From Aestuariivivens insulae (lineage in GTDB: Bacteria > Bacteroidota > Bacteroidia > Flavobacteriales > Flavobacteriaceae): a stretch of DNA of 64,000 bases. This document shows positions 1-64,000 of the stretch, piece after piece; the stretch's first letter is position 1; every line of letters starts with the position of its first letter. The notes under the pieces were generated by a model. It had not been told where the DNA came from. It searched no databases and worked only from the letters and a program-made list of their open reading frames with translations. Made by a program: the position numbers and the translations under genes. The DNA is taken from assembly GCF_022662195.1 (NCBI RefSeq), contig NZ_JAKMCS010000003.1:186001-250000 (forward strand), read 5' to 3'.

Positions 1-12
1 TACAAAAAAAAG

Positions 13-645
13 TTGGCAATCTTCAAAAAAAATGTTAAAAAACAACGTGTGATAGTATATGTAGATGGTTTTAACCTGTATTTTGGCATGACATCTAAGT
101 ATAAGAAAATTAAATGGTTAGACTTACTTTCACTATCAAAAGAACTACTAAAACCTCACCAAGAATTAGTAGAGGTTAAGTACTTCACAGCAAGAATAAA
201 AAAGGATCCTCTAAAGCAAAAAAGACAATCAACCTATATAGATGCCTTAGAGGATTCTGGCGTAAAAATAATACCTGGGAAATATCTATCAAAACCTAAA
301 ATATGTTTTAATTGTGGGTCAAAATGGAAAAGCAACGAAGAAAAGATGACAGATGTTAATATTTCTGTTAGTTTGATTATTGATGCTATGAATAATAGGT
401 ACGATAAAGCAATTTTAATCTCTGGTGATAGTGATTTAGCCCCTCCAATTAAAGCTGTGCATGATAATTTTAATAACAAACATGTCATTGTATTTTTTCC
501 GCCTAATAGAGCAAATAAAGCTATTCAAAAAGTAGCAAGAAGTTCATTTGTATTGGGTAGAAAAAACTTATCAGATAATCAATTTAAGGAAAAAATAACA
601 CTTAAAAATGGTGTTGAAATTGAAATTCCAAATGAATGGAAATGA
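13..645 (+). CDS. NYN-domain (PIN-like) protein, LabA/DUF88 type
   Basis: Predicted member of the NYN/LabA family, whose PIN-like fold is associated with metal-dependent RNA cleavage or RNA binding. The first acidic residue is D18 in VYVDGFNLYFGM. D124 (LIIDAMNN) and D139/D141 (ISGDSDLAPPI) supply the expected acidic cluster. C98 and C101 in CFNCGSKW could be half of a metal knuckle. The frame is open to the left edge. The only start candidate inside the window is TTG at 13, because the first in-frame ATG already lies in the first motif, so the true start is this TTG or lies upstream of the window. A short basic peptide gene follows 13 bases after the stop. The fold call is fairly secure, but the substrate is unknown. 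Confidence 0.75.
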   Translation: MAIFKKNVKKQRVIVYVDGFNLYFGMTSKYKKIKWLDLLSLSKELLKPHQELVEVKYFTARIKKDPLKQKRQSTYIDALEDSGVKIIPGKYLSKPKICFNCGSKWKSNEEKMTDVNISVSLIIDAMNNRYDKAILISGDSDLAPPIKAVHDNFNNKHVIVFFPPNRANKAIQKVARSSFVLGRKNLSDNQFKEKITLKNGVEIEIPNEWK

Positions 646-646
646 T

Positions 647-654
647 TAACTTTG
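647..654 (+). promoter_or_regulatory. Candidate -7 element TAACTTTG
   Basis: TAACTTTG matches the Bacteroidota -7 consensus TAnnTTTG and begins one base after the upstream stop. A TTG at 620-622 lies 24 bases upstream, close to the spacing used for the -33 element. If used, transcription would begin almost at the ATG of the 36-residue peptide (659), giving a leaderless or nearly leaderless message. The match is short and could be chance. Confidence 0.35.
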
Positions 655-658
655 TACT

Positions 659-769
659 ATGAACAAAGAAAAAGGCAAAAAGCCAAAAGAAAAGCCTTTA
701 CACGTTAAGGGAACTTTGGACGACGTATTAAAGGTTTCCGTACCAAAGAAACCAAAGGACAAAAAATAG
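659..769 (+). CDS. Small basic protein, 36 residues, unknown function
   Basis: A 36-codon ATG frame that I do not assign to a named family. It encodes a Lys/Pro-rich N-terminus, a central segment HVKGTLDDVLKVSV that looks like a short strand plus helix, and a Lys/Pro-rich tail ending KPKDKK. The charged-tail, ordered-core, charged-tail layout looks like a real protein rather than noise, and small Bacteroidota proteins with a similar VKG..DVLKV core come to mind (recollection, not a search). It follows the NYN gene by 13 bases and is followed by a hairpin terminator about 120 bases downstream, so the two genes may form one unit. Confidence 0.6.
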   Translation: MNKEKGKKPKEKPLHVKGTLDDVLKVSVPKKPKDKK

Positions 770-888
770 TCCTACGCTCATTGACTGCAATAGTTTGGTC
801 AGGCTTTGGATAGCTAGCAAGAGCGCAACTGGGAATCGTTGAATTAGTAACGGTCAAAGGTGGGTCAAATGAATTGCGTACTTCTCAA

Positions 889-910
889 AAAAACGGACTT
901 TCCCGTTTTT
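889..910 (+). terminator. Hairpin terminator
   Basis: The arm AAAAACGG (889-896) pairs with CCGTTTTT (903-910) around a 6-base loop, and the second arm itself supplies the T-run. It probably ends transcription from the NYN gene and small peptide. It lies about 120 bases after the last stop codon, so the transcript would have a long 3' tail. Confidence 0.5.
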
Positions 911-980
911 ATAAAATCTCTTTATAATCTTGTGGTAAATTGTATATAGATGCCATACTAAGCATCAAAATATCCATTTC

Positions 981-1020
981 CAAACGACTACAAACATTTA
1001 CAAACGAATCTAAACAAGTA
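981..1020. repeat. Four tandem 10-bp AAAC units
   Basis: Four consecutive decamers read CAAACGACTA, CAAACATTTA, CAAACGAATC and TAAACAAGTA. The AAAC core recurs exactly every 10 bases and so sits on one face of the helix. The remaining positions vary. The array ends 115 bases before the ssb start codon. Possible readings are a cooperative protein-binding site or a phased bend; neither is shown. Confidence 0.55.
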
Positions 1021-1100
1021 ACACCCGAATAAGCCCGAAAAACCATTCCAAATTTGCACTGTCGATACATAAGAACTCGATAGTATCAATTGTTTAACGT

Positions 1101-1119
1101 TCCTGAAATAAATTCAGGA
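1101..1119. promoter_or_regulatory. Leader hairpin upstream of ssb
   Basis: TCCTGAA (1101-1107) and TTCAGGA (1113-1119) form a perfect 7-base-pair stem with a 5-base loop, 16 bases before the ssb ATG. No T-run follows on either strand, so it is not a typical terminator. It may be an mRNA leader structure or an operator. Confidence 0.4.
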
Positions 1120-1135
1120 TAAAAAAATTAAAATT

Positions 1136-1468
1136 ATGAACACGCTTAGAAACAAAGTACAGTTGATTGGTAGATTAGGGCAAGACCCAGAAATTATCAC
1201 TTTTGAAGATGGTGCTAAAATGGCACGGTTTAATTTGGCTACAGACGATAGCTACAAAGACAAAGAAGGCAACAAGGTAGAACGCACTTACTGGCACCAA
1301 GTTGTTGTTAAAGGTGGCTTAGTAAAGGTGGTTGAAAACTATATCACCAAAGGCAAAGAAATTGCCATCGAGGGAAAACTAGTCTCTCGCACTTATGATG
1401 ATAAGGATGGGAACAAACGTTACCTAACAGAAATTGCATGTCATGAGCTATTAATGCTTAGTAAATAA
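1136..1468 (+). CDS. ssb: Single-stranded DNA-binding protein, short form
   Basis: OB-fold SSB that coats single-stranded DNA in replication, repair or recombination. The N-terminus NTLRNKVQLIGRLGQDPEI, the central TYWHQVVVKG and the IEGKLVSRTY strand are typical of the family. At 110 residues it ends directly after the OB-fold with ELLMLSK. It lacks the flexible linker and acidic C-terminal tip through which housekeeping SSB recruits partner proteins. It is therefore probably an auxiliary SSB and not the main chromosomal copy. It is a single-gene unit with its own terminator just downstream, and the ATG at 1136 is the only sensible start. Confidence 0.93.
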   Translation: MNTLRNKVQLIGRLGQDPEIITFEDGAKMARFNLATDDSYKDKEGNKVERTYWHQVVVKGGLVKVVENYITKGKEIAIEGKLVSRTYDDKDGNKRYLTEIACHELLMLSK

Positions 1469-1488
1469 TATCTCCGGTATTTTTTTGT

Positions 1489-1520
1489 AAACGGGACTCG
1501 TGGTTACGGGTCCCGTTTTT
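1489..1520 (+). terminator. Terminator after ssb
   Basis: AAACGGGAC (1489-1497) pairs perfectly with GTCCCGTTT (1510-1518) around a 12-base loop and runs into TTTTT. This is a classical intrinsic terminator 20 bases after the ssb stop. Confidence 0.82.
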
Positions 1521-1591
1521 GATAATCTGTGCCCCGATAATTAATTTAACCGTTATTAATGTTATGCGCTAAAGCAGAATTCCGTCAAAGA

Positions 1592-1623
1592 AAAACACCT
1601 TTCGAATTTGAGAAAGGTGTTTT
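1592..1623 (-). terminator. Terminator of the amidohydrolase gene
   Basis: AAAACACCTTTC (1592-1603) and GAAAGGTGTTTT (1612-1623) form a perfect 12-base-pair stem with an 8-base loop. On the minus strand it lies 17 bases past the amidohydrolase stop and ends in a T-run. The A/T symmetry would also let it stop transcription arriving from the ssb side. Confidence 0.78.
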
Positions 1624-1640
1624 ATTTAATTTATCCGTTG

Positions 1641-2558
1641 CTAATCCTGGATGTCTAATTGAAGAAAATTTGCGGCATTGTTATATAGAATGTCTCTTTT
1701 TTGTTCCTCGGTCAAAAAGTCGGCTTCTTCAATGGCCTCAATGCCTTTTTCAATCATTTCGGGCCAACGCATTTGATCTGAACCAAACATCAACCTTTTT
1801 CCAAGACCTGCATTTACAAGTGCTTTAAGGTGATTGTAAAAAGCTGGTCGGGGAATCACCCAGGTAATAGTCGATACATCTCCATAGAGTTGTGGATATT
1901 GGTACATCATGGCAATCATTTCATTTAGATAGGGATATCCCGAATTCTCCACAAAAAGCCTAAGTTTAGGATGGCGCACCAAGACGTCTTCCAACAGCAA
2001 TGGACTTCCTAAAGCAGATCGGAAACTAGGCAAATAGGGTCCAATTCCCGCAGTATGTATAAGAGTGGGTAAGTTATATTCTTCGGCCAAAGCGAAATAA
2101 GGCTCAAGTTTTGGGTCGTTGGGAGCAGTGCCCGTAAGTTGTGTGGCAATCTCTCCCATACCTGTAAAAAACCCCTCTTCATATTTCTGCCTAAGATCTT
2201 CTGCTTTGGGTTGCCCAGCCATCAAGATAAAGGGTGAAGCAATAAAACGATCTGGAGCTGCTTCAACCCACTTTGCAACAATAGCAGGATCGAGCCCACT
2301 TAAATGGGCTTTTACAATATTGTAACGGTCCATTATCTCCAGGGTTCTTTTTAATGTTTCCTCATGATTGGCCGTAGCATGACCTACTCCCTCGCAGGGA
2401 TCTGGCCTACAGAGAGACGGTTCTCCTCCATGATATTCGTGCGGAGGAAGGTCGGCATGCAAATGCATGTCTATTATGGGTGGTCGCTCCTGACTAAATG
2501 AAGGCAAGGACAACTGACCCATAAGCAAGTACAATGAAAAAATTACAAGTGCTTTCAT
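1641..2558 (-). CDS. Exported amidohydrolase (Amidohydro_2 / TIM-barrel metal hydrolase)
   Basis: A 305-residue protein with an N-terminal signal peptide (hydrophobic KALVIFSLYLLMGQLSLPS, cleavage near FSQ) followed by a metal-dependent TIM-barrel hydrolase. The HxH metal motif is in DMHLHAD right after the signal. A second His lies in LIHTAG, and the metal-binding Asp near the C-terminus is in MFGSDQMRW. This set fits the Amidohydro_2 group, which includes decarboxylases and lactone hydrolases. The substrate cannot be read from the sequence. The product should be periplasmic. It is a single-gene unit between a terminator and a 489-base spacer. Confidence 0.85.
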   Translation of the reverse strand: MKALVIFSLYLLMGQLSLPSFSQERPPIIDMHLHADLPPHEYHGGEPSLCRPDPCEGVGHATANHEETLKRTLEIMDRYNIVKAHLSGLDPAIVAKWVEAAPDRFIASPFILMAGQPKAEDLRQKYEEGFFTGMGEIATQLTGTAPNDPKLEPYFALAEEYNLPTLIHTAGIGPYLPSFRSALGSPLLLEDVLVRHPKLRLFVENSGYPYLNEMIAMMYQYPQLYGDVSTITWVIPRPAFYNHLKALVNAGLGKRLMFGSDQMRWPEMIEKGIEAIEEADFLTEEQKRDILYNNAANFLQLDIQD

Positions 2559-3047
2559 ATTAGTTGATTTTATAAGGGCTAATTGTCATGGATGTTAAGG
2601 ACAGGCAAGAAGTATAACAACGGTTGCGTTTGGCCCTATAAATTTACAAATTACTTGACAAACCTTCAAATAACCAATCTACATTATCATACTGATATAG
2701 AGAGTAATGAGCTGTAAAAACTATAGCTATTTAACGTGAGTTTCTATGTTATTAATGATAGGAAAGAATCTACGGAAATGTCTAAAAGCCTAAAAGGTTG
2801 AAGGCACAAGATAAATCACTTTTCAGAAAACCTCTTAACCTAAGTTCGTTTAAAAATAGTTAAGCTAAATTGAATATAAGCATTAGGAAACCAGTTGTTT
2901 GTCATTTAGAAAGAGCGAAGCATGAGCGACGAGAAATCTCATCAAGATGGGATTCCTCCCCATATCTCGTTCGGAATGACAGATTGCATCGCAGAATCAT
3001 CTTAACTGACTTAAAATCAATTAAATAAAATCGAACTCAAGTTTTTA
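2559..3047. other. Intergenic region with palindromic repeat
   Basis: No coding frame is visible in this 489-base gap between two minus-strand genes. It should hold the amidohydrolase promoter at its left end and the 3' end of the nadA-nadB message at its right. The only structured part is the imperfect palindrome at 2901-2980. Confidence 0.6.
2901..2980. repeat. Flavobacterial-type intergenic palindrome
   Basis: An 80-base imperfect palindrome that begins GTCATTTAGAAAGAG and ends CTCGTTCGGAATGAC (12 of 15 end positions pair). An inner hairpin is formed by AATCTCATC and GATGGGATT (8 of 9). The GTCATT...GAGAAATCTC...GGAATGAC layout resembles dispersed intergenic palindromes I recall from flavobacterial genomes. 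No protein is encoded. Confidence 0.6.
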
Positions 3048-4601
3048 TTATTTTACGTTATCCAGATTATAATAGCCGCCCTTATTTTCGGTTCTCTGCA
3101 ACGACTGATTGATAATTAAATGCGCTACGTTAACCATATTTCGTAATTCGCAAAGTGAAGTGGTAATCTTGGAAGCTTTATATAAATCTTCGACCTCGTT
3201 ATAAATTAAATCGAGGTGCTTTATGGCTTTGGTTAAACGGCTATTGCTACGTACTATACCTACATAGTTTCGCATTAAGGCTTGCAACTGCCTTAGGTTA
3301 TGCTGTATTAACACATGTTCCTTGGCTATGGTCGTTCCTTCATCGCTCCAATCGGGAATAGCAACCTCAACATCCTGAAGTTCATGGGTACTGTGATATT
3401 TAAAAATATTATGGGCATAGACCAAGGCTTCCAGCAATGAGTTTGAAGCCAGTCTGTTGGCGCCATGCAAGCCTGTTCGCGTACATTCACCACAGGCAAA
3501 CAAATTGGGCACCGAGGTTTTCCCTGCTTTATCTACCACAATACCACCACACAAATAATGCGATGCCGGCACCACGGGAATCCAATCTTCTTCAATATTT
3601 ATATGGTTCGCCTTGCATTTATCATAAATATTGGGGAAATGGATTTTGAACCTTTCAATATCCAAATGGGTACAGTCTAAAAACACATGGGTCTCACCTG
3701 TTTTTTTCAGCTCGTTATCAATGCTTTGCGACACAATATCGCGGGAGGCCAATTCGGCACGCGCATCGTAATCCAACATAAACCGCTTGCCTGATTTATT
3801 TCGTAAGTAGGCACCAAAGCCCCTAACAGCTTCCGATATTAAAAACGACGATTCGCCTTCTACTTCATATAAGGCCGTAGGATGAAATTGCACAAACTCC
3901 ATATCCTTAATCAGGGCCTTGGCTCGATATGCCATCGCAATACCATCACCAGTGGCAATAACCGGATTGGTAGTATGGCCATACACACGACCTATACCGC
4001 CCGACGCCAATAATGTGCTTTTAGAAGTTATGGTGAAAATGCTATTGTCTTCCTGGTCGAAAACATAGGCTCCATAACAGGCATCTGCTTTGGGCTTTTG
4101 GCCTTTAATATGATGGTTTGTAATTAAATCGATAGCAAAATGATGCGGCAAAAGGGTAATATTATCCAACTGATGGGCTCTTGCCAACAAGGCCCGCTCT
4201 ATTTCTGCCCCGGTAATATCTTTGTGGTGCACCACGCGGTATTCGGAATGCCCGCCTTCTTTACCCAAATCCAGGTTACCACTTTTATCGACATCAAAAT
4301 TGGCTCCCCACGCGACAAGCTCCTTAAACCGTTGTGGTCCTTCTTTAATGACCATTTCAACCACGGCTTCATCGCACAGGCCATCTCCAGCAATTAGGGT
4401 GTCTTCAATATGCTTTTTAAAGGAGTCCTTTTCATCGTCTAAAACCACGGCAACACCGCCTTGGGCATACTTGGTATTAGACTCTTCTTCGCTGGATTTA
4501 GTAACAACGGTTACCTGTCTATTAGGAAATTTCTCGGCTATTTTTACCGAAAACGTTAAGCCCGCTATACCGGAACCAATTACTAAATAGTCTGTAGTCA
4601 T
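3048..4601 (-). CDS. nadB: L-aspartate oxidase
   Basis: Flavoenzyme that oxidises L-aspartate to iminoaspartate, the first step of de novo NAD synthesis. The product is passed to NadA. The N-terminal FAD-binding motif is VIGSGIAGLTFS. SNTKYAQGGVAVV and the GHSEYRVVHHKDITGAEIE region are typical of the succinate dehydrogenase/aspartate oxidase flavoprotein family, as are SHYLCGGIVVD and the FACGECTRTGLHGANRLASN signature. The length of 517 residues is normal. It lies 5 bases downstream of nadA in a two-gene operon. Cytosolic. Confidence 0.96.
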   Translation of the reverse strand: MTTDYLVIGSGIAGLTFSVKIAEKFPNRQVTVVTKSSEEESNTKYAQGGVAVVLDDEKDSFKKHIEDTLIAGDGLCDEAVVEMVIKEGPQRFKELVAWGANFDVDKSGNLDLGKEGGHSEYRVVHHKDITGAEIERALLARAHQLDNITLLPHHFAIDLITNHHIKGQKPKADACYGAYVFDQEDNSIFTITSKSTLLASGGIGRVYGHTTNPVIATGDGIAMAYRAKALIKDMEFVQFHPTALYEVEGESSFLISEAVRGFGAYLRNKSGKRFMLDYDARAELASRDIVSQSIDNELKKTGETHVFLDCTHLDIERFKIHFPNIYDKCKANHINIEEDWIPVVPASHYLCGGIVVDKAGKTSVPNLFACGECTRTGLHGANRLASNSLLEALVYAHNIFKYHSTHELQDVEVAIPDWSDEGTTIAKEHVLIQHNLRQLQALMRNYVGIVRSNSRLTKAIKHLDLIYNEVEDLYKASKITTSLCELRNMVNVAHLIINQSLQRTENKGGYYNLDNVK

Positions 4602-4606
4602 TATAA

Positions 4607-5554
4607 TTATTTAGACAGCTCTAACATACGCTCAATAGGGAGTAAAGCACGATCTATTATGGCTTTATCTACTTCTATTTGCGGCGATTCGTTTAACAAA
4701 CAATCGTAGAGCTTTTGCATGGTATTCATTTTCATGAAATGGCACTCACTACAGGCACAGGTATTATCTTCTTTTGCTGGCGCAGGGATCAATTCTGTAT
4801 TTGGCATTTCTTCTTGCATTTTGTGCAAAATACCTGCCTCTGTAGCCACAATAAATTTTTGGTCTTGGTGCTGCTTCACATAATTGATCATACCGGATGT
4901 AGAGCCAATATAAGTGGCCGTATTCAATATATGGTCTTCCGACTCTGGATGTGCTATAATTTTATAATCTGGGTGTTTTTTATGAAGTTCAATTAACTTA
5001 TCCATTGAAAATGCTTCATGTACGATACAGCTACCATCCCAAAGCAACATGTCGCGTCCTGTTTCTTTGATAATATACGCCCCCAAGTTTTTGTCCGGGG
5101 CAAAAATCATAGGAGTCTCTTTAGGTATGGACTGTACAATTTTTAAAGCATTTGAGGATGTACATACAATATCACTCAACGCCTTGATTTCTGCAGAACA
5201 GTTCACATAAGTAATCACCACATGGTTAGGGTGTGCTTCCGTAAATTGTTTAAAAGCCTCTGGCGGACAAGAATCTGCCAAAGAACAGCCCGCATTTAGA
5301 TCGGGCAATACTACGGTTTTGTTTGGGTTTAATATTTTGGCAGTCTCGGCCATAAAATGCACCCCTGCAAATACAATAATATCGGCATCTGTCTCGGCGG
5401 CTTTTTGCGACAAGCCTAAACTGTCTCCTACATAATCGGCAATATCCTGTATTTCTGGCACTTGATAATAATGTGCCAAAATCACGGCGTTCTTTTCTTC
5501 TTTTAGGCGTTGTATCTCTTTTACTAAATCCATAGCTATCTCTTCAGAATACAT
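4607..5554 (-). CDS. nadA: Quinolinate synthase
   Basis: [4Fe-4S] enzyme that condenses iminoaspartate with dihydroxyacetone phosphate to quinolinate. Visible family motifs are [20 protein letters not shown], a Cys in the [11 protein letters not shown] segment, [20 protein letters not shown], and near the C-terminus the [12 protein letters not shown] segment that supplies the last cluster ligand. The 315 residues match the family. I kept the ATG at 5554; an ATG at 5533 ([10 protein letters not shown]) is an alternative start that would remove only seven residues. It is the first gene of nadA-nadB and is divergent from an Rrf2-type regulator gene. Confidence 0.96.
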
Positions 5555-5640
5555 GTCAATACACTTGACTTCCAGTAATCAATATTTTTTTGCAAATATC
5601 TTAATTATTTTTTAATGGTTAATGAAACCTCTTTTTTTAT

Positions 5641-5648
5641 TATGTTTG
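5641..5648 (+). promoter_or_regulatory. Candidate -7 element TATGTTTG
   Basis: TATGTTTG fits TAnnTTTG and lies 15 bases before the Rrf2-family start codon, so the predicted leader would be very short. No clear -33 TTG was found at the right distance. Confidence 0.35.
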
Positions 5649-5663
5649 AATTAAATACCGACC

Positions 5664-6137
5664 ATGTTATCTATTGCTTGTAAAAATGCCATTCGTTCTG
5701 TTTTATATTTAGCCCTTAAGAGCAACGGAGAGAATAAAGTAGGTGCAAAATCAATTGCAAACGCATTGGATATACCACAACCTTTCCTCTCTAAATTATT
5801 GCAACAGCTGGCTAAAAACAACTTGGTATCATCAACCAAAGGCCCTAATGGTGGATTTTATTTATCTGAAAAAAATAAAGAAAATACCATTTGGGATATC
5901 ATTATAAGTATCGATGGCGGAAATAAATTTGATGAGTGCTTTTTGGGTTTATCGGTTTGTGACGATAAAAACCCCTGCCCAGTTCATGCTATTGTAGCTC
6001 CTTTTAAGGTTTATATTACTGAAAACTTTAGAGGTAAAACAATTCTCGAATACAGCAATGAAATAAAAAAAACAGGGAAACTTATCTCCTTAAAAGATTT
6101 TAATCCTTTAGGAGATAAGATTAACAAGAGCTCATAA
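5664..6137 (+). CDS. Rrf2-family transcriptional regulator
   Basis: A 157-residue winged-helix regulator of the Rrf2 family. The N-terminal MLSIACKNAIRSVLYLAL and the recognition-helix stretch IPQPFLSKLLQQLAKNNLV, followed by the wing GPNGGFYLS, are characteristic. Three cysteines (C92, C99, C105) are spaced as in members that bind a [2Fe-2S] or [4Fe-4S] cluster, so it may sense Fe-S, redox or NO status (inference). It is divergent from nadA, whose product is an Fe-S enzyme, and convergent with nrdD, an oxygen-sensitive enzyme; both are plausible targets. The ATG at 5664 gives the normal N-terminus. Confidence 0.9.
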   Translation: MLSIACKNAIRSVLYLALKSNGENKVGAKSIANALDIPQPFLSKLLQQLAKNNLVSSTKGPNGGFYLSEKNKENTIWDIIISIDGGNKFDECFLGLSVCDDKNPCPVHAIVAPFKVYITENFRGKTILEYSNEIKKTGKLISLKDFNPLGDKINKSS

Positions 6138-6175
6138 ACAGTTATACAACTAATGGTTTTCTAAAAGGCTTTATA

Positions 6176-8041
6176 TTATAATTGCGTACTGTGAACACCA
6201 GTATTTTCTGATTTTGTTTTTTTTGATAACGCATCCACTCTGTTTTTTGATAAGTGTTGTCCCGGCTTTTCAAAATGATAGTGTCTTAAATCGTGTTCTT
6301 TTTGCCTTCCCGAACTAAAACTGGATACACGTTTAAGATATCCTATTACCCGAGTGGCATGGTCTACATCTTCTGAACCACATGCATTACAGTTATTTTT
6401 GGTTTGTTTCTCGATATGTTCACAAGTATTACAAACGGTGATTCTAATATTAAAACAAAAATAATTACACCCAGATGTTGCCGTAGCGTGAATTAACTTA
6501 ACAAAACCTTCTTTATTTGGTGCTTCTTCTAAATTAAGGTGCAAAGCAGAGCCTCCATCAAGATATTTAATAAGTTCTTTGCCGTGTAAAATTATTTTAT
6601 CTAAAGTATTGGTTTGCTGATCTTCAACTTTGTAGAAATAAGAATTGTAACAGTCTCGTGGCACAAAATACCCATCTTCCTTATCCCACTTTGCATTTTT
6701 AACTCCTAAGTTTTCGGCTGGAACAAATTCGGTATTAAACATATAACCATATTGTTTTTTAGCGCGTTTATTTTCATCATAAATTGCTTTCAAATGCTTA
6801 TTTATAAACTTTTTGTAAACCTTGTTGTTCCCTGGGCTTATCCCTTGGCTTTCTGCTGCCTCTACCATCCCGTTTATACCAATGGTTAAAAACTGTTTAT
6901 CTAAAGAAATAAACCCAGCCTTATATACTGGCAATAATCCTGCGGTTTCATATTCTTCAATTAAAGATCTATAGGCTACTTGGTATTTATGTACTTTTTT
7001 TACCTCTTGAACAATATCCTTTCCTTGTTGCACCAACCTGTTCATATTTAAGGTTATTACATTAATGGATCCTGTGGCCACACCTCCTGCACCTAATGAA
7101 TAACTAAAAGTATTGTCGCTGATTTCATTTCTAAGTCTACAACACGATGCTAAGCTATCGGCGTTTTCAGATTGATATATAAAAAATGAATTGCCTTCAC
7201 TTAATTCTTGGGCACACATATTAGTAAATTCTGTATCAACAGGTTGCCCCTCATTTATTAGCATGGCCGCAGTCACCACAGGAAATGTTAGTATGGCTTT
7301 GGTTCGTTCTTGGTTAAACCATTTCATGAAAAAGGCTTGTAATGCTTTTACCCTATGCCATTGTGGTCTAGTCATATCGGGAAACACAAAATCACCAAAC
7401 ATACTATTAAAATACGGTTCATCGTAAATCGAAATATTCCAAAAAACAGACTGATAACCTCGTGCGGCGGCAGGTTGGTTTATAGCATAAACCACATGCT
7501 GTAAATGGTTGGCAATTAACTTTTGGTTAGTTTTCAAATAATCGTCACCATAATCTTTTGAGGCGAAATAATCGAAATACATTAAAAACTCAACTGTTGC
7601 CAAGGCACCGGCAAATTGCGAACTTATAGCAAAAACAAGGTTTACAAATTCTCCGCAGAAACTCTCCAAATGCTGTGGTGCCCTACTTTCTCCTCCTAAT
7701 TTGGTCAAACCATCGAATAAAAACGGATACATACTAATGGATACACAATAGGGCTTTAGTGACGTTTCATCGTGCACATAAATTTCATGTGCCTCAATTT
7801 GTCGGGTGTATTCATGAGCTAATGCCTCACCAAAAAGCGCTTTTATTTTGCGCTTAACCAATGCTCTATTAACCTGTATATTAATATCCTTATTAAGTTC
7901 TGCTTCCATTGTTGCTATGTTTTTAGATACTACATTGGCATTTGCATCTACTTTAGAACCATCTGCAGCATTTTGGGAAGCAATATACTGGTCAATAAAA
8001 TTAATTTTCTTGGTAACTTGTTCGTTTGTTAATCGAATCAT
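6176..8041 (-). CDS. nrdD: Anaerobic (class III) ribonucleoside-triphosphate reductase
   Basis: Glycyl-radical enzyme that reduces NTPs to dNTPs without oxygen. The catalytic Cys pair lies at C300-C301 (SLASCCRLRNE). The zinc-binding C..C pairs VCNTC and NCNAC precede the radical site RVIGYL, with Gly at about residue 567. The protein is 621 residues. Its N-terminus leads directly into the catalytic domain without a recognisable ATP-cone, so the usual dATP/ATP overall-activity switch seems absent. The tail after the radical loop (54 residues) is somewhat long. nrdG follows 4 bases downstream in the same operon order as in other bacteria if read from nrdG: the message is nrdG then nrdD. Confidence 0.95.
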   Translation of the reverse strand: MIRLTNEQVTKKINFIDQYIASQNAADGSKVDANANVVSKNIATMEAELNKDINIQVNRALVKRKIKALFGEALAHEYTRQIEAHEIYVHDETSLKPYCVSISMYPFLFDGLTKLGGESRAPQHLESFCGEFVNLVFAISSQFAGALATVEFLMYFDYFASKDYGDDYLKTNQKLIANHLQHVVYAINQPAAARGYQSVFWNISIYDEPYFNSMFGDFVFPDMTRPQWHRVKALQAFFMKWFNQERTKAILTFPVVTAAMLINEGQPVDTEFTNMCAQELSEGNSFFIYQSENADSLASCCRLRNEISDNTFSYSLGAGGVATGSINVITLNMNRLVQQGKDIVQEVKKVHKYQVAYRSLIEEYETAGLLPVYKAGFISLDKQFLTIGINGMVEAAESQGISPGNNKVYKKFINKHLKAIYDENKRAKKQYGYMFNTEFVPAENLGVKNAKWDKEDGYFVPRDCYNSYFYKVEDQQTNTLDKIILHGKELIKYLDGGSALHLNLEEAPNKEGFVKLIHATATSGCNYFCFNIRITVCNTCEHIEKQTKNNCNACGSEDVDHATRVIGYLKRVSSFSSGRQKEHDLRHYHFEKPGQHLSKNRVDALSKKTKSENTGVHSTQL

Positions 8042-8045
8042 AAGG

Positions 8046-8495
8046 TTAGTTTTTAATGAATAAATGATTTAATAATTTTTGTGTCTTTATTTCTATGAAC
8101 TTTTGATTGGTAGTGGCACTGTTAAGTCCTCCTAATTTAGGATTCCAAGATCCAGTTTTTAACCATGTCAACTCTTTTATCAGGACTTTAGATATATGTT
8201 CTTCCCCTGTATATAGACAAGTTTTGTAATTGTTTTTTTTTGCAATTTTCAAAAGCTGTATCAATTCTTTTTCATGCCATTCTCCCCCCATAAACAGGAC
8301 GCAGGTTGCAAAGCCCTTATACTTGTTAAGAATTTTATTACAACCCTCAACAGTAAGCGGGGTTCCACTTTTGGCATTCCATAAAAATGGGGAATGACAA
8401 CCCTCACACCTTAGCGGACATCCGGAAATGGAAAAGCATAAACTTATTTCCCCTGGCACTTCTTGCAGCGCTATTTCAAAATTATGGTAGTTCAT
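8046..8495 (-). CDS. nrdG: Anaerobic ribonucleotide reductase activating protein
   Basis: Radical-SAM activase that installs the glycyl radical on NrdD. The CX3CX2C cluster motif is C26, C30 and C33 (SGCPLRCEGCHSP), and FMGGEW is the conserved SAM-binding GGE. The length of 149 residues is at the short end of the family, which is usual for NrdG. It is the upstream gene of the nrdG-nrdD pair and ends 4 bases before the nrdD start, which suggests translational coupling. Confidence 0.93.
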   Translation of the reverse strand: MNYHNFEIALQEVPGEISLCFSISGCPLRCEGCHSPFLWNAKSGTPLTVEGCNKILNKYKGFATCVLFMGGEWHEKELIQLLKIAKKNNYKTCLYTGEEHISKVLIKELTWLKTGSWNPKLGGLNSATTNQKFIEIKTQKLLNHLFIKN

Positions 8496-8798
8496 TTTAA
8501 TAAATAATAAAAGACCTTTTTATCATTTATTAAAAATAAAATGTTTTGTAGTTTGATTTTAACTGTACGAAAGTGAGTTATAAAAAGGTTATCAACAACT
8601 AGTCGCCCACAAATAATAAATGGCTTAATTTGAATTTATTACAAAATAAAAACACAGCAATAGCACACATAAAAGCCTCCATAGACGGTATTATTATACG
8701 AAATTAAATTCATATAAACACTTCACTAAAGTATGGATACGCAGAGCAAACTATTGCAAAAAAGTTAAACCTCTTTTTAATCTACAAATTAAAGTTTA
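8496..8798. other. Intergenic region upstream of nrdG
   Basis: This 303-base gap must hold the nrdG-nrdD promoter and the 3' end of the unknown gene on its right. I looked for FNR-like TTGAT...ATCAA and NrdR-type boxes and found none convincing. It is very AT-rich with several short A/T repeats. No coding frame is visible. Confidence 0.5.
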
Positions 8799-10616
8799 CT
8801 ATTTTAAATTAACCTTTGAGGGCACCTCAATAATTTCAGAATGGATTCGATTTAATACCATTTCACTTTTATCCAATTCGTTTAAAATGGCTTCTCTCAT
8901 ACTTTCAAACACCTGCTTGGTGTCGTTAAATAAATTGCGATAGTATGAAACACCCGCTATCATATTATTAGCAAAAACCAATAAATAGTTTGCTTCTTTT
9001 TTATTGAAAGGGGCTTTAGTAGTCTCTAATTTGGTTTTTAAAAAATCGATGTAGATATGTAGTTCCTTTATAAATAAGTTTGGACGATCTTTTCTGGCTA
9101 TCATATTGGCTCTACCATAAATATGATCGGTTATATTTTTTAAACTCATCACTTTTGAATAGTATGCCATGTTTGGACCCGGGCATATAGAGACACCTTT
9201 ACCTTCTACCTTAGTATCCAATTTGTATTTTAATAACGCTGAAGTCCCTAGCCCAACACAAGTGCATGATTTTTCTGTTATGGCATTGTATTGTTTTTGA
9301 TAGTCTTCTTCTGGCAGTCCTTGCTTCTGTAAATCCTTTATTTTTAAATGTTGGTATTCTCTGGAGGCCGTGCAAATCCCCGTATCCTTAAACTCTTTAT
9401 TTAGTGCCACAAACTTTTTTGGGCATGAACTCCCTGGTCTTCCCTTGTTAATTAGGGTCTGCTTTTCGGCGTCTTTAGTATTATCTTTAAGGTTGTTAAA
9501 AGGCACACCTAAAGGCGATATATCACTTAAGTACAGATCTTTTTCTTCTGCCTTAGCTAGCTTATCCAATGTCTCACCGTCTACCGAAGTTGCTTCGGGC
9601 ACCAATAAAAAGGGCGACCCCCAACCTATGGAATCCAAATTATAATGTTTTAACAAAAAGGCATGCTCTTCATCTGTTCCCACACCTCCCTGGGCGGTAA
9701 CCTTTATTTGTAATGGTTGTTTAGGAACTGTACGCCCTTGGGCTTCCAATGCTTTTTTCAACAAGGCCTCCATATCTACCCTTAATTCGGCTCTTTTTTC
9801 TTTAAACTCAGCCAAAACAGGCCCTAAAAGGAGTCCGTCTGTAGCAAAAGCATGCCCTCCACAGTTAAGACCGGATTCAATTCTATATTCTGAAACCCAT
9901 AATCCTTTTTTGGCCAAAAACTTACCTTGAACCAATGCCGACCTATAATCGCTAACCTTTAAGATGATCTTCTTTTTAAATAGGCCTTCTTCGTTTGGGA
10001 AAAAATCATCGAACTGTGATAGGTAACTGTAAAGCCTCGGGTTCATTCCGGCAGAAAGCACCACCGAGGAATTTAGTTTACTTTTTACAAAACCCCTTAA
10101 AGCAGCATGGGCATCGTTATATATGGTAGGTAGTTTTTCCTTATTTTTATAATTGTCCTTATCGACCTTGGTCATGATATTTACATCAATACTACCCATA
10201 GACAGATTATGAGCTGCCCATTGCTTTATTTCTGAAAAGTCAAACCCTTTGGAAGCCAATTTTTTAAACTCTGTTTTAAGTTTAGAGGTTTCTGGAAGCA
10301 TATCTATATAGGCTAAAAAATCTTCGGTTTTTTCGGTTGACAGCTGTTTTAATTCCTCAAATTTCTTGGTGGCCAAATCACTTATTAAATTAAGATATGA
10401 TGTGATTCTTTGGGCTCGAAAATCTTCAGCTCTATTAGTTATTTCTTGGTAAGGCAGCTTAAATTTTTCGCAATACATTTTTCTTAATTTCTCAAGCAAG
10501 ATATCATCGACCAAAGAAATTACAGAATCCATACCATATTGTGCTACTTTTAGAGGTGTATCAATTGTAAAGCCAATTCCCATAACGGGAATGTGAAACG
10601 AATGTGTGTTTTTCAT
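8799..10616 (-). CDS. Conserved large protein of unknown function, about 605 residues
   Basis: I do not recognise a characterised family, although the sequence looks like a conserved Bacteroidota protein. The N-terminus contains HIPVMGIGFTIDTPLKVAQY, reminiscent of the first strand of FMN-type TIM barrels. Later motifs are ESGLNCGGHAFATDG, TAQGGVGTDEEHAFLL and IGWGSPFLLVPEAT. Clustered cysteines appear in GSSCPKK, GICTAS, CTCVGLG and SICPGPN, a layout that could bind metal or an Fe-S cluster. The C-terminal 120 residues look helical. No signal peptide or membrane segment is seen. A TTG at 10637 extends the frame by seven codons but overlaps a -7-like box, so the ATG at 10616 is preferred. It is divergent from ppc across 262 bases. 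Confidence 0.8.
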   Translation of the reverse strand: MKNTHSFHIPVMGIGFTIDTPLKVAQYGMDSVISLVDDILLEKLRKMYCEKFKLPYQEITNRAEDFRAQRITSYLNLISDLATKKFEELKQLSTEKTEDFLAYIDMLPETSKLKTEFKKLASKGFDFSEIKQWAAHNLSMGSIDVNIMTKVDKDNYKNKEKLPTIYNDAHAALRGFVKSKLNSSVVLSAGMNPRLYSYLSQFDDFFPNEEGLFKKKIILKVSDYRSALVQGKFLAKKGLWVSEYRIESGLNCGGHAFATDGLLLGPVLAEFKEKRAELRVDMEALLKKALEAQGRTVPKQPLQIKVTAQGGVGTDEEHAFLLKHYNLDSIGWGSPFLLVPEATSVDGETLDKLAKAEEKDLYLSDISPLGVPFNNLKDNTKDAEKQTLINKGRPGSSCPKKFVALNKEFKDTGICTASREYQHLKIKDLQKQGLPEEDYQKQYNAITEKSCTCVGLGTSALLKYKLDTKVEGKGVSICPGPNMAYYSKVMSLKNITDHIYGRANMIARKDRPNLFIKELHIYIDFLKTKLETTKAPFNKKEANYLLVFANNMIAGVSYYRNLFNDTKQVFESMREAILNELDKSEMVLNRIHSEIIEVPSKVNLK

Positions 10617-10634
10617 AAAAATTACGTTAATCGG

Positions 10635-10642
10635 CAAATATA
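10635..10642 (-). promoter_or_regulatory. Candidate -7 element TATATTTG
   Basis: On the minus strand the bases read TATATTTG, matching TAnnTTTG, 19 bases upstream of the ATG at 10616. It overlaps the alternative TTG start at 10637, which argues that this TTG is not used. No clear -33 TTG was found. Confidence 0.42.
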
Positions 10643-10878
10643 TTGTGTATAAAACCCGCAGAACATGATTTATGTCATGTAGTAAAACATATCCCGCTTA
10701 TTAAAACCCTAATTTATGCAAGGAAAGCATTAAAAAGATACATGGATAGCAAGCCTTTTTTTTAATTATTCTTAATGAGAATTTACCAAATAGCTTAAAT
10801 TGATAAAACTTAGCCTTAAACACGCTCCTTAATTTAAGCTTTAGTATTTTTATGGCTAATTTTCAATAGACTGATACT

Positions 10879-13467
10879 ATGTCCGTAGAACCAAAATTAA
10901 AACGATTTAAGCAAAATGTATTGTCAAAATACCAAATATACAACAGTATATTTATGACCTTACCTTTTGACACCATTACAAAAACAGGAGTTTTATTGCC
11001 TTTATTCCATGAAACCTGCCAAAAAGGGTTTGCTAAAGGTGATGATCCCACCACTATAGTCGATACTTTTTTTAAGAAATACCAAGCCAGACGTACCAAA
11101 GAAAGCCAAATAAATTTACTGTTTAGGTTTATCCAGTACATAGAACGCCAGGTAGTTTTATTTGATGCCATTGAAGATGCCGCTTTCCCTATAATCAATA
11201 ATATGGAAGGGCTGGGAACTTTACGCAACCTAAAGGAAACTGCTAATTCTGAAAACCGATTACAGGAACTCAAAGACTATTTAGAGGAGTTTAAGGTACG
11301 TATCGTCCTAACGGCTCACCCTACTCAGTTTTACCCTGGCTCTGTTTTAGGTATTATAACCGATTTAACCGAAGCCATTAAAGAAAACAACCTAAACGAG
11401 ATTAATAATTTATTTGGTCAGTTAGGTAAGACGCCGTTTTTCAAAAGGGAAAAACCAACCCCTTACGATGAAGCCATAAGCTTAATCTGGTATTTAGAGA
11501 ATGTGTTTTATACTTCTTTTGGAGAAATTTACAATTACATCCAACAAAATATTTACGACGACGGCAAGAAGCACAACGAAATCATTAACATTGGCTTCTG
11601 GCCTGGTGGTGACCGTGACGGCAACCCTTTTGTTAAGCCAGACACAACCTTAAAAGTAGCCAAAAAGCTTAAACAGGCTGTCCTTAAAAAATACTATCAG
11701 GACTTAAAGAATTTAAGACGACGCCTAACCTTTAGGGATGTTGAGGAACGCATTGTAAGGCTGGAAACCCTTATGTACAATTACAGCCTAGATCCTTATA
11801 AGGAAGATGCTATTACTTATAAAGAACTCATTAAGGAATTACTAAGCATAAGAAACCTGGTTGTTGAAGAACACCAATCGCTATACGTTTCTCAAATAAA
11901 CACTTTAATTAACAGAATCCATCTTTTTGGTTACCATTTTGCCACATTGGACATTAGGCAAGATAGTAGAATACACCATACCGTTTTCACTACGGTTATT
12001 GACCACTTGATTGAAAAAGGCAGTTCATTCTTCCCTAAAAATTATCACGATTTAAGTGAAGCTGAACAAATAGAGATCCTATCGAAAGCAAACGATGACA
12101 TAGATGATTTAAGTGTATTCGATGATGAAATGGTGGTCAATACCCTTAAGACTATTAAGTGCATTAAAGACATTCAGTCTAATAACGGGGAAAAAGGTGC
12201 TAACCGTTACATTATTAGTAACAACCAAACGGCTTTAAATGTTATGCAGTTGTTTGCTATGCTAAAAATGGCAGCCTTTAAAGACGATTTAACAGTTGAT
12301 GTGGTTCCATTATTTGAAACCATTCCTGACCTAGAAAATGCCCCTGCCGTTATGGAGCAATTGTATAGCAACCCGGCCTATAGAGCGCATTTGGCCAAAC
12401 GCGGCAATAGACAAACCATTATGTTAGGCTTTTCAGACGGTACTAAAGATGGTGGGTACTTAATGGCCAACTGGGGTATTTACAAGGCCAAGGAACTCCT
12501 TACCGAAATGTCCAGAAAATATGATATTACAGCCATATTTTTTGATGGCCGTGGTGGACCACCAGCAAGAGGTGGCGGAAAGACCCATAATTTTTATGCT
12601 TCGTTAGGCCCAACCATAGAAGACAAAGAAGTACAGTTAACCATACAAGGACAAACCATTAGTTCTAACTTTGGAACTTTGGATTCTTCGCAATACAACT
12701 TGGAGCAACTTATAAGTTCCGGATTGTTTAACCGCTTCGGAAAAAATAAAATTCCGATATCTGCCGACGATAAAGCCGTAATGAACGATTTGGCCGAAAC
12801 CAGTTACCAAGCCTATAAGGATTTTAAAAGTCACCCTATGTTCATTCCGTATTTGGAACGCATGAGTACTTTAAAATACTATGCTAAAACTAATATTGGT
12901 AGCCGTCCATCTAAACGTTCTAAATCTGATAAATTGGTATTTTCCGATTTAAGGGCCATACCATTTGTAGGGTCTTGGAGCCAGTTAAAACAAAACGTAC
13001 CAGGATTTTTTGGTGTGGGCACGGCCATAAAAGCTTATGAAGATAGAGGAGAATTAGACAAGGTTATACAACTTTACAATAACTCTAAGTTCTTTAAAAC
13101 TTTATTGGAAAACAGTATGATGTCCCTAACCAAATCGTTCTTCGATCTTACAAAATACATGTCGAAAGACGAAGAATTTGGTGCATTTTGGGGCATTATA
13201 TACGACGAATACCTAACCACTAAACGCCTACTCTTAAAAGTAGCAGGTTATAAGGAACTAATGGAAAATGAACCTTCGGGCAAAGCCTCCATCGAGGTAC
13301 GCGAATCTATTGTATTACCTCTATTGACGATACAGCAATACGCCCTTAAAAAGGTTCAGGAATTGAATAAAGCCGATGTTAAGGACGAAGAGCAACTTAA
13401 GATTTTTGAAAAAATCGTTACCCGTTCTTTATTTGGTAATATTAATGCCAGTAGGAATTCGGCGTAA
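10879..13467 (+). CDS. ppc: Phosphoenolpyruvate carboxylase
   Basis: Carboxylates PEP with bicarbonate to oxaloacetate, the main anaplerotic entry to the TCA cycle. The catalytic His is H147 in RIVLTAHPTQ. The PEP/metal region GFWPGGDRDGNPFV and the glycine-rich loop FFDGRGGPPARGGG are intact. The C-terminus ends NINASRNSA, close to the conserved C-terminal NTG-type end of the family. The 862 residues are normal. It is a single-gene unit with its own terminator, and it uses bicarbonate, the ion handled by the carbonic anhydrase/SulP operon at 30-36 kb. Confidence 0.96.
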   Translation: MSVEPKLKRFKQNVLSKYQIYNSIFMTLPFDTITKTGVLLPLFHETCQKGFAKGDDPTTIVDTFFKKYQARRTKESQINLLFRFIQYIERQVVLFDAIEDAAFPIINNMEGLGTLRNLKETANSENRLQELKDYLEEFKVRIVLTAHPTQFYPGSVLGIITDLTEAIKENNLNEINNLFGQLGKTPFFKREKPTPYDEAISLIWYLENVFYTSFGEIYNYIQQNIYDDGKKHNEIINIGFWPGGDRDGNPFVKPDTTLKVAKKLKQAVLKKYYQDLKNLRRRLTFRDVEERIVRLETLMYNYSLDPYKEDAITYKELIKELLSIRNLVVEEHQSLYVSQINTLINRIHLFGYHFATLDIRQDSRIHHTVFTTVIDHLIEKGSSFFPKNYHDLSEAEQIEILSKANDDIDDLSVFDDEMVVNTLKTIKCIKDIQSNNGEKGANRYIISNNQTALNVMQLFAMLKMAAFKDDLTVDVVPLFETIPDLENAPAVMEQLYSNPAYRAHLAKRGNRQTIMLGFSDGTKDGGYLMANWGIYKAKELLTEMSRKYDITAIFFDGRGGPPARGGGKTHNFYASLGPTIEDKEVQLTIQGQTISSNFGTLDSSQYNLEQLISSGLFNRFGKNKIPISADDKAVMNDLAETSYQAYKDFKSHPMFIPYLERMSTLKYYAKTNIGSRPSKRSKSDKLVFSDLRAIPFVGSWSQLKQNVPGFFGVGTAIKAYEDRGELDKVIQLYNNSKFFKTLLENSMMSLTKSFFDLTKYMSKDEEFGAFWGIIYDEYLTTKRLLLKVAGYKELMENEPSGKASIEVRESIVLPLLTIQQYALKKVQELNKADVKDEEQLKIFEKIVTRSLFGNINASRNSA

Positions 13468-13493
13468 ATAAAAGAAGATTACATTTTTATAAG

Positions 13494-13523
13494 AGGTGCC
13501 ATTCATGTAATGGCGCCTTTTTT
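13494..13523 (+). terminator. Terminator after ppc
   Basis: AGGTGCCATT (13494-13503) pairs with AATGGCGCCT (13509-13518), one G-T wobble, around a 5-base loop, and is followed by TTTTTT. It starts 26 bases after the ppc stop. Confidence 0.82.
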
Positions 13524-13566
13524 ATTAGAAGTTTAATACCCAAACTCGGGTTTTATTTAAATTGAA

Positions 13567-14112
13567 TTAGTCTAAAAGTATTTCAGGTTTTGGTCTACTT
13601 TTAGTTGGAATTTCATTAAGAATAGAAACAATCCACCAACGCCCCTCTTGCTTCATTAGATGAAAGCTATCCACACCCTCTCTAGGCGCCTTACTTTTAC
13701 CTGGGATATATGAAGTGTATAAAACAAGTACATGGGCTATATTTCCAAAAACCATTGATTTAATTTTTACCACCTTTTCCTCAAAGCCCGTCTCTTTAAC
13801 ATTGTAGTTCTTTATGAAATTCTCAAAATCCAAAACCCAACCCTCTAAGGTCAAGGCTTCTGTTTTTTCTGGCCCTAAACGCATTACTACGATGGCCTCT
13901 TTTAAGAATAAGGTTCGCACATAATCCCAATCGGGGGTTTTCCCAGCTGGAAAGGTTACTTGGTCATAAAGGTGGCTTACGAGGTGTTCCGGACTGCTAA
14001 AGTTTATATTCTCTTGGGCATATAAAATGGAACTGAACAAACTGGAGCACATAATAGCCACAAGAATACCCCTTTTACAATAGGACAATCTCTGTTTAAT
14101 AATAGAATTCAT
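13567..14112 (-). CDS. Exported NTF2-like (SnoaL/DUF4440-type) protein
   Basis: A 181-residue protein with an N-terminal signal peptide (GILVAIMCSSLFSSILYAQ) and a single NTF2-like alpha-beta cone domain. The domain is recognised from the PDWDYVRTLFLKEAIVVMRLG opening and the closing HLMKQEGRWWIVSILNEIP strands. Members often bind small ligands or carry out isomerase or lyase chemistry, but no catalytic residues can be named here. It lies 23 bases downstream of the nitrilase gene and probably shares its message. Confidence 0.68.
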   Translation of the reverse strand: MNSIIKQRLSYCKRGILVAIMCSSLFSSILYAQENINFSSPEHLVSHLYDQVTFPAGKTPDWDYVRTLFLKEAIVVMRLGPEKTEALTLEGWVLDFENFIKNYNVKETGFEEKVVKIKSMVFGNIAHVLVLYTSYIPGKSKAPREGVDSFHLMKQEGRWWIVSILNEIPTKSRPKPEILLD

Positions 14113-14135
14113 AAGTTAGGAGTTTGAAAAAATTG

Positions 14136-15053
14136 CTATCCTTTCTTTTTTACAGAAAAATGAAACACATCGGGTCTAGAATAATGCCCCACGACATCAA
14201 ACATACGTTTTGCCTTTACGATCTCATCCAGATCGATATCTGCATATAAAATGCCTTCTTCAGCCTCTAATGGCCCCGCAATAATTTTTCCGTTAGGTGC
14301 TATAATGGCACTATTCCCGGTATTTATCCATTCCCTGCCTTCTGGGTAACGTTTTTTAAATTCATGGGTATCTGGAATAGCTTCCATTTTTAAAGCCATA
14401 CAGGTACTTATTACAAACAAGCCCCCTTCTCTGGCTATATGCTGCATAGTTTGTAACCAGTTAGGACTCTTGTCCCAGGTAGGGGACACCAAAATTTGAG
14501 TTCCCAATTCGTAAATGGCATTTCTGGCCAAAGGCATAAAGTTTTCCCAACAAACCAATCCTGCTATTTTTCCAACTGAAGTATGGTAGCCAGACAAGGT
14601 ACTACCATCGCCTTGTGACCAAATAAGGCGTTCCCCGCCCGTTGGGATTAACTTTCTATGCTTACCAATAATTGCTCCTTTGTCATCAATAAACAACAAG
14701 CTATTGAACAAGCTCGCATTACTGGTTTCGGTATTGCGTTCATTGAGACCAATAACAACATTTATTTTTGCTGCTTTGGCCGCTTTACAAAGGCTACTAG
14801 TGGTTTCATCTGGAATAGAAACAGCGTTTGCTACCAATTGCAAATACAGCTCATTTAATTCTGCGCCTTTGCTATTGGGGATTAGCCACACCCAATCTGG
14901 GTAACCAGAGATAAATGCCTCTGGAAAAACAATTAAACCAGCCCCTTTTTTACCTGCTTCTAAAATAGCTTGGCATGCTTTCTCAACCGTTTTTTCTTTG
15001 TTTAGGAATACAGGTGACAACTGAGCTGCTGCAACCTTTGTAATCTTAGTCAT
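14136..15053 (-). CDS. Nitrilase-type carbon-nitrogen hydrolase
   Basis: Member of the nitrilase superfamily, hydrolysing a C-N bond in a nitrile or amide through a Glu-Lys-Cys triad. The triad is visible as E45 (VFPEAFISG), K134 (GKHRKLIPT) and C168 (GLVCWENFMPLAR). The CWENFMP and LIPTGGERLIW motifs favour the true nitrilase branch over amidases, but the natural substrate is unknown. The length of 305 residues is typical, and no signal peptide is seen, so it should be cytosolic. It is followed by the NTF2-like gene. Confidence 0.88.
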   Translation of the reverse strand: MTKITKVAAAQLSPVFLNKEKTVEKACQAILEAGKKGAGLIVFPEAFISGYPDWVWLIPNSKGAELNELYLQLVANAVSIPDETTSSLCKAAKAAKINVVIGLNERNTETSNASLFNSLLFIDDKGAIIGKHRKLIPTGGERLIWSQGDGSTLSGYHTSVGKIAGLVCWENFMPLARNAIYELGTQILVSPTWDKSPNWLQTMQHIAREGGLFVISTCMALKMEAIPDTHEFKKRYPEGREWINTGNSAIIAPNGKIIAGPLEAEEGILYADIDLDEIVKAKRMFDVVGHYSRPDVFHFSVKKKG

Positions 15054-15221
15054 ATTGTATATTTTCTAATTAGTGCAATTGCTTTATGCTTTGTTTGGTT
15101 GCGTCTTACTTCAATGTAACTCATTTAACCCCTTCCTAATCTTTAGGCAACTTTTCCCTGTCCGACTGTTTTTTTAAAAAACTGATGGCCATTGGAATAA
15201 ATACCCATCTTTTATTCATTG

Positions 15222-16025
15222 TCATTTTTTAGTTGCATAGAAAGCAAATCTTGACAAATCTTTATGTGCTCCCAGTCTAGCACATACTTCAAAGAATTGT
15301 TGCTGCCCTTCGAATACCTCTTTACCCTCGGCCTTAATGAGTAAATCTGCTTTGTTTGCTCTAGCGTTTCTCCACTTTAAAGCCATCTGAGCCATATTTT
15401 CAGTTCTATCTACTTTATGCACAATATTAAACCCTGATTCACTTAATAACTTCTCGTCAACGCCGTCTGCTACAAAAAGAAAATATCCTATTGATGATCT
15501 AATTTCGATATCTTCTTTTGAAAGTGATCCTGTTACCGTAATTGGATCTGTAAACAACAGTTTCCCATTTGACTTAAGTACACGGTTCCATTCATTTAGA
15601 ACCTGAAGTCTATTTGGCAAATGATTGATGGCGTCTATACACATAACAGCATCAAAAGATGCATTTTCAAATGGCAGCTTGCCGCTGGCATCAATTACCA
15701 TAAATTTTGATTGGCTTGTGAGATCTTTTTCTTTGGCTTGCTTTTTTGCAGCTTTAATGCCATCTTCATGAATATCTACACCGGTAATGAAACAACCCAT
15801 ACGTTCGGCCAAGCGTAGGGTAGGCCCTCCTGAACCACAGGCGACATCCAGCAGTACATCTTCTTTGTCTAAGCTTAACCATTCAATAAAAAGATCTTGC
15901 TCCTCTTGGGTAATCCAACCATTCTGACCAATATCTGACCCATATGTTTCCTGCCTTATCTCTTTATAAAGATTGGTCACAAAATTGGAGTACTGTGGTC
16001 CGTAATGATCTACTTTCTTGCTCAT
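15222..16025 (-). CDS. SAM-dependent class I methyltransferase
   Basis: A 267-residue class I methyltransferase. Motif I is LLDVACGSGGPTLRLAERMG, the acidic residue after strand 2 is in ITGVDIHEDGI, and motif post-I/II is ASFDAVMCIDAINHL. The arrangement resembles small-molecule and sarcosine/glycine-type N-methyltransferases, but the acceptor is not identifiable. It ends 168 bases upstream of the nitrilase gene, all on one strand, so co-transcription is possible. Confidence 0.85.
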   Translation of the reverse strand: MSKKVDHYGPQYSNFVTNLYKEIRQETYGSDIGQNGWITQEEQDLFIEWLSLDKEDVLLDVACGSGGPTLRLAERMGCFITGVDIHEDGIKAAKKQAKEKDLTSQSKFMVIDASGKLPFENASFDAVMCIDAINHLPNRLQVLNEWNRVLKSNGKLLFTDPITVTGSLSKEDIEIRSSIGYFLFVADGVDEKLLSESGFNIVHKVDRTENMAQMALKWRNARANKADLLIKAEGKEVFEGQQQFFEVCARLGAHKDLSRFAFYATKK

Positions 16026-16223
16026 AATATGCTAATGCAAATTTTTATGAATCGTATCCAAAGGGCACGGTCTTAATCCTGCTGTAATACATAATCATTG
16101 AATGTTTCTTGATAGGTCCCGAGCTATTGTAAATATAAGAAATTTAGGGTTACAAAAATTTACAATGATAAAGCGGGGCTTGCCATTTTCAACAGGTTTA
16201 TTCCCTTAACACATTATGGTTAG

Positions 16224-16649
16224 TTAAGCTGGTTCAAGCACATGTATTATAATACCTAATACTCCAATTGCCAAACAAAGTGGCGAAAACAATTTTGTAT
16301 CCCACTTAGCGAACTCAGTAGTTTTCACACGTTTATAAAAGCCAACATATTTAAATTCTCCAACAGCCCGCAAAAGAAATATTATAGGTATTATCCAACT
16401 TCCATAGGTCATTAACCATTCGGGCAAATTATAGGCAATAAGTCCAGATTTAAACAGGTAAAACATTCCGAATGCTGTTAAGCCTATCCCAACAAGAGCA
16501 CTGTCTATTTTTTTAGGATTCAATAGCCTTTTTCCATTTTCATTGGTTGGTAGGGATTGTGCGAATCCAAACGTTCCTCCAACAACCCAATTGAAATGAA
16601 TTAATCCGAGTACAATGAAGATCATACTTAATAATATTGATAGAACCAT
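16224..16649 (-). CDS. DUF3995-type small membrane protein
   Basis: A 141-residue integral membrane protein with four predicted hydrophobic segments. The opening LGLIHFNWVVGGTFGF followed by an LP....GK loop and a VGIGLTAFGMFYL segment is typical of DUF3995. The function is unknown. It begins 3 bases after the stop of the phosphoesterase lipoprotein gene, so the two are almost certainly translated from one message. Confidence 0.75.
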   Translation of the reverse strand: MVLSILLSMIFIVLGLIHFNWVVGGTFGFAQSLPTNENGKRLLNPKKIDSALVGIGLTAFGMFYLFKSGLIAYNLPEWLMTYGSWIIPIIFLLRAVGEFKYVGFYKRVKTTEFAKWDTKLFSPLCLAIGVLGIIIHVLEPA

Positions 16650-16652
16650 ATT

Positions 16653-17486
16653 TTAATGAGTTGTTTTATTCTGTTTCTCAATTGGCGATAGCAAGGCCAC
16701 GAAATGATGCGCTATCGAATCTGGTGAAACCTTCCAAAGCCGAAAGCCAAAAGGCCTATCGTCGAAATTCTTACTGGTAGTTTCACCACTTACCAGTTGG
16801 ATATCTTTATAATTATTGACCACCAACTTATGCGTATGGCCAGAGAGATACGCTACTACCTTGTGCTGTACAAATAAGTCCAGTAGTTCCTGTCTTTTTT
16901 CCATAGGAAGGTTGAAGTATTGCTCTTCTTCTTCGGGAGACTCTAGATATAACGGATAATGCCCAACAACAAATACCGGATACTGTTTGTCTTGCTGCGC
17001 CTTAAGTGTTTCTTTAAACCAATGGTCATGTGTTTCCGATTCATCCTTAACATTAACTTTCCACAATTGGGTATTTGTTACAATAAACGAATAATCCTTA
17101 TGTTGGAATTGGTAATAATCCTTTCCTATGGTTTTTCGGTAATAATGTAGCGTGGTATCATTGGGCGTATTACCTATATCGTGATTTCCCGGTGCGACAT
17201 GGCAAGGCACCTTAAACCCTTTCATAATGCTTTTGAAATCGGCATAGGAGCTATCTGTAGCCTTATCGACCAGGTCGCCACATATGACAACAAAATCAGG
17301 GTTAAGCGCATTTATTTGTTTAACGGCCTGTTTAAATGTTTTTAAATCATGCATATAACCTCCCATTCCCAATTGCGTATCACACAATTGAACAAAGGAA
17401 AATGGCTTTTGCTCCTTTTTGGCACAAGAGATATTGAGTACAAATAAGGCAATCCATATTGTATATCTATTTAGTGGTAAAGCCAT
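16653..17486 (-). CDS. Calcineurin-like metallophosphoesterase lipoprotein (CPPED1-like)
   Basis: A 277-residue phosphoesterase with a lipoprotein signal ending in the lipobox LNISC, so it is likely anchored to an envelope membrane. The metal-binding blocks are in order: LCDTQLG (D-x-Q in place of the usual D-x-H, as in the CPPED1/CSTP1 branch), GDLVD, GNHD, VGHYP and GHTH. The substrate is unknown. It forms a tight pair with the DUF3995 gene. Confidence 0.85.
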   Translation of the reverse strand: MALPLNRYTIWIALFVLNISCAKKEQKPFSFVQLCDTQLGMGGYMHDLKTFKQAVKQINALNPDFVVICGDLVDKATDSSYADFKSIMKGFKVPCHVAPGNHDIGNTPNDTTLHYYRKTIGKDYYQFQHKDYSFIVTNTQLWKVNVKDESETHDHWFKETLKAQQDKQYPVFVVGHYPLYLESPEEEEQYFNLPMEKRQELLDLFVQHKVVAYLSGHTHKLVVNNYKDIQLVSGETTSKNFDDRPFGFRLWKVSPDSIAHHFVALLSPIEKQNKTTH

Positions 17487-17523
17487 AGTTATAATATCTT
17501 ATATCTGGTTTTTTACTTTTTCA

Positions 17524-17553
17524 AACCCCAAACTTTGGGCTTGATTTGGGGTT
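17524..17553. repeat. Short intergenic inverted repeat
   Basis: AACCCCAAA (17524-17532) and TTTGGGGTT (17545-17553) form a perfect 9-base-pair stem with a 12-base loop. It lies inside the 3' part of a 28-codon minus-strand frame (17521-17607) and may be a small dispersed palindrome or a weak terminator for that strand. Confidence 0.5.
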
Positions 17554-17737
17554 CCATTTTTCAATTCTTGCAAAAAAATCCTGTAACTGTTCCTTTGTTA
17601 AATTCATTTGTTTTGGTTTGAAGTTAACTGCTTAACTAAAGTAATGACACATTTTGTTTAAAGATTTTCTATATAAAAATCAAGCAGGCAATAACACTCT
17701 AATCTTAAATCCTTACGAATTGCACAGCATGTGTTCG

Positions 17738-18307
17738 CTATTTTTTCTTCCCAATTAACACTAACGAATCTCCATCTTCAAACTCATTATATGCTTCAAT
17801 AAGCAAAATTTCAAAATAGTTCCCAAACAAAAGTCTTAAGCTTTCATTGGTTTGATAATTAACAAGTAAGCCTTTAAAAATCTCATCCCCTTCTCCCTTC
17901 CAAAACGAATGACAAATTATGCCATTGTCATGCAATACATCAACTTGTCTTAAAATGGAGCGCTTTAAATCTTCGTTGGTTAAATGCTGTAGAACTTTAT
18001 TTGAATATATACCATCAAATTTCTTATCGGTCTCTAGCGTTATGGCATCTAAATTTAAAAATTCCGCTTTGGGGTTATTTTGCATTAACCGTTTAAGGAA
18101 TTCTGTTGAATAATCGGAACCCACAACACTGTAATCCTGCCTCAAAATTTGAAAATCTGTTCCTGGGCCAGAACCAATCTCAAGCAAGGAAGCACCGGGC
18201 AAAAGGTAATTGTTTAACTTAGCAATTAATTGGCTTCCATTAACATCTTTTGCTAATTTGATATATTCTTCAACAGATGCTTTGGTCTTATAGTAATGCT
18301 CACTCAT
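17738..18307 (-). CDS. SAM-dependent class I methyltransferase
   Basis: A compact 189-residue methyltransferase. Motif I is LLEIGSGPGTDFQILRQDY, the acidic residue after strand 2 is in VVGSDYSTEFL, and motif II is KFDGIYSNKVLQHLTNEDL. The methyl acceptor is unknown. No membrane or export signal is seen. It is the last clearly conserved gene before the accessory patch at 18.3-20.2 kb and is apparently a single-gene unit. Confidence 0.82.
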   Translation of the reverse strand: MSEHYYKTKASVEEYIKLAKDVNGSQLIAKLNNYLLPGASLLEIGSGPGTDFQILRQDYSVVGSDYSTEFLKRLMQNNPKAEFLNLDAITLETDKKFDGIYSNKVLQHLTNEDLKRSILRQVDVLHDNGIICHSFWKGEGDEIFKGLLVNYQTNESLRLLFGNYFEILLIEAYNEFEDGDSLVLIGKKK

Positions 18308-18624
18308 GTCTTATCATGCTATTATTAATTACTAACGCTCTTCAGTAAGCGTTTATAATGGGAAACGCTGCGAGGGTTTATCCATAAACCGAAGATAATA
18401 AAACACGCTAAATACGCAACAAGATAATTAAGCCATAATTAATTTGTAGGTATCTAATTGGCCATATTATGTAATAATTCGAATGCAGCCTAACGGTTTT
18501 GGTTATGGTTCTGTTATTATGAAAGCCTAGAGCGGTTAGTAGTTTTATGGAAGACTATGTTAACAATAGTTATTTATTTTCATTAAAGTATTTTATAATC
18601 CAATAAGTGTAAAATATGTCCCCT

Positions 18625-18632
18625 TAACTTTG
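18625..18632 (+). promoter_or_regulatory. Orphan -7-like element TAACTTTG
   Basis: TAACTTTG matches TAnnTTTG on the plus strand, but no plus-strand gene follows for more than 4 kb. It could drive the candidate RNA ending near 18735, or be a chance match. Confidence 0.3.
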
Positions 18633-18638
18633 TAAAGG

Positions 18639-18735
18639 ATGTATCTTTAAAATATCAAATTTAGTCTGACGTATTATACCAAAAGCTGCATTTCAAGAAC
18701 CAAAGACTTGGTTCGGCTCTTGAATTGCTATTTTT
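18639..18735 (+). ncRNA. Candidate small RNA
   Basis: From the predicted start just after the orphan -7 box the transcript would be about 95 bases. It ends in a hairpin with outer arms TTCAAGA (18692-18698) and TCTTGAA (18718-18724) and an inner AACCAA/TTGGTT stem, followed six bases later by TTTTT. Promoter-like box, structure and T-run in order on an otherwise gene-free plus strand are the only evidence. No known RNA family is recognised. Confidence 0.28.
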
Positions 18736-18758
18736 GATACACCGGCTATGAGCATTAT

Positions 18759-19100
18759 TTAAATTAGATTAAGCTCTTCTAATTCCTTTTTAAGAACTCT
18801 ATAGTTCATTAATTTTTGTTCAATTAACTTTTCCTTTGACATTATTAGGGGGTTAATTTCTATATAAGGAGAATTTTCAATAACGTCAACAACTTTGATA
18901 ATAAATTTATCTCCTAAAGATAACTCGTTTTTTTTATAAAATGTTATCATATTTCCATCCTCTTTATTGTATGCTGTAAAGGTTAACCCTGTATTACCAT
19001 TTTTGTTTCCTGATACTTTGTTAACAAATATTTGTACACCACCATTTTCTATTGAGGCAGATATTGTCTTATTATCCGTTTGTAATTCAAGTCCTATCAT
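18759..19100 (-). CDS. Hypothetical protein, 113 residues
   Basis: Not recognised. The first 60 residues look like alternating beta strands (MIGLELQTDNKTISASIENG, then QIFVNKVSG and GLTFTAYNK), and the last 30 form a charged helix (MSKEKLIEQKLMNYRVLKKE). No signal peptide or membrane segment is seen, so it is probably cytosolic. It follows the lipoprotein gene at 19170 by 69 bases on the same strand, and the two may be co-expressed. The composition is more AT-rich than the flanking conserved genes. Confidence 0.62.
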   Translation of the reverse strand: MIGLELQTDNKTISASIENGGVQIFVNKVSGNKNGNTGLTFTAYNKEDGNMITFYKKNELSLGDKFIIKVVDVIENSPYIEINPLIMSKEKLIEQKLMNYRVLKKELEELNLI

Positions 19101-19169
19101 TATTTTGTTTAATTATTAGATTTTTTTTAACACTTAATTTAAAAAATGCCCAAGATATGCTCTTATAAA

Positions 19170-20150
19170 CTATTCTGGTGCAGGAACATACCTCAAAGGA
19201 CATATATCTGATGGCCAATACCCCTGAGTTCCACAGAAACTCAAGCATGTAGAACAATCATCATAAGGAGTGACTTCTGTACAGGTTACATAAGCATCTA
19301 TACATGTATTAATGTCAATTAAAGGTGTACTAATTTCATCACTCTGAAAACATTCAGTAATTAATTCAGCTACTAGTACACCGCCAATATAAATTGTTGC
19401 TAAAGTAGCAACAACTTCACCTATAGGTGTAGGTTCAGCTAATGCTATTGTCCATACTGAAAGCAATTGCCCATCACACTCACCCCACCAATCATCATCA
19501 TCATCATTATTATCTTCTTGAGCGTAAGCGGTATTTATACCAAATACTGAAAATAAAGGTGAATATGTTTTACTAATGATACTCGATATTGAAACTTTCT
19601 TAAAGTGATAATCATTTATAGCTTTGAACCCAAAAAAAAGAGTTGATGTAACAAAGAAAAGCTTTTTTTGTTCTTTCTTAGGTATATTTATATATATGTC
19701 TTCATTAATTTGGGTTAATTTTTTCACGAATTCACTAAAAGATTCGCTTTTTTTCTTAGCATTATCAATTCGGATTAATATTTTTTTTTGAGCAGATGTT
19801 AAAGACCTAGCATTATTAACTAATATAGCGGTAATTATTTCATTTGTATACTCACTATTCTTCTTATTAGTTAGTTTTAAGTCTTTTCTACTTGGAATTT
19901 TATAGAAGTTATTAATATCCTTAGCTATGCTGTTGAATACATCATTTGAATTAGTTGTCTTTTTTGCTTCTAATTGGTATACTGCATTGGTAATTGTTTT
20001 AGCAAACAGATTTCCCCATTGTAAATCTTGTTCCAGAAATCTAGGTTGTATTATTGTTTCTCTGTGGAGATTAATATTTTCATCACTAGTACAGCCTAAA
20101 AATGAAGAAAAAATCAATATTAACAAGATTACACAAAACTTTTCTTTCAT
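19170..20150 (-). CDS. Hypothetical lipoprotein with Cys-rich C-terminus
   Basis: Not recognised. The N-terminus is a lipoprotein signal (VILLILIFSSFLGCTS, lipid Cys at about residue 20). Residues 50-190 are Lys/Asn-rich and probably helical. A hydrophobic stretch lies around FSVFGINTAYAQ, then an acidic-aromatic run DDDDDWWGECDG, a Gly/Ala-rich hydrophobic segment (EVVATLATIYIGGVLVAEL) and a C-terminal region with about nine cysteines, including CIDAYVTC, CSTCLSFC and a last Cys in DICPL. The TAYAQED stretch looks like an internal signal-peptide cleavage site. The product is probably exported and disulfide-linked; its role is unknown. Confidence 0.68.
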   Translation of the reverse strand: MKEKFCVILLILIFSSFLGCTSDENINLHRETIIQPRFLEQDLQWGNLFAKTITNAVYQLEAKKTTNSNDVFNSIAKDINNFYKIPSRKDLKLTNKKNSEYTNEIITAILVNNARSLTSAQKKILIRIDNAKKKSESFSEFVKKLTQINEDIYINIPKKEQKKLFFVTSTLFFGFKAINDYHFKKVSISSIISKTYSPLFSVFGINTAYAQEDNNDDDDDWWGECDGQLLSVWTIALAEPTPIGEVVATLATIYIGGVLVAELITECFQSDEISTPLIDINTCIDAYVTCTEVTPYDDCSTCLSFCGTQGYWPSDICPLRYVPAPE

Positions 20151-20493
20151 TTTAATTGATTTAGATTTTATCTTACTTCACTTTAAAGCCATTTTCTGCT
20201 TATTCCGACCTTGTATAATAAATGCCTAAAACTAAGCAACAAAAGCTATTGCTTTCATAGCACATCTGAAATGTAAGTTTTTTATTATTATAAAGAAAGT
20301 TTTATTCGTTTTTTAACATATGTATTATATGATTTTTAACTTTTTCAGAGAGTTACCACAAACCATAAAGCACACAGTTAAACACCCTACCACCCCCTAT
20401 AGTATTTCATTTTAACAGCTTAAATAACCCCATAAAAAAACGCCTTGCTTTCGCAAGGCGTTTTAACACTAATTAAACTGATTAAGTCATTAT
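20151..20493. other. Intergenic region, promoter side of lipoprotein gene and end of amt
   Basis: A 343-base AT-rich gap between minus-strand genes. It contains the amt terminator at its right end and nothing else that I can name. The lipoprotein promoter should lie near 20151-20220, but no TAnnTTTG box was found there. Confidence 0.5.
20437..20464 (-). terminator. Terminator of the amt transcript
   Basis: AAAACGCCTTGC (20437-20448) pairs perfectly with GCAAGGCGTTTT (20453-20464) around a 4-base loop. On the minus strand the stem is followed by a long T-run. It begins 29 bases after the amt stop. Confidence 0.86.
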
Positions 20494-21711
20494 TTAATGC
20501 TCATTCAATCTAAAATCTGGATAAGCATCCATGCCATGTTCGTGGGCATCAAGACCTTCCAATTCTTCTTTTTCAGAAACGCGGATACCAACTGTTTTCT
20601 TCATCACAAAGAATATTAAGAATGCAGAAACCAAACAGATAGCAGCATAACATAACACACCAATAAATTGAGCGTATAATGTATGGTCTGGGTTTGTTGA
20701 GAATATACCAACAGCTAACGTTCCCCACATACCACATACTAAATGTACTGCAATAGCACCTACAGGATCATCCAAACGTAATCTATCTATAAAGCTAACG
20801 GCAAATACTATTAATGCACCAGCAATAGCCCCAATTAATATAGCGCTTTCTGGAGTCATAACATCTGCTCCTGCTGTAATACCAACCAAACCACCTAAAA
20901 TACCATTTAAGAACATGGTAAGGTCTAAGTTTTTAAACTTTAAGAACGAAACTAAAGCAGCTACAACACCACCGGCAGCAGCAGCCAAACAGGTTGTTAC
21001 TAAAGTTAAAGAGGTTAATTCTGGATCGGCAGAAAGTACAGAACCTCCGTTAAATCCAAACCATCCTAACCAAAGGATCAACACACCAGCAGTTGCAAGT
21101 GGTATGCTATGACCTGGTATCGCTTGAGGCTTACCATCCTTAAATTTACCAATTCTAGGGCCCAATGCACATACGGCAACTAAAGCAGCCCATCCACCAA
21201 CAGAGTGTACCAAAGTAGAACCAGCAAAATCGTAGAACCCTAATTCATCTAAGAATCCACCGCCCCATTTCCAAGAACCGGCAATTGGGTAAATTAACCC
21301 TACATATATTATTGTAAAAATCATAAATGGTCCAATCTTTATACGCTCGGCAACGGCACCAGAAACAATGGTTGCAGCTGTTGCAGCAAACATCCCTTGA
21401 AACAAGAAGTCTGTCCACCACGTGTAACCGCCACTAGCATAATCTGGAGTCATTCCATTTTCTGGAGGGGCAATACCCGGTACTATAGAACCAAGGTAAC
21501 CATTAAATTCTCCAGGGTACATTAAATTAAACCCTACTAAGTAGTATAAAAGCAATCCTATCGTGATGATAAAGATATTTTTAAACAATATGTTTATTGT
21601 GTTCTTTTGTCTTGTTAAACCTATTTCTAAAAATGCGAAACCTAAGTGCATAAAGAAAACAAGTGCTGTACAGATCATCATCCATACATTATTTATTGTA
21701 AGTAATTCCAT
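20494..21711 (-). CDS. amt: Ammonium transporter
   Basis: Inner-membrane Amt/Mep/Rh channel protein for ammonium uptake, 405 residues with about 11 transmembrane helices. The twin pore histidines are in TLVHSVGGWAALVA (about H169) and AVHLVCGMWGTLAVG, and AGVLILWLGWFGFNGGS is the family signature. The C-terminus keeps a cytosolic tail after the last helix, the usual contact site for PII. The PII gene is directly upstream, with a 23-base gap, on the same message. Confidence 0.95.
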   Translation of the reverse strand: MELLTINNVWMMICTALVFFMHLGFAFLEIGLTRQKNTINILFKNIFIITIGLLLYYLVGFNLMYPGEFNGYLGSIVPGIAPPENGMTPDYASGGYTWWTDFLFQGMFAATAATIVSGAVAERIKIGPFMIFTIIYVGLIYPIAGSWKWGGGFLDELGFYDFAGSTLVHSVGGWAALVAVCALGPRIGKFKDGKPQAIPGHSIPLATAGVLILWLGWFGFNGGSVLSADPELTSLTLVTTCLAAAAGGVVAALVSFLKFKNLDLTMFLNGILGGLVGITAGADVMTPESAILIGAIAGALIVFAVSFIDRLRLDDPVGAIAVHLVCGMWGTLAVGIFSTNPDHTLYAQFIGVLCYAAICLVSAFLIFFVMKKTVGIRVSEKEELEGLDAHEHGMDAYPDFRLNEH

Positions 21712-21734
21712 AATTTTAATGTTTGATGCTTATA

Positions 21735-22073
21735 TTATCTTAAGGTCTCCCCACCTTTTTCTCCTGTTCTAATTCTGTAACATTCCTTAATGTCTGATAC
21801 AAATATTTTTCCATCGCCCACTTCTCCCGTAGACGCCGCTTTAAGGATAGCTTCAATAGTAGCCTCCTCAAAATCGTCGTTCACAACAATAGATAAAAAC
21901 CGACGTTGTATATCGCTTGTGCTATAGGAAATCCCCCTATACACATGACCTTCTTTTTCGTTCCCAATACCGGTAACATCCCAGTAGGAGAAAAAATTAA
22001 CCCCAACTTCATGCAACGCTTCTTTTACTGCACTGTACTTGGACTTTCTAATAATTGCTTCAATTTTTTTCAT
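21735..22073 (-). CDS. glnK: PII nitrogen regulatory protein, variant T-loop
   Basis: Trimeric signal protein that binds ATP/ADP and 2-oxoglutarate and gates Amt. The N-terminus MKKIEAIIRKSKYSAVKEAL and the B-loop TGEVGDGKIFV followed by RIRTGE are canonical. The T-loop differs: the family GxGRQKG is GIGNEKEG here, so the residue equivalent to Gln39, a 2-oxoglutarate/Mg contact in E. coli GlnB, aligns with Glu. The position of Lys58 aligns with Arg in IQRRFLSIVV. YRGISY keeps the Tyr that is uridylylated in enterobacteria. Alignments are by eye. It precedes amt, as glnK usually does. Confidence 0.93.
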   Translation of the reverse strand: MKKIEAIIRKSKYSAVKEALHEVGVNFFSYWDVTGIGNEKEGHVYRGISYSTSDIQRRFLSIVVNDDFEEATIEAILKAASTGEVGDGKIFVSDIKECYRIRTGEKGGETLR

Positions 22074-22108
22074 ATTTAAGCATGTTTATGGTTAGACATT
22101 TATTTTAA

Positions 22109-22139
22109 AAAGCATTGCTAAATGTTTTAGCAATGCTTT
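22109..22139 (-). terminator. Hairpin between porin and glnK
   Basis: AAAGCATTGCTAAA (22109-22122) and TTTAGCAATGCTTT (22126-22139) form a perfect 14-base-pair stem with a 3-base loop, 11 bases after the porin stop. On the minus strand it runs into a T-rich stretch. It could terminate the porin message or limit read-through into glnK-amt. Confidence 0.68.
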
Positions 22140-22149
22140 GTTATAATCT

Positions 22150-23163
22150 TTAGAATGAATAGATGGCTGCCACTAAAAAAGTACCTAAACTCTTTGTTGG
22201 CATCAAATCGTTATCAAAATATACTTCTTCTGAATTGCTATCTAATCTTAATTCTGGTTTAATAGTTAGGTTTTCTACTGTATAGCTAGCTGTTAAGGTC
22301 GTAGCAAATACATTTGGTTCATCAGACACACCGTCGATCATCCAATTAAAGTACTCCCCTCTTAAACCTAATGAGAAGTCATCAGAAACTGATAATTGTG
22401 GGTAAAGCGCTGCGCCATAGAAACCATTACCTTCATTATCGGCATAGGCTGCATTAATACCTAAAAAGAAAGAATCTGAAACATCGAACCCTCCGGTATA
22501 ATCAATTTCAAACCCTAAAACTTCGTTATCGTCGTAATAAAGGTTTAAATACTGACCTGCGTAACCTAATTGAGCTCCTAATGCATAACCTCCTACTAAA
22601 TTGTTATTAACATCTGTAGGGTTCATTAAGGCTAACATTAAGCTAAAATCGTCGCTTAAAGCAAAGTCGGCTTTAATACCAACATGAGAGAATGGCCCGT
22701 TAGAAAATAAGTAAGAGGTACTGTAGTTAAAGTTTCCTGCTGGGGAAATAACTTCGTAACCTAAGTAAGTATTAAAACGCCCCATAGTTAATGTAGTGCT
22801 TTCAGATACATTCCAGTAAGCATATAACTGATTAAGGTTATAACCTCCAATAGCTGCATCTCCACGAGGTCCGAAAACCACATCTGCAACAACACCTGTT
22901 TTTTCACCTTCGTAAGACGCTATAATATTGGCCATCCCTAAAGCAAAGCCTGTTTCATTAGCAAATGAGGTTCCAAACGATTGAAACTCGTCTCCCGCAT
23001 CACCAAAAATGGCTCTATCTGTAGAGGTTAGGTTGGTTTGGTAATAAGCATCTACGGTTCCGCTTATAGAAACTTTTTTCTTTGTTTCCTCTTCTTGGGC
23101 AAATAATGCAGTTACCATTAAAAGCATTGAAAGTGTAATAATTTTTTTCATAATAGTTTTCAT
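22150..23163 (-). CDS. Outer-membrane beta-barrel porin (BBP2-like)
   Basis: A 337-residue protein with a signal peptide ending in TALFAQEEE, then SISGTVDAYYQTNLT and alternating amphipathic strands rich in aromatic and Gly residues, closing with the terminal strand LGTFLVAAIYSF that ends in Phe. This fits the outer-membrane beta-barrel porin family (BBP2/DUF1597), which in Bacteroidota often sits beside amt-glnK. It probably lets small nitrogen solutes cross the outer membrane, which is inferred from the neighbourhood. The ATG at 23163 is kept; ATG five codons later is an alternative. Confidence 0.83.
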   Translation of the reverse strand: MKTIMKKIITLSMLLMVTALFAQEEETKKKVSISGTVDAYYQTNLTSTDRAIFGDAGDEFQSFGTSFANETGFALGMANIIASYEGEKTGVVADVVFGPRGDAAIGGYNLNQLYAYWNVSESTTLTMGRFNTYLGYEVISPAGNFNYSTSYLFSNGPFSHVGIKADFALSDDFSLMLALMNPTDVNNNLVGGYALGAQLGYAGQYLNLYYDDNEVLGFEIDYTGGFDVSDSFFLGINAAYADNEGNGFYGAALYPQLSVSDDFSLGLRGEYFNWMIDGVSDEPNVFATTLTASYTVENLTIKPELRLDSNSEEVYFDNDLMPTKSLGTFLVAAIYSF

Positions 23164-23664
23164 TTTAAGTTATTAATGCTTTAGGCCTAAAAATTGAGTT
23201 GGTTTATAGTTATTTTTTTTGCAATTAGACCTAAAATTTCCTTAAGACTGGCGTAAAACTATATTAAAAAACTAATACCCCCATAAATTTCATGGGTTAA
23301 AAACATATTTTTATCAATATTTAAATTTTACCCCTCTTTTTTTAGGGGTACTAATGTAATATTTTGATTTTTTGATTTTTCTACAATCAAAAAGGTTAGA
23401 TTATTCCCAACATTTGCTCTTATTTTGTAACTATATTTTTAGAAATGTCAATTTTCTTTAGAATAAATTCATATTTATACATTTATACCTTAATTTTACC
23501 TATTGAATATTTATTAAAAATTCCTTCTTTAATTGTTATATACTTATTTTTATATTCACATAGCTCCTAAAATCGAAATAATGAAATTGCCCTCATTGCA
23601 ATTCGAATCTTAGTGTCTATCTTAGCCTTTCCAACTCAAATTTTTAAACCAAAATTTGTTGATT
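23164..23664. other. Divergent control region between porin and gltB
   Basis: About 500 bases between divergent nitrogen genes, with no coding frame. It contains two hairpins: a weak CCCAT/ATGGG (23280-23296) and a perfect TACCCCT/AGGGGTA (23329-23350). Both divergent promoters should be here, but I found no clear TAnnTTTG box near either start. Confidence 0.5.
23329..23350. promoter_or_regulatory. Inverted repeat in the porin/gltB control region
   Basis: TACCCCT (23329-23335) and AGGGGTA (23344-23350) are perfect inverted repeats separated by an 8-base pyrimidine tract of mostly T. The G+C-rich arms stand out in very AT-rich DNA. It may be an operator for a dimeric regulator or a leader hairpin. 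No regulator is assigned. Confidence 0.35.
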
Positions 23665-26600
23665 ATGCTGAAGAAACAAGGACTCTATTTACCTGAATTT
23701 GAACACGAAAACTGTGGCGCCGGATTTATTTGTAACCTTAAAGGGGAAAAAACAAATCAAATTATACATGACGCCCTAGAAATTCTAGTAAAATTAGAGC
23801 ATAGAGGTGGCGTTAGTGCCGACGGAAAAACTGGTGACGGAGCTGGTTTATTAATAGACATCCCTCACGATTATTTTAAACGCGTTTGTAATTTCGATAT
23901 TCCTGCCGCAAGAGAATATGCTGTAGGTATGGTATTCTTACCTAAAATTGCAAACCAATACCAATATTGTAAAGACACTTTTGAAAAAGAGATATTGGCG
24001 CAAGGCTTAACCATCTTAGGATGGAGAGAGGTACCCGTAGATCCTTCTCAATTAGGTGAGATTGCTTTGGCTTCAGAGCCTTCAATAGAACAAGTCTTTA
24101 TTGGCAAAACAGAAGATATTAGCGAAAATATCTTTAAAGCTAAATTATATGCTGCTCGAAAAATAACAGAGCACGCCATTAGCCAATCAAAGATTTCGCA
24201 AAGCTCATATTTCTATGTTCCTAGTTTATCGACTACGACCATTATATATAAAGGTATTATCATGCCAGAAGATATTGGTCCTTATTATACCGATTTACAG
24301 GAAAAGGATTTGGTAACCAGACTAGCTTTGGTACACCAACGTTTTTCTACCAACACCATGCCTACATGGGAATTGGCACAACCGTTCCGTTTTATGTGTC
24401 AGAATGGGGAAATAAACACCCTTCGTGGCAATGTTAGTAGAATGCGCGTGCGCGAAGAAATTATGAGAAGTGAGGTATTTGGCCCTCAAATAGATAAATT
24501 GTTCCCTATCATCTTACCAGGCAAGTCTGACTCGGCTTCCATGGATATGGTGGTTGAACTTTTAACACATACCGACCGTTCGCTACCTGAAATCATGATG
24601 ATGATGATTCCCGAAGCTTGGGAAAAACACAAAACCATGAGCGCAGAGAAAAAGGCTTTCTATGAATACAACTGTTGTATCATGGAACCTTGGGATGGCC
24701 CTGCATCGGTACCATTTACCGATGGTGATTATATTGGCGCCCTATTGGACAGGAACGGTTTAAGACCATCGCGTTATACCTTGACAAAGAGTGGTAAACT
24801 AATCATGTCTTCGGAAGTTGGTGTTGTGGATATCGATCCTTCCGATATTGAAGAACATGGTAGATTGGAACCAGGAAAAATGTTCTTGGTAGATATGAAC
24901 GCAGGCCGTATTGTTGATGATGAAGAAATCAAGAACAAAATCGTTTCAGAACGCCCTTATAAAGAATGGTTGGACAAAACTAGGTTGCATTTAAGGGATG
25001 TACCTTATACCAACGAAACCTGTCCTATTGAAACTATTGATATAAAAACAAGACAGCGTTTATTCAATTACACTTTCGAAGACATCCAGGAGATCATTAC
25101 ACCTATGGCCGTGAATGCCAAAGAAGCTCTTGGCTCGATGGGTACAGATACGCCTTTGGCTGTTTTATCGGATAGACCACAATTAATTTCCAACTACTTT
25201 AAACAATTGTTCGCCCAGGTTACCAACCCACCGTTGGATGGTATTCGCGAAGAAATTGTAACCGACATTAGTTTAAATCTCGGTAAAGACCGCAATATAT
25301 TTAGTATTACCGAACGACAGTGTAGAAAACTACGCATACAAAACCCGGTAATTTCTAATGCCGATTTAGAAAAAATCAGGACCATTCAAATTGAAAGCTT
25401 CAAAGCCGAAACCATTCAAATGCTTTATCCTAAAGCACAAGGGTTAAACGGACTTGAAGATGCTTTAGAAGATATTGTTAAACAAGTTGAAAAAGCTCTG
25501 GAAAGAAAGACCAATATCATTATCCTTTCCGATAGAGGTGTAAACCAAGAGTTTGCTCCTATCCCTGCGCTTTTAGCTTGTTCTTACGTAAACCACCAAT
25601 TAAACCGTTTACGTAAGCGTTCCTATTTCGATATTATTATCGAATCGGCCGAACCTCGCGAACCACACCACTTTGCCACTTTATTTGGTTATGGTGCCAG
25701 TGCCATTAACCCGTACATGGTTAACGAAATCATAAGAATGCAGGTTAAGGAAGGCTTTATAATTGGAATGGACGAGGATAAAGCGGTAGAAAACTTTAAC
25801 AAAGCCATAGGTAAAGGCCTGTTAAAGATTATGAACAAAATAGGAATCTCTACACTACATTCCTACAGAGGTTCACAAATATTCGAAATTGTTGGTTTCA
25901 ACTCACAATTCGTAGAAAAATATTTCCCATACACGGCATCCAGAATTGAAGGTATTGGCTTGTATGAGATCGAAAAAGAAATTAATGAGCGTTATAAATA
26001 CGCTTATCCAGATAAATATATAGACAAACGTTTAGGCCTTAACATAGGGGGCGATTACCGCTGGAGACGTAATGGCGAACGCCATATGTTCAACCCAACT
26101 ACAGTAGCCAAACTACAACAAGCGGTTAGATTGAATGACCAAGCGAGTTACGATACCTATGCCAAGGCGGTTAACGAACAGTCTGAAAATTTAATGACCA
26201 TAAGAGGTCTGTTCGAGTTCGACAACTTAAACCCAATTCCTATTGAAGAGGTAGAGCCTTGGACAGCAATAGTGAAGCGTTTTAAAACAGGCGCCATGTC
26301 TTACGGGTCTATTTCCCGCGAAGCCCACGAAAACCTGGCCATAGCCATGAACCGTATTGGTGGTAAATCCAATTCTGGTGAAGGAGGGGAAGACAGAAAA
26401 CGTTTCCATCCAGATGTTAATGGCGATAGCCGTAACTCTGCAATCAAGCAGGTGGCTTCGGGACGTTTTGGTGTAACATCACATTACCTTACCAATGCCA
26501 GGGAAATTCAAATTAAAATGGCCCAGGGTGCTAAGCCAGGGGAAGGTGGACAGCTACCAGGTGAAAAAGTATTGCCTTGGATTGCTGCTGCACGTAACTC

Positions 26601-28179
26601 AACGCCTTTTGTAGGGTTGATTTCACCACCACCGCATCACGATATTTATTCTATTGAAGATTTAGCGCAATTGATTTACGATTTGAAGAATGCCAATCGG
26701 GACGCTAGAATCAACGTGAAATTAGTATCAGAAGTAGGTGTAGGTACCATTGCTGCCGGTGTAGCCAAAGCAAAAGCCGATGTTGTACTTATTTCTGGTT
26801 ACGATGGAGGTACCGGTGCATCACCTCTAACTTCATTAAAACATGCTGGCTTACCATGGGAACTTGGTTTATCGGAAGCACAACAAACCCTTGTATTAAA
26901 CAAACTAAGAAGTAGAATTGTTGTAGAATGTGACGGCCAGTTAAAAACAGGTCGCGATGTTGCTATAGCCGCCCTTCTTGGTGCCGAAGAATTCGGATTC
27001 GCTACAGCTCCGTTAGTAGCTTCAGGTTGTATTATGATGCGTAAATGCCATCTAAATACCTGCCCGGTTGGTGTAGCCACACAAGACAAGGAATTGCGTA
27101 AAAACTTTAAAGGCACGCCAGAACACGTTATTAATTTCTTCTACTATATAGCCGAGGAATTAAGAGGTATTATGGCGCAACTAGGCTTTAGAACCTTAGA
27201 CGAAATGGTAGGGCAAACACATAAAATAAATGCCAATAAGGCCATTAAACACTATAAGGCTAAAGGTTTGGATTTATCGAATATCTTACACAGACCTGCC
27301 GAATATAACCAATTGCCTATAAGAAATACAGAACAACAAGACCATAATTTAAATGAGGTTATGGACTTTGAAATATTAAAAGACTCACATAGAGCTATAT
27401 ACAGAAAAGAGGAAACCACATTAGCTTACAAAATTAAAAACACCGACCGTACTGTAGGTGCCATAGTAAGTAATGAAATCTCTAAAATATATGGCCATTT
27501 AGGACTGCCTGAAGATACCTTGAATGTTAATTTCACAGGTTCAGCCGGACAGAGTTTTGGAGCCTTTGGAGCTCATGGTTTATCCTTTAAACTAGAAGGT
27601 AATACTAACGACTATCTTGGAAAAGGATTATCTGGAGCTAAGATTATCGTTAAAAAACCAACCGAAGCAACTTTTGTTGCCGATAAAAATATTATTGTAG
27701 GTAATGTATGTTTATTTGGTGCTGTTGAAGGTCAGGCCTATATTAACGGTATAGCAGGTGAACGCTTTGCTGTTCGTAACTCGGGAGCCACTGCGGTTGT
27801 TGAAGGTGTAGGCGACCATTGTTGCGAATACATGACAGGAGGAAAAGTGGTCGTACTAGGTAAAACTGGAAGAAACTTTGCCGCTGGTATGAGTGGTGGT
27901 TATGCATACGTCCTAAATGAAAGCGGTCAATTTACAAAAGGCCTTTGCAATGAAGAGACGATTGACTTCGATCCAATTAATGAGGCAGATGAAGCCGAAT
28001 TGAAAAGCCTTATAGCAAAGCATGTGGCCCATACAAACAGTGACAAAGGAGCCACCATCCTTGCTAACTGGGAAGACTATTTACCACAATTCGTTAAGGT
28101 AATGCCTAAAGAATACAAAGTCGCTTTAAAGCGCATCGAGACAGAAGAACCAATGGTGGAAGAACTAACAATAGCATAG
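23665..28179 (+). CDS. gltB: Glutamate synthase large subunit
   Basis: Large subunit of NADPH-dependent glutamate synthase, which makes two glutamates from glutamine and 2-oxoglutarate. Starting at the ATG 23665 the sequence reads [20 protein letters not shown], with a 16-residue propeptide before the catalytic glutaminase Cys17. This start is preferred to a TTG three codons upstream. Further landmarks are the FMN/2-oxoglutarate synthase domain ([29 protein letters not shown]), the [3Fe-4S] cysteines in [18 protein letters not shown] and the Gly-rich C-terminal beta-helix domain. The length of 1504 residues is normal. gltD follows after 4 bases. Confidence 0.96.
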
Positions 28180-28183
28180 TGTC

Positions 28184-29647
28184 ATGGGAAAAGTAACAGG
28201 ATTTAAAGAATTTGAAAGACAAGATGAGCAATACGCCCCTGTAAAGGATCGTGTAAAGCATTATAAAGAATTTACAGTTGCATTAAGCGAGCCAGAATTA
28301 ACCAAACAAGGGTCGCGCTGTATGGACTGCGGTATTCCCTTTTGCCATAGTGGCTGCCCATTAGGAAATTTAATTCCAGACTTTAACCATATGGTGCATC
28401 AGGGAGAATGGCAAAAAGCTTCATGGCTACTGCATTCTACCAATAATTTCCCAGAATTTACGGGACGCTTATGCCCTGCACCATGCGAAAAATCATGTGT
28501 CTTAGGCATTATTGAAGACCCGGTGTCTATTGAGAATATAGAAAAGATGATTGTTGAGCGCGCCTTTAAAGAAGGTTGGATCAAGCCACAACCTCCAAAA
28601 ACAAGAACAGGAAAAACCATTGCCGTTGTAGGTTCTGGCCCTGCTGGTTTGGCTGCTGCCCAACAATTAAACAGGGCAGGTCATACGGTAACCGTTTTTG
28701 AACGTGACGATGAAATTGGTGGCCTATTGCGTTATGGGATTCCTAATTTTAAACTAGAAAAAGAAATTATAGACAGACGTATTGACATTTTAAAAGCTGA
28801 AGGCATTACCTTTAAAACCAATGTTAACGTTGGCGTTAATTACGATGTTGAAGAATTAAAGGCTTTTGATGCCACAGTACTTTGTGGTGGTGCAACCGAA
28901 AGACGTAGCTTACCAACACCTGGTATTGATGCCGATGGCGTAGTACAGGCTATGGACTTTTTAACCCAACAAACCAAAGTATTGTTTGGTAAGGAAGTAA
29001 AAGATCAAGTATTGGCTACCGGAAAGGATGTTATTGTTATAGGTGGTGGTGACACAGGATCTGACTGTATTGGAACCTCTAACCGCCAAGGAGCTAAATC
29101 GGTTACCAATTTCGAGATTATGCCTAAACCGCCAGGACACCGTTCGCCAACAACGCCATGGCCATTTTGGCCCCTTCAGTTAAAAACCTCATCATCTCAC
29201 GAAGAAGGTGTAGAACGTAACTGGCTAATTAACACCAAAGAGTTTATTACCGATAAAAACGGAAAGCTTACTGCATTAAAAACGGTAAATGTTGAATGGA
29301 AAATGGTTCCTGGAGAGCGTCCTCAGTTAATAGAAATTGAAGGCACCGAAAAAACATGGCCTTGCGATTTAGCCTTATTAGCTTTAGGATTTACAGGACC
29401 CGAAAGTACGCTTGCAGATAAACTAGGTATTGAAAAGGATGCCCGATCTAACTATAAAGCAGAGTATGGCAAATACCAAACCAATATCCCTAACATCTTT
29501 ACTGCTGGTGATATGCGTCGTGGACAATCATTAATTGTTTGGGCCATTTCAGAAGGCCGTGAAGCCGCTAGACAAGTTGATATTTTCCTTATGGGCAAAT
29601 CAGACTTAACCACCAAAGATGCTAGTGGTGATTTGGTGGCTTTATAA
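28184..29647 (+). CDS. gltD: Glutamate synthase small subunit
   Basis: FAD/NADPH-binding small subunit that feeds electrons to GltB. The N-terminal Fe-S cysteines lie in [17 protein letters not shown] and [13 protein letters not shown]. The first nucleotide-binding motif is [19 protein letters not shown] and the second is [17 protein letters not shown]. The C-terminal [20 protein letters not shown] closes the FAD site. The length of 487 residues is typical. It is translationally linked to gltB, with 4 bases between the genes. Confidence 0.96.
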
Positions 29648-29699
29648 AAAGTTAAAACCCACTATGTTTTAGCTCGAACCTTGTTTAAGGGTTCAGGAT

Positions 29700-29805
29700 G
29701 TCACTTCGAGTGAAATTCTGGAAGAATTTTGTGTCGAGAAGCCTGTATAGTCGAAAGTTCAATTGTTCTCGATACGTCTCGCCTTTGGCGGACACTCGAA
29801 CTGAC
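29700..29805. repeat. Nested intergenic palindrome, TCGAG type
   Basis: Three inverted repeats lie inside one another. The outer ends are GTCACTTCGAGTG (29700-29712) and CACTCGAACTGAC (29793-29805). A middle pair is GTGTCGAGAA (29731-29740) and TTCTCGATAC (29766-29775). A small AAATTC/GAATTT hairpin lies between. The element resembles dispersed intergenic repeats of flavobacteria that contain CTCGA and GTCA motifs (recollection). Its ends differ from the 2901-2980 element except for the shared terminal GTCA/TGAC. Confidence 0.62.
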
Positions 29806-29990
29806 ATTCTTAAAATCATTTTAACCTAAAAGTACAATGGGTAACTAAAATATATTAGTGCCTTACATAAGGAGACTTGAAAGTCGACAGAAGACTCTTT
29901 TATTTAAAGGTTTTTCGCTTCATTTAATTCGTTCTGAATGGCATTTATCAATTTTAAACATCCTTTAACAGTTTCAAAAAAGAGATATAT

Positions 29991-29998
29991 TATATTTG
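29991..29998 (+). promoter_or_regulatory. Candidate -7 element TATATTTG
   Basis: TATATTTG matches TAnnTTTG and lies 16 bases before the start of the 93-residue protein that opens the SulP/carbonic anhydrase cluster. A -33 TTG at the expected distance is not evident. Confidence 0.42.
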
Positions 29999-30014
29999 CA
30001 TCTCAAATATCAAT

Positions 30015-30296
30015 ATGAACAAAAACGCAATAGTAACATTTTTTATGGTAATTTTTATGGGCTTCATTACAGCGCCATCAATCATTACTATACTTGATGA
30101 TTCTATTGATATTTCTGTTTTCTATTCTTTAGCAGAAGAAGAGGAAAAAGGTGGAGAAAAAATACTTTTTTTCGCCGCTAATGCAATTGAATCTGATTTT
30201 AACTTAATTGAATCAGAAAACAATTTAGAATATTTCTTTAAAAAATACACCAAACCCCATTTAAATCTTATTTCTCCTCCACCAGATTTAAGTTAA
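30015..30296 (+). CDS. Small membrane-anchored protein, unknown function
   Basis: A 93-residue protein beginning with a hydrophobic segment (AIVTFFMVIFMGFITAPSIITIL, about residues 5-27) that is either a signal anchor or a single transmembrane helix. It is followed by an acidic linker SLAEEEEKGGEK and a polar region ending ISPPPDLS. No family name is assigned. It is the first gene before the SulP operon, 96 bases upstream of the first transporter and downstream of a -7-like box, so a role linked to anion or bicarbonate transport is possible but unproven. Confidence 0.7.
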   Translation: MNKNAIVTFFMVIFMGFITAPSIITILDDSIDISVFYSLAEEEEKGGEKILFFAANAIESDFNLIESENNLEYFFKKYTKPHLNLISPPPDLS

Positions 30297-30392
30297 TTTT
30301 TTTGTTTTTTTTATTTAGGTACGGTCTGTTTTTCTTAAAAAAACAGGTTGTTCCAGCTATCTTATTATTCAATTAAATTAACTTAATTTTTT

Positions 30393-31985
30393 ATGTTTAA
30401 AACTATAAAAAACGACTTACCAGCGAGTATAGTTGTATTCTTTGTTGCTTTACCTTTATGTCTAGGTATTGCTTTAGCTAGTGGTGCGCCACTTTTTTCA
30501 GGATTAATTGCAGGAATTATTGGAGGTGTTGTAGTTGGGGCCCTTAGTGGTTCTAAAATTGGTGTTAGTGGTCCAGCAGCCGGATTGGCGGCCATTGTTC
30601 TAGCAGCCATAGGTACTTTAGGTGGTTATGAGAATTTTTTAGTGGCCGTAGTGTTGGGAGGTATCATTCAAATATTATTTGGAATTTTAAAAGCGGGGGT
30701 CATTGGTTATTACTTTCCATCTTCGGTTATTAAAGGGATGCTTACAGGTATTGGTATCATTATCATTTTAAAACAAATACCCCATTTTTTTGGCTATGAT
30801 GCAGAACCAGAAGGTGCCGACAGTTTTTTTAGTTCCTCTAGCGAAAACACCTTTACATCCATACTAAATATAACCGACAACATTACCCTAGGTTCAATGA
30901 TTGTTGGTATTATTGCCCTGGCCATTTTAATTCTTTGGGATAAAGTACTAACCAAGAAAGCAAAAATCTTTCAATTAGTTCAAGGGCCATTAGTAGCCGT
31001 TGTGGTTGGTATTATATTCTTTTCGTTAACAAAATCAAACGATGCTCTTTCCATAGCACAGTCACACTTGGTAAGTGTACCTGTTCCAGAGGATACCAGC
31101 TCCTTTTTGGCTCAATTTAGCTTCCCTAACTTTAGTGTAATCTTTAACCCAGATGTATGGATTGTAGCCTTTACCATTGCTTTAGTAGCTAGTTTGGAAA
31201 CCTTATTATGTGTTGAAGCCACCGATAGATTGGATCCACATAAAAATGTAACCCCTACTAACAGGGAGTTATTAGCCCAAGGAACAGGTAATATATTGTC
31301 AGGATTAATTGGAGGCTTACCCATTACACAAGTTATTGTTAGGAGTTCTGCCAATATTCAATCGGGCGGCGTTTCAAAATTGTCTGCTATAATTCATGGT
31401 ATCTTATTGCTAATCTCGGTAATATTAATTCCAAGATTGTTAAATATGATCCCGCTGTCTGTACTGGCTGCCATTTTGTTAATTGTTGGCTATAAACTAG
31501 CTAAACCAAAGCTTTTCAAACAGATGTACGATTTAGGATGGAAACAATCCATACCCTTTACCGTAACCGTTTTAGGTATTATATTCATTGACTTGCTTTG
31601 GGGTATTGGACTTGGGTTGGCAGTAGGTATAGTTGTTATCTTATTGAAGAGCTACCAAAATTCCCATTTTCTTCATATTGAAGATAAAAGCAACGGAAAG
31701 CACAAAATAAAAATGACCCTTGCCGAAGAAGTGACCTTTTTTAACAAAGGTGCCATTTTAAAAGAACTGGATAGTTTACCAAAAGACACGTATTTGGAAT
31801 TAAACTTAATAAAAACCAGATATTTAGACAACGACATAATAGAAATATTGGAAGACTTTGCATTTAAAGCTAAAGAGAGAAATATAGATATTAAGCTTGT
31901 TTCAAAACGTGGTGTTGTCGAAAATCCCCCAAGTTTTATACAGTTCTTTAACGAAAGACCTAAATCTAGTTTAAGTTTAAATTAA
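30393..31985 (+). CDS. SulP-family inorganic anion transporter
   Basis: A 530-residue SulP/SLC26-type permease with about 10-12 membrane segments. The opening DLPASIVVFFVALPLCLGIALASGAPL, of which the part FFVALPLCLGIALASG is the family hallmark, is followed by GLIAGIIGGVVVGALSGSKI and SVIKGMLTGIGIIIILKQIP. The region after about residue 430 forms a short STAS-like cytosolic end (VTFFNKGAILKELDSLPKDT). The substrate is probably bicarbonate, because a beta-carbonic anhydrase is two genes downstream; sulfate is the alternative. It lies 5 bases upstream of the stress-protein gene. Confidence 0.9.
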   Translation: MFKTIKNDLPASIVVFFVALPLCLGIALASGAPLFSGLIAGIIGGVVVGALSGSKIGVSGPAAGLAAIVLAAIGTLGGYENFLVAVVLGGIIQILFGILKAGVIGYYFPSSVIKGMLTGIGIIIILKQIPHFFGYDAEPEGADSFFSSSSENTFTSILNITDNITLGSMIVGIIALAILILWDKVLTKKAKIFQLVQGPLVAVVVGIIFFSLTKSNDALSIAQSHLVSVPVPEDTSSFLAQFSFPNFSVIFNPDVWIVAFTIALVASLETLLCVEATDRLDPHKNVTPTNRELLAQGTGNILSGLIGGLPITQVIVRSSANIQSGGVSKLSAIIHGILLLISVILIPRLLNMIPLSVLAAILLIVGYKLAKPKLFKQMYDLGWKQSIPFTVTVLGIIFIDLLWGIGLGLAVGIVVILLKSYQNSHFLHIEDKSNGKHKIKMTLAEEVTFFNKGAILKELDSLPKDTYLELNLIKTRYLDNDIIEILEDFAFKAKERNIDIKLVSKRGVVENPPSFIQFFNERPKSSLSLN

Positions 31986-31990
31986 AGATC

Positions 31991-32815
31991 ATGGCAAACA
32001 AAACATATAAAATAGTAGTACTTACAGAGTTAAAAGACACTATTAGCGCTACTTTAAATAGTTCGGTTAGTTTAGCTAAGCTTATTAATGCTGAAATAAA
32101 TTTACTTTGCTTAGAAAATCCCACCGACGTCGTAAAAAAAGACAATCAGCTGTCTGCAATGCGCGAAATTAATGGGAAATACACTGTAGTGAATAAAACG
32201 CTTAAAACCCTAACCCAAGCGGTTGCAAAAGATTTTTGTGTCCCTATAAATTATTCATTTGTTGTAGGTCAGATAAAGGATGAAATAAAAAAATATATTA
32301 AAGAACAACAACCTGATATTATTGTAATAGGCAAAAGAAAGTCTAAGCTATTAAAAATGGCAGGCGGGAACTTAACTAAGTATATTTTAAAGTATCATCC
32401 AGGCACTATTTTAATTACTGATGAAAGCAATACCATTACCCCTAATAAAATATTAAATTTAGGGGTTCTTAACGGCAATAACCAAATGGCTGATATAGAT
32501 TTATTAAAGCCATTAATATCACAAACCCAAAAGCCGATTAAATCATTTAAAATAGTGGATGACCTTAATGCAACAACGGATGACCGTTTAGCGATTGATA
32601 CTGAAACCGTAGAGTTTGTATTTGGTCAAAACAACAATGCAATAGCAACCCTTTCAAATTATTTAGAAAAGAGTAATGTCAACCTATTGTATATTGATAG
32701 AACTAAAAGTAAATCTAATGGCGATAACATGCTGAAAAAAGATCTTAATACCATGATAAATGAACTCAATGTATCACTTCTTCTTTCAGCAGAAAACCAT
32801 ACAAGTTTAGCCTAA
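31991..32815 (+). CDS. Universal stress protein-like, two-domain
   Basis: A 274-residue protein with a Usp-type alpha/beta fold. The N-terminal half begins YKIVVLTELKDTISATLNSS and carries PDIIVIGKRKSKLLKMAGGN and LKYHPGTILITDE, positioned like the ATP-loop region of UspA. The second half appears to be a degenerate repeat. It is the second gene of the SulP/carbonic anhydrase operon, 5 bases after the transporter stop, so it may regulate transport, since Usp domains often accompany membrane carriers. Confidence 0.72.
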   Translation: MANKTYKIVVLTELKDTISATLNSSVSLAKLINAEINLLCLENPTDVVKKDNQLSAMREINGKYTVVNKTLKTLTQAVAKDFCVPINYSFVVGQIKDEIKKYIKEQQPDIIVIGKRKSKLLKMAGGNLTKYILKYHPGTILITDESNTITPNKILNLGVLNGNNQMADIDLLKPLISQTQKPIKSFKIVDDLNATTDDRLAIDTETVEFVFGQNNNAIATLSNYLEKSNVNLLYIDRTKSKSNGDNMLKKDLNTMINELNVSLLLSAENHTSLA

Positions 32816-32846
32816 ATTAAAAATAATAACATTAAAAACATACATT

Positions 32847-33476
32847 ATGAAAGCACATACAAAAGAAACACAAGCCACAATGACCCCAAATAAAGCATTA
32901 ACTTTTTTAAAAGAAGGTAATGTACGATTTCAAAATAACCTAAAAGCCAATAGAAATCTATTAGAACAAGTAAACGATACCAGCGAAGGCCAGTTTCCTT
33001 TTGCTACTATTTTAAGCTGTATAGATTCGCGCGTATCGGCAGAGTTGGTATTCGACCAAGGTTTGGGCGATATATTCAGCGTACGTATAGCTGGTAATTT
33101 TGTAAATGAAGACATTTTAGGCAGCATGGAGTTTGCCTGCAAATTAGCAGGAACTAAGCTAATCGTAGTATTAGGACATACCAGTTGTGGTGCTGTTAAA
33201 GGGGCCTGCGACCATGCCGAAATGGGTAATTTAACCAAACTTATTGAAAAGATTACGCCTGCTGTTAATGCCGTAGAAGAACCTAAAGACGAAAACCTTA
33301 GAAACTCTTCAAATTTGGAGTTTGTTGACAATGTATCTGAAAAAAATGTACAGCTCACAATACAAAGAATCCACGAGGAAAGCCCAATCCTATCTGAAAT
33401 GGAAAAGAACGGGGAAATTAAGATTATTGGAGCGATGTATGACATTAAAACGGGTGCTGTAAACTTTTACGAATAA
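32847..33476 (+). CDS. Beta-class carbonic anhydrase
   Basis: Interconverts CO2 and bicarbonate. The zinc ligands and catalytic dyad of the beta class are all visible: C58, D60 and R62 in SCIDSRVSAE, and H111 and C114 in GHTSCGAVKGA. The length of 209 residues is normal. No signal peptide is seen, so it acts in the cytosol. It lies between two SulP transporters, which strongly suggests coupling of bicarbonate import to cytosolic CO2/HCO3- balance. A second in-frame ATG 11 codons in is an alternative start. Confidence 0.93.
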   Translation: MKAHTKETQATMTPNKALTFLKEGNVRFQNNLKANRNLLEQVNDTSEGQFPFATILSCIDSRVSAELVFDQGLGDIFSVRIAGNFVNEDILGSMEFACKLAGTKLIVVLGHTSCGAVKGACDHAEMGNLTKLIEKITPAVNAVEEPKDENLRNSSNLEFVDNVSEKNVQLTIQRIHEESPILSEMEKNGEIKIIGAMYDIKTGAVNFYE

Positions 33477-33486
33477 CAAGTACGCT

Positions 33487-34161
33487 ATGATATTTATGAA
33501 AAAGAAAATAGCGGTAATGGCATTGACTTTTATGTTAATGCCATTACTTAATATCCATGGTCAGGACAGCGATCTTGGAAATTGGTTAATCTATATTGGA
33601 AACAAAAAACTAAACAATAAATGGAACATTCATAACGAAGTACAATACAGAAATTACAATGCCATTGGTGATTTAGAGCAATTGTTATTACGTACTGGTT
33701 TAGGATATAGTTTTAACAACAACAAAAACAATGTATTATTAGGCTATGGCTATATCCTTTCTGAAAATTATATAAATGAAGACGATAAAGTTTCCATAAA
33801 TGAGCACAGGATATTTCAACAATTCATTGCTAAACAAGCTATAGGGAAGGTAAAATTAAATCACCGTTACCGATTTGAACAACGCTTTGTTGAAAGTGAT
33901 TTTAAATTGCGTTTTCGGTATTTTTTGGGCATAAATGTGCCTTTACAATATAAGGAATCTGGTAAAAACCCACTTTATTTATCGGCATACAACGAAATTT
34001 TCCTAAACTCAGAGTCTTCGGTTTTCGACAGAAACCGCTTGTACGGAGGTTTAGGGTATAAGTTTTCAGATGCTGTGAAAATAGAACTAGGTTATATGAA
34101 CCAGTTTTTTGAGAACTCTGGAAGGGACCAAATAAACATCATCACTTTTGTGAATTTCTAA
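33487..34161 (+). CDS. DUF2490-type outer-membrane barrel protein
   Basis: A 224-residue protein with a signal peptide ending LLNIHGQ and amphipathic beta strands (WNIHNEVQYRNY, LLLRTGLGYSF, RYRFEQRF). The terminal strand ends IITFVNF with Phe last. This fits DUF2490, a small barrel often found in the outer membrane. It lies 10 bases after the carbonic anhydrase gene, so the operon may pair an outer-membrane pore with the inner-membrane anion carriers. An ATG three codons inside the frame is the other possible start. Confidence 0.78.
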   Translation: MIFMKKKIAVMALTFMLMPLLNIHGQDSDLGNWLIYIGNKKLNNKWNIHNEVQYRNYNAIGDLEQLLLRTGLGYSFNNNKNNVLLGYGYILSENYINEDDKVSINEHRIFQQFIAKQAIGKVKLNHRYRFEQRFVESDFKLRFRYFLGINVPLQYKESGKNPLYLSAYNEIFLNSESSVFDRNRLYGGLGYKFSDAVKIELGYMNQFFENSGRDQINIITFVNF

Positions 34162-34211
34162 TACCAGTACGACATTATAGGAATAAAACACCTTTAATTC
34201 TTCTGGTATTA
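34159..34211. repeat. Inverted repeat between DUF2490 and SulP-STAS genes
   Basis: TAATACCAG (34159-34167) and CTGGTATTA (34203-34211) are perfect 9-base inverted repeats 35 bases apart. The left arm overlaps the last codons of the DUF2490 gene. With a long loop and no T-run it is a weak terminator candidate; it may set the relative expression of the second transporter. Confidence 0.35.
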
Positions 34212-34276
34212 GCTTTTCATTGTACTGTTTATTTGTTTAAAAAAATTAAATTAGTAAAAATAAAAATACTAACACT

Positions 34277-36139
34277 ATGAAGAATTTGTTTTCAAACATT
34301 AAAGGTGATGCTTTTGGAGGCATTACAGCAGGTATTGTTGCACTGCCTTTAGCTTTAGCTTTTGGGGTATCATCTGGTTTAGGACCAACCGCAGGTCTAT
34401 ACGGCGCCATTTTCATTAGCTTTTTCGCAGCTCTATTTGGTGGCACCAATACACAAATATCGGGCCCTACAGCACCTATGACAGCTGTAAGTATGGTGGT
34501 GGTCGCTACTATAATAGCTGTTAACGATGGTGATGTTAACAAAGCTTTACCTATAATTCTTACCGTGTTTTTATTGGCAGGCTTAATGCAAGTAGGTCTT
34601 GGTATATTAGGCCTTGGGAAATATATACGATACATACCTTACCCCGTAGTTTCTGGTTTTATGACAGCTATTGGAGTTATTATATTGCTCACCCAAATTT
34701 TGCCGTCTATTGGGTATTACCCTAAAGAAGATGTGGAGTTTGTGAAATCCTTTAAAATTCAAGCTGAAGATATTATCCTAAAAAACATCATTGAGGCTGA
34801 AGCCAAAGAAGGCATTTTAGTTTTAGAGGATTTTAAGGAAACCATAAAAAGAGCTAATGAAATTACTGAAGCGGAAATCTTAAATGAAGCTGCAACAATA
34901 GCTAAAAATGAAGGAAAAAACACCTTAGGGGTCATTAAAATGCTACCGCGGGCACTGCAAAATATTAGTTGGCTAGAACTAATTCTGGCCTTAGGAACCA
35001 TTTTTATTATTTATGGTTTTAAATATATTACCAAAGCGGTTCCCAGTACCTTGGTTGCCTTAATAGTTATGTCTGGTATTGCTGTTGGTTTTGGATTGGA
35101 TTATAGACCCATTGAAGAAATCCCAAGTGGTTTTCCAATACCCAATTTAGAAATATTTACCGGTTTTAGCTTAACCAGTGTTACGCCATATGTGTTTACG
35201 GCATTAACATTAGCGTTGTTAGGTGCTATTGATTCATTATTAACCAGTGTGGTAGCCGATAACATGACCAAAACCAAGCATAAACCTAATAAAGAATTGG
35301 TTGGTCAAGGTATTGGCAATAGTATAGCTGCTGTTTTTGGCGGACTTCCTGGTGCAGGTGCAACCATTAGAACCGTTGTAAATATAACCTCTGGAGGAAA
35401 AACTAAACTCTCTGGTATGATAGCCGGTATTATGTTACTTGTTATTTTATTGGGTTTAGGCCCAATAGCCTCTAAAATTCCCGCCGCTGTTTTAGCAGGA
35501 ATATTAATTACCGTTGGCATTGGAGTTATGGATTATAAAGGCCTAAAAGCCATACCTAGTTTGCCAAGGGATATAAGTTTTGGCCCTTTAAAGTTAAGTT
35601 CAGAAGTTCTTATCATGGTTACTGTCTTATTGCTTTCAACATTTTGGAATTTAGTTTATGCTGTTGGTATAGGACTGGTTATTGCCTCCTTAATGTTTAT
35701 GAAAAAGATAGGCGACTTAACTGCCGAACGCTCTGATGTAAAACCGCTCTTAAAAGAAAAAGCTTGGGACGATGAGGCCAATTTCCCCGAAAACTTAAAA
35801 GAGGAAGTGTTTATAAAACATATTAAAGGCCCTTTGTTTTTTGGGTCGACCAGTGATTTTCAACAACTGGCCAAACAAATCCCCAGTACCGCCAAAGTGG
35901 TGGTTATAAGGATGGGGAGAATGCAATATATGGATCAATCTGGTTTATACGCTATGGAAGATGTACTGGTAGATTTAGAAAAATCTGGCATTACTGTATT
36001 ATTGGTTAATGTGCTTAATCAACCAAGATATATGATGGAGCGCATTGACATTATTCCAGACTTAATAGCTAAAGAACATATTTTCTCCAGTTTTAAGAGC
36101 TGTACCAGTTGGATAAAAGCGAATATAAAAGAAGTTTAA
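34277..36139 (+). CDS. SulP-family transporter with STAS domain
   Basis: A 620-residue SulP permease (GGITAGIVALPLALAFGVSS, then NTQISGPTAPMTAVS) with a full C-terminal STAS domain (about 520-615: VVVIRMGRMQYMDQSGLYAM). A Glu/Lys-rich predicted helical insertion of about 75 residues (about 151-228, KEDVEFVKSF to IKMLPRALQN) sits between two membrane segments where most SulP proteins have a short loop. The probable substrate is bicarbonate, by context with the carbonic anhydrase. It is separated from the DUF2490 gene by 115 bases and may have its own promoter. Confidence 0.9.
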   Translation: MKNLFSNIKGDAFGGITAGIVALPLALAFGVSSGLGPTAGLYGAIFISFFAALFGGTNTQISGPTAPMTAVSMVVVATIIAVNDGDVNKALPIILTVFLLAGLMQVGLGILGLGKYIRYIPYPVVSGFMTAIGVIILLTQILPSIGYYPKEDVEFVKSFKIQAEDIILKNIIEAEAKEGILVLEDFKETIKRANEITEAEILNEAATIAKNEGKNTLGVIKMLPRALQNISWLELILALGTIFIIYGFKYITKAVPSTLVALIVMSGIAVGFGLDYRPIEEIPSGFPIPNLEIFTGFSLTSVTPYVFTALTLALLGAIDSLLTSVVADNMTKTKHKPNKELVGQGIGNSIAAVFGGLPGAGATIRTVVNITSGGKTKLSGMIAGIMLLVILLGLGPIASKIPAAVLAGILITVGIGVMDYKGLKAIPSLPRDISFGPLKLSSEVLIMVTVLLLSTFWNLVYAVGIGLVIASLMFMKKIGDLTAERSDVKPLLKEKAWDDEANFPENLKEEVFIKHIKGPLFFGSTSDFQQLAKQIPSTAKVVVIRMGRMQYMDQSGLYAMEDVLVDLEKSGITVLLVNVLNQPRYMMERIDIIPDLIAKEHIFSSFKSCTSWIKANIKEV

Positions 36140-36145
36140 AAAGTT

Positions 36146-36184
36146 AAAGTGTCATGCTATACCTGTATGGGATGACACTTTTTA
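36146..36184. terminator. Bidirectional terminator between SulP and fbp
   Basis: AAAGTGTCAT (36146-36155) and ATGACACTTT (36172-36181) form a perfect 10-base-pair stem between convergent genes, with A residues before and T residues after, so it can serve both strands. Confidence 0.72.
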
Positions 36185-36190
36185 ATTCTG

Positions 36191-37198
36191 TTATTCATCC
36201 CCTCGCATAAAGGCTTCGGCTTTTTCAACCATATGCTTACTACCACAAATAAAGGGCACACGTTGGTGGAGCTCTGTAGGTTCAATATCCAAAATACGGG
36301 TAAATCCATCACTGGCTTTACCATTAGCTTGTTCTGCTAGAAATGCCATAGGGTTACACTCGTAAAGCAAACGTAATTTCCCGTTTGGGTTTTTGGAGCT
36401 TTGTGGATAGAGATAAATGCCACCTTTAATCATATTCCTATGAAAATCGGACACCAAAGATCCTATATAGCGTGAGGTATAGGGCCTATCGCCTTCCTCT
36501 TTTTGACAATACTTAATGTAATTTTTTATTCCCTGCGGAAAATGAACATAGTTCCCTTCATTAACAGAATAAATATTGCCGTCTACAGGAAACTGCATAT
36601 TGGGGTGCGATAAGTAAAACGTCCCTATAGCGGGATTAAGCGTAAAACCATTAACCCCTTCACCAGTAGTATATACCAGCATGGTAGACGTTCCATAAAC
36701 CACATAACCTGCCGCCACCTGTTTATGCCCTTCCTGGAGAAAATCTTTAAGGCTAACAGGTGTTCCTATTGGTGTAATACGCCTGTATATTGAAAAAATG
36801 GTCCCTACCGAAACATTAACATCTATATTCGATGACCCATCCAACGGATCAATTAAAACCACATATTTGTTCTGATGGTTTTCGTCTTGGCTGTTAATGC
36901 TAATAAAATCGTCTTCCTCTTCGCTTGCAATACCGCAAACAATATTCCGCTTGGTTAGGGTTTGTATAAACTTTTCATTGGCATAAACATCTAACTTCTG
37001 CTGGTTCTCCCCTTGTATATTCGTATCACCAACATCACCTATAATATCTACCAAACCTGCTTTATTCACCTCATGATTCACCACTTTAGCTGCTAGTCGA
37101 ATGGAATTAAGCAAACTGGACAGTTCTCCAGACGAGTACTTAAAAGCCGCTTGGTTTTCAATAATAAATTCTCCTAGAGTTTGTTTTTTGTAGGTCAT
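36191..37198 (-). CDS. fbp: Fructose-1,6-bisphosphatase, class I
   Basis: Gluconeogenic phosphatase converting fructose 1,6-bisphosphate to fructose 6-phosphate. The metal-binding signature [20 protein letters not shown] and upstream GIASEEEDD are those of class I FBPase, as is [22 protein letters not shown]. The frame extends upstream to a TTG at 37228, but the ATG at 37198 ([12 protein letters not shown]) gives the usual N-terminus and 335 residues. It is convergent with the second SulP gene and shares its terminator. Confidence 0.95.
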
Positions 37199-37427
37199 GT
37201 ATAGCCGTTTTATGGTGCAAATATCCAATAAATTTTATCTAACTACAACGTTTTCGTAAATTAATAATAGTCCAAAATAATTAACTTTAAGTTATATTTC
37301 CACTGTAAAAATCAAAACATTGTATGCACTTAAAAAAACAAAAATTTAATTCACATTGGTTACCACTTTGTTAGTATCTGATTTTTTTCATTTATCTTAG
37401 GTAAGTCTTCAAATAAAAAAAATCACA

Positions 37428-37435
37428 TACTTTTG
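37428..37435 (+). promoter_or_regulatory. Candidate -7 element TACTTTTG
   Basis: TACTTTTG matches TAnnTTTG and is 16 bases before the acetyltransferase start, the same spacing as at 29991 and 63195. Confidence 0.4.
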
Positions 37436-37451
37436 AATTTATTTAAAAACT

Positions 37452-37937
37452 ATGAATTACACAATAAGAGAAGCCACAAAACATGACATGCCAGCAGCAC
37501 TTGAACTGATAAAAGAACTGGCTGTTTTTGAAAAAGAACCCGATGCCGTAGAGGTTACTGTAGAAGATTTACAACGCGATGGTTTTGGCACGCAACCAGC
37601 ATTCCACTGCTTTGTTGCCGAAGTAAATTCGAAAATTGAAGGCATCGCTTTAATTTATAACCGTTACTCCACTTGGAAGGGTAAAGCCATCCATTTGGAA
37701 GACTTAATAGTAAGCCAAGCCATGCGAGGAAGTGGTATAGGCACTGCGCTTTTGGATGAAGTTATAAAATATGCCCATAACTTAGGTGTAAAACGTGTGA
37801 ATTGGGAAGTATTGGACTGGAACGAACCTGCAATTACGTTTTATGAAAATAAAGGTGCCAACGTAATGCGCGAATGGGATGTGGTACACTTAAATGAAGC
37901 TGGGATTAAAAGATATATTGATAATATTGATAATTAA
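37452..37937 (+). CDS. GNAT-family N-acetyltransferase (SSAT-like)
   Basis: A 161-residue acetyl-CoA-dependent acetyltransferase. The acetyl-CoA loop is VSQAMRGSGIGTALLDEVIK and the C-terminal NWEVLDWNEPAITFYENKGA completes the GNAT fold. The order LIKELAVFEKEPD...KGKAIHLEDLIV resembles spermidine/diamine acetyltransferases and thialysine acetyltransferases, so an amine substrate is likely but not proven. It is a single gene before the aspartokinase gene, with 160 bases between them. Confidence 0.87.
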   Translation: MNYTIREATKHDMPAALELIKELAVFEKEPDAVEVTVEDLQRDGFGTQPAFHCFVAEVNSKIEGIALIYNRYSTWKGKAIHLEDLIVSQAMRGSGIGTALLDEVIKYAHNLGVKRVNWEVLDWNEPAITFYENKGANVMREWDVVHLNEAGIKRYIDNIDN

Positions 37938-38097
37938 GAATTAAGTTATTGGGTTATTAAGTAGTCGCAATTTGGTTGAATTAATTAAGCCAACATCATT
38001 TTAAGAAGTTTTATCTTTCGGCAAGCTTCAATCAAAAACCCATTTGTGAATTCGTGGCAACAATACAACTCTAATAACTCATAACCATTAACTCAAA

Positions 38098-39348
38098 ATG
38101 CAAATATTTAAATTTGGTGGAGCATCGGTAAAGGATGCCAATGGCGTAAAAAATCTAGCCATTGTATTGCAAACCATAGGTTACGACAATACTCTAGTGG
38201 TAGTTTCAGCAATGGGAAAAACCACCAATGCGCTAGAGGTAGTTATTAAAAATTATTTTAACAATAAGTCCGAATTACAAAGTGCGCTACAAGAAGTGAA
38301 AAAATATCACAACGAGATTCTTTTGGAGTTGTTCGATGATGAAAACCACTCAGCATTTAAAAAAGTAAGTGCACTTTTTAACGAATTAAACTCGTTCTTA
38401 AGCATCAATAAATCTCCAGATTACAACTTTGTTTACGATCAGGTTATTGGTTATGGTGAGTTACTTTCTACCACCATAATTAGCGAATACCTAAACCATA
38501 TCGGGTTAAAAAATAATTGGATAGATGTTAGGTCATTTATAAAAACCGACACCTATTACCGCCGTGCCAATGTAAACTGGGAAGCCTCCCAAGGTTTAAT
38601 CGCATCAAACTTTAATAAGGGTACCTTAAACATTACGCAGGGATTTTTAGGTAGCGATGCCAATAACTTTACTACCAGCTTGGGCAGGGAGGGAAGTGAC
38701 TATACCGCTGCTATTTTTGCCTATTGCCTAAATGCCAAAAGTGTCACCATTTGGAAAGACGTTCCTGGAGTGTTAAATGCCGACCCCCGTTATTTTGAAA
38801 ATGCCAAACTGCTTCATAAAATATCGTATCGCGAAGCCATTGAGTTGGCTTTTTACGGTGCTTCGGTAATACACCCAAAAACCTTGCAACCATTACAGCG
38901 CAAGGAAATCCCCTTACATGTTAAATCGTTTTTAAACCCCGAAGCCAAAGGCACAAAAATTAGCAAAGAGGTGGTTTTAGACCCCATGACACCTTGCTTT
39001 ATTGTTAAAAAAAATCAAGTACTCATTAGCTTATCCTCTTTAGACTTTTCCTATATTGTTGAAGAGAATATTAGTCATATTTTTAACCTACTGCACCTAT
39101 ATAAAATGAAAGTGGACGTAATTCAAAATTCGGCAATTAGTTTTTCGGTGTGCGTTGACAATATTTACAATAACCTTGAAGAATTATTGTTGCATTTAAA
39201 AGCAAAATTTAAAGTAACTTGTCACGAAAATGTGTCTTTATACACGATTAGGCATTATAATGATAAGGCTATTGCTCAAATTGAAACCGACAAAATGGTG
39301 TTATTAAAACAATTAACACAAGAAACCGTTCAAGTAGTTACAAAATAG
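38098..39348 (+). CDS. Aspartokinase, monofunctional
   Basis: Phosphorylates aspartate at the head of lysine, threonine and methionine synthesis. The N-terminal MQIFKFGGASVKDANGVKNL is the kinase signature. TTSLGREGSDYTAAIFA and WKDVPGVLNADPRYFENA form the catalytic and nucleotide region. The last 110 residues look like ACT-type regulatory strands, but shorter and more diverged than in lysine-inhibited enzymes. At 416 residues there is no homoserine dehydrogenase fusion. olsF begins 22 bases downstream, so the two may share a message. Confidence 0.92.
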   Translation: MQIFKFGGASVKDANGVKNLAIVLQTIGYDNTLVVVSAMGKTTNALEVVIKNYFNNKSELQSALQEVKKYHNEILLELFDDENHSAFKKVSALFNELNSFLSINKSPDYNFVYDQVIGYGELLSTTIISEYLNHIGLKNNWIDVRSFIKTDTYYRRANVNWEASQGLIASNFNKGTLNITQGFLGSDANNFTTSLGREGSDYTAAIFAYCLNAKSVTIWKDVPGVLNADPRYFENAKLLHKISYREAIELAFYGASVIHPKTLQPLQRKEIPLHVKSFLNPEAKGTKISKEVVLDPMTPCFIVKKNQVLISLSSLDFSYIVEENISHIFNLLHLYKMKVDVIQNSAISFSVCVDNIYNNLEELLLHLKAKFKVTCHENVSLYTIRHYNDKAIAQIETDKMVLLKQLTQETVQVVTK

Positions 39349-39370
39349 TTTTTTTAGTACATTTACGCCC

Positions 39371-41197
39371 ATGACCAAACCACAACATTCTGGATTAGTA
39401 TCAGCTAAAGAAGTTGCCAAAGCTATCCAAATGGATAAATATGGTGTTATAGGAACTTTCATAGGATGGATATTAATGAAAGTCCTTAAAATATCTACTC
39501 TCAATAAAATTTACCGAAGCAATAAACACCTTAAAGACCTAGACTTTTTAAATGGTATTCTAGACGATTTTCAGATAAAATTTGAAATCCCCGAAGAAGA
39601 TTTAAAGCGCCTCCCCAAAGAAGGAGCCTATATTACGGTTTCCAATCATCCATTAGGCGGAATTGACGGTATTTTACTTTTAAAATTGATGCTGGAACAG
39701 CGTAAGGATTTTAAAATAATTGCCAATTTTTTACTGCACCGTATAGCCCCGCTTAAGCCCTATATTATGCCCGTAAATCCTTTTGAGGACCGAAAGGAAA
39801 TTAAATCGAGTGTATCTGGTTTTAAAAATTCCATTCTGCATTTAAGGGAAGGGCATCCGCTTGGCATATTCCCAGCTGGCGAAGTATCGACCTATAGAGA
39901 CGGTAAGCTTGTAGTTGACAAGCCTTGGGAAGAAGCGGCCATGAAACTCATTAAAAAAGCCGAGGTACCCATCGTACCTATTTATTTTCATGCTAAGAAC
40001 AGTAAACTGTTTTATAAGCTATCTAAAATTAGCGATACCTTTAGAACCGCTAAACTACCTTCGGAACTATTAACCCAAAAGCGACGGGTTATAAAGGTTA
40101 GAATAGGGAAACCTATTGCTGTAAACGACCAAAAAGAATATGAAGGCCTTGAGGAGTTCTCTAATTTTATACGTAAAAAAACCTATATGTTATCCAATGC
40201 TTTTGAGGATAAGTCAAAAATATTGGAAAACATTTCATCATCATTAAAAGCACCTAAGCTCCCAAAGAATATAATTACCCCTGTTGATGGTGACTCCATG
40301 AGCAATGAGGTTGAAGCGCTTCGTGAAAACGATAACCGCTTGCTTATAAGTAAAAATTATGAGGTGTTTTTGGCCCAGCCCGAACACATTCCAAACATCT
40401 TAAGGGAAATTGGGCGCCTAAGGGAAATAACCTTTCGGGAAGTGGGTGAAGGGACAAACGAAGCCATAGATTTAGATAATTTCGATAGGTATTACCACCA
40501 CATGTTTTTATGGGATAACGAACAACAAGTTATAGTTGGTGCCTATCGTATGGGATTGGGCTCCCAAATTTTTGACCGTTATGGCATTAATGGGTTTTAC
40601 CTACAGGACCTATTTCGCTTTGAACCCGAACTCTACAAAATGATGAGCCAGTCCATAGAAATGGGACGTGCCTTCATTATTAAAAAATACCAACAACGCC
40701 CTATGCCTTTATTTTTACTTTGGAAGGGCATCGTGCATACCACATTACGTTATCCAGAGCATAAGTACTTAATTGGTGGTGTAAGTATTAGTAATCAGTT
40801 TTCCAACTTCTCGAAATCGTTGATGATAGAGTTTATGAAATCGCATTACTACGACCCTTATATTGCACAATACGTACACCCTAAAAAGGAGTTTAAGGTA
40901 AAACTTAAGGATGCCGATAAAGACTTTGTATTTGATGAAACCGAAGCCGATTTAAACAAATTCGATAAGATTATCGACGAGGTAGAACCAGGAGCCTTAC
41001 GCTTACCCGTTCTGCTAAAAAAATACATCAAACAGAATGCTAAATTAGTGGCCTTTAATGTTGACCCCTTATTTAATAATGCCGTTGATGGTTTAATGTA
41101 CATTAAAATTGCCGATCTGCCCGAAAGTACCGTTCGCCCCGTTATGGAAGAATTTCAAGCCGAACTGGAGCGTAAACTGGAAAATAATGGGAGTTAG
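39371..41197 (+). CDS. olsF: Bifunctional acyltransferase OlsF (ornithine/amino-acid lipid synthesis)
   Basis: A 608-residue fusion of a PlsC-like O-acyltransferase and an N-acyltransferase. The N-terminal half has the acyltransferase motif ITVSNHPLGGIDGILLL, with catalytic His and Asp, plus GIFPAGEVS. The C-terminal half from about residue 330 is a GNAT-like N-acyl domain (REVGEGTNEAIDLDNFDRYY, VGAYRMGLG, SIEMGRAFI). This fits OlsF, described in Flavobacterium and Serratia for ornithine lipids, and the GlsB/GlsA pair that makes glycine lipids in Bacteroides. The acyl acceptor cannot be decided here. It acts at the cytosolic membrane face. Confidence 0.86.
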   Translation: MTKPQHSGLVSAKEVAKAIQMDKYGVIGTFIGWILMKVLKISTLNKIYRSNKHLKDLDFLNGILDDFQIKFEIPEEDLKRLPKEGAYITVSNHPLGGIDGILLLKLMLEQRKDFKIIANFLLHRIAPLKPYIMPVNPFEDRKEIKSSVSGFKNSILHLREGHPLGIFPAGEVSTYRDGKLVVDKPWEEAAMKLIKKAEVPIVPIYFHAKNSKLFYKLSKISDTFRTAKLPSELLTQKRRVIKVRIGKPIAVNDQKEYEGLEEFSNFIRKKTYMLSNAFEDKSKILENISSSLKAPKLPKNIITPVDGDSMSNEVEALRENDNRLLISKNYEVFLAQPEHIPNILREIGRLREITFREVGEGTNEAIDLDNFDRYYHHMFLWDNEQQVIVGAYRMGLGSQIFDRYGINGFYLQDLFRFEPELYKMMSQSIEMGRAFIIKKYQQRPMPLFLLWKGIVHTTLRYPEHKYLIGGVSISNQFSNFSKSLMIEFMKSHYYDPYIAQYVHPKKEFKVKLKDADKDFVFDETEADLNKFDKIIDEVEPGALRLPVLLKKYIKQNAKLVAFNVDPLFNNAVDGLMYIKIADLPESTVRPVMEEFQAELERKLENNGS

Positions 41198-41291
41198 GCT
41201 TAACCGTTATTTATTTGCAACACTTCAATTTAATTCTTGCTATTTAGCAAGCTGTTAACAGCTATTTAAAAGCCTTAACAAACAACAAAGC

Positions 41292-41348
41292 CACCTAAAA
41301 AGTAATGAATCCTTTATCTCAAAAATTCATTATAACACTTTTTAGGTG
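41292..41348. terminator. Long inverted repeat between convergent genes
   Basis: CACCTAAAAAGT (41292-41303) pairs perfectly with ACTTTTTAGGTG (41337-41348), and inner AATGAAT/ATTCATT arms extend the stem. It separates the convergent olsF and DUF3472 genes. No clean T-run follows on either strand, so termination is likely but not certain. Confidence 0.48.
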
Positions 41349-41421
41349 ACTGAAAAAAACTAACTCAAAAAATTAAAAAACTACTATATTTTTATGTTGT
41401 ACAAACAACTTTATATTATTC

Positions 41422-42789
41422 CTATTTTATACTCGGCACTTCAAGCTTAGCAAAATCAATATTTGGAGCCACGCCATTGGCTTCTCTTATAAACTCAGAA
41501 TCAATTTTAGTGGTTTCATTAAAAAAGCCACAGTTCTTCATATAAAATGCATTTCCATTTACACCTCCCGCGTAATCCATTCTAGATTCTTTCCGCGCTG
41601 TAGCATCGGCTGTAAACTTAGCCTCCGTTAGCTCTGTCCATTGACCATCGGTTGTATATACCCATTGGTTTAGATAGTTCGCTTGTCTTGAAATATGTCC
41701 CGTATCGGTTCTAAAGTTTTCCAAGAACGAATAGAAATGTTGTAAGTATCTGGACGTTTTTGGCCTTCTAAAACTCGCTATTAAGTGCCATGTATTATCT
41801 TCGGGCGTAAAGAAATAGGCCGTATAATCTGTTTCATTATTCTTGGTTGGTTCGCCTTTTAATAAAAACTTATAGGTATTTCCAGCCTTCCAGTTAAACA
41901 CCTTATAGCTCTGCCCTCCAGAGCCTTCATTACCAAACTCGCCAGTAGTAACACCTTCACCTTTTCCTAAGAGTCTTATTTTATATTCATCTGGAATATC
42001 TTTAGGATTTTGCGTCACGTAAGGACTCCATACCGAGAACAGGATACGACGTTCATTTTCAGAATTCACCTGAATTCCAAAATAACCATCCTTAAATCCA
42101 TTGGCCATATAGTAAGACCCCAGAACGTCTTCTCCCTCGGGCACATTTATCTCGTTATAATACCATAGCACCTCTTTATCTTCTGGTGTATTGTACCTTA
42201 AATGAACAGATGGTCCACGTCGCCCAAAATAAAAGTCTTCATTAACATAATACGGTTTACTCTTAACAGCTTCACCATTCAACACTATGTCTGTAATATC
42301 TGCAAAGGTTTCTCCAGTTTTAGTTAGACCTTGTATTTCTACATAATTATAACCTTCAGAAACAATAAAACCTCCAACGTTTACATAAGTAAAGGCTTTG
42401 TTGTCTATATCAACAGTTTTGCTGACATCTCCAATAGAGACTTTAATTGTTGAAGGCCCCTCGTTGGTTTTAGCACGTAAAGCAATACTTAGCTTTCCAG
42501 AAGAAGTCGTTTTAAAGTAGGTGCGTATAACACTATTTAAGTTTTTCCAATTGTGGATGCCCTCTTTTCCTATTACAGATGCATTGTCATCCAATCGATT
42601 CACCACCCAGCTATTTCCCGCCGTTGGAATGTGTACCTGCGTACTATCAATACTTTCCTTAGTTACTATATTTTGTACTGTAGTCGATTTGGCATTAGAA
42701 AGACAGCCCATCAAACTTGTTATAACAACAAAGCAACCAACTATAATATTGATTTTTCTTAAATGCATTAATTTACTTTTACTAGGCAT
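41422..42789 (-). CDS. DUF5077/DUF3472 lipoprotein
   Basis: A 455-residue exported protein with a lipoprotein signal (NIIVGCFVVITSLMGCLS). The first part after the signal (about 50-175; HIPTAGNSWVVNRLDDN, YVNVGGFIVSEGYNYVEIQG) matches the carbohydrate-associated DUF5077 type. The remainder (GRRGPSVHLRYNTPEDKEVL, FGIQVNSENERRILFSVWSP) matches DUF3472. Both occur next to glycoside hydrolases in Bacteroidota. The ATG at 42789 gives MPSKSKLMHLRK; the internal ATG at 42768 places the signal closer to the start and is equally likely. It follows the GH109 gene by 45 bases. Confidence 0.82.
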   Translation of the reverse strand: MPSKSKLMHLRKINIIVGCFVVITSLMGCLSNAKSTTVQNIVTKESIDSTQVHIPTAGNSWVVNRLDDNASVIGKEGIHNWKNLNSVIRTYFKTTSSGKLSIALRAKTNEGPSTIKVSIGDVSKTVDIDNKAFTYVNVGGFIVSEGYNYVEIQGLTKTGETFADITDIVLNGEAVKSKPYYVNEDFYFGRRGPSVHLRYNTPEDKEVLWYYNEINVPEGEDVLGSYYMANGFKDGYFGIQVNSENERRILFSVWSPYVTQNPKDIPDEYKIRLLGKGEGVTTGEFGNEGSGGQSYKVFNWKAGNTYKFLLKGEPTKNNETDYTAYFFTPEDNTWHLIASFRRPKTSRYLQHFYSFLENFRTDTGHISRQANYLNQWVYTTDGQWTELTEAKFTADATARKESRMDYAGGVNGNAFYMKNCGFFNETTKIDSEFIREANGVAPNIDFAKLEVPSIK

Positions 42790-42834
42790 TTACATTATTA
42801 TTTTCGTCCTTAAACAATCTAGAATTAGATACAA

Positions 42835-44193
42835 CTAAAAACTGTCCTTCATCCAGTTATAGGGTTTGCGCTTTATCCAAGTGCCTCTAGTAAAATCTGG
42901 AAAGTCCTGTGGCTCACCATTGTTCTCGATTGAGGCTTCAGACAGTGGCGTAATGGCGCTCCATGCCGCTGCATCGTAGGCATCCAATGGCGGTGCAATA
43001 TTCTGTTTGGCAGACTCTACAAAAGCATTCATCACGAAGAAGTCCATACCACCGTGCCCGGCACCTGTGGCCAGCTCGCCATACTTTTTCCATAACGGGT
43101 GGTCGTACTTCTCTAACCATTCTTTGGAATCGTCCCAACGGTGTGGTTTCGATTGCCCTTCTATATAAATCCTATCACCATCCTTTTCCCATAAGCCATT
43201 TGTACCCTGTACCCTAAAACCTAATGAATAAGGTCTTGGCAGTGATACATCGTGGGTAACGATAATGGTCTCTCCATTGGCCGTTTCAATGGTGGAGGTT
43301 ATCACATCCCCCATTTTAAAGTTAACCTTGGCATTGGGGTGATCCTTACCACCATGATCTACAATATAATTGTGCAGCCCCCTGCTCTTAGTGGCATGGG
43401 AGGTTAGCGATACAAATCGGTTGCCCTTGTTGATGTCGCACATCGCTGCAATTGGTCCCACACCATGCGTAGGGTATACATCGGCATTTCGTAATACGGA
43501 ATGTTGGGTCCGCCATACAGATTCAGAAATACCTTTATCCCCGAACTCCACACCTTTACCGTAAGCCGTTTTACCATCGTTGAGCATCACGAAACGTAAG
43601 TCGTGCTGGTAGCCACATCTAAAATGTACCAGTTCTCCAAATACATTTTGCTTGACCATGTTAAGTACGGCCAATACATCGCGACGGTAGTTCACATTCT
43701 CCAGTATCATCATATGCGTACCAGTTTGCTCGTGCGTGTTTACCAGGTCCCAGCACTCCTCCAAGGTATTTGCAGCAGATACTTCCAGTCCGGCATATTT
43801 TCCTGCCAACATCGCGTCCTTGGCCATACGGGTATGCCATAACCATGGGGTCGCTATTATAACGGCATCGACATTTTTAAGCTCCAAAAGGTTTCTGTAG
43901 TCTAGCTCGTTGCTACCAAAAACCTCTGGTTTCTTATGGCCTGCCTTTTCTATTTTGTCCAGGGCTATACTGATTCTATTAGAGTCAATATCGCAGATGG
44001 CCGTAACCTCTATATCTTTTCTGTGCAGTGCATTGTTCAAATGGTTGGTCCCTCTTAGGCCAACACCTATAAAAGCCAACTTAAGTTTTTGATCATTGGA
44101 GCCCAACATGGATCCAAACGACAAGTTTGGAAGTAAAGCCGCTCCTGCTCCAGCAAGTGCTGTTGTCTTAACAAAATTTCGTCTTGAAGTCAT
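42835..44193 (-). CDS. Glycoside hydrolase family 109 (alpha-N-acetylgalactosaminidase type)
   Basis: NAD-dependent retaining glycosidase of the Gfo/Idh/MocA fold. The twin-arginine signal SRRNFVKTTALAGAGAALL sends it out of the cytosol already folded with its cofactor. The Rossmann motif is FIGVGLRGTNHL. AMLAGKYAGLEVSAANTLEE, MILENVNYRRDVLAVLNMVK, YPTHGVGPIAAMCDINKGNR and GAGHGGMDFFVMNAFVES closely follow the characterised Elizabethkingia GH109 enzyme as I recall it. The substrate is probably an alpha-linked N-acetylgalactosamine-containing glycan. It is divergent from the hybrid sensor gene and upstream of the DUF3472 lipoprotein. Confidence 0.88.
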   Translation of the reverse strand: MTSRRNFVKTTALAGAGAALLPNLSFGSMLGSNDQKLKLAFIGVGLRGTNHLNNALHRKDIEVTAICDIDSNRISIALDKIEKAGHKKPEVFGSNELDYRNLLELKNVDAVIIATPWLWHTRMAKDAMLAGKYAGLEVSAANTLEECWDLVNTHEQTGTHMMILENVNYRRDVLAVLNMVKQNVFGELVHFRCGYQHDLRFVMLNDGKTAYGKGVEFGDKGISESVWRTQHSVLRNADVYPTHGVGPIAAMCDINKGNRFVSLTSHATKSRGLHNYIVDHGGKDHPNAKVNFKMGDVITSTIETANGETIIVTHDVSLPRPYSLGFRVQGTNGLWEKDGDRIYIEGQSKPHRWDDSKEWLEKYDHPLWKKYGELATGAGHGGMDFFVMNAFVESAKQNIAPPLDAYDAAAWSAITPLSEASIENNGEPQDFPDFTRGTWIKRKPYNWMKDSF

Positions 44194-44285
44194 AAGTGTT
44201 TTATGGTAAAATTGAATACTCTTTTAATTGATATCCCAAAGATGCTATTTGTATATTTATTTACATGGTGTTATTTTGCGCATAA

Positions 44286-44340
44286 AGGCGGACATTTTTA
44301 GCTTTTTCCAAGAGTTGCCGAAAACATCCACCTTTTTGAT
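44286..44340. promoter_or_regulatory. Candidate hybrid-regulator binding repeat
   Basis: Two copies of a similar block lie in tandem: GGACATTTTTAGCTTTTTCC near 44290 and AAACATCCACCTTTTTGAT near 44322. Each has ACAT followed by a T-run, and the copies are about 33 bases apart, or about three helical turns. AraC-type output domains usually bind direct repeats, so this is a plausible operator for the divergent sensor. The match is by eye. Confidence 0.33.
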
Positions 44341-44406
44341 TAAATTGTTATCTCAATTTGTGGTAACAACCTGAATTACAAGATGTATTATTAATATCTT
44401 TATTGA

Positions 44407-44422
44407 GTACTTTAAATAGTAC
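44407..44422. promoter_or_regulatory. Inverted repeat upstream of the hybrid sensor gene
   Basis: GTACT (44407-44411) and AGTAC (44418-44422) are inverted around an AT-only spacer, 81 bases before the start codon. The arms are short, so its significance is uncertain. Confidence 0.2.
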
Positions 44423-44502
44423 CTGAATAATACTATTTACTTTAGATATTAATTGTTTCCATGTGCTTTTTTAAGCAGTTTGATGGTTTAAGTATATAAC
44501 TT

Positions 44503-47500
44503 ATGAGCAAGTATAAATTTTATATGTTTTTGGCAGGTGTGTTACTTTTTGCATTAACAACTACCGGGCAAAACCATACAAACTTTAGTCATATTTCCCC
44601 AACGCTAAACAATCGTGAAATTAGAGTAACTAAAACTGTACAGGATATATCGGGAAATATATGGATGAAACATGGTGGAGGTCTGTTAATCTATGACGGG
44701 TATAGATATAAGGCTATAGGTAATTCCACTATTTTTCCCCAACGAGAACCTGGTGATTATATTAAAGATATCGCTCTAGACAACGCTAAGAACATTTGGT
44801 TGATTTCACAGCAAGGCTTATTGACAAAATACAATGCAAAAAGCAAACATTTTGAGGACCTTACTCCCCTACTAAAAGGAGCTACTATTAATGTTATAAA
44901 AGCAAAAAACAATACTATTTGGTTAGGTACTCAAGAGGGTACTGTATACCGTTATGCAAATGCTGTTATGGACAGTATAGTTAAAATTCCTAAAAATCGT
45001 TTTCCTGAAAATGCCATCAATGCTATTGAAGTAGGTCCGGATAACGAACTATTTTTAAGTATTGGATATGGAACAGGAACCATTCTTGACTATTCCACTA
45101 AACTAAAACGACTGGAAGTATTAGATGCTCCCTTTAAAGGGTACCCCGGAGGTTTGACCTTGGCCACAGACAAACTGGGTAAACTTTGGATTGGAACCGA
45201 AAACAATGGGCTATTTGTTTATGATATAGCAAAAAGGCAATTTATACAAGACACTTTTTTTAAAGGAAACTTATTCAATATAAGAAAGGAATTATTTTAT
45301 GTCTTATATAATGATAGTAATGGATATGTATGGGGAGGCACAGACGGCGGGGGTTTATATAGAATAGACACGATTAGCGGTGAAGTTTCATTATTTACAA
45401 AGCAAAATGCAAACGAATCTTCATTAAGTACAAATACGGTTATAGATATTCATGAAGATGCCCATAAGAACTTATGGGTAATAACCAATTATGGTAAAGT
45501 AAATATTTTGCCCAATGCCAATAATAGTATTCACTATCATGAAGGCTCCCAAACCAATTCCCCGTTGCGCATACTTAGTATGTACAAAACCTCCAAAGGT
45601 GTATTATGGGTTGGAACCGATGGTGAAGGCATCACAAAAATCACCTTCAATAAAGACGGAAGCACAGAGGAAAAACAATACCTAACCGACACTTTTTTAA
45701 ATAAAGGGCTTTACATTCAATCTATAACAGAAGACGATAATTCTAATTTATGGTTGGGAACTTATAAAAATGGCTTATGGGTTTGTAATACAGAAAACGA
45801 TAGTTTTAAAAAAGTAGAGGTATCCAATTCAAAAAAATTAAAAGCCTCAGATGTTAGAACGGTTTACAAAGATTCTAAAGGACGCATTTGGGTTGGGTCT
45901 GATGTTTCTATAAATGTATATACCAAAGACCAAAGGGTTTTAGGTTCGTTTGAATATAACGCGTACGGACTAAAAGGAAGTATTGTTGAATCTATTATTG
46001 AAGACCAAAACGGGACTGTCTGGTTAGGCCTATATGAAGGTGGTTTATTCCAGTTTCTTGAAAATAAAGACAACTTCAGGGCCTCATCTTTTGTAAATCG
46101 TACTTCTCCAGACAGTGCAACAGGAATTAAATCTATGGCTTTAGGTGACTCCAATATCATTTGGATGATAAACAGCAAATGGAAATTATTAAAGTTTAAC
46201 ACAAACCATTATACTCATACCTCATTTAAAGATACAGAAGTTCTAGCTGATAAATCGTTCTCTGCTGTATTAACAGAAGACCATGATAATTTATGGTTAA
46301 GCTCCGGTAATGGTATTTGTCATTTTAATGTAAAAGACTCCATTATCAAAACATATTATAAAGCAGATGGGTTACAAGATAATGCGTTTATGTCCAGAAG
46401 TGCCTTTAAAGCACCCGATGGCATGTTATATTTTGGCGGCTTTAAAGGGCTTAATTACTTTTACCCGAGAGATTTAGACAAAACCCCATTGCTAGCAACA
46501 CTTCAAATAAACAATATAGAAATTTTAAATCAACCCGCGAGTGCTTTAATCCCAGAACAAATCCCAAGTGAGCTATACGATGTTACATCCTTACAATTAA
46601 AAAACACGCAATCTTCCTTTTCATTTTGGTTTTCTGCGGTTAGCGACAATGTTCTAGACCCTAAATACCATTATGCATATCGCTTAAATGGTTTTGATTC
46701 TAATTGGATTACCAGTAATACAGAGCGTATAGCAACGTATACCAATATACCTGCAGGGAATTATACTTTTGAAGTAAAGGCAGGAACAAAAAAAGGGATA
46801 TGGGATATTCCTGTAAAAAAGATTGATATTGCCATAGCACCACCTTTCTGGAATACACCCTTAGCCTATATAATATACCTATGTGTGTTAGGGGCAATAG
46901 CTTATGGAACAAAACGTTGGTATGCTTTAAGAAAGAACCTGCTCTTAGAAAAAATAAACCACAAAAAAGATAGCGAGTTAAATGCATCCAAGATGAATTT
47001 CTTCGCTAAGATGTCCCATGAAATCCAAACGCCAATTACGTTGATTTTGGGTCCTATTGAGGACATGTTGAAACGTGCTGAAGCCAATGGGAATTTACTA
47101 CTTAAACAACGACTTGATATTATTGCCTATAATGCCAAACGCCTTTCTGGTATTGCCCGCGAATTGACCTTGGTTAGGGATAAGGAATTAGATAACATTA
47201 GACTGAATGTTACTAAAAATAATTTGCATGAAAATATTGAAGCCCTTGGCCTATCTTTTAAAGAATTAGCTCGAAAAAAGCATATCGATTTTGTTATCAA
47301 TTGCCCTAAAAATCTATCAAAAGTATGGTATGATAAAGAAAAATTAGAGCATATTATTTATAATTTGCTATCCAATGCCTTTAAGTTTACACCGCAAGAA
47401 GGTAATATCCAATTAACCGTTACGCCTATTAACTCTAAAAAGATGATAAAGCTTACCGTAACCGATTCTGGCCATGGTATTCCCAGAGAAGAGCTGAATG

Positions 47501-48591
47501 ATATTTTTAAATTGTTTTACCAATCGAAGACCAGTAAAAACAATAAGGGAACGGGTATAGGCTTAGCACTTACCAAAGAATTAATAGACTTGCATAAAGG
47601 AAAGATAGAAGTTGAATCTTCACCTGTTAATGGCACAGTATTTACTGTCATTATCCCTATTTCAAAGGATTCCTATAACGATTCGGAACGCATTGTTGCA
47701 GATGAACCTGAAGAAGTTATAGGTACAACTGCAAAAGAAAAAAATGCCATATCACCAAATGAAAAAAGTGATGAAGATGTATTAAAAAAGACCGTTTTAA
47801 TTGTAGAAGACAATTATGACCTTCAAAGTTTTTTAAAGGACATCCTTTCCAAAGACTATAATATCATTTTAGCCGAAAATGGTGAAGAGGGCTATTATTA
47901 TGCTAAAAGCAACTTTCCCGATCTTATTTTAAGTGATATTATGATGCCCAAACTAGATGGGATTGAAATGTGTAGAAAACTTCAAGAAGATCACTTAACC
48001 AAGCACATTCCCGTGGTGTTATTAACAGCTAAGAACTCAACAAAATCTAAATTAACAGGGTTACAGTCTGGAGCTATTGAATATATTAGTAAACCTTTTA
48101 ACACTAACGAGCTACAGCTTAAGGTAAAGAATATTATTAAGTCTAAAGAACATTTAATCTCAAAGTACCGTAAAGAACTTATAAGCAGTCCCAATTTAAA
48201 ACAAAAAAAATCACAAGACGAAATCTTTCTTGAAAACCTTGTGGCCAACATTAATTTAAGGATTGATGATGCCAACTTTAAGATGGAGGAATTGACCGAT
48301 ATGTTAAATATGGGATATTCCAGTATTTATAGAAAATGCCTAGCTTTAACCGGCCATAGTTTATTAGATTTTGTTCGATTAATCCGATTAAAAAAAGCAG
48401 CCATCTTACTTGCCAAATACGGTTATACAGTTTCAGAATCTGCATTTATGACCGGCTTTAACGATCCAAAGTATTTTTCAAGATGCTTTAAAAAATCCTT
48501 TAAAAAAGCGCCTGCCGAATTCAAAAAAGAAGCACAAAAAGTAGGCGTTACAGACTACTTAAACAAGTACAAGGTAGACTCTTATTATTAA
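44503..48591 (+). CDS. Hybrid two-component system sensor-regulator (HTCS)
   Basis: A 1362-residue one-protein signalling system. Approximate order: signal peptide 1-23; periplasmic regulator beta-propeller repeats 30-690 (recurring IWLGTEEG, LWIGTENNGLF, LWVGTDGEGI); Y_Y_Y domain 715-780; one membrane helix 785-805; HisKA with phosphoacceptor His in FFAKMSHEIQTP (about 841); HATPase with NLLSNAFKFTP, DSGHGIPREEL and GTGIGLALTKEL; receiver with VLIVEDN and phosphoacceptor Asp in LILSDIMMPKLDG (about 1142); C-terminal AraC-type HTH (1255-1350). Such proteins sense glycan breakdown products in the periplasm and switch on neighbouring polysaccharide-use genes. The likely target is the divergent GH109/DUF3472 pair. 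Confidence 0.94.
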   Translation: MSKYKFYMFLAGVLLFALTTTGQNHTNFSHISPTLNNREIRVTKTVQDISGNIWMKHGGGLLIYDGYRYKAIGNSTIFPQREPGDYIKDIALDNAKNIWLISQQGLLTKYNAKSKHFEDLTPLLKGATINVIKAKNNTIWLGTQEGTVYRYANAVMDSIVKIPKNRFPENAINAIEVGPDNELFLSIGYGTGTILDYSTKLKRLEVLDAPFKGYPGGLTLATDKLGKLWIGTENNGLFVYDIAKRQFIQDTFFKGNLFNIRKELFYVLYNDSNGYVWGGTDGGGLYRIDTISGEVSLFTKQNANESSLSTNTVIDIHEDAHKNLWVITNYGKVNILPNANNSIHYHEGSQTNSPLRILSMYKTSKGVLWVGTDGEGITKITFNKDGSTEEKQYLTDTFLNKGLYIQSITEDDNSNLWLGTYKNGLWVCNTENDSFKKVEVSNSKKLKASDVRTVYKDSKGRIWVGSDVSINVYTKDQRVLGSFEYNAYGLKGSIVESIIEDQNGTVWLGLYEGGLFQFLENKDNFRASSFVNRTSPDSATGIKSMALGDSNIIWMINSKWKLLKFNTNHYTHTSFKDTEVLADKSFSAVLTEDHDNLWLSSGNGICHFNVKDSIIKTYYKADGLQDNAFMSRSAFKAPDGMLYFGGFKGLNYFYPRDLDKTPLLATLQINNIEILNQPASALIPEQIPSELYDVTSLQLKNTQSSFSFWFSAVSDNVLDPKYHYAYRLNGFDSNWITSNTERIATYTNIPAGNYTFEVKAGTKKGIWDIPVKKIDIAIAPPFWNTPLAYIIYLCVLGAIAYGTKRWYALRKNLLLEKINHKKDSELNASKMNFFAKMSHEIQTPITLILGPIEDMLKRAEANGNLLLKQRLDIIAYNAKRLSGIARELTLVRDKELDNIRLNVTKNNLHENIEALGLSFKELARKKHIDFVINCPKNLSKVWYDKEKLEHIIYNLLSNAFKFTPQEGNIQLTVTPINSKKMIKLTVTDSGHGIPREELNDIFKLFYQSKTSKNNKGTGIGLALTKELIDLHKGKIEVESSPVNGTVFTVIIPISKDSYNDSERIVADEPEEVIGTTAKEKNAISPNEKSDEDVLKKTVLIVEDNYDLQSFLKDILSKDYNIILAENGEEGYYYAKSNFPDLILSDIMMPKLDGIEMCRKLQEDHLTKHIPVVLLTAKNSTKSKLTGLQSGAIEYISKPFNTNELQLKVKNIIKSKEHLISKYRKELISSPNLKQKKSQDEIFLENLVANINLRIDDANFKMEELTDMLNMGYSSIYRKCLALTGHSLLDFVRLIRLKKAAILLAKYGYTVSESAFMTGFNDPKYFSRCFKKSFKKAPAEFKKEAQKVGVTDYLNKYKVDSYY

Positions 48592-48654
48592 CGTCTCCTA
48601 TTGGGCAATCTTAGGCAAATAGGACTATTTGTGTTTGACCAAAACCTTTATTCA

Positions 48655-49077
48655 TTATAATAAATGCTCCTCGACAAATTTCTTAAAATAGGTTTTAATT
48701 TCCTCCCTTGCCTTTAAAAAAGCGGCGTGTTTTTCTTCGTCTGTCCCCACTACTTTTGAAGGGTCGAAAAAATTGTGGTGTAACCTTACAGCATTCTTAC
48801 TGGGAATATAAGGACAGTTTTCATTTGCGTGGTCGCAAACCGTAATGATATAATCAAAGTTAATATGGGCATACTCTTCCACAAGGTTCGATGTATGATG
48901 GTCTATACTTATTCCATCTTCTTTCATTATAGCAGCAGCTCCCGGGTTAATCCCATGCGTTTCAATGCCTGCACTATAAACAGTTGCTTCTTTGCCCTCT
49001 AAAAATTGGTTTAAATACCCATGTGCCATTTGGCTTCTACAGGAATTTCCTGTACATAATACTAAAATGTTTTTCAT
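48655..49077 (-). CDS. arsC: Arsenate reductase, low-molecular-weight phosphatase type
   Basis: A 140-residue enzyme of the protein-tyrosine-phosphatase-like arsenate reductase family. The P-loop is LCTGNSCRSQMAHGYL. The distal redox pair is ITVCDHANENCPY, giving the three-cysteine relay of thioredoxin-coupled ArsC. The catalytic Asp is probably in NFFDPSKVVG. A TTG two codons upstream extends the frame, but the ATG at 49077 is preferred. It is the last gene of the cluster headed by arsR and is convergent with the hybrid sensor gene. Confidence 0.9.
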   Translation of the reverse strand: MKNILVLCTGNSCRSQMAHGYLNQFLEGKEATVYSAGIETHGINPGAAAIMKEDGISIDHHTSNLVEEYAHINFDYIITVCDHANENCPYIPSKNAVRLHHNFFDPSKVVGTDEEKHAAFLKAREEIKTYFKKFVEEHLL

Positions 49078-49084
49078 ACTCAAC

Positions 49085-49162
49085 TTGCCATTCCTGCGGA
49101 GGCAGGAATCTATTTTAAATCGTTTTTCTTATTATGGATTCCTGCCTCCGCAGGAATGGCAA
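49085..49162. repeat. Perfect 26-bp inverted repeat
   Basis: Two arms of 26 bases (49085-49110 and 49137-49162) are perfect reverse complements separated by 26 bases, between arsC and the DUF6428 gene. Each arm contains the shorter palindrome TTCCTGC...GCAGGAA around GGAG. The same unit recurs with two changes at 58011-58036, so it is a dispersed element. It sits inside the transcribed cluster and could fold into a strong mRNA stem that limits arsC expression. Confidence 0.75.
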
Positions 49163-49166
49163 TAGT

Positions 49167-49688
49167 TTAGCAGCAGTTACCTCCAGGTGAACAACAGGGT
49201 TCTGTCTCAGCCAATACAGCTTCTGGTTGGGTTGAAACATTTGTGTTGGACGAGGCCGAAGTGCCACAAGTGGACTTTGCCTTGCAATCTGTTTTTTCGA
49301 CCGCTAATTTAAAAATTAAGTTATTATCCCGTATGTCGAAATCGTTAACAAATAACTGCGCGGTATGAAAGGTGGCATTGCTATATTCAAACTTAACCTC
49401 TGAAGTTAAAGCAAAAGGTTTCATTTTTGCCACTTTTTTTAAAATGGACAATGCTTTGTATACCGACATATATTCTGTTTTATCCAATTCGTTGGGACTT
49501 TCCCATAGTTGGATTATGGTTTCTTTCCATGCATCGGTTTGTGCACCACAGTCTACAGAATCTATGTTAACATGCTTAACCTCGGTAATGTGGTAATTGG
49601 CTCCTACAAAAAGGCTTGGAGTATATTCAAACAATAAGGCTTTATCTTTATTGTTTTCAAGTATGGTGAATAAGTCTTGCGTTTTCAT
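49167..49688 (-). CDS. DUF6428-type protein with Cys-rich tail
   Basis: A 173-residue cytosolic protein, probably DUF6428 as found in Bacteroidota arsenic clusters. The body contains the repeated family pattern HITEVKHVNIDSVDCGAQTD and WKETIIQLWESPNELDKTEY. The C-terminus is remarkable: CKAKSTCG, a linker of about 25 residues, then EPCCSPGGNCC. Paired cysteines of this kind could bind As(III) or Sb(III) (inference). The frame continues upstream through an ATG at 49712 to a TTG at 49718; the ATG at 49688 (MKTQDLFTILEN) is preferred because it starts directly on the conserved helix. It lies between the micro-ORF and arsC. Confidence 0.78.
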   Translation of the reverse strand: MKTQDLFTILENNKDKALLFEYTPSLFVGANYHITEVKHVNIDSVDCGAQTDAWKETIIQLWESPNELDKTEYMSVYKALSILKKVAKMKPFALTSEVKFEYSNATFHTAQLFVNDFDIRDNNLIFKLAVEKTDCKAKSTCGTSASSNTNVSTQPEAVLAETEPCCSPGGNCC

Positions 49689-49735
49689 GTGTTTATGTTT
49701 ATTTGCCTGCATATCCAACAGGCGGTTTTTATTAA

Positions 49736-49876
49736 TTATTTAACTAATGACATAGCTTCAAAATATCCTACTAACATTTTGCGACTATGCTTGCAACATT
49801 TTCTGGTTGAATTTAATTCGTTTGACAACGTGGTAGACGGTTGTTGCGATCCGTATTTTTTATTGATTCGTTTCAT
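49736..49876 (-). CDS. Micro-ORF in the arsenic cluster, 46 residues
   Basis: A 46-codon ATG frame between arsR and the DUF6428 gene. It is not assigned to a family. The protein is basic and ends in a likely helix: ELNSTRKCCKHSRKMLVGYF then EAMSLVK. The paired CC echoes the paired cysteines in its neighbours. Its stop is 47 bases before the DUF6428 start and its start 129 bases past the arsR stop, all on one strand. Codon use and composition look protein-like, but the short length leaves doubt. Confidence 0.5.
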   Translation of the reverse strand: MKRINKKYGSQQPSTTLSNELNSTRKCCKHSRKMLVGYFEAMSLVK

Positions 49877-50005
49877 CTGTATATAATATTTGTTTTTAAA
49901 AGGTTAGACTTGCCTTGTCGGCAGGCAGGTGTAATGCCCTAATTATTCATAATCGGTGACATACTAATTATTATTGGGCATTTCATAACTCTATTTATTT
50001 AAGGT

Positions 50006-50329
50006 TTAACAACAATTAGATTTTGTGGTATTAAAAAAACTGTTCAATTGATTTTGGATACTATTCCAACGATCAATATCTATGCAATAGCACATACGCT
50101 TTCCTTCTACTTCTCCTTTAAGTAGGCCTAGACCCTTTAATTCTTTTAAGTGTTGAGAAATGGTAGCCTGGGCCAAACCAATTTCTTCAACCAAATCGTT
50201 ACAGATACAAGCATTTTGATGACTTATATACTGTAAAATAGCAACTCGTGCAGGATGTCCCAAAACTTTAAAAAGTTGGGCCAAATCGTTTTGTTGCTCT
50301 GTAAATATTTGCGATTTAGTAGTTCCCAT
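50006..50329 (-). CDS. arsR: ArsR/SmtB-family metalloregulator
   Basis: A 107-residue winged-helix repressor. KVLGHPARVAILQYIS opens the fold, and the metal-sensing CIC motif lies in NACICNDLVEEIG just before the recognition helix LAQATISQHLKELKGLGLLK. The CxC pair in helix 3 is the classical As(III) sensor position. The C-terminus ends SNCC and may add ligands. As(III) binding would release it from DNA and derepress the cluster. A perfect 16-base palindrome 16 bases upstream of the ATG is a likely operator, so it should be autoregulated. Confidence 0.92.
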   Translation of the reverse strand: MGTTKSQIFTEQQNDLAQLFKVLGHPARVAILQYISHQNACICNDLVEEIGLAQATISQHLKELKGLGLLKGEVEGKRMCYCIDIDRWNSIQNQLNSFFNTTKSNCC

Positions 50330-50344
50330 AATTATTTATCATTT

Positions 50345-50360
50345 TAATATTGCAATATTA
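50345..50360. promoter_or_regulatory. Probable ArsR operator
   Basis: TAATATTGCAATATTA is a perfect 16-base palindrome located 16 bases before the arsR start codon. Its AT-rich inverted design fits ArsR/SmtB dimer sites. It would cover the arsR promoter region, giving autorepression. Confidence 0.65.
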
Positions 50361-50379
50361 CGATAATAAAATGAAATAA

Positions 50380-50409
50380 AAAAAGCCAAATACATTTTTT
50401 TGGCTTTTT
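50380..50409 (-). terminator. Terminator of the TM2 gene
   Basis: AAAAAGCCAAA (50380-50390) and TTTGGCTTTTT (50399-50409) form a perfect 11-base-pair stem with an 8-base loop. On the minus strand it follows the TM2 gene stop by 15 bases and ends in a T-run, isolating that gene from the arsR promoter. Confidence 0.8.
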
Positions 50410-50424
50410 CATATTTTTTGTCCC

Positions 50425-50817
50425 TTAGAACCAAGGCTTCTTACCTACTTGATAAGTGTTATAAAACTCAGCATCAGACTTAGTGAGATAGATAATGCCT
50501 TCTATAAAACCCACCACTCCAGGTATCCAAACAAATAGAATTCCAACACCAACACAAGTTAAAAGAATTCCAACTAATGTAGCTCCTAAAAGGATACCGC
50601 CTTCTTTATTGTATCCTAAAATAAACTTATGTATTCCTAGCCCTCCAAATAGAATCCCTAAAACTCCAGCTAATATTTTTTTATTATCATTTGAAACAAA
50701 TGTTTCTTTGGCCCCCTCGGCAAACTCCGAAGCCGATTCCTTTGCTTCTTTTGCAAATTCGCTAGCTTTTTCTTTAGCATCGTCTAGCATATCGTTTAAA
50801 TTCTTATCGTCTGACAT
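50425..50817 (-). CDS. TM2-domain protein with LEA-like N-terminal repeats
   Basis: A 130-residue membrane protein. The first 45 residues are charged and helical with a repeated K/ESASEFAK/EGAKE pattern similar to LEA-like repeats. The TM2 domain follows with two helices: KKILAGVLGILFGGLGIHKF (including the FGGLGIHKFILG signature) and a second segment ending in WIPGVVGFIEGIIYL. The function of TM2 proteins in bacteria is unclear. It is a single-gene unit with its own terminator. Confidence 0.85.
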   Translation of the reverse strand: MSDDKNLNDMLDDAKEKASEFAKEAKESASEFAEGAKETFVSNDNKKILAGVLGILFGGLGIHKFILGYNKEGGILLGATLVGILLTCVGVGILFVWIPGVVGFIEGIIYLTKSDAEFYNTYQVGKKPWF

Positions 50818-50870
50818 TCTTTATTGGTTTAAAATTAGCAGCCTAAATTTAGCAAAAAATAAGTCATCTT

Positions 50871-51635
50871 CTACCGAAATAGCATTAAAATACCACCCAA
50901 GGCGGTAACAATTAAGACAAAACGTCTGTAATTTAAGTTTGAAATTAACCTTACTATAGATACGCCCATAAAAAACCCAATTATGACGACCGGCACCATA
51001 ACCGAGTTTAACACTAAGGTTTCCTTACTTACCGTGTGCCATACAAAAATATGAAAGGGGAGTTTGAACACATTAATGATAAAAAACAACCATGCTACCG
51101 TACCGATAAATTCATTTTTTGGAAAACGCACGGCCAAAAAGTATATATTGGCAATAGGGCCAGCTAAATTTCCTATCATTGTAGCAAATCCAGCTAAAAA
51201 ACCCATAGCACTAGAAAACAGTTTACTTTTAGGTAAAGATGTAGAATTTCTATGCTCCGAATAAAACATGACTATCACCGAAGCAATAATGATAACGGCC
51301 ATAATGCGTTTAAAAAGCAATTCAGAGATATCGTTTCCTACCCAAACACCAACAAGCACCCCCACAACCATCCACGGCAATAGCTTAAAAATATACTGCC
51401 ACTGTGCATGCCTATTATAGTAAATAACCGCTAAAATATCTGCAACTACCAACATGGGTAGTAAAATACCTGTAGATGCTTTTTCTCCAAACACAAAGGC
51501 AAGTACCAAAATAATGATGATCCCTATCCCTTTTATTCCAGATTTTGAAAGGCCCAATACAAAAACAGCAATACTTATGGCAATCCATTGTAATGCTGTT
51601 AGGTGATAAGATTCTAGTATTTGTAAGTAAGACAA
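50871..51635 (-). CDS. TSUP (TauE/SafE) family transporter
   Basis: A 254-residue membrane permease with about eight helices. The pattern VLGLSKSGIKGIGIIIILVL near the N-terminus and SAMGFLAGFATMIGNLAGPI in the middle are the two TauE/SafE repeats. Members move sulfite, sulfonates or other organic anions; the substrate here is unknown. The start is probably TTG at 51635, because no ATG occurs until well inside the first half. It lies 24 bases after the VOC gene stop. Confidence 0.87.
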   Translation of the reverse strand: MSYLQILESYHLTALQWIAISIAVFVLGLSKSGIKGIGIIIILVLAFVFGEKASTGILLPMLVVADILAVIYYNRHAQWQYIFKLLPWMVVGVLVGVWVGNDISELLFKRIMAVIIIASVIVMFYSEHRNSTSLPKSKLFSSAMGFLAGFATMIGNLAGPIANIYFLAVRFPKNEFIGTVAWLFFIINVFKLPFHIFVWHTVSKETLVLNSVMVPVVIIGFFMGVSIVRLISNLNYRRFVLIVTALGGILMLFR

Positions 51636-51659
51636 CCGCGCTCTTTTAAGGTGGCGAAG

Positions 51660-52046
51660 TTACAAAAAAGCCTTATCTACAGGCTCCCACAATTCTATTT
51701 TATTGCCATCGTTATCTAATATCCAGCCAAATTTACCATAATCGTATTCCTCGATTTCCCCAACAATAGTTACACCTTCTTCTTTTAATGTTTTAAGTAG
51801 GTTTTCTAAATCTGCAACCCGGTAATTGAACATAAAGTCCTTTTTTGAAGGCTCATAATATTTGGTGTCTTGAGCAAAAGGGCTCCATTGTGTAGAACAA
51901 TCGTTCCCTTGTTTGTTCTTCCACCAGAAGGTACATCCATAATCATCAGTGTTAAATCCCAAATGTTTTTTGTACCATTCCTTAGTTGCTTTAGGGTCTT
52001 TAGTTTTAAAGAAAATCCCTCCTATTCCTGTAACGTGATTTTTCAT
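51660..52046 (-). CDS. VOC-family (glyoxalase/bleomycin-resistance fold) protein
   Basis: A 128-residue single-module VOC protein. GIGGIFFKTKDPKATKEWYKKHLG opens the first beta-alpha-beta-beta-beta unit (of which KDPKATKEWYKKHLG is diagnostic) and YGKFGWILDNDGNKIELWEP closes the second. The terminal Glu in IELWEP is in the usual metal-ligand position. It might be a dioxygenase, lyase or binding protein. It is one of a run of four minus-strand genes with gaps of 24 bases or less. Confidence 0.85.
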   Translation of the reverse strand: MKNHVTGIGGIFFKTKDPKATKEWYKKHLGFNTDDYGCTFWWKNKQGNDCSTQWSPFAQDTKYYEPSKKDFMFNYRVADLENLLKTLKEEGVTIVGEIEEYDYGKFGWILDNDGNKIELWEPVDKAFL

Positions 52047-52054
52047 TTGTATTA

Positions 52055-52510
52055 TTATTTTTTTACAGCTGCTTCATAATAAGCTATCCACTCTTTGGCC
52101 GATATTTTACCAGCCAATTGCCCAATTAAATCAAAAGGAATATCTTCGACCTTCTTAAATCGTATACAGCTTTTCCCCATATCCAACTTTTTAGACGACT
52201 GTTCTTTATAGACTTCAACAAACCAATGCTTAAGATCTTCTTTAGCATAAATACCCATATGGTACACATTTATGGAGTTCTTTTGTGAAGCGATATTCAT
52301 AAATGGTAATGGCTGTTTAGGATTGCAATGGTAACCTTGGGGGTAAACAGTATGTGGAATATAATACCCTATCATATTATAGTTCATACCTTCTTCGAAG
52401 CCTTGTGGTAAATTTTCAAGAATGACCTGACGTAATTTTTGCACAGCTTCCCTTCTATTCTCTGGAATCTGAGCGATATATGCTTCTGGCGTTGATGCAG
52501 TATACTTCAT
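52055..52510 (-). CDS. DUF1801-type protein
   Basis: A 151-residue protein of the DUF1801 (YdhG-like) type. The N-terminus TPEAYIAQIPENRREAVQKL and the central EEGMNYNMIGYYIP, followed by INVYHMGIYAK and LDMGKSCIRFKKVEDIPFDL, fit the family. No catalytic function is known. It lies 8 bases upstream of the VOC gene and 2 bases downstream of the DUF4199 gene, so all three are probably one message. Confidence 0.82.
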   Translation of the reverse strand: MKYTASTPEAYIAQIPENRREAVQKLRQVILENLPQGFEEGMNYNMIGYYIPHTVYPQGYHCNPKQPLPFMNIASQKNSINVYHMGIYAKEDLKHWFVEVYKEQSSKKLDMGKSCIRFKKVEDIPFDLIGQLAGKISAKEWIAYYEAAVKK

Positions 52511-52512
52511 AA

Positions 52513-52974
52513 TTATTTATGACGTTGTAAGATTAATGCTGATAGTAAAGATATAATGAAACCAATAACCAATACCAATGCCACCATTAATAGTGCCCCA
52601 AGTAGACTTGTCATTTCAAAAACCTCATCGCCTCTTCCTTCATCTATAAGTTTTTGGGTATAATCGGCATAAAAATGGGGATTTAAAAATTGAGTGTATA
52701 TAAAATCGGCAACACCAATGCCAATACCAACCAACAACGAAATAAGCGTCCCAATTAAAATGGCCTTTCCCAAAGATATAACGCCTTCATTTACATTATC
52801 CCGATAGTGTTTGATCGCAAAATAAATGAATGATAAGGACAAAAAGATTGAGACATACCCCAATATTTCAAGTATGTCATAACTTAAGTGTTTGGCAAAT
52901 GTTAAATGTGACAGAAATATCACAAACCCTGTAAAACACCCAAAAATGCCGTATTTAATTATTGTGGTCTTCAT
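52513..52974 (-). CDS. DUF4199-type membrane protein
   Basis: A 153-residue integral membrane protein with four hydrophobic helices (about 7-27, 35-53, 71-92 and 126-150). ISLGKAILIGTLISLLVGIG, YTQFLNPHFYADYTQKLI and the LLGALLMVALVLVIGFIISL end fit DUF4199, a Bacteroidota family without a known function. It is the first gene of the DUF4199-DUF1801-VOC-TSUP run. No promoter motif was found in the 266-base gap upstream, which holds nothing else I can name. Confidence 0.83.
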   Translation of the reverse strand: MKTTIIKYGIFGCFTGFVIFLSHLTFAKHLSYDILEILGYVSIFLSLSFIYFAIKHYRDNVNEGVISLGKAILIGTLISLLVGIGIGVADFIYTQFLNPHFYADYTQKLIDEGRGDEVFEMTSLLGALLMVALVLVIGFIISLLSALILQRHK

Positions 52975-53240
52975 TTAATTTGAATTTTACTTAAACATTT
53001 ATTCTACAATGTTTACAAAGGCCAATGAATGAACGCCATTAAAAATACAAAAAGATTGGCTCGTCTCCTAGCTCCTCTCCATGACTGAGTGCTTTATTTT
53101 ATTGATTATGGTTTGTATAGTCCATATGATATCACACCACTATCCCAAAGGATTTAGTTAATTTTTCTGACGAACCTCGCAACCTTTAGCATTTTTTCAC
53201 ATCTAGAAAATAATAACATTGCTAATTAATAAATATAACT

Positions 53241-54461
53241 ATGAAATCGATTAATTTTTGTCTAACTATTTTTTTAAGTCTAATTACTTTTCTGGCCTGT
53301 ACTACAACTGATGATTCCCCATTAACCCCTTTCGAATCCATTGCAAAGAGTGAAGACATTGTGACTGCAAACAATGATTTTGCTTTTTCTTTATTTAATG
53401 ACATTTTCCAATCGGAGACTGAAACTAATTTTATGATTTCTCCTGCTAGCGCTTCTCTTGCTTTAAACATGGTATATAATGGTGCCGATGGAGATACCAA
53501 GCAAGCATTTGTCGACGTATTTAACTATGACAATGTCACCACACCAGAAACCAACTTGGTCAATAAAAGTATTATAGATCATCTTACCCATACATCTTCT
53601 GGAACAACTTTTGAAATTGCCAATTCTATTTGGGCCAATAACTCATTTCCTGTCAAAACATCTTTCCTGAATGTTAACAAAGCGTACTATTATGCAGAAG
53701 TTCAAAACAAAGATTTTAGTGATCCCAACACTTTAGAATCAATAAATAATTGGGTTTCAAACAATACACAGGGAAAGCTTCCTAAAATATTAAATGAAAT
53801 TTCACAAAATGCAGTGCTTTATGTAATTAATGCACTTTACTTTAAAAGCGACTGGAAGTTTAAATTTAACCCAAATGACACAGAACCATTACCTTTTCAT
53901 CTAAGCGACGGTTCAACAAAACAAGTAGACATGATGACTATGGATCAAAGTTTAAAATACTTTTCCAACGCAACTTTTTCTGCTGTAGAACTTCCTTATA
54001 AAAATGATAAATATACTATGACCCTTATACTTCCGGAAGCTAATAGCACCATTGATGACGTTATATCATCAATAACTATTGAAAACTGGAAACAATGGCA
54101 AGATAACTATAGTCCTCAAAATTTAAAACTCACACTCCCCAAGTTTACTTTTTCTTATGAAAAACAATTCAACGACGCCTTAAAAAATCTAGGTCTTGGC
54201 ATTGCTTTTAGCGATGGAGCAAATTTTGGTGGTATAAGCGATGTAAGCACAAAAATATCTTTTGTAATACAAAAAACTTTTATTGAAGTAAACGAAAAAG
54301 GAACAGAGGCTGCTGCTGTTACTGCAGTAGGAATAGAAACGACATCAAGCGGTAGTGTAAAGCACGTATTGTTAGATAAACCTTTTATATTCATAATCAC
54401 AGAAAAAGAAACCGGCTCCATTTGTTTTATGGGAAAAGTAGGCAATCCTAGCTACGAATAA
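53241..54461 (+). CDS. Serpin-type protease inhibitor lipoprotein
   Basis: A 406-residue serpin with a lipoprotein signal (LTIFLSLITFLACTT), so it is probably displayed on the envelope. The serpin core is clear: NFMISPASASLALNMVYNGA, VLYVINALYFKSDWKFKFN and the C-terminal KPFIFIITEKETGSICFMGK. The reactive-centre loop starts at about residue 351, and its hinge NEKGTEAAAVTAV has the small residues needed for loop insertion, so it is likely inhibitory. Counting from the hinge puts P1-P1' near T368-S369, which would favour elastase-like targets (inference). It is a single-gene unit. Confidence 0.93.
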   Translation: MKSINFCLTIFLSLITFLACTTTDDSPLTPFESIAKSEDIVTANNDFAFSLFNDIFQSETETNFMISPASASLALNMVYNGADGDTKQAFVDVFNYDNVTTPETNLVNKSIIDHLTHTSSGTTFEIANSIWANNSFPVKTSFLNVNKAYYYAEVQNKDFSDPNTLESINNWVSNNTQGKLPKILNEISQNAVLYVINALYFKSDWKFKFNPNDTEPLPFHLSDGSTKQVDMMTMDQSLKYFSNATFSAVELPYKNDKYTMTLILPEANSTIDDVISSITIENWKQWQDNYSPQNLKLTLPKFTFSYEKQFNDALKNLGLGIAFSDGANFGGISDVSTKISFVIQKTFIEVNEKGTEAAAVTAVGIETTSSGSVKHVLLDKPFIFIITEKETGSICFMGKVGNPSYE

Positions 54462-54541
54462 TTAATAATGAATAATTAATAGTGAAAAATGGGCAATGAT
54501 AATGGGTGAAGAGAACTTTAACCTCAACTTTATAACAAATC

Positions 54542-55525
54542 CTAACAGAATTTAGCTTTAATTTTATCGACTATGGTTTGTGCCAATTTGGTTTTACTTT
54601 CTATAGTCCAACCCGCAACATGTGGTGTAAGCAATACATTTTTGGCCTTTATTAGATATGAAAAAGCATCGGGCAAGTTCTCGACTGCACTTCTACTATG
54701 CTCAGTGACCGCACTCGAACCGACATTATATTTAAACAGGTTTTCGAACGATGCTTTTTCATATTCCAAAACATCCAATCCAGCGCCTAAAATTTTTCCA
54801 GATTGCAGGGCTTTCACTAAATCGGTAGTTACTACACTTTTCCCTCGTGCTGTATTTAAAAACCAAAACGGTTTTTTAAAGCCATTAATAAACGCTGCAT
54901 TAACCATATGTAACGTTAACGGTGTTTGTGGTGTATGCAGACTAACGATATCTACTTCTTGCTGAAACAGCTCTAAACTTACTTGTCTGGCAAGATTATC
55001 TCCCACACCCTCTTTAATATCGTAGCACAACACTTCAACATCGAACCCTTGTAGTTTTTTTGCAAAGGCCTTACCCATATTGCCATAGCCTATAATACCA
55101 ACGGTCTTACCATCGAGCTCAATACCTCTATTTTCTTCACGCAGCCACTTACCATGCCTTACCTCGGCATCGGCTTTATTAAGTTTATTGAACAACGACA
55201 ATAGCATGCCCAAAGTATGCTCACCTACGGCATTACGATTACCTTCTGGGGCAGCAATTAAATGTACTCCTTTTTGTTGAGCATAGTCACAATTTATATT
55301 CTCTAAACCAGCTCCCACACGCCCAATAAACTTTAGGTTGGTGGCTGCATCCAAAAACTGTTTATCTATTGTAAAACGACTTCGAATGATAATACCATCA
55401 TAATCTTTAACCTTAACTTCTATAGCTTCTTTTGAAGCGGTATAATCTTCATGATTGGTAAATCCCAAATCGTTTAATTGATTAATTAAAAGCTCATGAT
55501 TGGTGTCGAGGTGAAGGATTTTCAT
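54542..55525 (-). CDS. D-2-hydroxyacid dehydrogenase, phosphoglycerate dehydrogenase-like
   Basis: A 327-residue NAD-dependent D-isomer-specific 2-hydroxyacid dehydrogenase. The Rossmann motif is TVGIIGYGNMGKAFAKKL, the catalytic Arg is in LNTARGKSVV, the acidic residue lies in GLDVLEYE, and the His is in LLTPHVAGWT. There is no C-terminal ACT domain, so it is a short SerA-like enzyme; another 2-hydroxyacid is possible. It lies 139 bases downstream of mgtE on the same strand. Confidence 0.86.
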   Translation of the reverse strand: MKILHLDTNHELLINQLNDLGFTNHEDYTASKEAIEVKVKDYDGIIIRSRFTIDKQFLDAATNLKFIGRVGAGLENINCDYAQQKGVHLIAAPEGNRNAVGEHTLGMLLSLFNKLNKADAEVRHGKWLREENRGIELDGKTVGIIGYGNMGKAFAKKLQGFDVEVLCYDIKEGVGDNLARQVSLELFQQEVDIVSLHTPQTPLTLHMVNAAFINGFKKPFWFLNTARGKSVVTTDLVKALQSGKILGAGLDVLEYEKASFENLFKYNVGSSAVTEHSRSAVENLPDAFSYLIKAKNVLLTPHVAGWTIESKTKLAQTIVDKIKAKFC

Positions 55526-55664
55526 GGTTGAATTTTAGACCGTAAAATTACAAAGTTTTGTGTTAGCGGTTACAGTAAAATCCTTTTGTCATGCTAAATA
55601 TTATAATCTTAGGACTGTGCTCCCAATAAACTCTAAGGGCAACCTACAGGCAGGCGCCCAAATA

Positions 55665-57071
55665 TTATATACCTAGAATAAGTTTTGCGATCCAAAAATA
55701 AATAAGGATGCCAAAAATATCGTTGCTAGTGGTTATAAATGGTCCTGTTGCTATGGCTGGGTCTATACCTCTTTTATCTAAGAACAACGGTACAAAAGTA
55801 CCTATTAAGCCTGCTACTATTATAACAGCCACCAAGGATACTGAAATAGCAAAAGCGGTATTTAGCTCTCCTTTATACCCCCAAACAAAAAGAAATAGAA
55901 ATATAGCCAATACCAAACCATTTAATAAAGCTAAAAACATTTCTTTTAATAACCGATTATTAATACTTCCTTTTATATCGTCGTTAGCTAACCCTTGTAC
56001 AATAATGGCACTAGATTGCACACCAACATTTCCAGCCATTGCTGCTATTAGCGGAGTAAAAAAGAACAACACTGCATATTTGCTAAAACCTGTAACTATT
56101 TCTACGGCCTCTGGTCCTTTAAATGTATTGTGAAAAGCTTCCATAATTAAAAAGGCCCCCACACCACCTACCAATCCTAAAAACAGCCAAGGTAAACGCG
56201 CTTTGGTAAGATCTAAAATACTATCGTCTGAATCTACATCTCCAGTAATACCTGCTGCGAGTTGGTAATCTTTATCGGCTTCTTCCTTTAAAACATCTAC
56301 AATATCATCAATGGTAATTCTTCCGAGCAATATGAAATTATCATCTACTACGGGAATCGCTTCCAAATCGTATTTTTGCATGACTCTGGCAACATCTTCA
56401 GCATCATCATTTACATTTACATAATCTACATTGGAAATATAGATGTCTGCTATTTTTTGTTCGCTCTTGGCTACGATTAAATCCTTTAACGAGAGGCGTC
56501 CAATTAATTTCTCATGTTTGTTCACTACATAAATGGAATGTACCCGCGTTACTTCTTTGGCTTGCCCTCTTATGCGTCGTAAACAACCAGCAACGGTCCA
56601 AGTTTCATAAACCTTAACGAGCTCTTTGGCCATGAGCCCTCCTGCAGAATCTTCGTCGTAAGCTAAAAGCTCCTTAATTTCGGCTTTGTGCTCTTCGTCT
56701 TCAATTTGGGAAATAACATCTTGTTGCCGCTCTTCTGGTAACTCAGCAATAATATCGGCCGCATCATCGGTATCCAGTTCTTCAACTTCTTCGGCTATCT
56801 CTTTATCCGACAGGTTTTTTAAGACTTTCTCCCTGTTGTCCTCATCGAGTTCCATTAACACATCGGAAGTCGTCTCAGAATCCAGCAACTTAATGATATA
56901 GATTGCTTCTTCCAGATTTAATTCATCCAGAATTTCGGCTATATCGGCATAATGAAACTCGTCCAACAACTTTTTAAGTTCCTTATTGTTTTTGGATTCA
57001 ATAAGTAACTTAACTTGTTCTACAAGCTCATCGGTTAATTCAAATTGTATGTTTTCCTTTTCTTCGGACAT
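55665..57071 (-). CDS. mgtE: Magnesium transporter MgtE
   Basis: A 468-residue Mg2+ channel. The cytosolic N-domain (ELLDEFHYADIAEILDELN, then EELDTDDAADIIAELPEE) is followed by two CBS domains (VYETWTVAGCLRRIRGQAKE to AIPVVDDNFILLGRITIDDI) and five membrane helices ending in WIAKLILGI. The channel has the expected PLIAAMAGNVGVQSSAI segment. Intracellular Mg2+ binding to the N and CBS domains closes the pore. A GTG three codons upstream extends the frame; the ATG at 57071 (MSEEKENIQFEL) is preferred. It follows rsmA by 110 bases. Confidence 0.94.
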   Translation of the reverse strand: MSEEKENIQFELTDELVEQVKLLIESKNNKELKKLLDEFHYADIAEILDELNLEEAIYIIKLLDSETTSDVLMELDEDNREKVLKNLSDKEIAEEVEELDTDDAADIIAELPEERQQDVISQIEDEEHKAEIKELLAYDEDSAGGLMAKELVKVYETWTVAGCLRRIRGQAKEVTRVHSIYVVNKHEKLIGRLSLKDLIVAKSEQKIADIYISNVDYVNVNDDAEDVARVMQKYDLEAIPVVDDNFILLGRITIDDIVDVLKEEADKDYQLAAGITGDVDSDDSILDLTKARLPWLFLGLVGGVGAFLIMEAFHNTFKGPEAVEIVTGFSKYAVLFFFTPLIAAMAGNVGVQSSAIIVQGLANDDIKGSINNRLLKEMFLALLNGLVLAIFLFLFVWGYKGELNTAFAISVSLVAVIIVAGLIGTFVPLFLDKRGIDPAIATGPFITTSNDIFGILIYFWIAKLILGI

Positions 57072-57181
57072 GTAATTCACCTATTCTATTCCGTATTAAT
57101 TTCGGAATTATTCTCAATGTTGGTTGAGGCTTTCGAAACCAACAAGAAAACCCTCTGGATCATTTCGAGAACCTCAATGAC

Positions 57182-57967
57182 CTATAGGCCATTTTCAATT
57201 AATTGGGTGAGTTCTATAAACTCTGGCACACTTAATTGCTCCGGGCGTTTGCCAAATATACTATTTGCTTTTAAATTATCTGGCAAATTGAATGTTTTTA
57301 AACTGTTACGCAACGTTTTTCGGCGTTGTTGAAATGCTTGCTTAACCACTCTAAAGAATAAGGCTTCGCTACAGGGCAAGGCATAGTTTTCTTTCCTTGT
57401 TAAGCGTAACACTCCCGAATCTACTTTTGGTGGCGGATTGAACACCGATGGCGACACAGTAAACAAATACTCGGCGTTATAAAACGCCTGTGTTAATACT
57501 GATAAGATACCATACACTTTACTACCCTCCTTAGAACAAATACGTTGTGCTACCTCTTTTTGGAACATCCCTGAAAACTCAGGTATTTGCTCTCGCATAT
57601 CCAACATTTTAAATACGATTTGTGAGGAAATATTATATGGAAAATTGCCAATTATGGCCAAAGGTTCGTTATTAAAAACTTGGTTTAAATCGTACTTTAA
57701 AAAGTCCTTTTCTATAATCCGTGGCGCTAAATTTAAATAATTAGCTTTAAGGTACTCAACCGATTCCGAATCGATTTCAATAACATAGGTCTTTAGATCT
57801 TTTTCCAACAAATACTTGGTAAGCACACCCATACCCGGGCCTATCTCCAACACCTTATTATAACCTGTTAAGGTTAAGGTGTCGGCTATTTTACGGGCTA
57901 CATTTTCATCTTTTAAAAAATGCTGTCCTAAATGTTTTTTTGCTTTAACTTGGTAATTATTGGCCAC
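57182..57967 (-). CDS. rsmA: 16S rRNA dimethyladenosine transferase
   Basis: KsgA/RsmA dimethylates two adjacent adenines near the 3' end of 16S rRNA during small-subunit assembly. [19 protein letters not shown], the SAM motif [16 protein letters not shown] and the target-base motif [12 protein letters not shown] are diagnostic. The start is GTG at 57967, which gives the normal N-terminus; no ATG lies nearby. The length of 261 residues is typical. It precedes mgtE on the same strand, and a -7-like box (57990) lies 23 bases upstream. Confidence 0.95.
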
Positions 57968-57989
57968 GGTTTTGAGCTATTATTAAAAA

Positions 57990-57997
57990 CAAAAGTA
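57990..57997 (-). promoter_or_regulatory. Candidate -7 element TACTTTTG
   Basis: On the minus strand the bases read TACTTTTG, matching TAnnTTTG, 23 bases upstream of the rsmA GTG. No clear -33 TTG was found. Confidence 0.38.
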
Positions 57998-58010
57998 AGC
58001 TATCTGAATG

Positions 58011-58036
58011 GATTCCTGCCTCCGTAGGAATGACAA
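58011..58036. repeat. Diverged copy of the 49-kb palindromic arm
   Basis: This 26-base unit differs from the right arm of the 49085-49162 inverted repeat at two positions. It fills the gap between the DUF4286 stop and rsmA. It keeps the internal TTCCTGC half-site, but the pairing half is broken by one change. Confidence 0.65.
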
Positions 58037-58360
58037 TTACTTAAATTCTACCGAATATTCATCAATAATTTGAAGTTCTGTCCTAAAGGCCAACATTTTA
58101 TCTGCAAACTTTTTAAGCCCTTCTGTTCTTAACCTATCGGCGTCTTCTCTGTAGTAGGCATCTAATGCCTCACGGGAGTAGGAACGGTATTGAATGGAAT
58201 AGGTTACCCCACCCATCTCTTCTTCCACCAAAACCTTAGTAAGTGTGGCTTTATCGAATTTTCCCGTACTCAATACTTGTGGGATGTGCTGCTTAATCCA
58301 AACCAACCATTCGTCGTGAATGCTTTTATCTATGTTTACCGTTACGTTATATATATACAT
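58037..58360 (-). CDS. DUF4286-type small protein
   Basis: A 107-residue cytosolic protein. The opening YIYNVTVNIDKSIHDEWLVW and the later GGVTYSIQYRSYSREALDAY fit DUF4286, a ferredoxin-like (dimeric alpha-beta barrel type) fold of unknown function. As I recall, it commonly sits beside rsmA in Flavobacteriia. It is 69 bases upstream of rsmA on the same strand, with the palindromic unit between them. Confidence 0.83.
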   Translation of the reverse strand: MYIYNVTVNIDKSIHDEWLVWIKQHIPQVLSTGKFDKATLTKVLVEEEMGGVTYSIQYRSYSREALDAYYREDADRLRTEGLKKFADKMLAFRTELQIIDEYSVEFK

Positions 58361-58412
58361 CTTGGAAGTGTTTTTGCAAAGGTCTATTGTTCTAGACCAT
58401 CTTCAAAATAAT

Positions 58413-58997
58413 TTACCTCAAAATTCTAATCGCTGGTATATATTTAAATGATTTACCTTGATAAATCCTTATTGTATTAATTAAGGTTACCATCAAATTA
58501 TACCCATAAGTAACAATAATCAACAGTACTATTTTTATTGGACCAAATGAAAAGTCTAACCCCTTTAAAAGTCCAAAAGCACCAGAAAACAGAAAAATAT
58601 AAAAAGAAAACAACAAAAGCGTCCAAGTTATTTGAAAGTTTAAAATAGACTTCCCTAATAGGTCTACTCCCTTTACTTTATCCTTTTTGAAAACCCATAA
58701 GGTTAAAGGTATAATGATGCCCAAAAGCGGGAAAAACAAAAACCCCAAAGCAGACATACTCAACAAAGCTAAATAACCTTTATCTTCCTGAATTTTCCAG
58801 TCTATAATGTCTTCTGGAGAACAATTTAGGGCCTCAGCCAATTTTCTTAAAGTATCCCCTCTTGGTTCTGTTTCACTATTTTCGATTCTTTGGATGGTTC
58901 TTAAACTCAAGCCAGACTCTTCTGCTAAATCTTCTTGAGATAGTCCTTTTCTGTTTCTTAATTCTTTTACGCGTTGTGCTAAATTCAATTCGCTCAT
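58413..58997 (-). CDS. XRE-family regulator fused to a DUF4870-like membrane domain
   Basis: A 194-residue protein. The N-terminal HTH (about 1-67) contains KGLSQEDLAEESGLSLRTIQ and RIENSETEPRGDTLRKLAEA. The rest is a DUF4870-like membrane domain with four hydrophobic segments. The layout implies a DNA-binding domain tethered to the inner membrane, which would link a membrane or lipid signal to gene control (inference). The targets are unknown. It is a single-gene unit between DUF4286 and the acetyltransferase. Confidence 0.85.
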   Translation of the reverse strand: MSELNLAQRVKELRNRKGLSQEDLAEESGLSLRTIQRIENSETEPRGDTLRKLAEALNCSPEDIIDWKIQEDKGYLALLSMSALGFLFFPLLGIIIPLTLWVFKKDKVKGVDLLGKSILNFQITWTLLLFSFYIFLFSGAFGLLKGLDFSFGPIKIVLLIIVTYGYNLMVTLINTIRIYQGKSFKYIPAIRILR

Positions 58998-59161
58998 TTT
59001 ATTAGGTTTTAATTTTGCGTAAAATTACCTCCAAAAGAACTCAATTGATTGCGTCTTTAGAGTGTCATATTTACGTCATAAGTGTCAAAACCCAGTGTTT
59101 TTAATATATTCAAAAACTAATTAACGCCTATCTGAAGGTTTTCTATACAAATCATGTCTTG

Positions 59162-59677
59162 TTATAAAACTTTTGAAAACAACAAGAGTTCTTCGGCTTC
59201 ATCAAAAGGATTTACCCTTTTTTCGAAAGTTAACCCTAATTTTTCCAATAATTTAATGGATTTATCATTATTTGGATTTGTAATGGCTGTTATTGTTTTA
59301 AGGTTAAATTTATCTTTGGCCAATTTTAAAACCGCCACCGAAGCTTCGTAGGCATATCCTTGTTTTTCATGCTGCGGGATCAAGGAAAAGCCAACATCGG
59401 GGTATTCTAAAACCTCTCGTTTTAATAGTCCCACAACACCAATAGGAGCATTGGGCTGCTCTTTTAATGTTATTTTATAATATCCAAAACCGTGTTCTTT
59501 ATAGCTTTTTAAAAATCTGTTCCTTAAATGCGATTTGGCATCCTTTGTAGTTTTTATATTTCTGTCTCCCACAAATTTCAAAAAGCCTGGCGTGTTCATC
59601 AATTCAACAAAAAAGGAGGCATCTTTTAATGTTATTTTAGAAAGCACTAATCGTGATGTTTCTGCTATAGCCATCAT
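59162..59677 (-). CDS. GNAT-family N-acetyltransferase (RimJ/RimL type)
   Basis: A 171-residue acetyltransferase. It opens with ETSRLVLSKITLKDASFFVE, has APIGVVGLLKR and the acetyl-CoA loop LIPQHEKQGYAYEASVAVLK, and ends with AITNPNNDKSIKLLEKLGLT, the RimJ/RimL-type arrangement. The substrate could be a ribosomal protein N-terminus or a small amine. Its ATG at 59677 directly abuts the stop of the TPR gene, so translation is coupled. Confidence 0.87.
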   Translation of the reverse strand: MMAIAETSRLVLSKITLKDASFFVELMNTPGFLKFVGDRNIKTTKDAKSHLRNRFLKSYKEHGFGYYKITLKEQPNAPIGVVGLLKREVLEYPDVGFSLIPQHEKQGYAYEASVAVLKLAKDKFNLKTITAITNPNNDKSIKLLEKLGLTFEKRVNPFDEAEELLLFSKVL

Positions 59678-61453
59678 TTAATTTATTACATCACCACGCA
59701 AGCTCCTATATAGTTTTCTAGCCTCTACAAAATAAATGCTATCGGCATGATTAAAAATAATTTGTTCCAACAGGGCCTTAGCCTTCTCTTTGTCGTTAAA
59801 TTGTTTTATGTAAATATTGGCCAGCCTGTACAGGGCATCGTCTATTAAAATACCATCGCGGTAATTGGCTACTACCAATTCGTAATTGGTCATGGCTTTT
59901 TCGAACTGTAATTGGCCTTCAAATAACTGCCCTTGCTTATACAGGGCTTGGGCGACAATAGGCTCTGTTTTGTGTTCCTTTAAAATTTTATCGAGCAATG
60001 CAATGGCAGCCTCGTTTTTATTTTGAAAGGCTAACAAATCGGCCTTGGCATATAGCTTTAAAGCGGTTTGGGTGGAATCTTCATATTTATTATCTGAAAT
60101 AAGTAACTTTAAATCCAACGCATCGTTGGCGATAAGTTGTGAGGTTGATGATTTTAAAATTTTGAGCTGTGCTTCTGCCCATTTAAAATCACCTTTATAA
60201 TAACTGGCCTTAGCCACTTTAAAGCGTGCTTCTTGTGAAATGGTACTGTTCTTTAAATTCCGTTGGATTTGTGAAAAATAGATGAGCGCCTTATTGAACT
60301 TTTCCTGAAGCAATAAAATATCCCCTAATTCCAATTTAACCTGTGCTTTTTGCAATGGAGCTAGTGGCAACTCTAAAGCCATTTCCAAAAATTGGGTCGC
60401 TTGCTCTGGGCTATCCATATTAAATGCCAAAAAATGGGCATACGAGATTTGTATGTCCAGTGTTTGGGGCAACTTTCCATATTGTTCAAAAATGTTAAGG
60501 TATTGCTCATTAATAGTTTTATAATCTTCTTTATTGGCCAGTTTTGTTTTTATAAGCATGATATTACGATGGGCTCTTAATTGGGTGTCAATATCCTGTG
60601 CGGTGTTAATTATAAACGTAAACACCTCCAAAGCAATAGTGTCCTGGCCATCATTTAATGCTATATGTGCTAATTGTTCCAATCCTGATAAGCTTTCGGC
60701 TTCACGATTAAAAATAGCCTTCTCTTGGGCAAATGCCTTTTTGAAATCCCGCTGCTGTATAAAAAGCCAACTCAGTAATTTATTCCATAATAAATTTGGT
60801 TCTTCCTGAATGTTTTTGAGTAGAATCTTTCTGAAGAGTATATTATTTTCGTTGGTACTATCTTCAGTTATAAAATCGTTTATTGCCCGTTTTATATTGG
60901 TTAGGGCAATGGGGTTTGCTGCAATAAAATCGATATAACTGGTAAACATTTTTTCAACGTTACCCTGCTCACCATAAAGTTGTGCCAACTGTAAATCGAA
61001 ATTAAATTCCGGCTTTATTAACGTGGCTTTATTATAAGCTTCAATAGCCTGGTCTAAAAGCGTATGCGATTGGAACATTCTGGCAATGCCAAACACATGG
61101 TTAGGGTTTTCTTCTATACTTGCTAGTGCCTTATTGTAATAACTATTCGCTTTATCCAAGTCATTTTTCAGCTGAAAATTATATCCTAACTCAACAAAAA
61201 ATGCCGGATAATTAATGCGTTCCATTATTTTTAGCAAAAAGGTTTCGGCATCATCATATTGTTCTAATTGCTGATGTGTACTTACTATTTTATTGATATA
61301 GTTAATATTGGATGGTGACTGTGCGTAAAGTCTTTTATACTCAACTAATGCTTTTTCAAATTCGCCTTTACTATAATAGTCTTTGGCAATAGCATCATTT
61401 TGTGCCACCCCTGCAATGGTATAAAGAAAACATATGATAAAAATGAATCTCAT
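59678..61453 (-). CDS. TPR-repeat exported protein
   Basis: A 591-residue protein with a signal peptide (FIFIICFLYTIAGVAQ) followed by tetratricopeptide-like repeats along its whole length (KDYYSKGEFEKALVEYKRLY, EQYDDAETFLLKIMERI, KNEAAIALLDKILKEH, LQFEKAMTNYELVVANY). It is probably a periplasmic or outer-membrane-associated scaffold. The frame extends 30 codons upstream to 61543, but that extension crosses the terminator at 61502-61532, so the ATG at 61453 is chosen. It is followed without a gap by the acetyltransferase gene. The function is unknown; such proteins often assist envelope assembly. Confidence 0.83.
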   Translation of the reverse strand: MRFIFIICFLYTIAGVAQNDAIAKDYYSKGEFEKALVEYKRLYAQSPSNINYINKIVSTHQQLEQYDDAETFLLKIMERINYPAFFVELGYNFQLKNDLDKANSYYNKALASIEENPNHVFGIARMFQSHTLLDQAIEAYNKATLIKPEFNFDLQLAQLYGEQGNVEKMFTSYIDFIAANPIALTNIKRAINDFITEDSTNENNILFRKILLKNIQEEPNLLWNKLLSWLFIQQRDFKKAFAQEKAIFNREAESLSGLEQLAHIALNDGQDTIALEVFTFIINTAQDIDTQLRAHRNIMLIKTKLANKEDYKTINEQYLNIFEQYGKLPQTLDIQISYAHFLAFNMDSPEQATQFLEMALELPLAPLQKAQVKLELGDILLLQEKFNKALIYFSQIQRNLKNSTISQEARFKVAKASYYKGDFKWAEAQLKILKSSTSQLIANDALDLKLLISDNKYEDSTQTALKLYAKADLLAFQNKNEAAIALLDKILKEHKTEPIVAQALYKQGQLFEGQLQFEKAMTNYELVVANYRDGILIDDALYRLANIYIKQFNDKEKAKALLEQIIFNHADSIYFVEARKLYRSLRGDVIN

Positions 61454-61501
61454 ACTGTAAATATAACAAATGTGGGTTGGCCACATTGCTAATATTAACA
61501 T

Positions 61502-61532
61502 AAAAAAAGTGCCCGAATAAAAATTCGGGCAC
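61502..61532 (-). terminator. Terminator of the micro-gene at 61632
   Basis: GTGCCCGAAT (61509-61518) and ATTCGGGCAC (61523-61532) form a perfect 10-base-pair stem with a 4-base loop, and on the minus strand it is followed by seven T residues (61502-61508). It ends the micro-gene transcript, and perhaps serS read-through, before the TPR gene. Confidence 0.85.
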
Positions 61533-61631
61533 CAACCAACCAAAATAAATTTGCCTATTAACTACCGTTAGTTAAAAAACGATATAATTACTCGATTGGG
61601 GACAATAATTCTTAATTAAATAATCCCTGTG

Positions 61632-61754
61632 TTATTTACCGATAATAGCAGCAATTTTATTTTCAGACTTTACAAGTTCAAAATCTGAAAACAAAACTTT
61701 ACTTACGAAAAATACAAGTGCAATAAGCAAAATAATGCGTTTAACATTCTTCAT
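61632..61754 (-). CDS. Micro-protein with signal/anchor segment, 40 residues
   Basis: A 40-codon ATG frame. The protein is MKNVKR, then a hydrophobic stretch IILLIALVFFVSKVLF, then a short polar tail ending IAAIIGK. This is the shape of a small single-pass membrane protein or an exported peptide. No family is assigned. It has its own strong terminator 100 bases downstream and lies between serS and the TPR gene on the same strand, which supports a real transcript. Confidence 0.58.
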   Translation of the reverse strand: MKNVKRIILLIALVFFVSKVLFSDFELVKSENKIAAIIGK

Positions 61755-61903
61755 GGTAGGTTAATTTAAGATTTGGTATGCTAACTTGGGAAATTTCTAA
61801 TGAAAATCAAAAGATTAACAAAGAAAAATGCAAAAAAACATATAAAAATGCATTTTGCCGATTATTTCTATTAACATTATCTCAATTTGAAAGTAAAGAC
61901 CTA

Positions 61904-63175
61904 CTATTTTATAATACTGAAACCTGTATATGGTTTAAGCACTTCGGGAATCTCTATACCGTCTTTTGTTTGATAATTTTCCAAAATACCTGCCAACACC
62001 CTAGGCAAGGCCAATGAACTTCCATTAAGGGTATGAGCAAGTTCATTCTTACCAATATTGTTTTTAAAACGCAACTTTAAACGATTGGCCTGAAAGGTTT
62101 CAAAGTTAGACACCGATGAGATTTCCAACCATTTGTCCTGTGCTGTTGAGAAGACTTCGAAATCGTAAGTTAATGCCGATGTAAATCCTAAATCCCCTCC
62201 ACAAAGCCTTAAAATGCGATATGGTAATTTTAATTCCTGCAAAATGGTTTTTACATGGTTCACCATACCATCTAATGCTTCATAGGATTTGGTAGGATGC
62301 TCTACACGTAAAATTTCAACTTTATCAAATTGGTGCAATCGATTCAATCCCCTTACATGGGCGCCATAGCTTCCTGCTTCACGACGAAAGCAGGGCGTAT
62401 AACCTGTAATACCAATAGGTAAGTCGCTTTCGTTTAGTAGTACATCCCTAAAGATATTGGTTCCCGGCACCTCTGCTGTAGGGATTAAGTATAAGTTATC
62501 TGCCGTTACATGGTACATTTGTCCTTCTTTATCTGGCAACTGTCCTGTACCAAAACCAGAGGCTTCATTAACCAAATGTGGCAATTGGTATTCGGTATAA
62601 CCGGCCTCGGTATTTTTATCTAAAAAATAGGCTATTAAAGCACGTTGAAGTCGTGCTCCTTTACCTTTATAAACCGGAAATCCGGCTCCGGTAATTTTAT
62701 TTCCGAGTTCGAAATCTATAATATCGTACTTCTTGGCCAATTCCCAATGTGGTAATGCGCCATCAAATAATGTAGGTATGTCGCCTTCGCGATACACCTC
62801 TTCGTTATCTTCTTCGGTATTTCCAGCTGGCACCAAACGGTTTGGTACATTGGGTATTTTATAAAGCAACTCATTTAATTCGGTTACTTTATTGTTTAAG
62901 GTTTCATTAAGTATTTTAGACGACTCTTTTAACTCTCCTGTTTTCGCCTTTAAAGCATTGGCCTTTTCTACTTCTCCAGCTTTGTACAACAGTCCTATTT
63001 CCTTCGAAATACTATTAGATTCTGCTAAGGTATTATCCAATTCGGCCTGGATGCTTCTTCGCTCTTCATCTAGGGCAATAACCTGGTCTACTATATCGGC
63101 AGCGTCAATATTACGTTTTGCCAGTCCTTCAATAACCAAATCTTTGTTTTCTCTAATAAATGGGACCTGTAACAT
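61904..63175 (-). CDS. serS: Seryl-tRNA synthetase
   Basis: Class II synthetase that charges tRNA-Ser. The first 110 residues form the long helical hairpin that grips the tRNA variable arm (QVIALDEERRSIQAELDNTL onwards). Motif 2 is FRREAGSYGAHVRGLNRLHQ and motif 3 is SSLALPRVLAGILENYQ. The length of 423 residues is normal. It follows ribF by 57 bases, and a TAAATTTG box lies 20 bases upstream of its ATG, so it may have its own promoter as well. Confidence 0.96.
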   Translation of the reverse strand: MLQVPFIRENKDLVIEGLAKRNIDAADIVDQVIALDEERRSIQAELDNTLAESNSISKEIGLLYKAGEVEKANALKAKTGELKESSKILNETLNNKVTELNELLYKIPNVPNRLVPAGNTEEDNEEVYREGDIPTLFDGALPHWELAKKYDIIDFELGNKITGAGFPVYKGKGARLQRALIAYFLDKNTEAGYTEYQLPHLVNEASGFGTGQLPDKEGQMYHVTADNLYLIPTAEVPGTNIFRDVLLNESDLPIGITGYTPCFRREAGSYGAHVRGLNRLHQFDKVEILRVEHPTKSYEALDGMVNHVKTILQELKLPYRILRLCGGDLGFTSALTYDFEVFSTAQDKWLEISSVSNFETFQANRLKLRFKNNIGKNELAHTLNGSSLALPRVLAGILENYQTKDGIEIPEVLKPYTGFSIIK

Positions 63176-63194
63176 GTCTTGAAAATTTAAGCGA

Positions 63195-63202
63195 CAAATT
63201 TA
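63195..63202 (-). promoter_or_regulatory. Candidate -7 element TAAATTTG
   Basis: On the minus strand the bases read TAAATTTG, fitting TAnnTTTG, 19 bases before the serS start codon. It sits between ribF and serS and could give serS independent expression. Confidence 0.42.
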
Positions 63203-63232
63203 ATGAATTCGTAAGCGTAAAGAAATTTTTCT

Positions 63233-64000
63233 TTAGTTATTATCTGTACTTAAAACATAACTTCTTACTGCCATTTCATCTTTTTTTAATTGGGCTTTTA
63301 GTAAATCGACAGATTCAAACTTTTGTTCATCCCGCAAACGTTCCAATAATTCTATCTTGATCTGCTTTCCGTATAAATCTTTATTGAAATTTATAAAATG
63401 TACTTCAATAGACAGGTTTTTACCATCAACAGTAGGGTTAACCCCTATATTCATCATACCATAAACCAAATCGTCATCAATTACCGAGCTCACAATATAG
63501 GCCCCCTGTCTTGGAATTAACTTATAATCTTCTTCTATATTAACATTAGCTGTGGGAAACCCTAATTGTTTACCCAAACCTTTACCTTTGGTTACTGTAC
63601 CAACAATCACAAAATGATATCCCAAATAAGCATTAGCCTTTGCGATATCACCTTCACTTAATGCTCTTCTAATTTTAGTGGAACTTACGGCTACCTCATC
63701 AATGTCTTGGGCAGAAATCTCTTCAACTTCAAAACCGTACTGATCTCCAAAACGCCTTAAATCGTCTATATTGGCATTCCTGTTTCTCCCAAACCTATGG
63801 TCGTAACCAATAATAACCTTTTTGGCATGCAATTTATCTACTAGCAGTTCCTTAACAAAATCTTCCGCTCCAATACGGGAAAATTCGGGGGTAAACTTTT
63901 TTATAAACAAATAGTCCAGCCCTAACGATTCCAAAATAGCATAACGCTCATCTATAGTATTGATTAACTTTATATTGGCATCCTTTTGCAATACCATTCT
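63233..64000 (-). CDS. ribF: Bifunctional riboflavin kinase/FAD synthetase, 5' end outside window
   Basis: Makes FMN from riboflavin and then FAD. The C-terminal 255 residues are present. The FAD-synthetase part has VIIGYDHRFGRNRNANID and VSSTKIRRALSEGDIAKANA, and the riboflavin-kinase domain begins at GTVTKGKGLGKQLGFPTANV. The N-terminal GxxDGxHxGH nucleotidyltransferase motif is missing only because the gene runs off the right edge. A Met codon at 63997 is internal, not the start. It lies upstream of serS. Confidence 0.94.
   Translation of the reverse strand, partial: RMVLQKDANIKLINTIDERYAILESLGLDYLFIKKFTPEFSRIGAEDFVKELLVDKLHAKKVIIGYDHRFGRNRNANIDDLRRFGDQYGFEVEEISAQDIDEVAVSSTKIRRALSEGDIAKANAYLGYHFVIVGTVTKGKGLGKQLGFPTANVNIEEDYKLIPRQGAYIVSSVIDDDLVYGMMNIGVNPTVDGKNLSIEVHFINFNKDLYGKQIKIELLERLRDEQKFESVDLLKAQLKKDEMAVRSYVLSTDNN

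Follow-up and report, generated by a model that had tools for sequence, protein, structure and literature searches.

A widespread, unnamed Bacteroidota protein with a predicted FabX-like FMN barrel, an invariant cysteine region and a likely low-oxygen control site

What does a large protein of Aestuariivivens insulae do, whose gene lies back to back with that of PEP carboxylase (ppc) and which belongs to no named family? The gene is located in a stretch of 64,000 nucleotides (contig NZ_JAKMCS010000003.1, positions 186,001 to 250,000), called here the window; the protein and its relatives are referred to as A1. A preliminary description, based on the letters of the DNA, had reported an open reading frame of about 605 residues opposite ppc, and this frame is present at 8799-10616 (Table 1), with the ATG at 10614-10616 and the stop codon at 8799-8801 of the minus strand. 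Its translation contains all four of the cysteine motifs listed there (GSSCPKK, GICTAS, CTCVGLG and SICPGPN). An alternative start is possible at a TTG 21 bases upstream of the ATG.

Table 1. Features of the A1 gene, its product and its surroundings in the window
Feature	Position	Strand	Basis
nadB, NAD synthesis	3048..4601	-	named by eye from translation
nadA, NAD synthesis	4607..5554	-	named by eye from translation
Rrf2-family regulator	5664..6137	+	Pfam PF02082, TIGR00738 above cut-off
NrdD, anaerobic ribonucleotide reductase (RNR)	6176..8041	-	TIGR02827 above cut-off
NrdG, anaerobic RNR activase, next gene	8046..8495	-	TIGR02826 above cut-off
A1 gene (605-residue protein), stop included	8799..10616	-	open reading frame and homologues
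C-terminal helical extension, residues 503-605, outside the FabX match	8802..9110	-	AlphaFold2; VIA-align
Five-cysteine region, residues 395-482 (C398, C415, C451, C453, C478), proposed Fe-S site	9171..9434	-	84/84 conservation
Remaining barrel, residues 141-376	9489..10196	-	AlphaFold2; VIA-align to FabX
ESGLNCGGH, residues 247-255, with C252 and H255	9852..9878	-	84/84 conservation; alignment to FabX
Mostly helical insertion between barrel strands, residues 36-140	10197..10511	-	AlphaFold2 secondary structure; alignment
Start of predicted TIM barrel, residues 1-35, with FHIPVMGIGFT loop	10512..10616	-	AlphaFold2; alignment
TATATTTG, promoter-box candidate	10635..10642	-	read from sequence; nearer A1 than the dyad
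FNR/CRP-like dyad ATGATTTATGTCAT	10665..10678	.	centre 55 bases before A1 start, 208 before ppc
PEP carboxylase (ppc), divergent neighbour of A1	10879..13467	+	Pfam PF00311, E 1.3e-142

Of the 149 genomes sampled from the bacterial family of the window, 57 have a relative of A1, as do 142 of 395 Bacteroidota genomes (the own genome counted in both cases), so that the reading frame is far beyond chance. Outside the phylum, relatives came from one Desulfatitalea MAG and one Omnitrophota MAG. The gene is present in a single copy in its own genome. Two full-length copies were seen in genome G295 (C25 and C31), and a long copy together with a second, broken one in G241 (C1:15222-16931 and 4371170-4372462); in G051 (C165:19525-21319) the gene is split between two frames with an internal stop, which points to a frameshift or an assembly error.

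The preliminary description could not name a family, and our sequence searches agree with it. A1 exceeded the cut-off of no Pfam family, and searches of Pfam, NCBIfam, PHROGs and PDB with its sequences gave chance-like matches only. The commonest of these was PRK00420 (17 of 30 members, best value 0.00043), followed here by Spc29 (six of 30, best 0.00029), and in PDB an apolipoprotein came up (0.15). No flavoprotein was retrieved by hmmsearch of PDB, PF03060 (Pfam nitronate monooxygenase, NMO) was not among the best 25 of 34 families for 30 A1 members, and no match was found in plasmid and phage sequences. Topic-based literature searches showed no paper on the family among the entries listed, the family having no name to search by.

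Conservation was counted in 84 full-length members including that of the window; the partial sequences L020 and L029 were dropped. Since L022 and L037 apparently represent one contig, the counts of 84 here and of 85 below hold at least one duplicate. The conserved look of the protein was confirmed, with 117 query residues identical in at least 83 of the 84 members. Six cysteines are invariant (C252, C398, C415, C451, C453 and C478, all 84/84), so the lack of conserved cysteines in homologues that the preliminary description had allowed for did not occur; C49 is not invariant. H255 of the xGGH motif is found in all 84 members. Within ESGLNCGGH the positions inspected (Glu, Ser, Gly, Asn, Cys, Gly, Gly, His) show no variation, and neither do QGGxG and CxGPN. 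The commonest spacing of the last five cysteines is C-x16-C-x35-C-x-C-x24-C, each gap occurring in 75 to 84 of the 84 members. A metal cofactor is likely.

The divergent position of ppc had been taken as a hint of a link from A1 to PEP or to central carbon metabolism. Besides the divergent pair itself, a pyruvate phosphate dikinase (PPDK) gene preceded by a dyad in the own genome would fit this proposal. We examined gene order at 33 A1 loci, the window included, some of which are cut by contig ends. ppc adjoins A1 in only six and lies within about 6 kb in eight of them, and the adjacent loci belong only to relatives with 68-75% identity to the window protein. The gene pair is thus not kept across Flavobacteriia, as the preliminary description had suggested checking, and the A1-ppc pairing is a local feature. 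In addition, the dyad discussed below is 208 bases from ppc compared with 55 from A1. We rejected a central carbon role on gene order and consider it extremely improbable.

Other neighbors recur at some of the 33 loci: nadA-nadB (by eye) near 11 and an Rrf2 gene near six, the divergent locus L028 having both. At the Pedobacter locus L027, the genes after A1 code for a PAS protein and a response regulator; 4.3 kb downstream lie a hemN-like gene and part of a P-type ATPase gene (all by eye). In three Chlorobi MAGs (L013, L014, L015) a gene resembling acyl-CoA dehydrogenases by eye follows A1 on the same strand. Inspection by eye of nine loci and selected others of the 33 revealed no fatty acid synthesis genes near A1, this Chlorobi gene coming closest to one. 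Low oxygen provides a better context for A1 than ppc, as the following two lines of evidence indicate.

The first is the dyad in the A1 promoter. ATGA-N6-TCAT is present in 30 of the 85 regions upstream of A1 members (own region included), with a Markov expectation of 0.62 on average and at most 3 in 300 rounds; it was discovered by a dyad scan of the same regions in which it was counted. The next commonest dyads in that scan were A/T runs, and the exact dyad is absent from the other 55 regions. Genome-wide, ATGAYNNNNRTCAT has 36 sites and its reversed control 29, and with one mismatch it was not enriched in the window (9 sites, 8.2 expected). Since the pattern alone is barely above the control, the case for the dyad is made by the homologous promoters and by the genes behind the best-scoring sites. 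Closer to the gene, TATATTTG presumably fits the Bacteroidota -7 box TAnnTTTG.

Using a scoring matrix built from 28 distinct dyad sites of other loci, we ranked the 36 sites of the genome, and the window site came fourth. The first site precedes a gene for an FNR-type regulator (98.7 bits with the Fnr model, less than the cut-off of 228), and a P-type ATPase gene is divergent from it. The fifth and sixth precede class II RNR (TIGR02504) and hemN (TIGR00538), the 11th is 252 bases away from a cbb3 oxidase, and the 16th and 19th precede pta and PPDK, all of these five assignments being above cut-off. A dyad is also found upstream of hemA (named by eye) and of a gene for a 4Fe-4S ferredoxin-like protein. 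Several high-scoring sites, among them the 8th to 10th, lie ahead of genes for which no part in low-oxygen life is evident. Of the 20 best-ranked sites 18 are intergenic, compared with 2 of the 16 lowest, but such scores are favoured by AT-rich intergenic DNA; site L156 was classed as coding, probably through the choice of start codon (judged by eye). Stretches L151-L164 of genome G000, with a dyad like TATGAYATATRTCATA, make up a candidate FNR-type regulon that also contains cytochrome c and a DsrO-like ferredoxin protein.

A1 thus has what is expected of a member of an FNR regulon, namely an upstream dyad shared with known low-oxygen genes. Judging from the sequence, the window dyad is likely the low-oxygen control switch of A1, to which an FNR-type regulator would bind.

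The second line of evidence comes from gene content. Among the 149 family genomes, RNR of class II or III was present in 51 of 57 A1 carriers and in 22 of 92 non-carriers (p 8e-16, uncorrected for kinship). The link was observed both in genomes of at least 3 Mb (45 of 50 carriers, 16 of 56 non-carriers, p 6e-11) and in smaller ones (6 of 7 and 6 of 31, p 0.002), five genomes of unknown size being left out of these strata. KatG, the control, showed no link (39/57 carriers, 70/92 non-carriers, p 0.34; for genomes of at least 3 Mb 36/50 and 48/56, p 0.097). It should be mentioned that the genome lists were compiled by hand, that KatG was counted at E 1e-100 (109 genomes, 107 over cut-off) with 20 of the KatG-negative genomes assigned by elimination, and that the class II set includes five genomes with a shorter, higher-scoring type; when four genomes with this type and without A1 were left out, p was still below 1e-13. 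The exceptions are the 22 non-carriers that have an oxygen-independent RNR without A1 and six of the 57 carriers that have neither RNR. Altogether, we consider a low-oxygen role of A1 highly probable.

Which reaction could such a protein catalyze? We built an AlphaFold2 model of A1 from 30 sequences (pLDDT 87.7, pTM 0.89). It predicts a TIM barrel interrupted by a helical insertion (36-140) and, further on, a cysteine region (about 395-482) and long C-terminal helices; the barrel strands of its main part are at residues 143-148, 184-188, 216-221, 241-247, 305-309, 329-331 and 361-364, and C252 sits beside the predicted flavin site. The first Foldseek match of the model was FabX of Helicobacter pylori (E 2.9e-9) and the second PfaD, with enoyl reductase domains, NMO and FabK among the further ones. 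VIA-align gave FabX a Z score of 28.4 (rmsd 3.3), with 336 of 372 residues aligned and model residues 1-502 spanned. PfaD (4z9r) scored 25.6, the enoyl reductase portions of fatty acid synthases reached at most 24.9, NMO, quinone reductase and FabK gave 20.4-24.0, and IMPDH gave about 17.

The resemblance of the first strand to FMN-type barrels, noted in the preliminary description, has therefore a counterpart in the predicted model, which matches FMN barrels, FabX best. Of the checks proposed there, fold comparison yielded a confident match, while profile searches did not link the sequence confidently to any characterised family: the predicted barrel matches NMO, FabK, FabX and PfaD structures, and the PF03060 cut-off is not reached. 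As regards the proposed metal or flavin cofactor, the FMN-type barrel and the invariant cysteines favour it, the cofactor itself being a prediction. Going by the model, the barrel very probably holds FMN, and an Fe-S cluster is quite probable.

Since NMO and NADH:quinone reductase structures are among the fold matches, we considered that A1 detoxifies nitro compounds or quinones. These structures rank lower (Z 20.4-24.0) and A1 has no Pfam NMO match. Moreover, NMO uses O2 according to the consulted part of PMC3032703 and so fits a low-oxygen promoter badly. We regard this function as very improbable.

A1 could also be an oxygen-independent enzyme of another O2-requiring pathway, e.g., late haem synthesis, with the NMO barrel re-used. 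The dyads upstream of hemN and, by eye, hemA in the own genome and the hemN-like gene of the Pedobacter locus agree with this, although FNR regulons commonly include haem genes. No porphyrin enzyme was recognised among the best 50 VIA-align matches, and the active-site histidine of A1 aligns with that of FabX. A haem-related function thus appears improbable.

A third possibility is a low-oxygen FMN/Fe-S enzyme working on acyl thioesters in the reducing direction, as an enoyl or dienoyl reductase, and receiving electrons through the cluster from ferredoxin or a similar carrier. Its fold would be that of FabK, PfaD and other enoyl reductases, the ferredoxin-like gene with an upstream dyad could supply the carrier, and the acyl-CoA-dehydrogenase-like gene behind A1 in the Chlorobi MAGs is in line with it. 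The closest fold is nevertheless that of a dehydrogenase, FabX (Z 28.4, compared with 22.8-23.7 for FabK); this argument is weak because a fold match is silent on the direction of the reaction. We consider a reductase rather unlikely.

The residues known from FabX were compared with A1. According to the available text of PMC8626469, FabX is an FMN-containing acyl-ACP dehydrogenase/isomerase with the catalytic residue His182 and a [4Fe-4S] cluster on C300, C304, C308 and C320; it binds ACP by helix 7, where Arg160 contacts ACP, and depends on O2, no other acceptor having been found for it. Two MAFFT modes agree around His255 and on FabX residues 220-243. Localpair gets strand 3 and the first loops of the barrel wrong (FabX 22-28, 99, 101, 147), most of which are aligned by genafpair alone. 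Both modes place H255 on His182, C252 on Ser179 and Ser/Thr334 on Thr243, and one mode places Asn146 on Asn99 and the FHIPVMGIGFT loop on FabX 23-28. FabX Glu175 falls on Ser248 in both modes, one residue off the invariant Glu247. Three of the four ACP-contact residues of helix 7 are similar in A1 and one, Arg160, is not: R225 (R in 83 of 84 members) aligns with Lys152 and K237 (K in 82) with Arg164, both in either mode, V229 (I in 76, V in 6) with Ile156, and F233 (F in 77) with Arg160.

The fold and regulation of A1 are well supported, and we infer its cofactors and substrate. The best reading, which we hold with somewhat less than even confidence, is that of a low-oxygen FMN/Fe-S oxidoreductase of acyl thioesters that perhaps makes unsaturated fatty acids oxygen-independently. 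When oxygen is scarce, binding of an FNR-type regulator to the dyad, some 55 bases ahead of the start codon, would turn on A1; the same regulator would switch on other oxygen-independent or high-affinity-oxygen functions. The protein would fold into an NMO-type TIM barrel holding FMN, followed by a cysteine subdomain with one Fe-S cluster. A thioester substrate would enter the barrel, His255 and FMN would carry out hydride and proton transfer, with Cys252 beside the flavin, and electrons would move between FMN and the cluster. Most likely, as in FabX, a saturated medium-chain acyl-ACP would be converted to cis-3-enoyl-ACP by dehydrogenation and isomerisation and then elongated to unsaturated fatty acids, the acceptor being other than O2.

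Bacteroidota lacking FabA would thereby possess an oxygen-independent route beside their O2-dependent desaturases. No FabA was found over cut-off in the 149 family genomes; four had one below cut-off, three of these within proteins of about 2,200 residues, and the own genome encodes two FA_desaturase-family proteins. Drawn by analogy, unsaturated fatty acid synthesis is a tentative assignment of the role of A1, only a little short of an even chance.

Over one third of the Bacteroidota genomes sampled carry A1, yet no Pfam or NCBIfam family represents it. If the proposed reading is true, it would explain how Flavobacteriaceae without FabA synthesize unsaturated lipids and build membranes without oxygen, and would make electron disposal by FabX-type enzymes in the absence of O2 testable. 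Even with a wrong substrate, the fold, cofactors and oxygen control of A1 are concrete predictions, and the dyad offers a candidate FNR-type regulon.

Of known systems, PfaD, FabK and nitronate monooxygenases share the barrel of A1 (Z 20-26) and have no sequence match to it at the thresholds used; Fe-S clusters are not known in PfaD/FabK enoyl reductases and nitronate monooxygenases, as stated in the consulted part of PMC8626469.

A link in sequence is provided by FabX-like NMO proteins of Bacteroidota of about 420 residues, whose alignment we designate A2. Six of them match Pfam NMO (best E 1.7e-30), which A1 does not, and one searched against PDB had FabX as its best match (3.5e-27). They were seen in two Bacteroidota families (f16 and f18; L127-L132, L171-L182), the first six having eight cysteines each. 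Profile-profile comparison of A1 (84 sequences) with A2 (18 sequences) gave a score of 33.7 over 260 columns (probability 12%, E 0.0024), a score that none of 60 column shuffles attained (maximum 28.6), nor any of five unrelated families (maximum 28.1) or a reversed profile (22.7); with smaller alignments the probability was 1.7%. By profile alone, a relation of A1 to generic NMO proteins could not be told apart from the shuffles (score 25.3).

A1 and A2 are collinear over 257-260 columns, xGGH included, with the aligned motifs VNIM/NCM, SAGMN/AAGLN, SGLNCGGH/EGPLAGGH and QGGVGT/AGGIFTGT. Four cysteines are also collinear (A2/A1 319/398, 332/415, 358/451 and 360/453), whereas A2-type proteins have two more (CWTC) and no clear partner for C478. 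A2 matched 83 of 395 genomes (E up to 1e-60) and A1 142; going by the listings no genome had both, and A2 had no match in the own genome at E 1e-60. This exclusion is confounded by taxonomy, A2 being confined to two families. Alone, the sequence link is moderate; together with the fold it is convincing.

NGO1024 (UfaA) of N. gonorrhoeae is of the FabX type, and its anaerobic induction parallels the role proposed for A1, the two being likened by the available description and not by sequence. It is induced when oxygen is absent (the listed values are 9.6 and 7.9), the regulator given in the consulted table being MtrR and not FNR (PMC3032703). For the anaerobic synthesis of unsaturated fatty acids it is reported to be essential, its acceptor being unknown (PMC11300592, part of the text).

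The closest counterpart is FabX itself (HP0773, PDB 7e1q and 9lt8), the best structural match of A1, which shares with it the TIM barrel, the position of the catalytic histidine and the cysteine subdomain after the barrel. The identity is about 19% over the structural alignment, below the bound of >50% used for FabX homologues in the consulted part of PMC8626469. A1 is also longer (605 versus 363 residues): its helical insertion, about 105 residues, exceeds that of FabX, and its last 100 or so residues extend beyond the FabX match. C252, beside the predicted flavin site, aligns with Ser179. The FabX spacing C-x3-C-x3-C-x11-C was not found in A1, and because of this difference we do not file A1 as FabX. 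Rather, with the fold, histidine, cysteine region and regulation that such an enzyme would need, A1 may be, as we suggest with clearly less than even confidence, an unrecognised Bacteroidota enzyme that makes unsaturated fatty acids independently of oxygen: a highly divergent branch beside FabX and NGO1024 with an anaerobic acceptor, its own Fe-S ligands, an active-site cysteine and extra helical parts.
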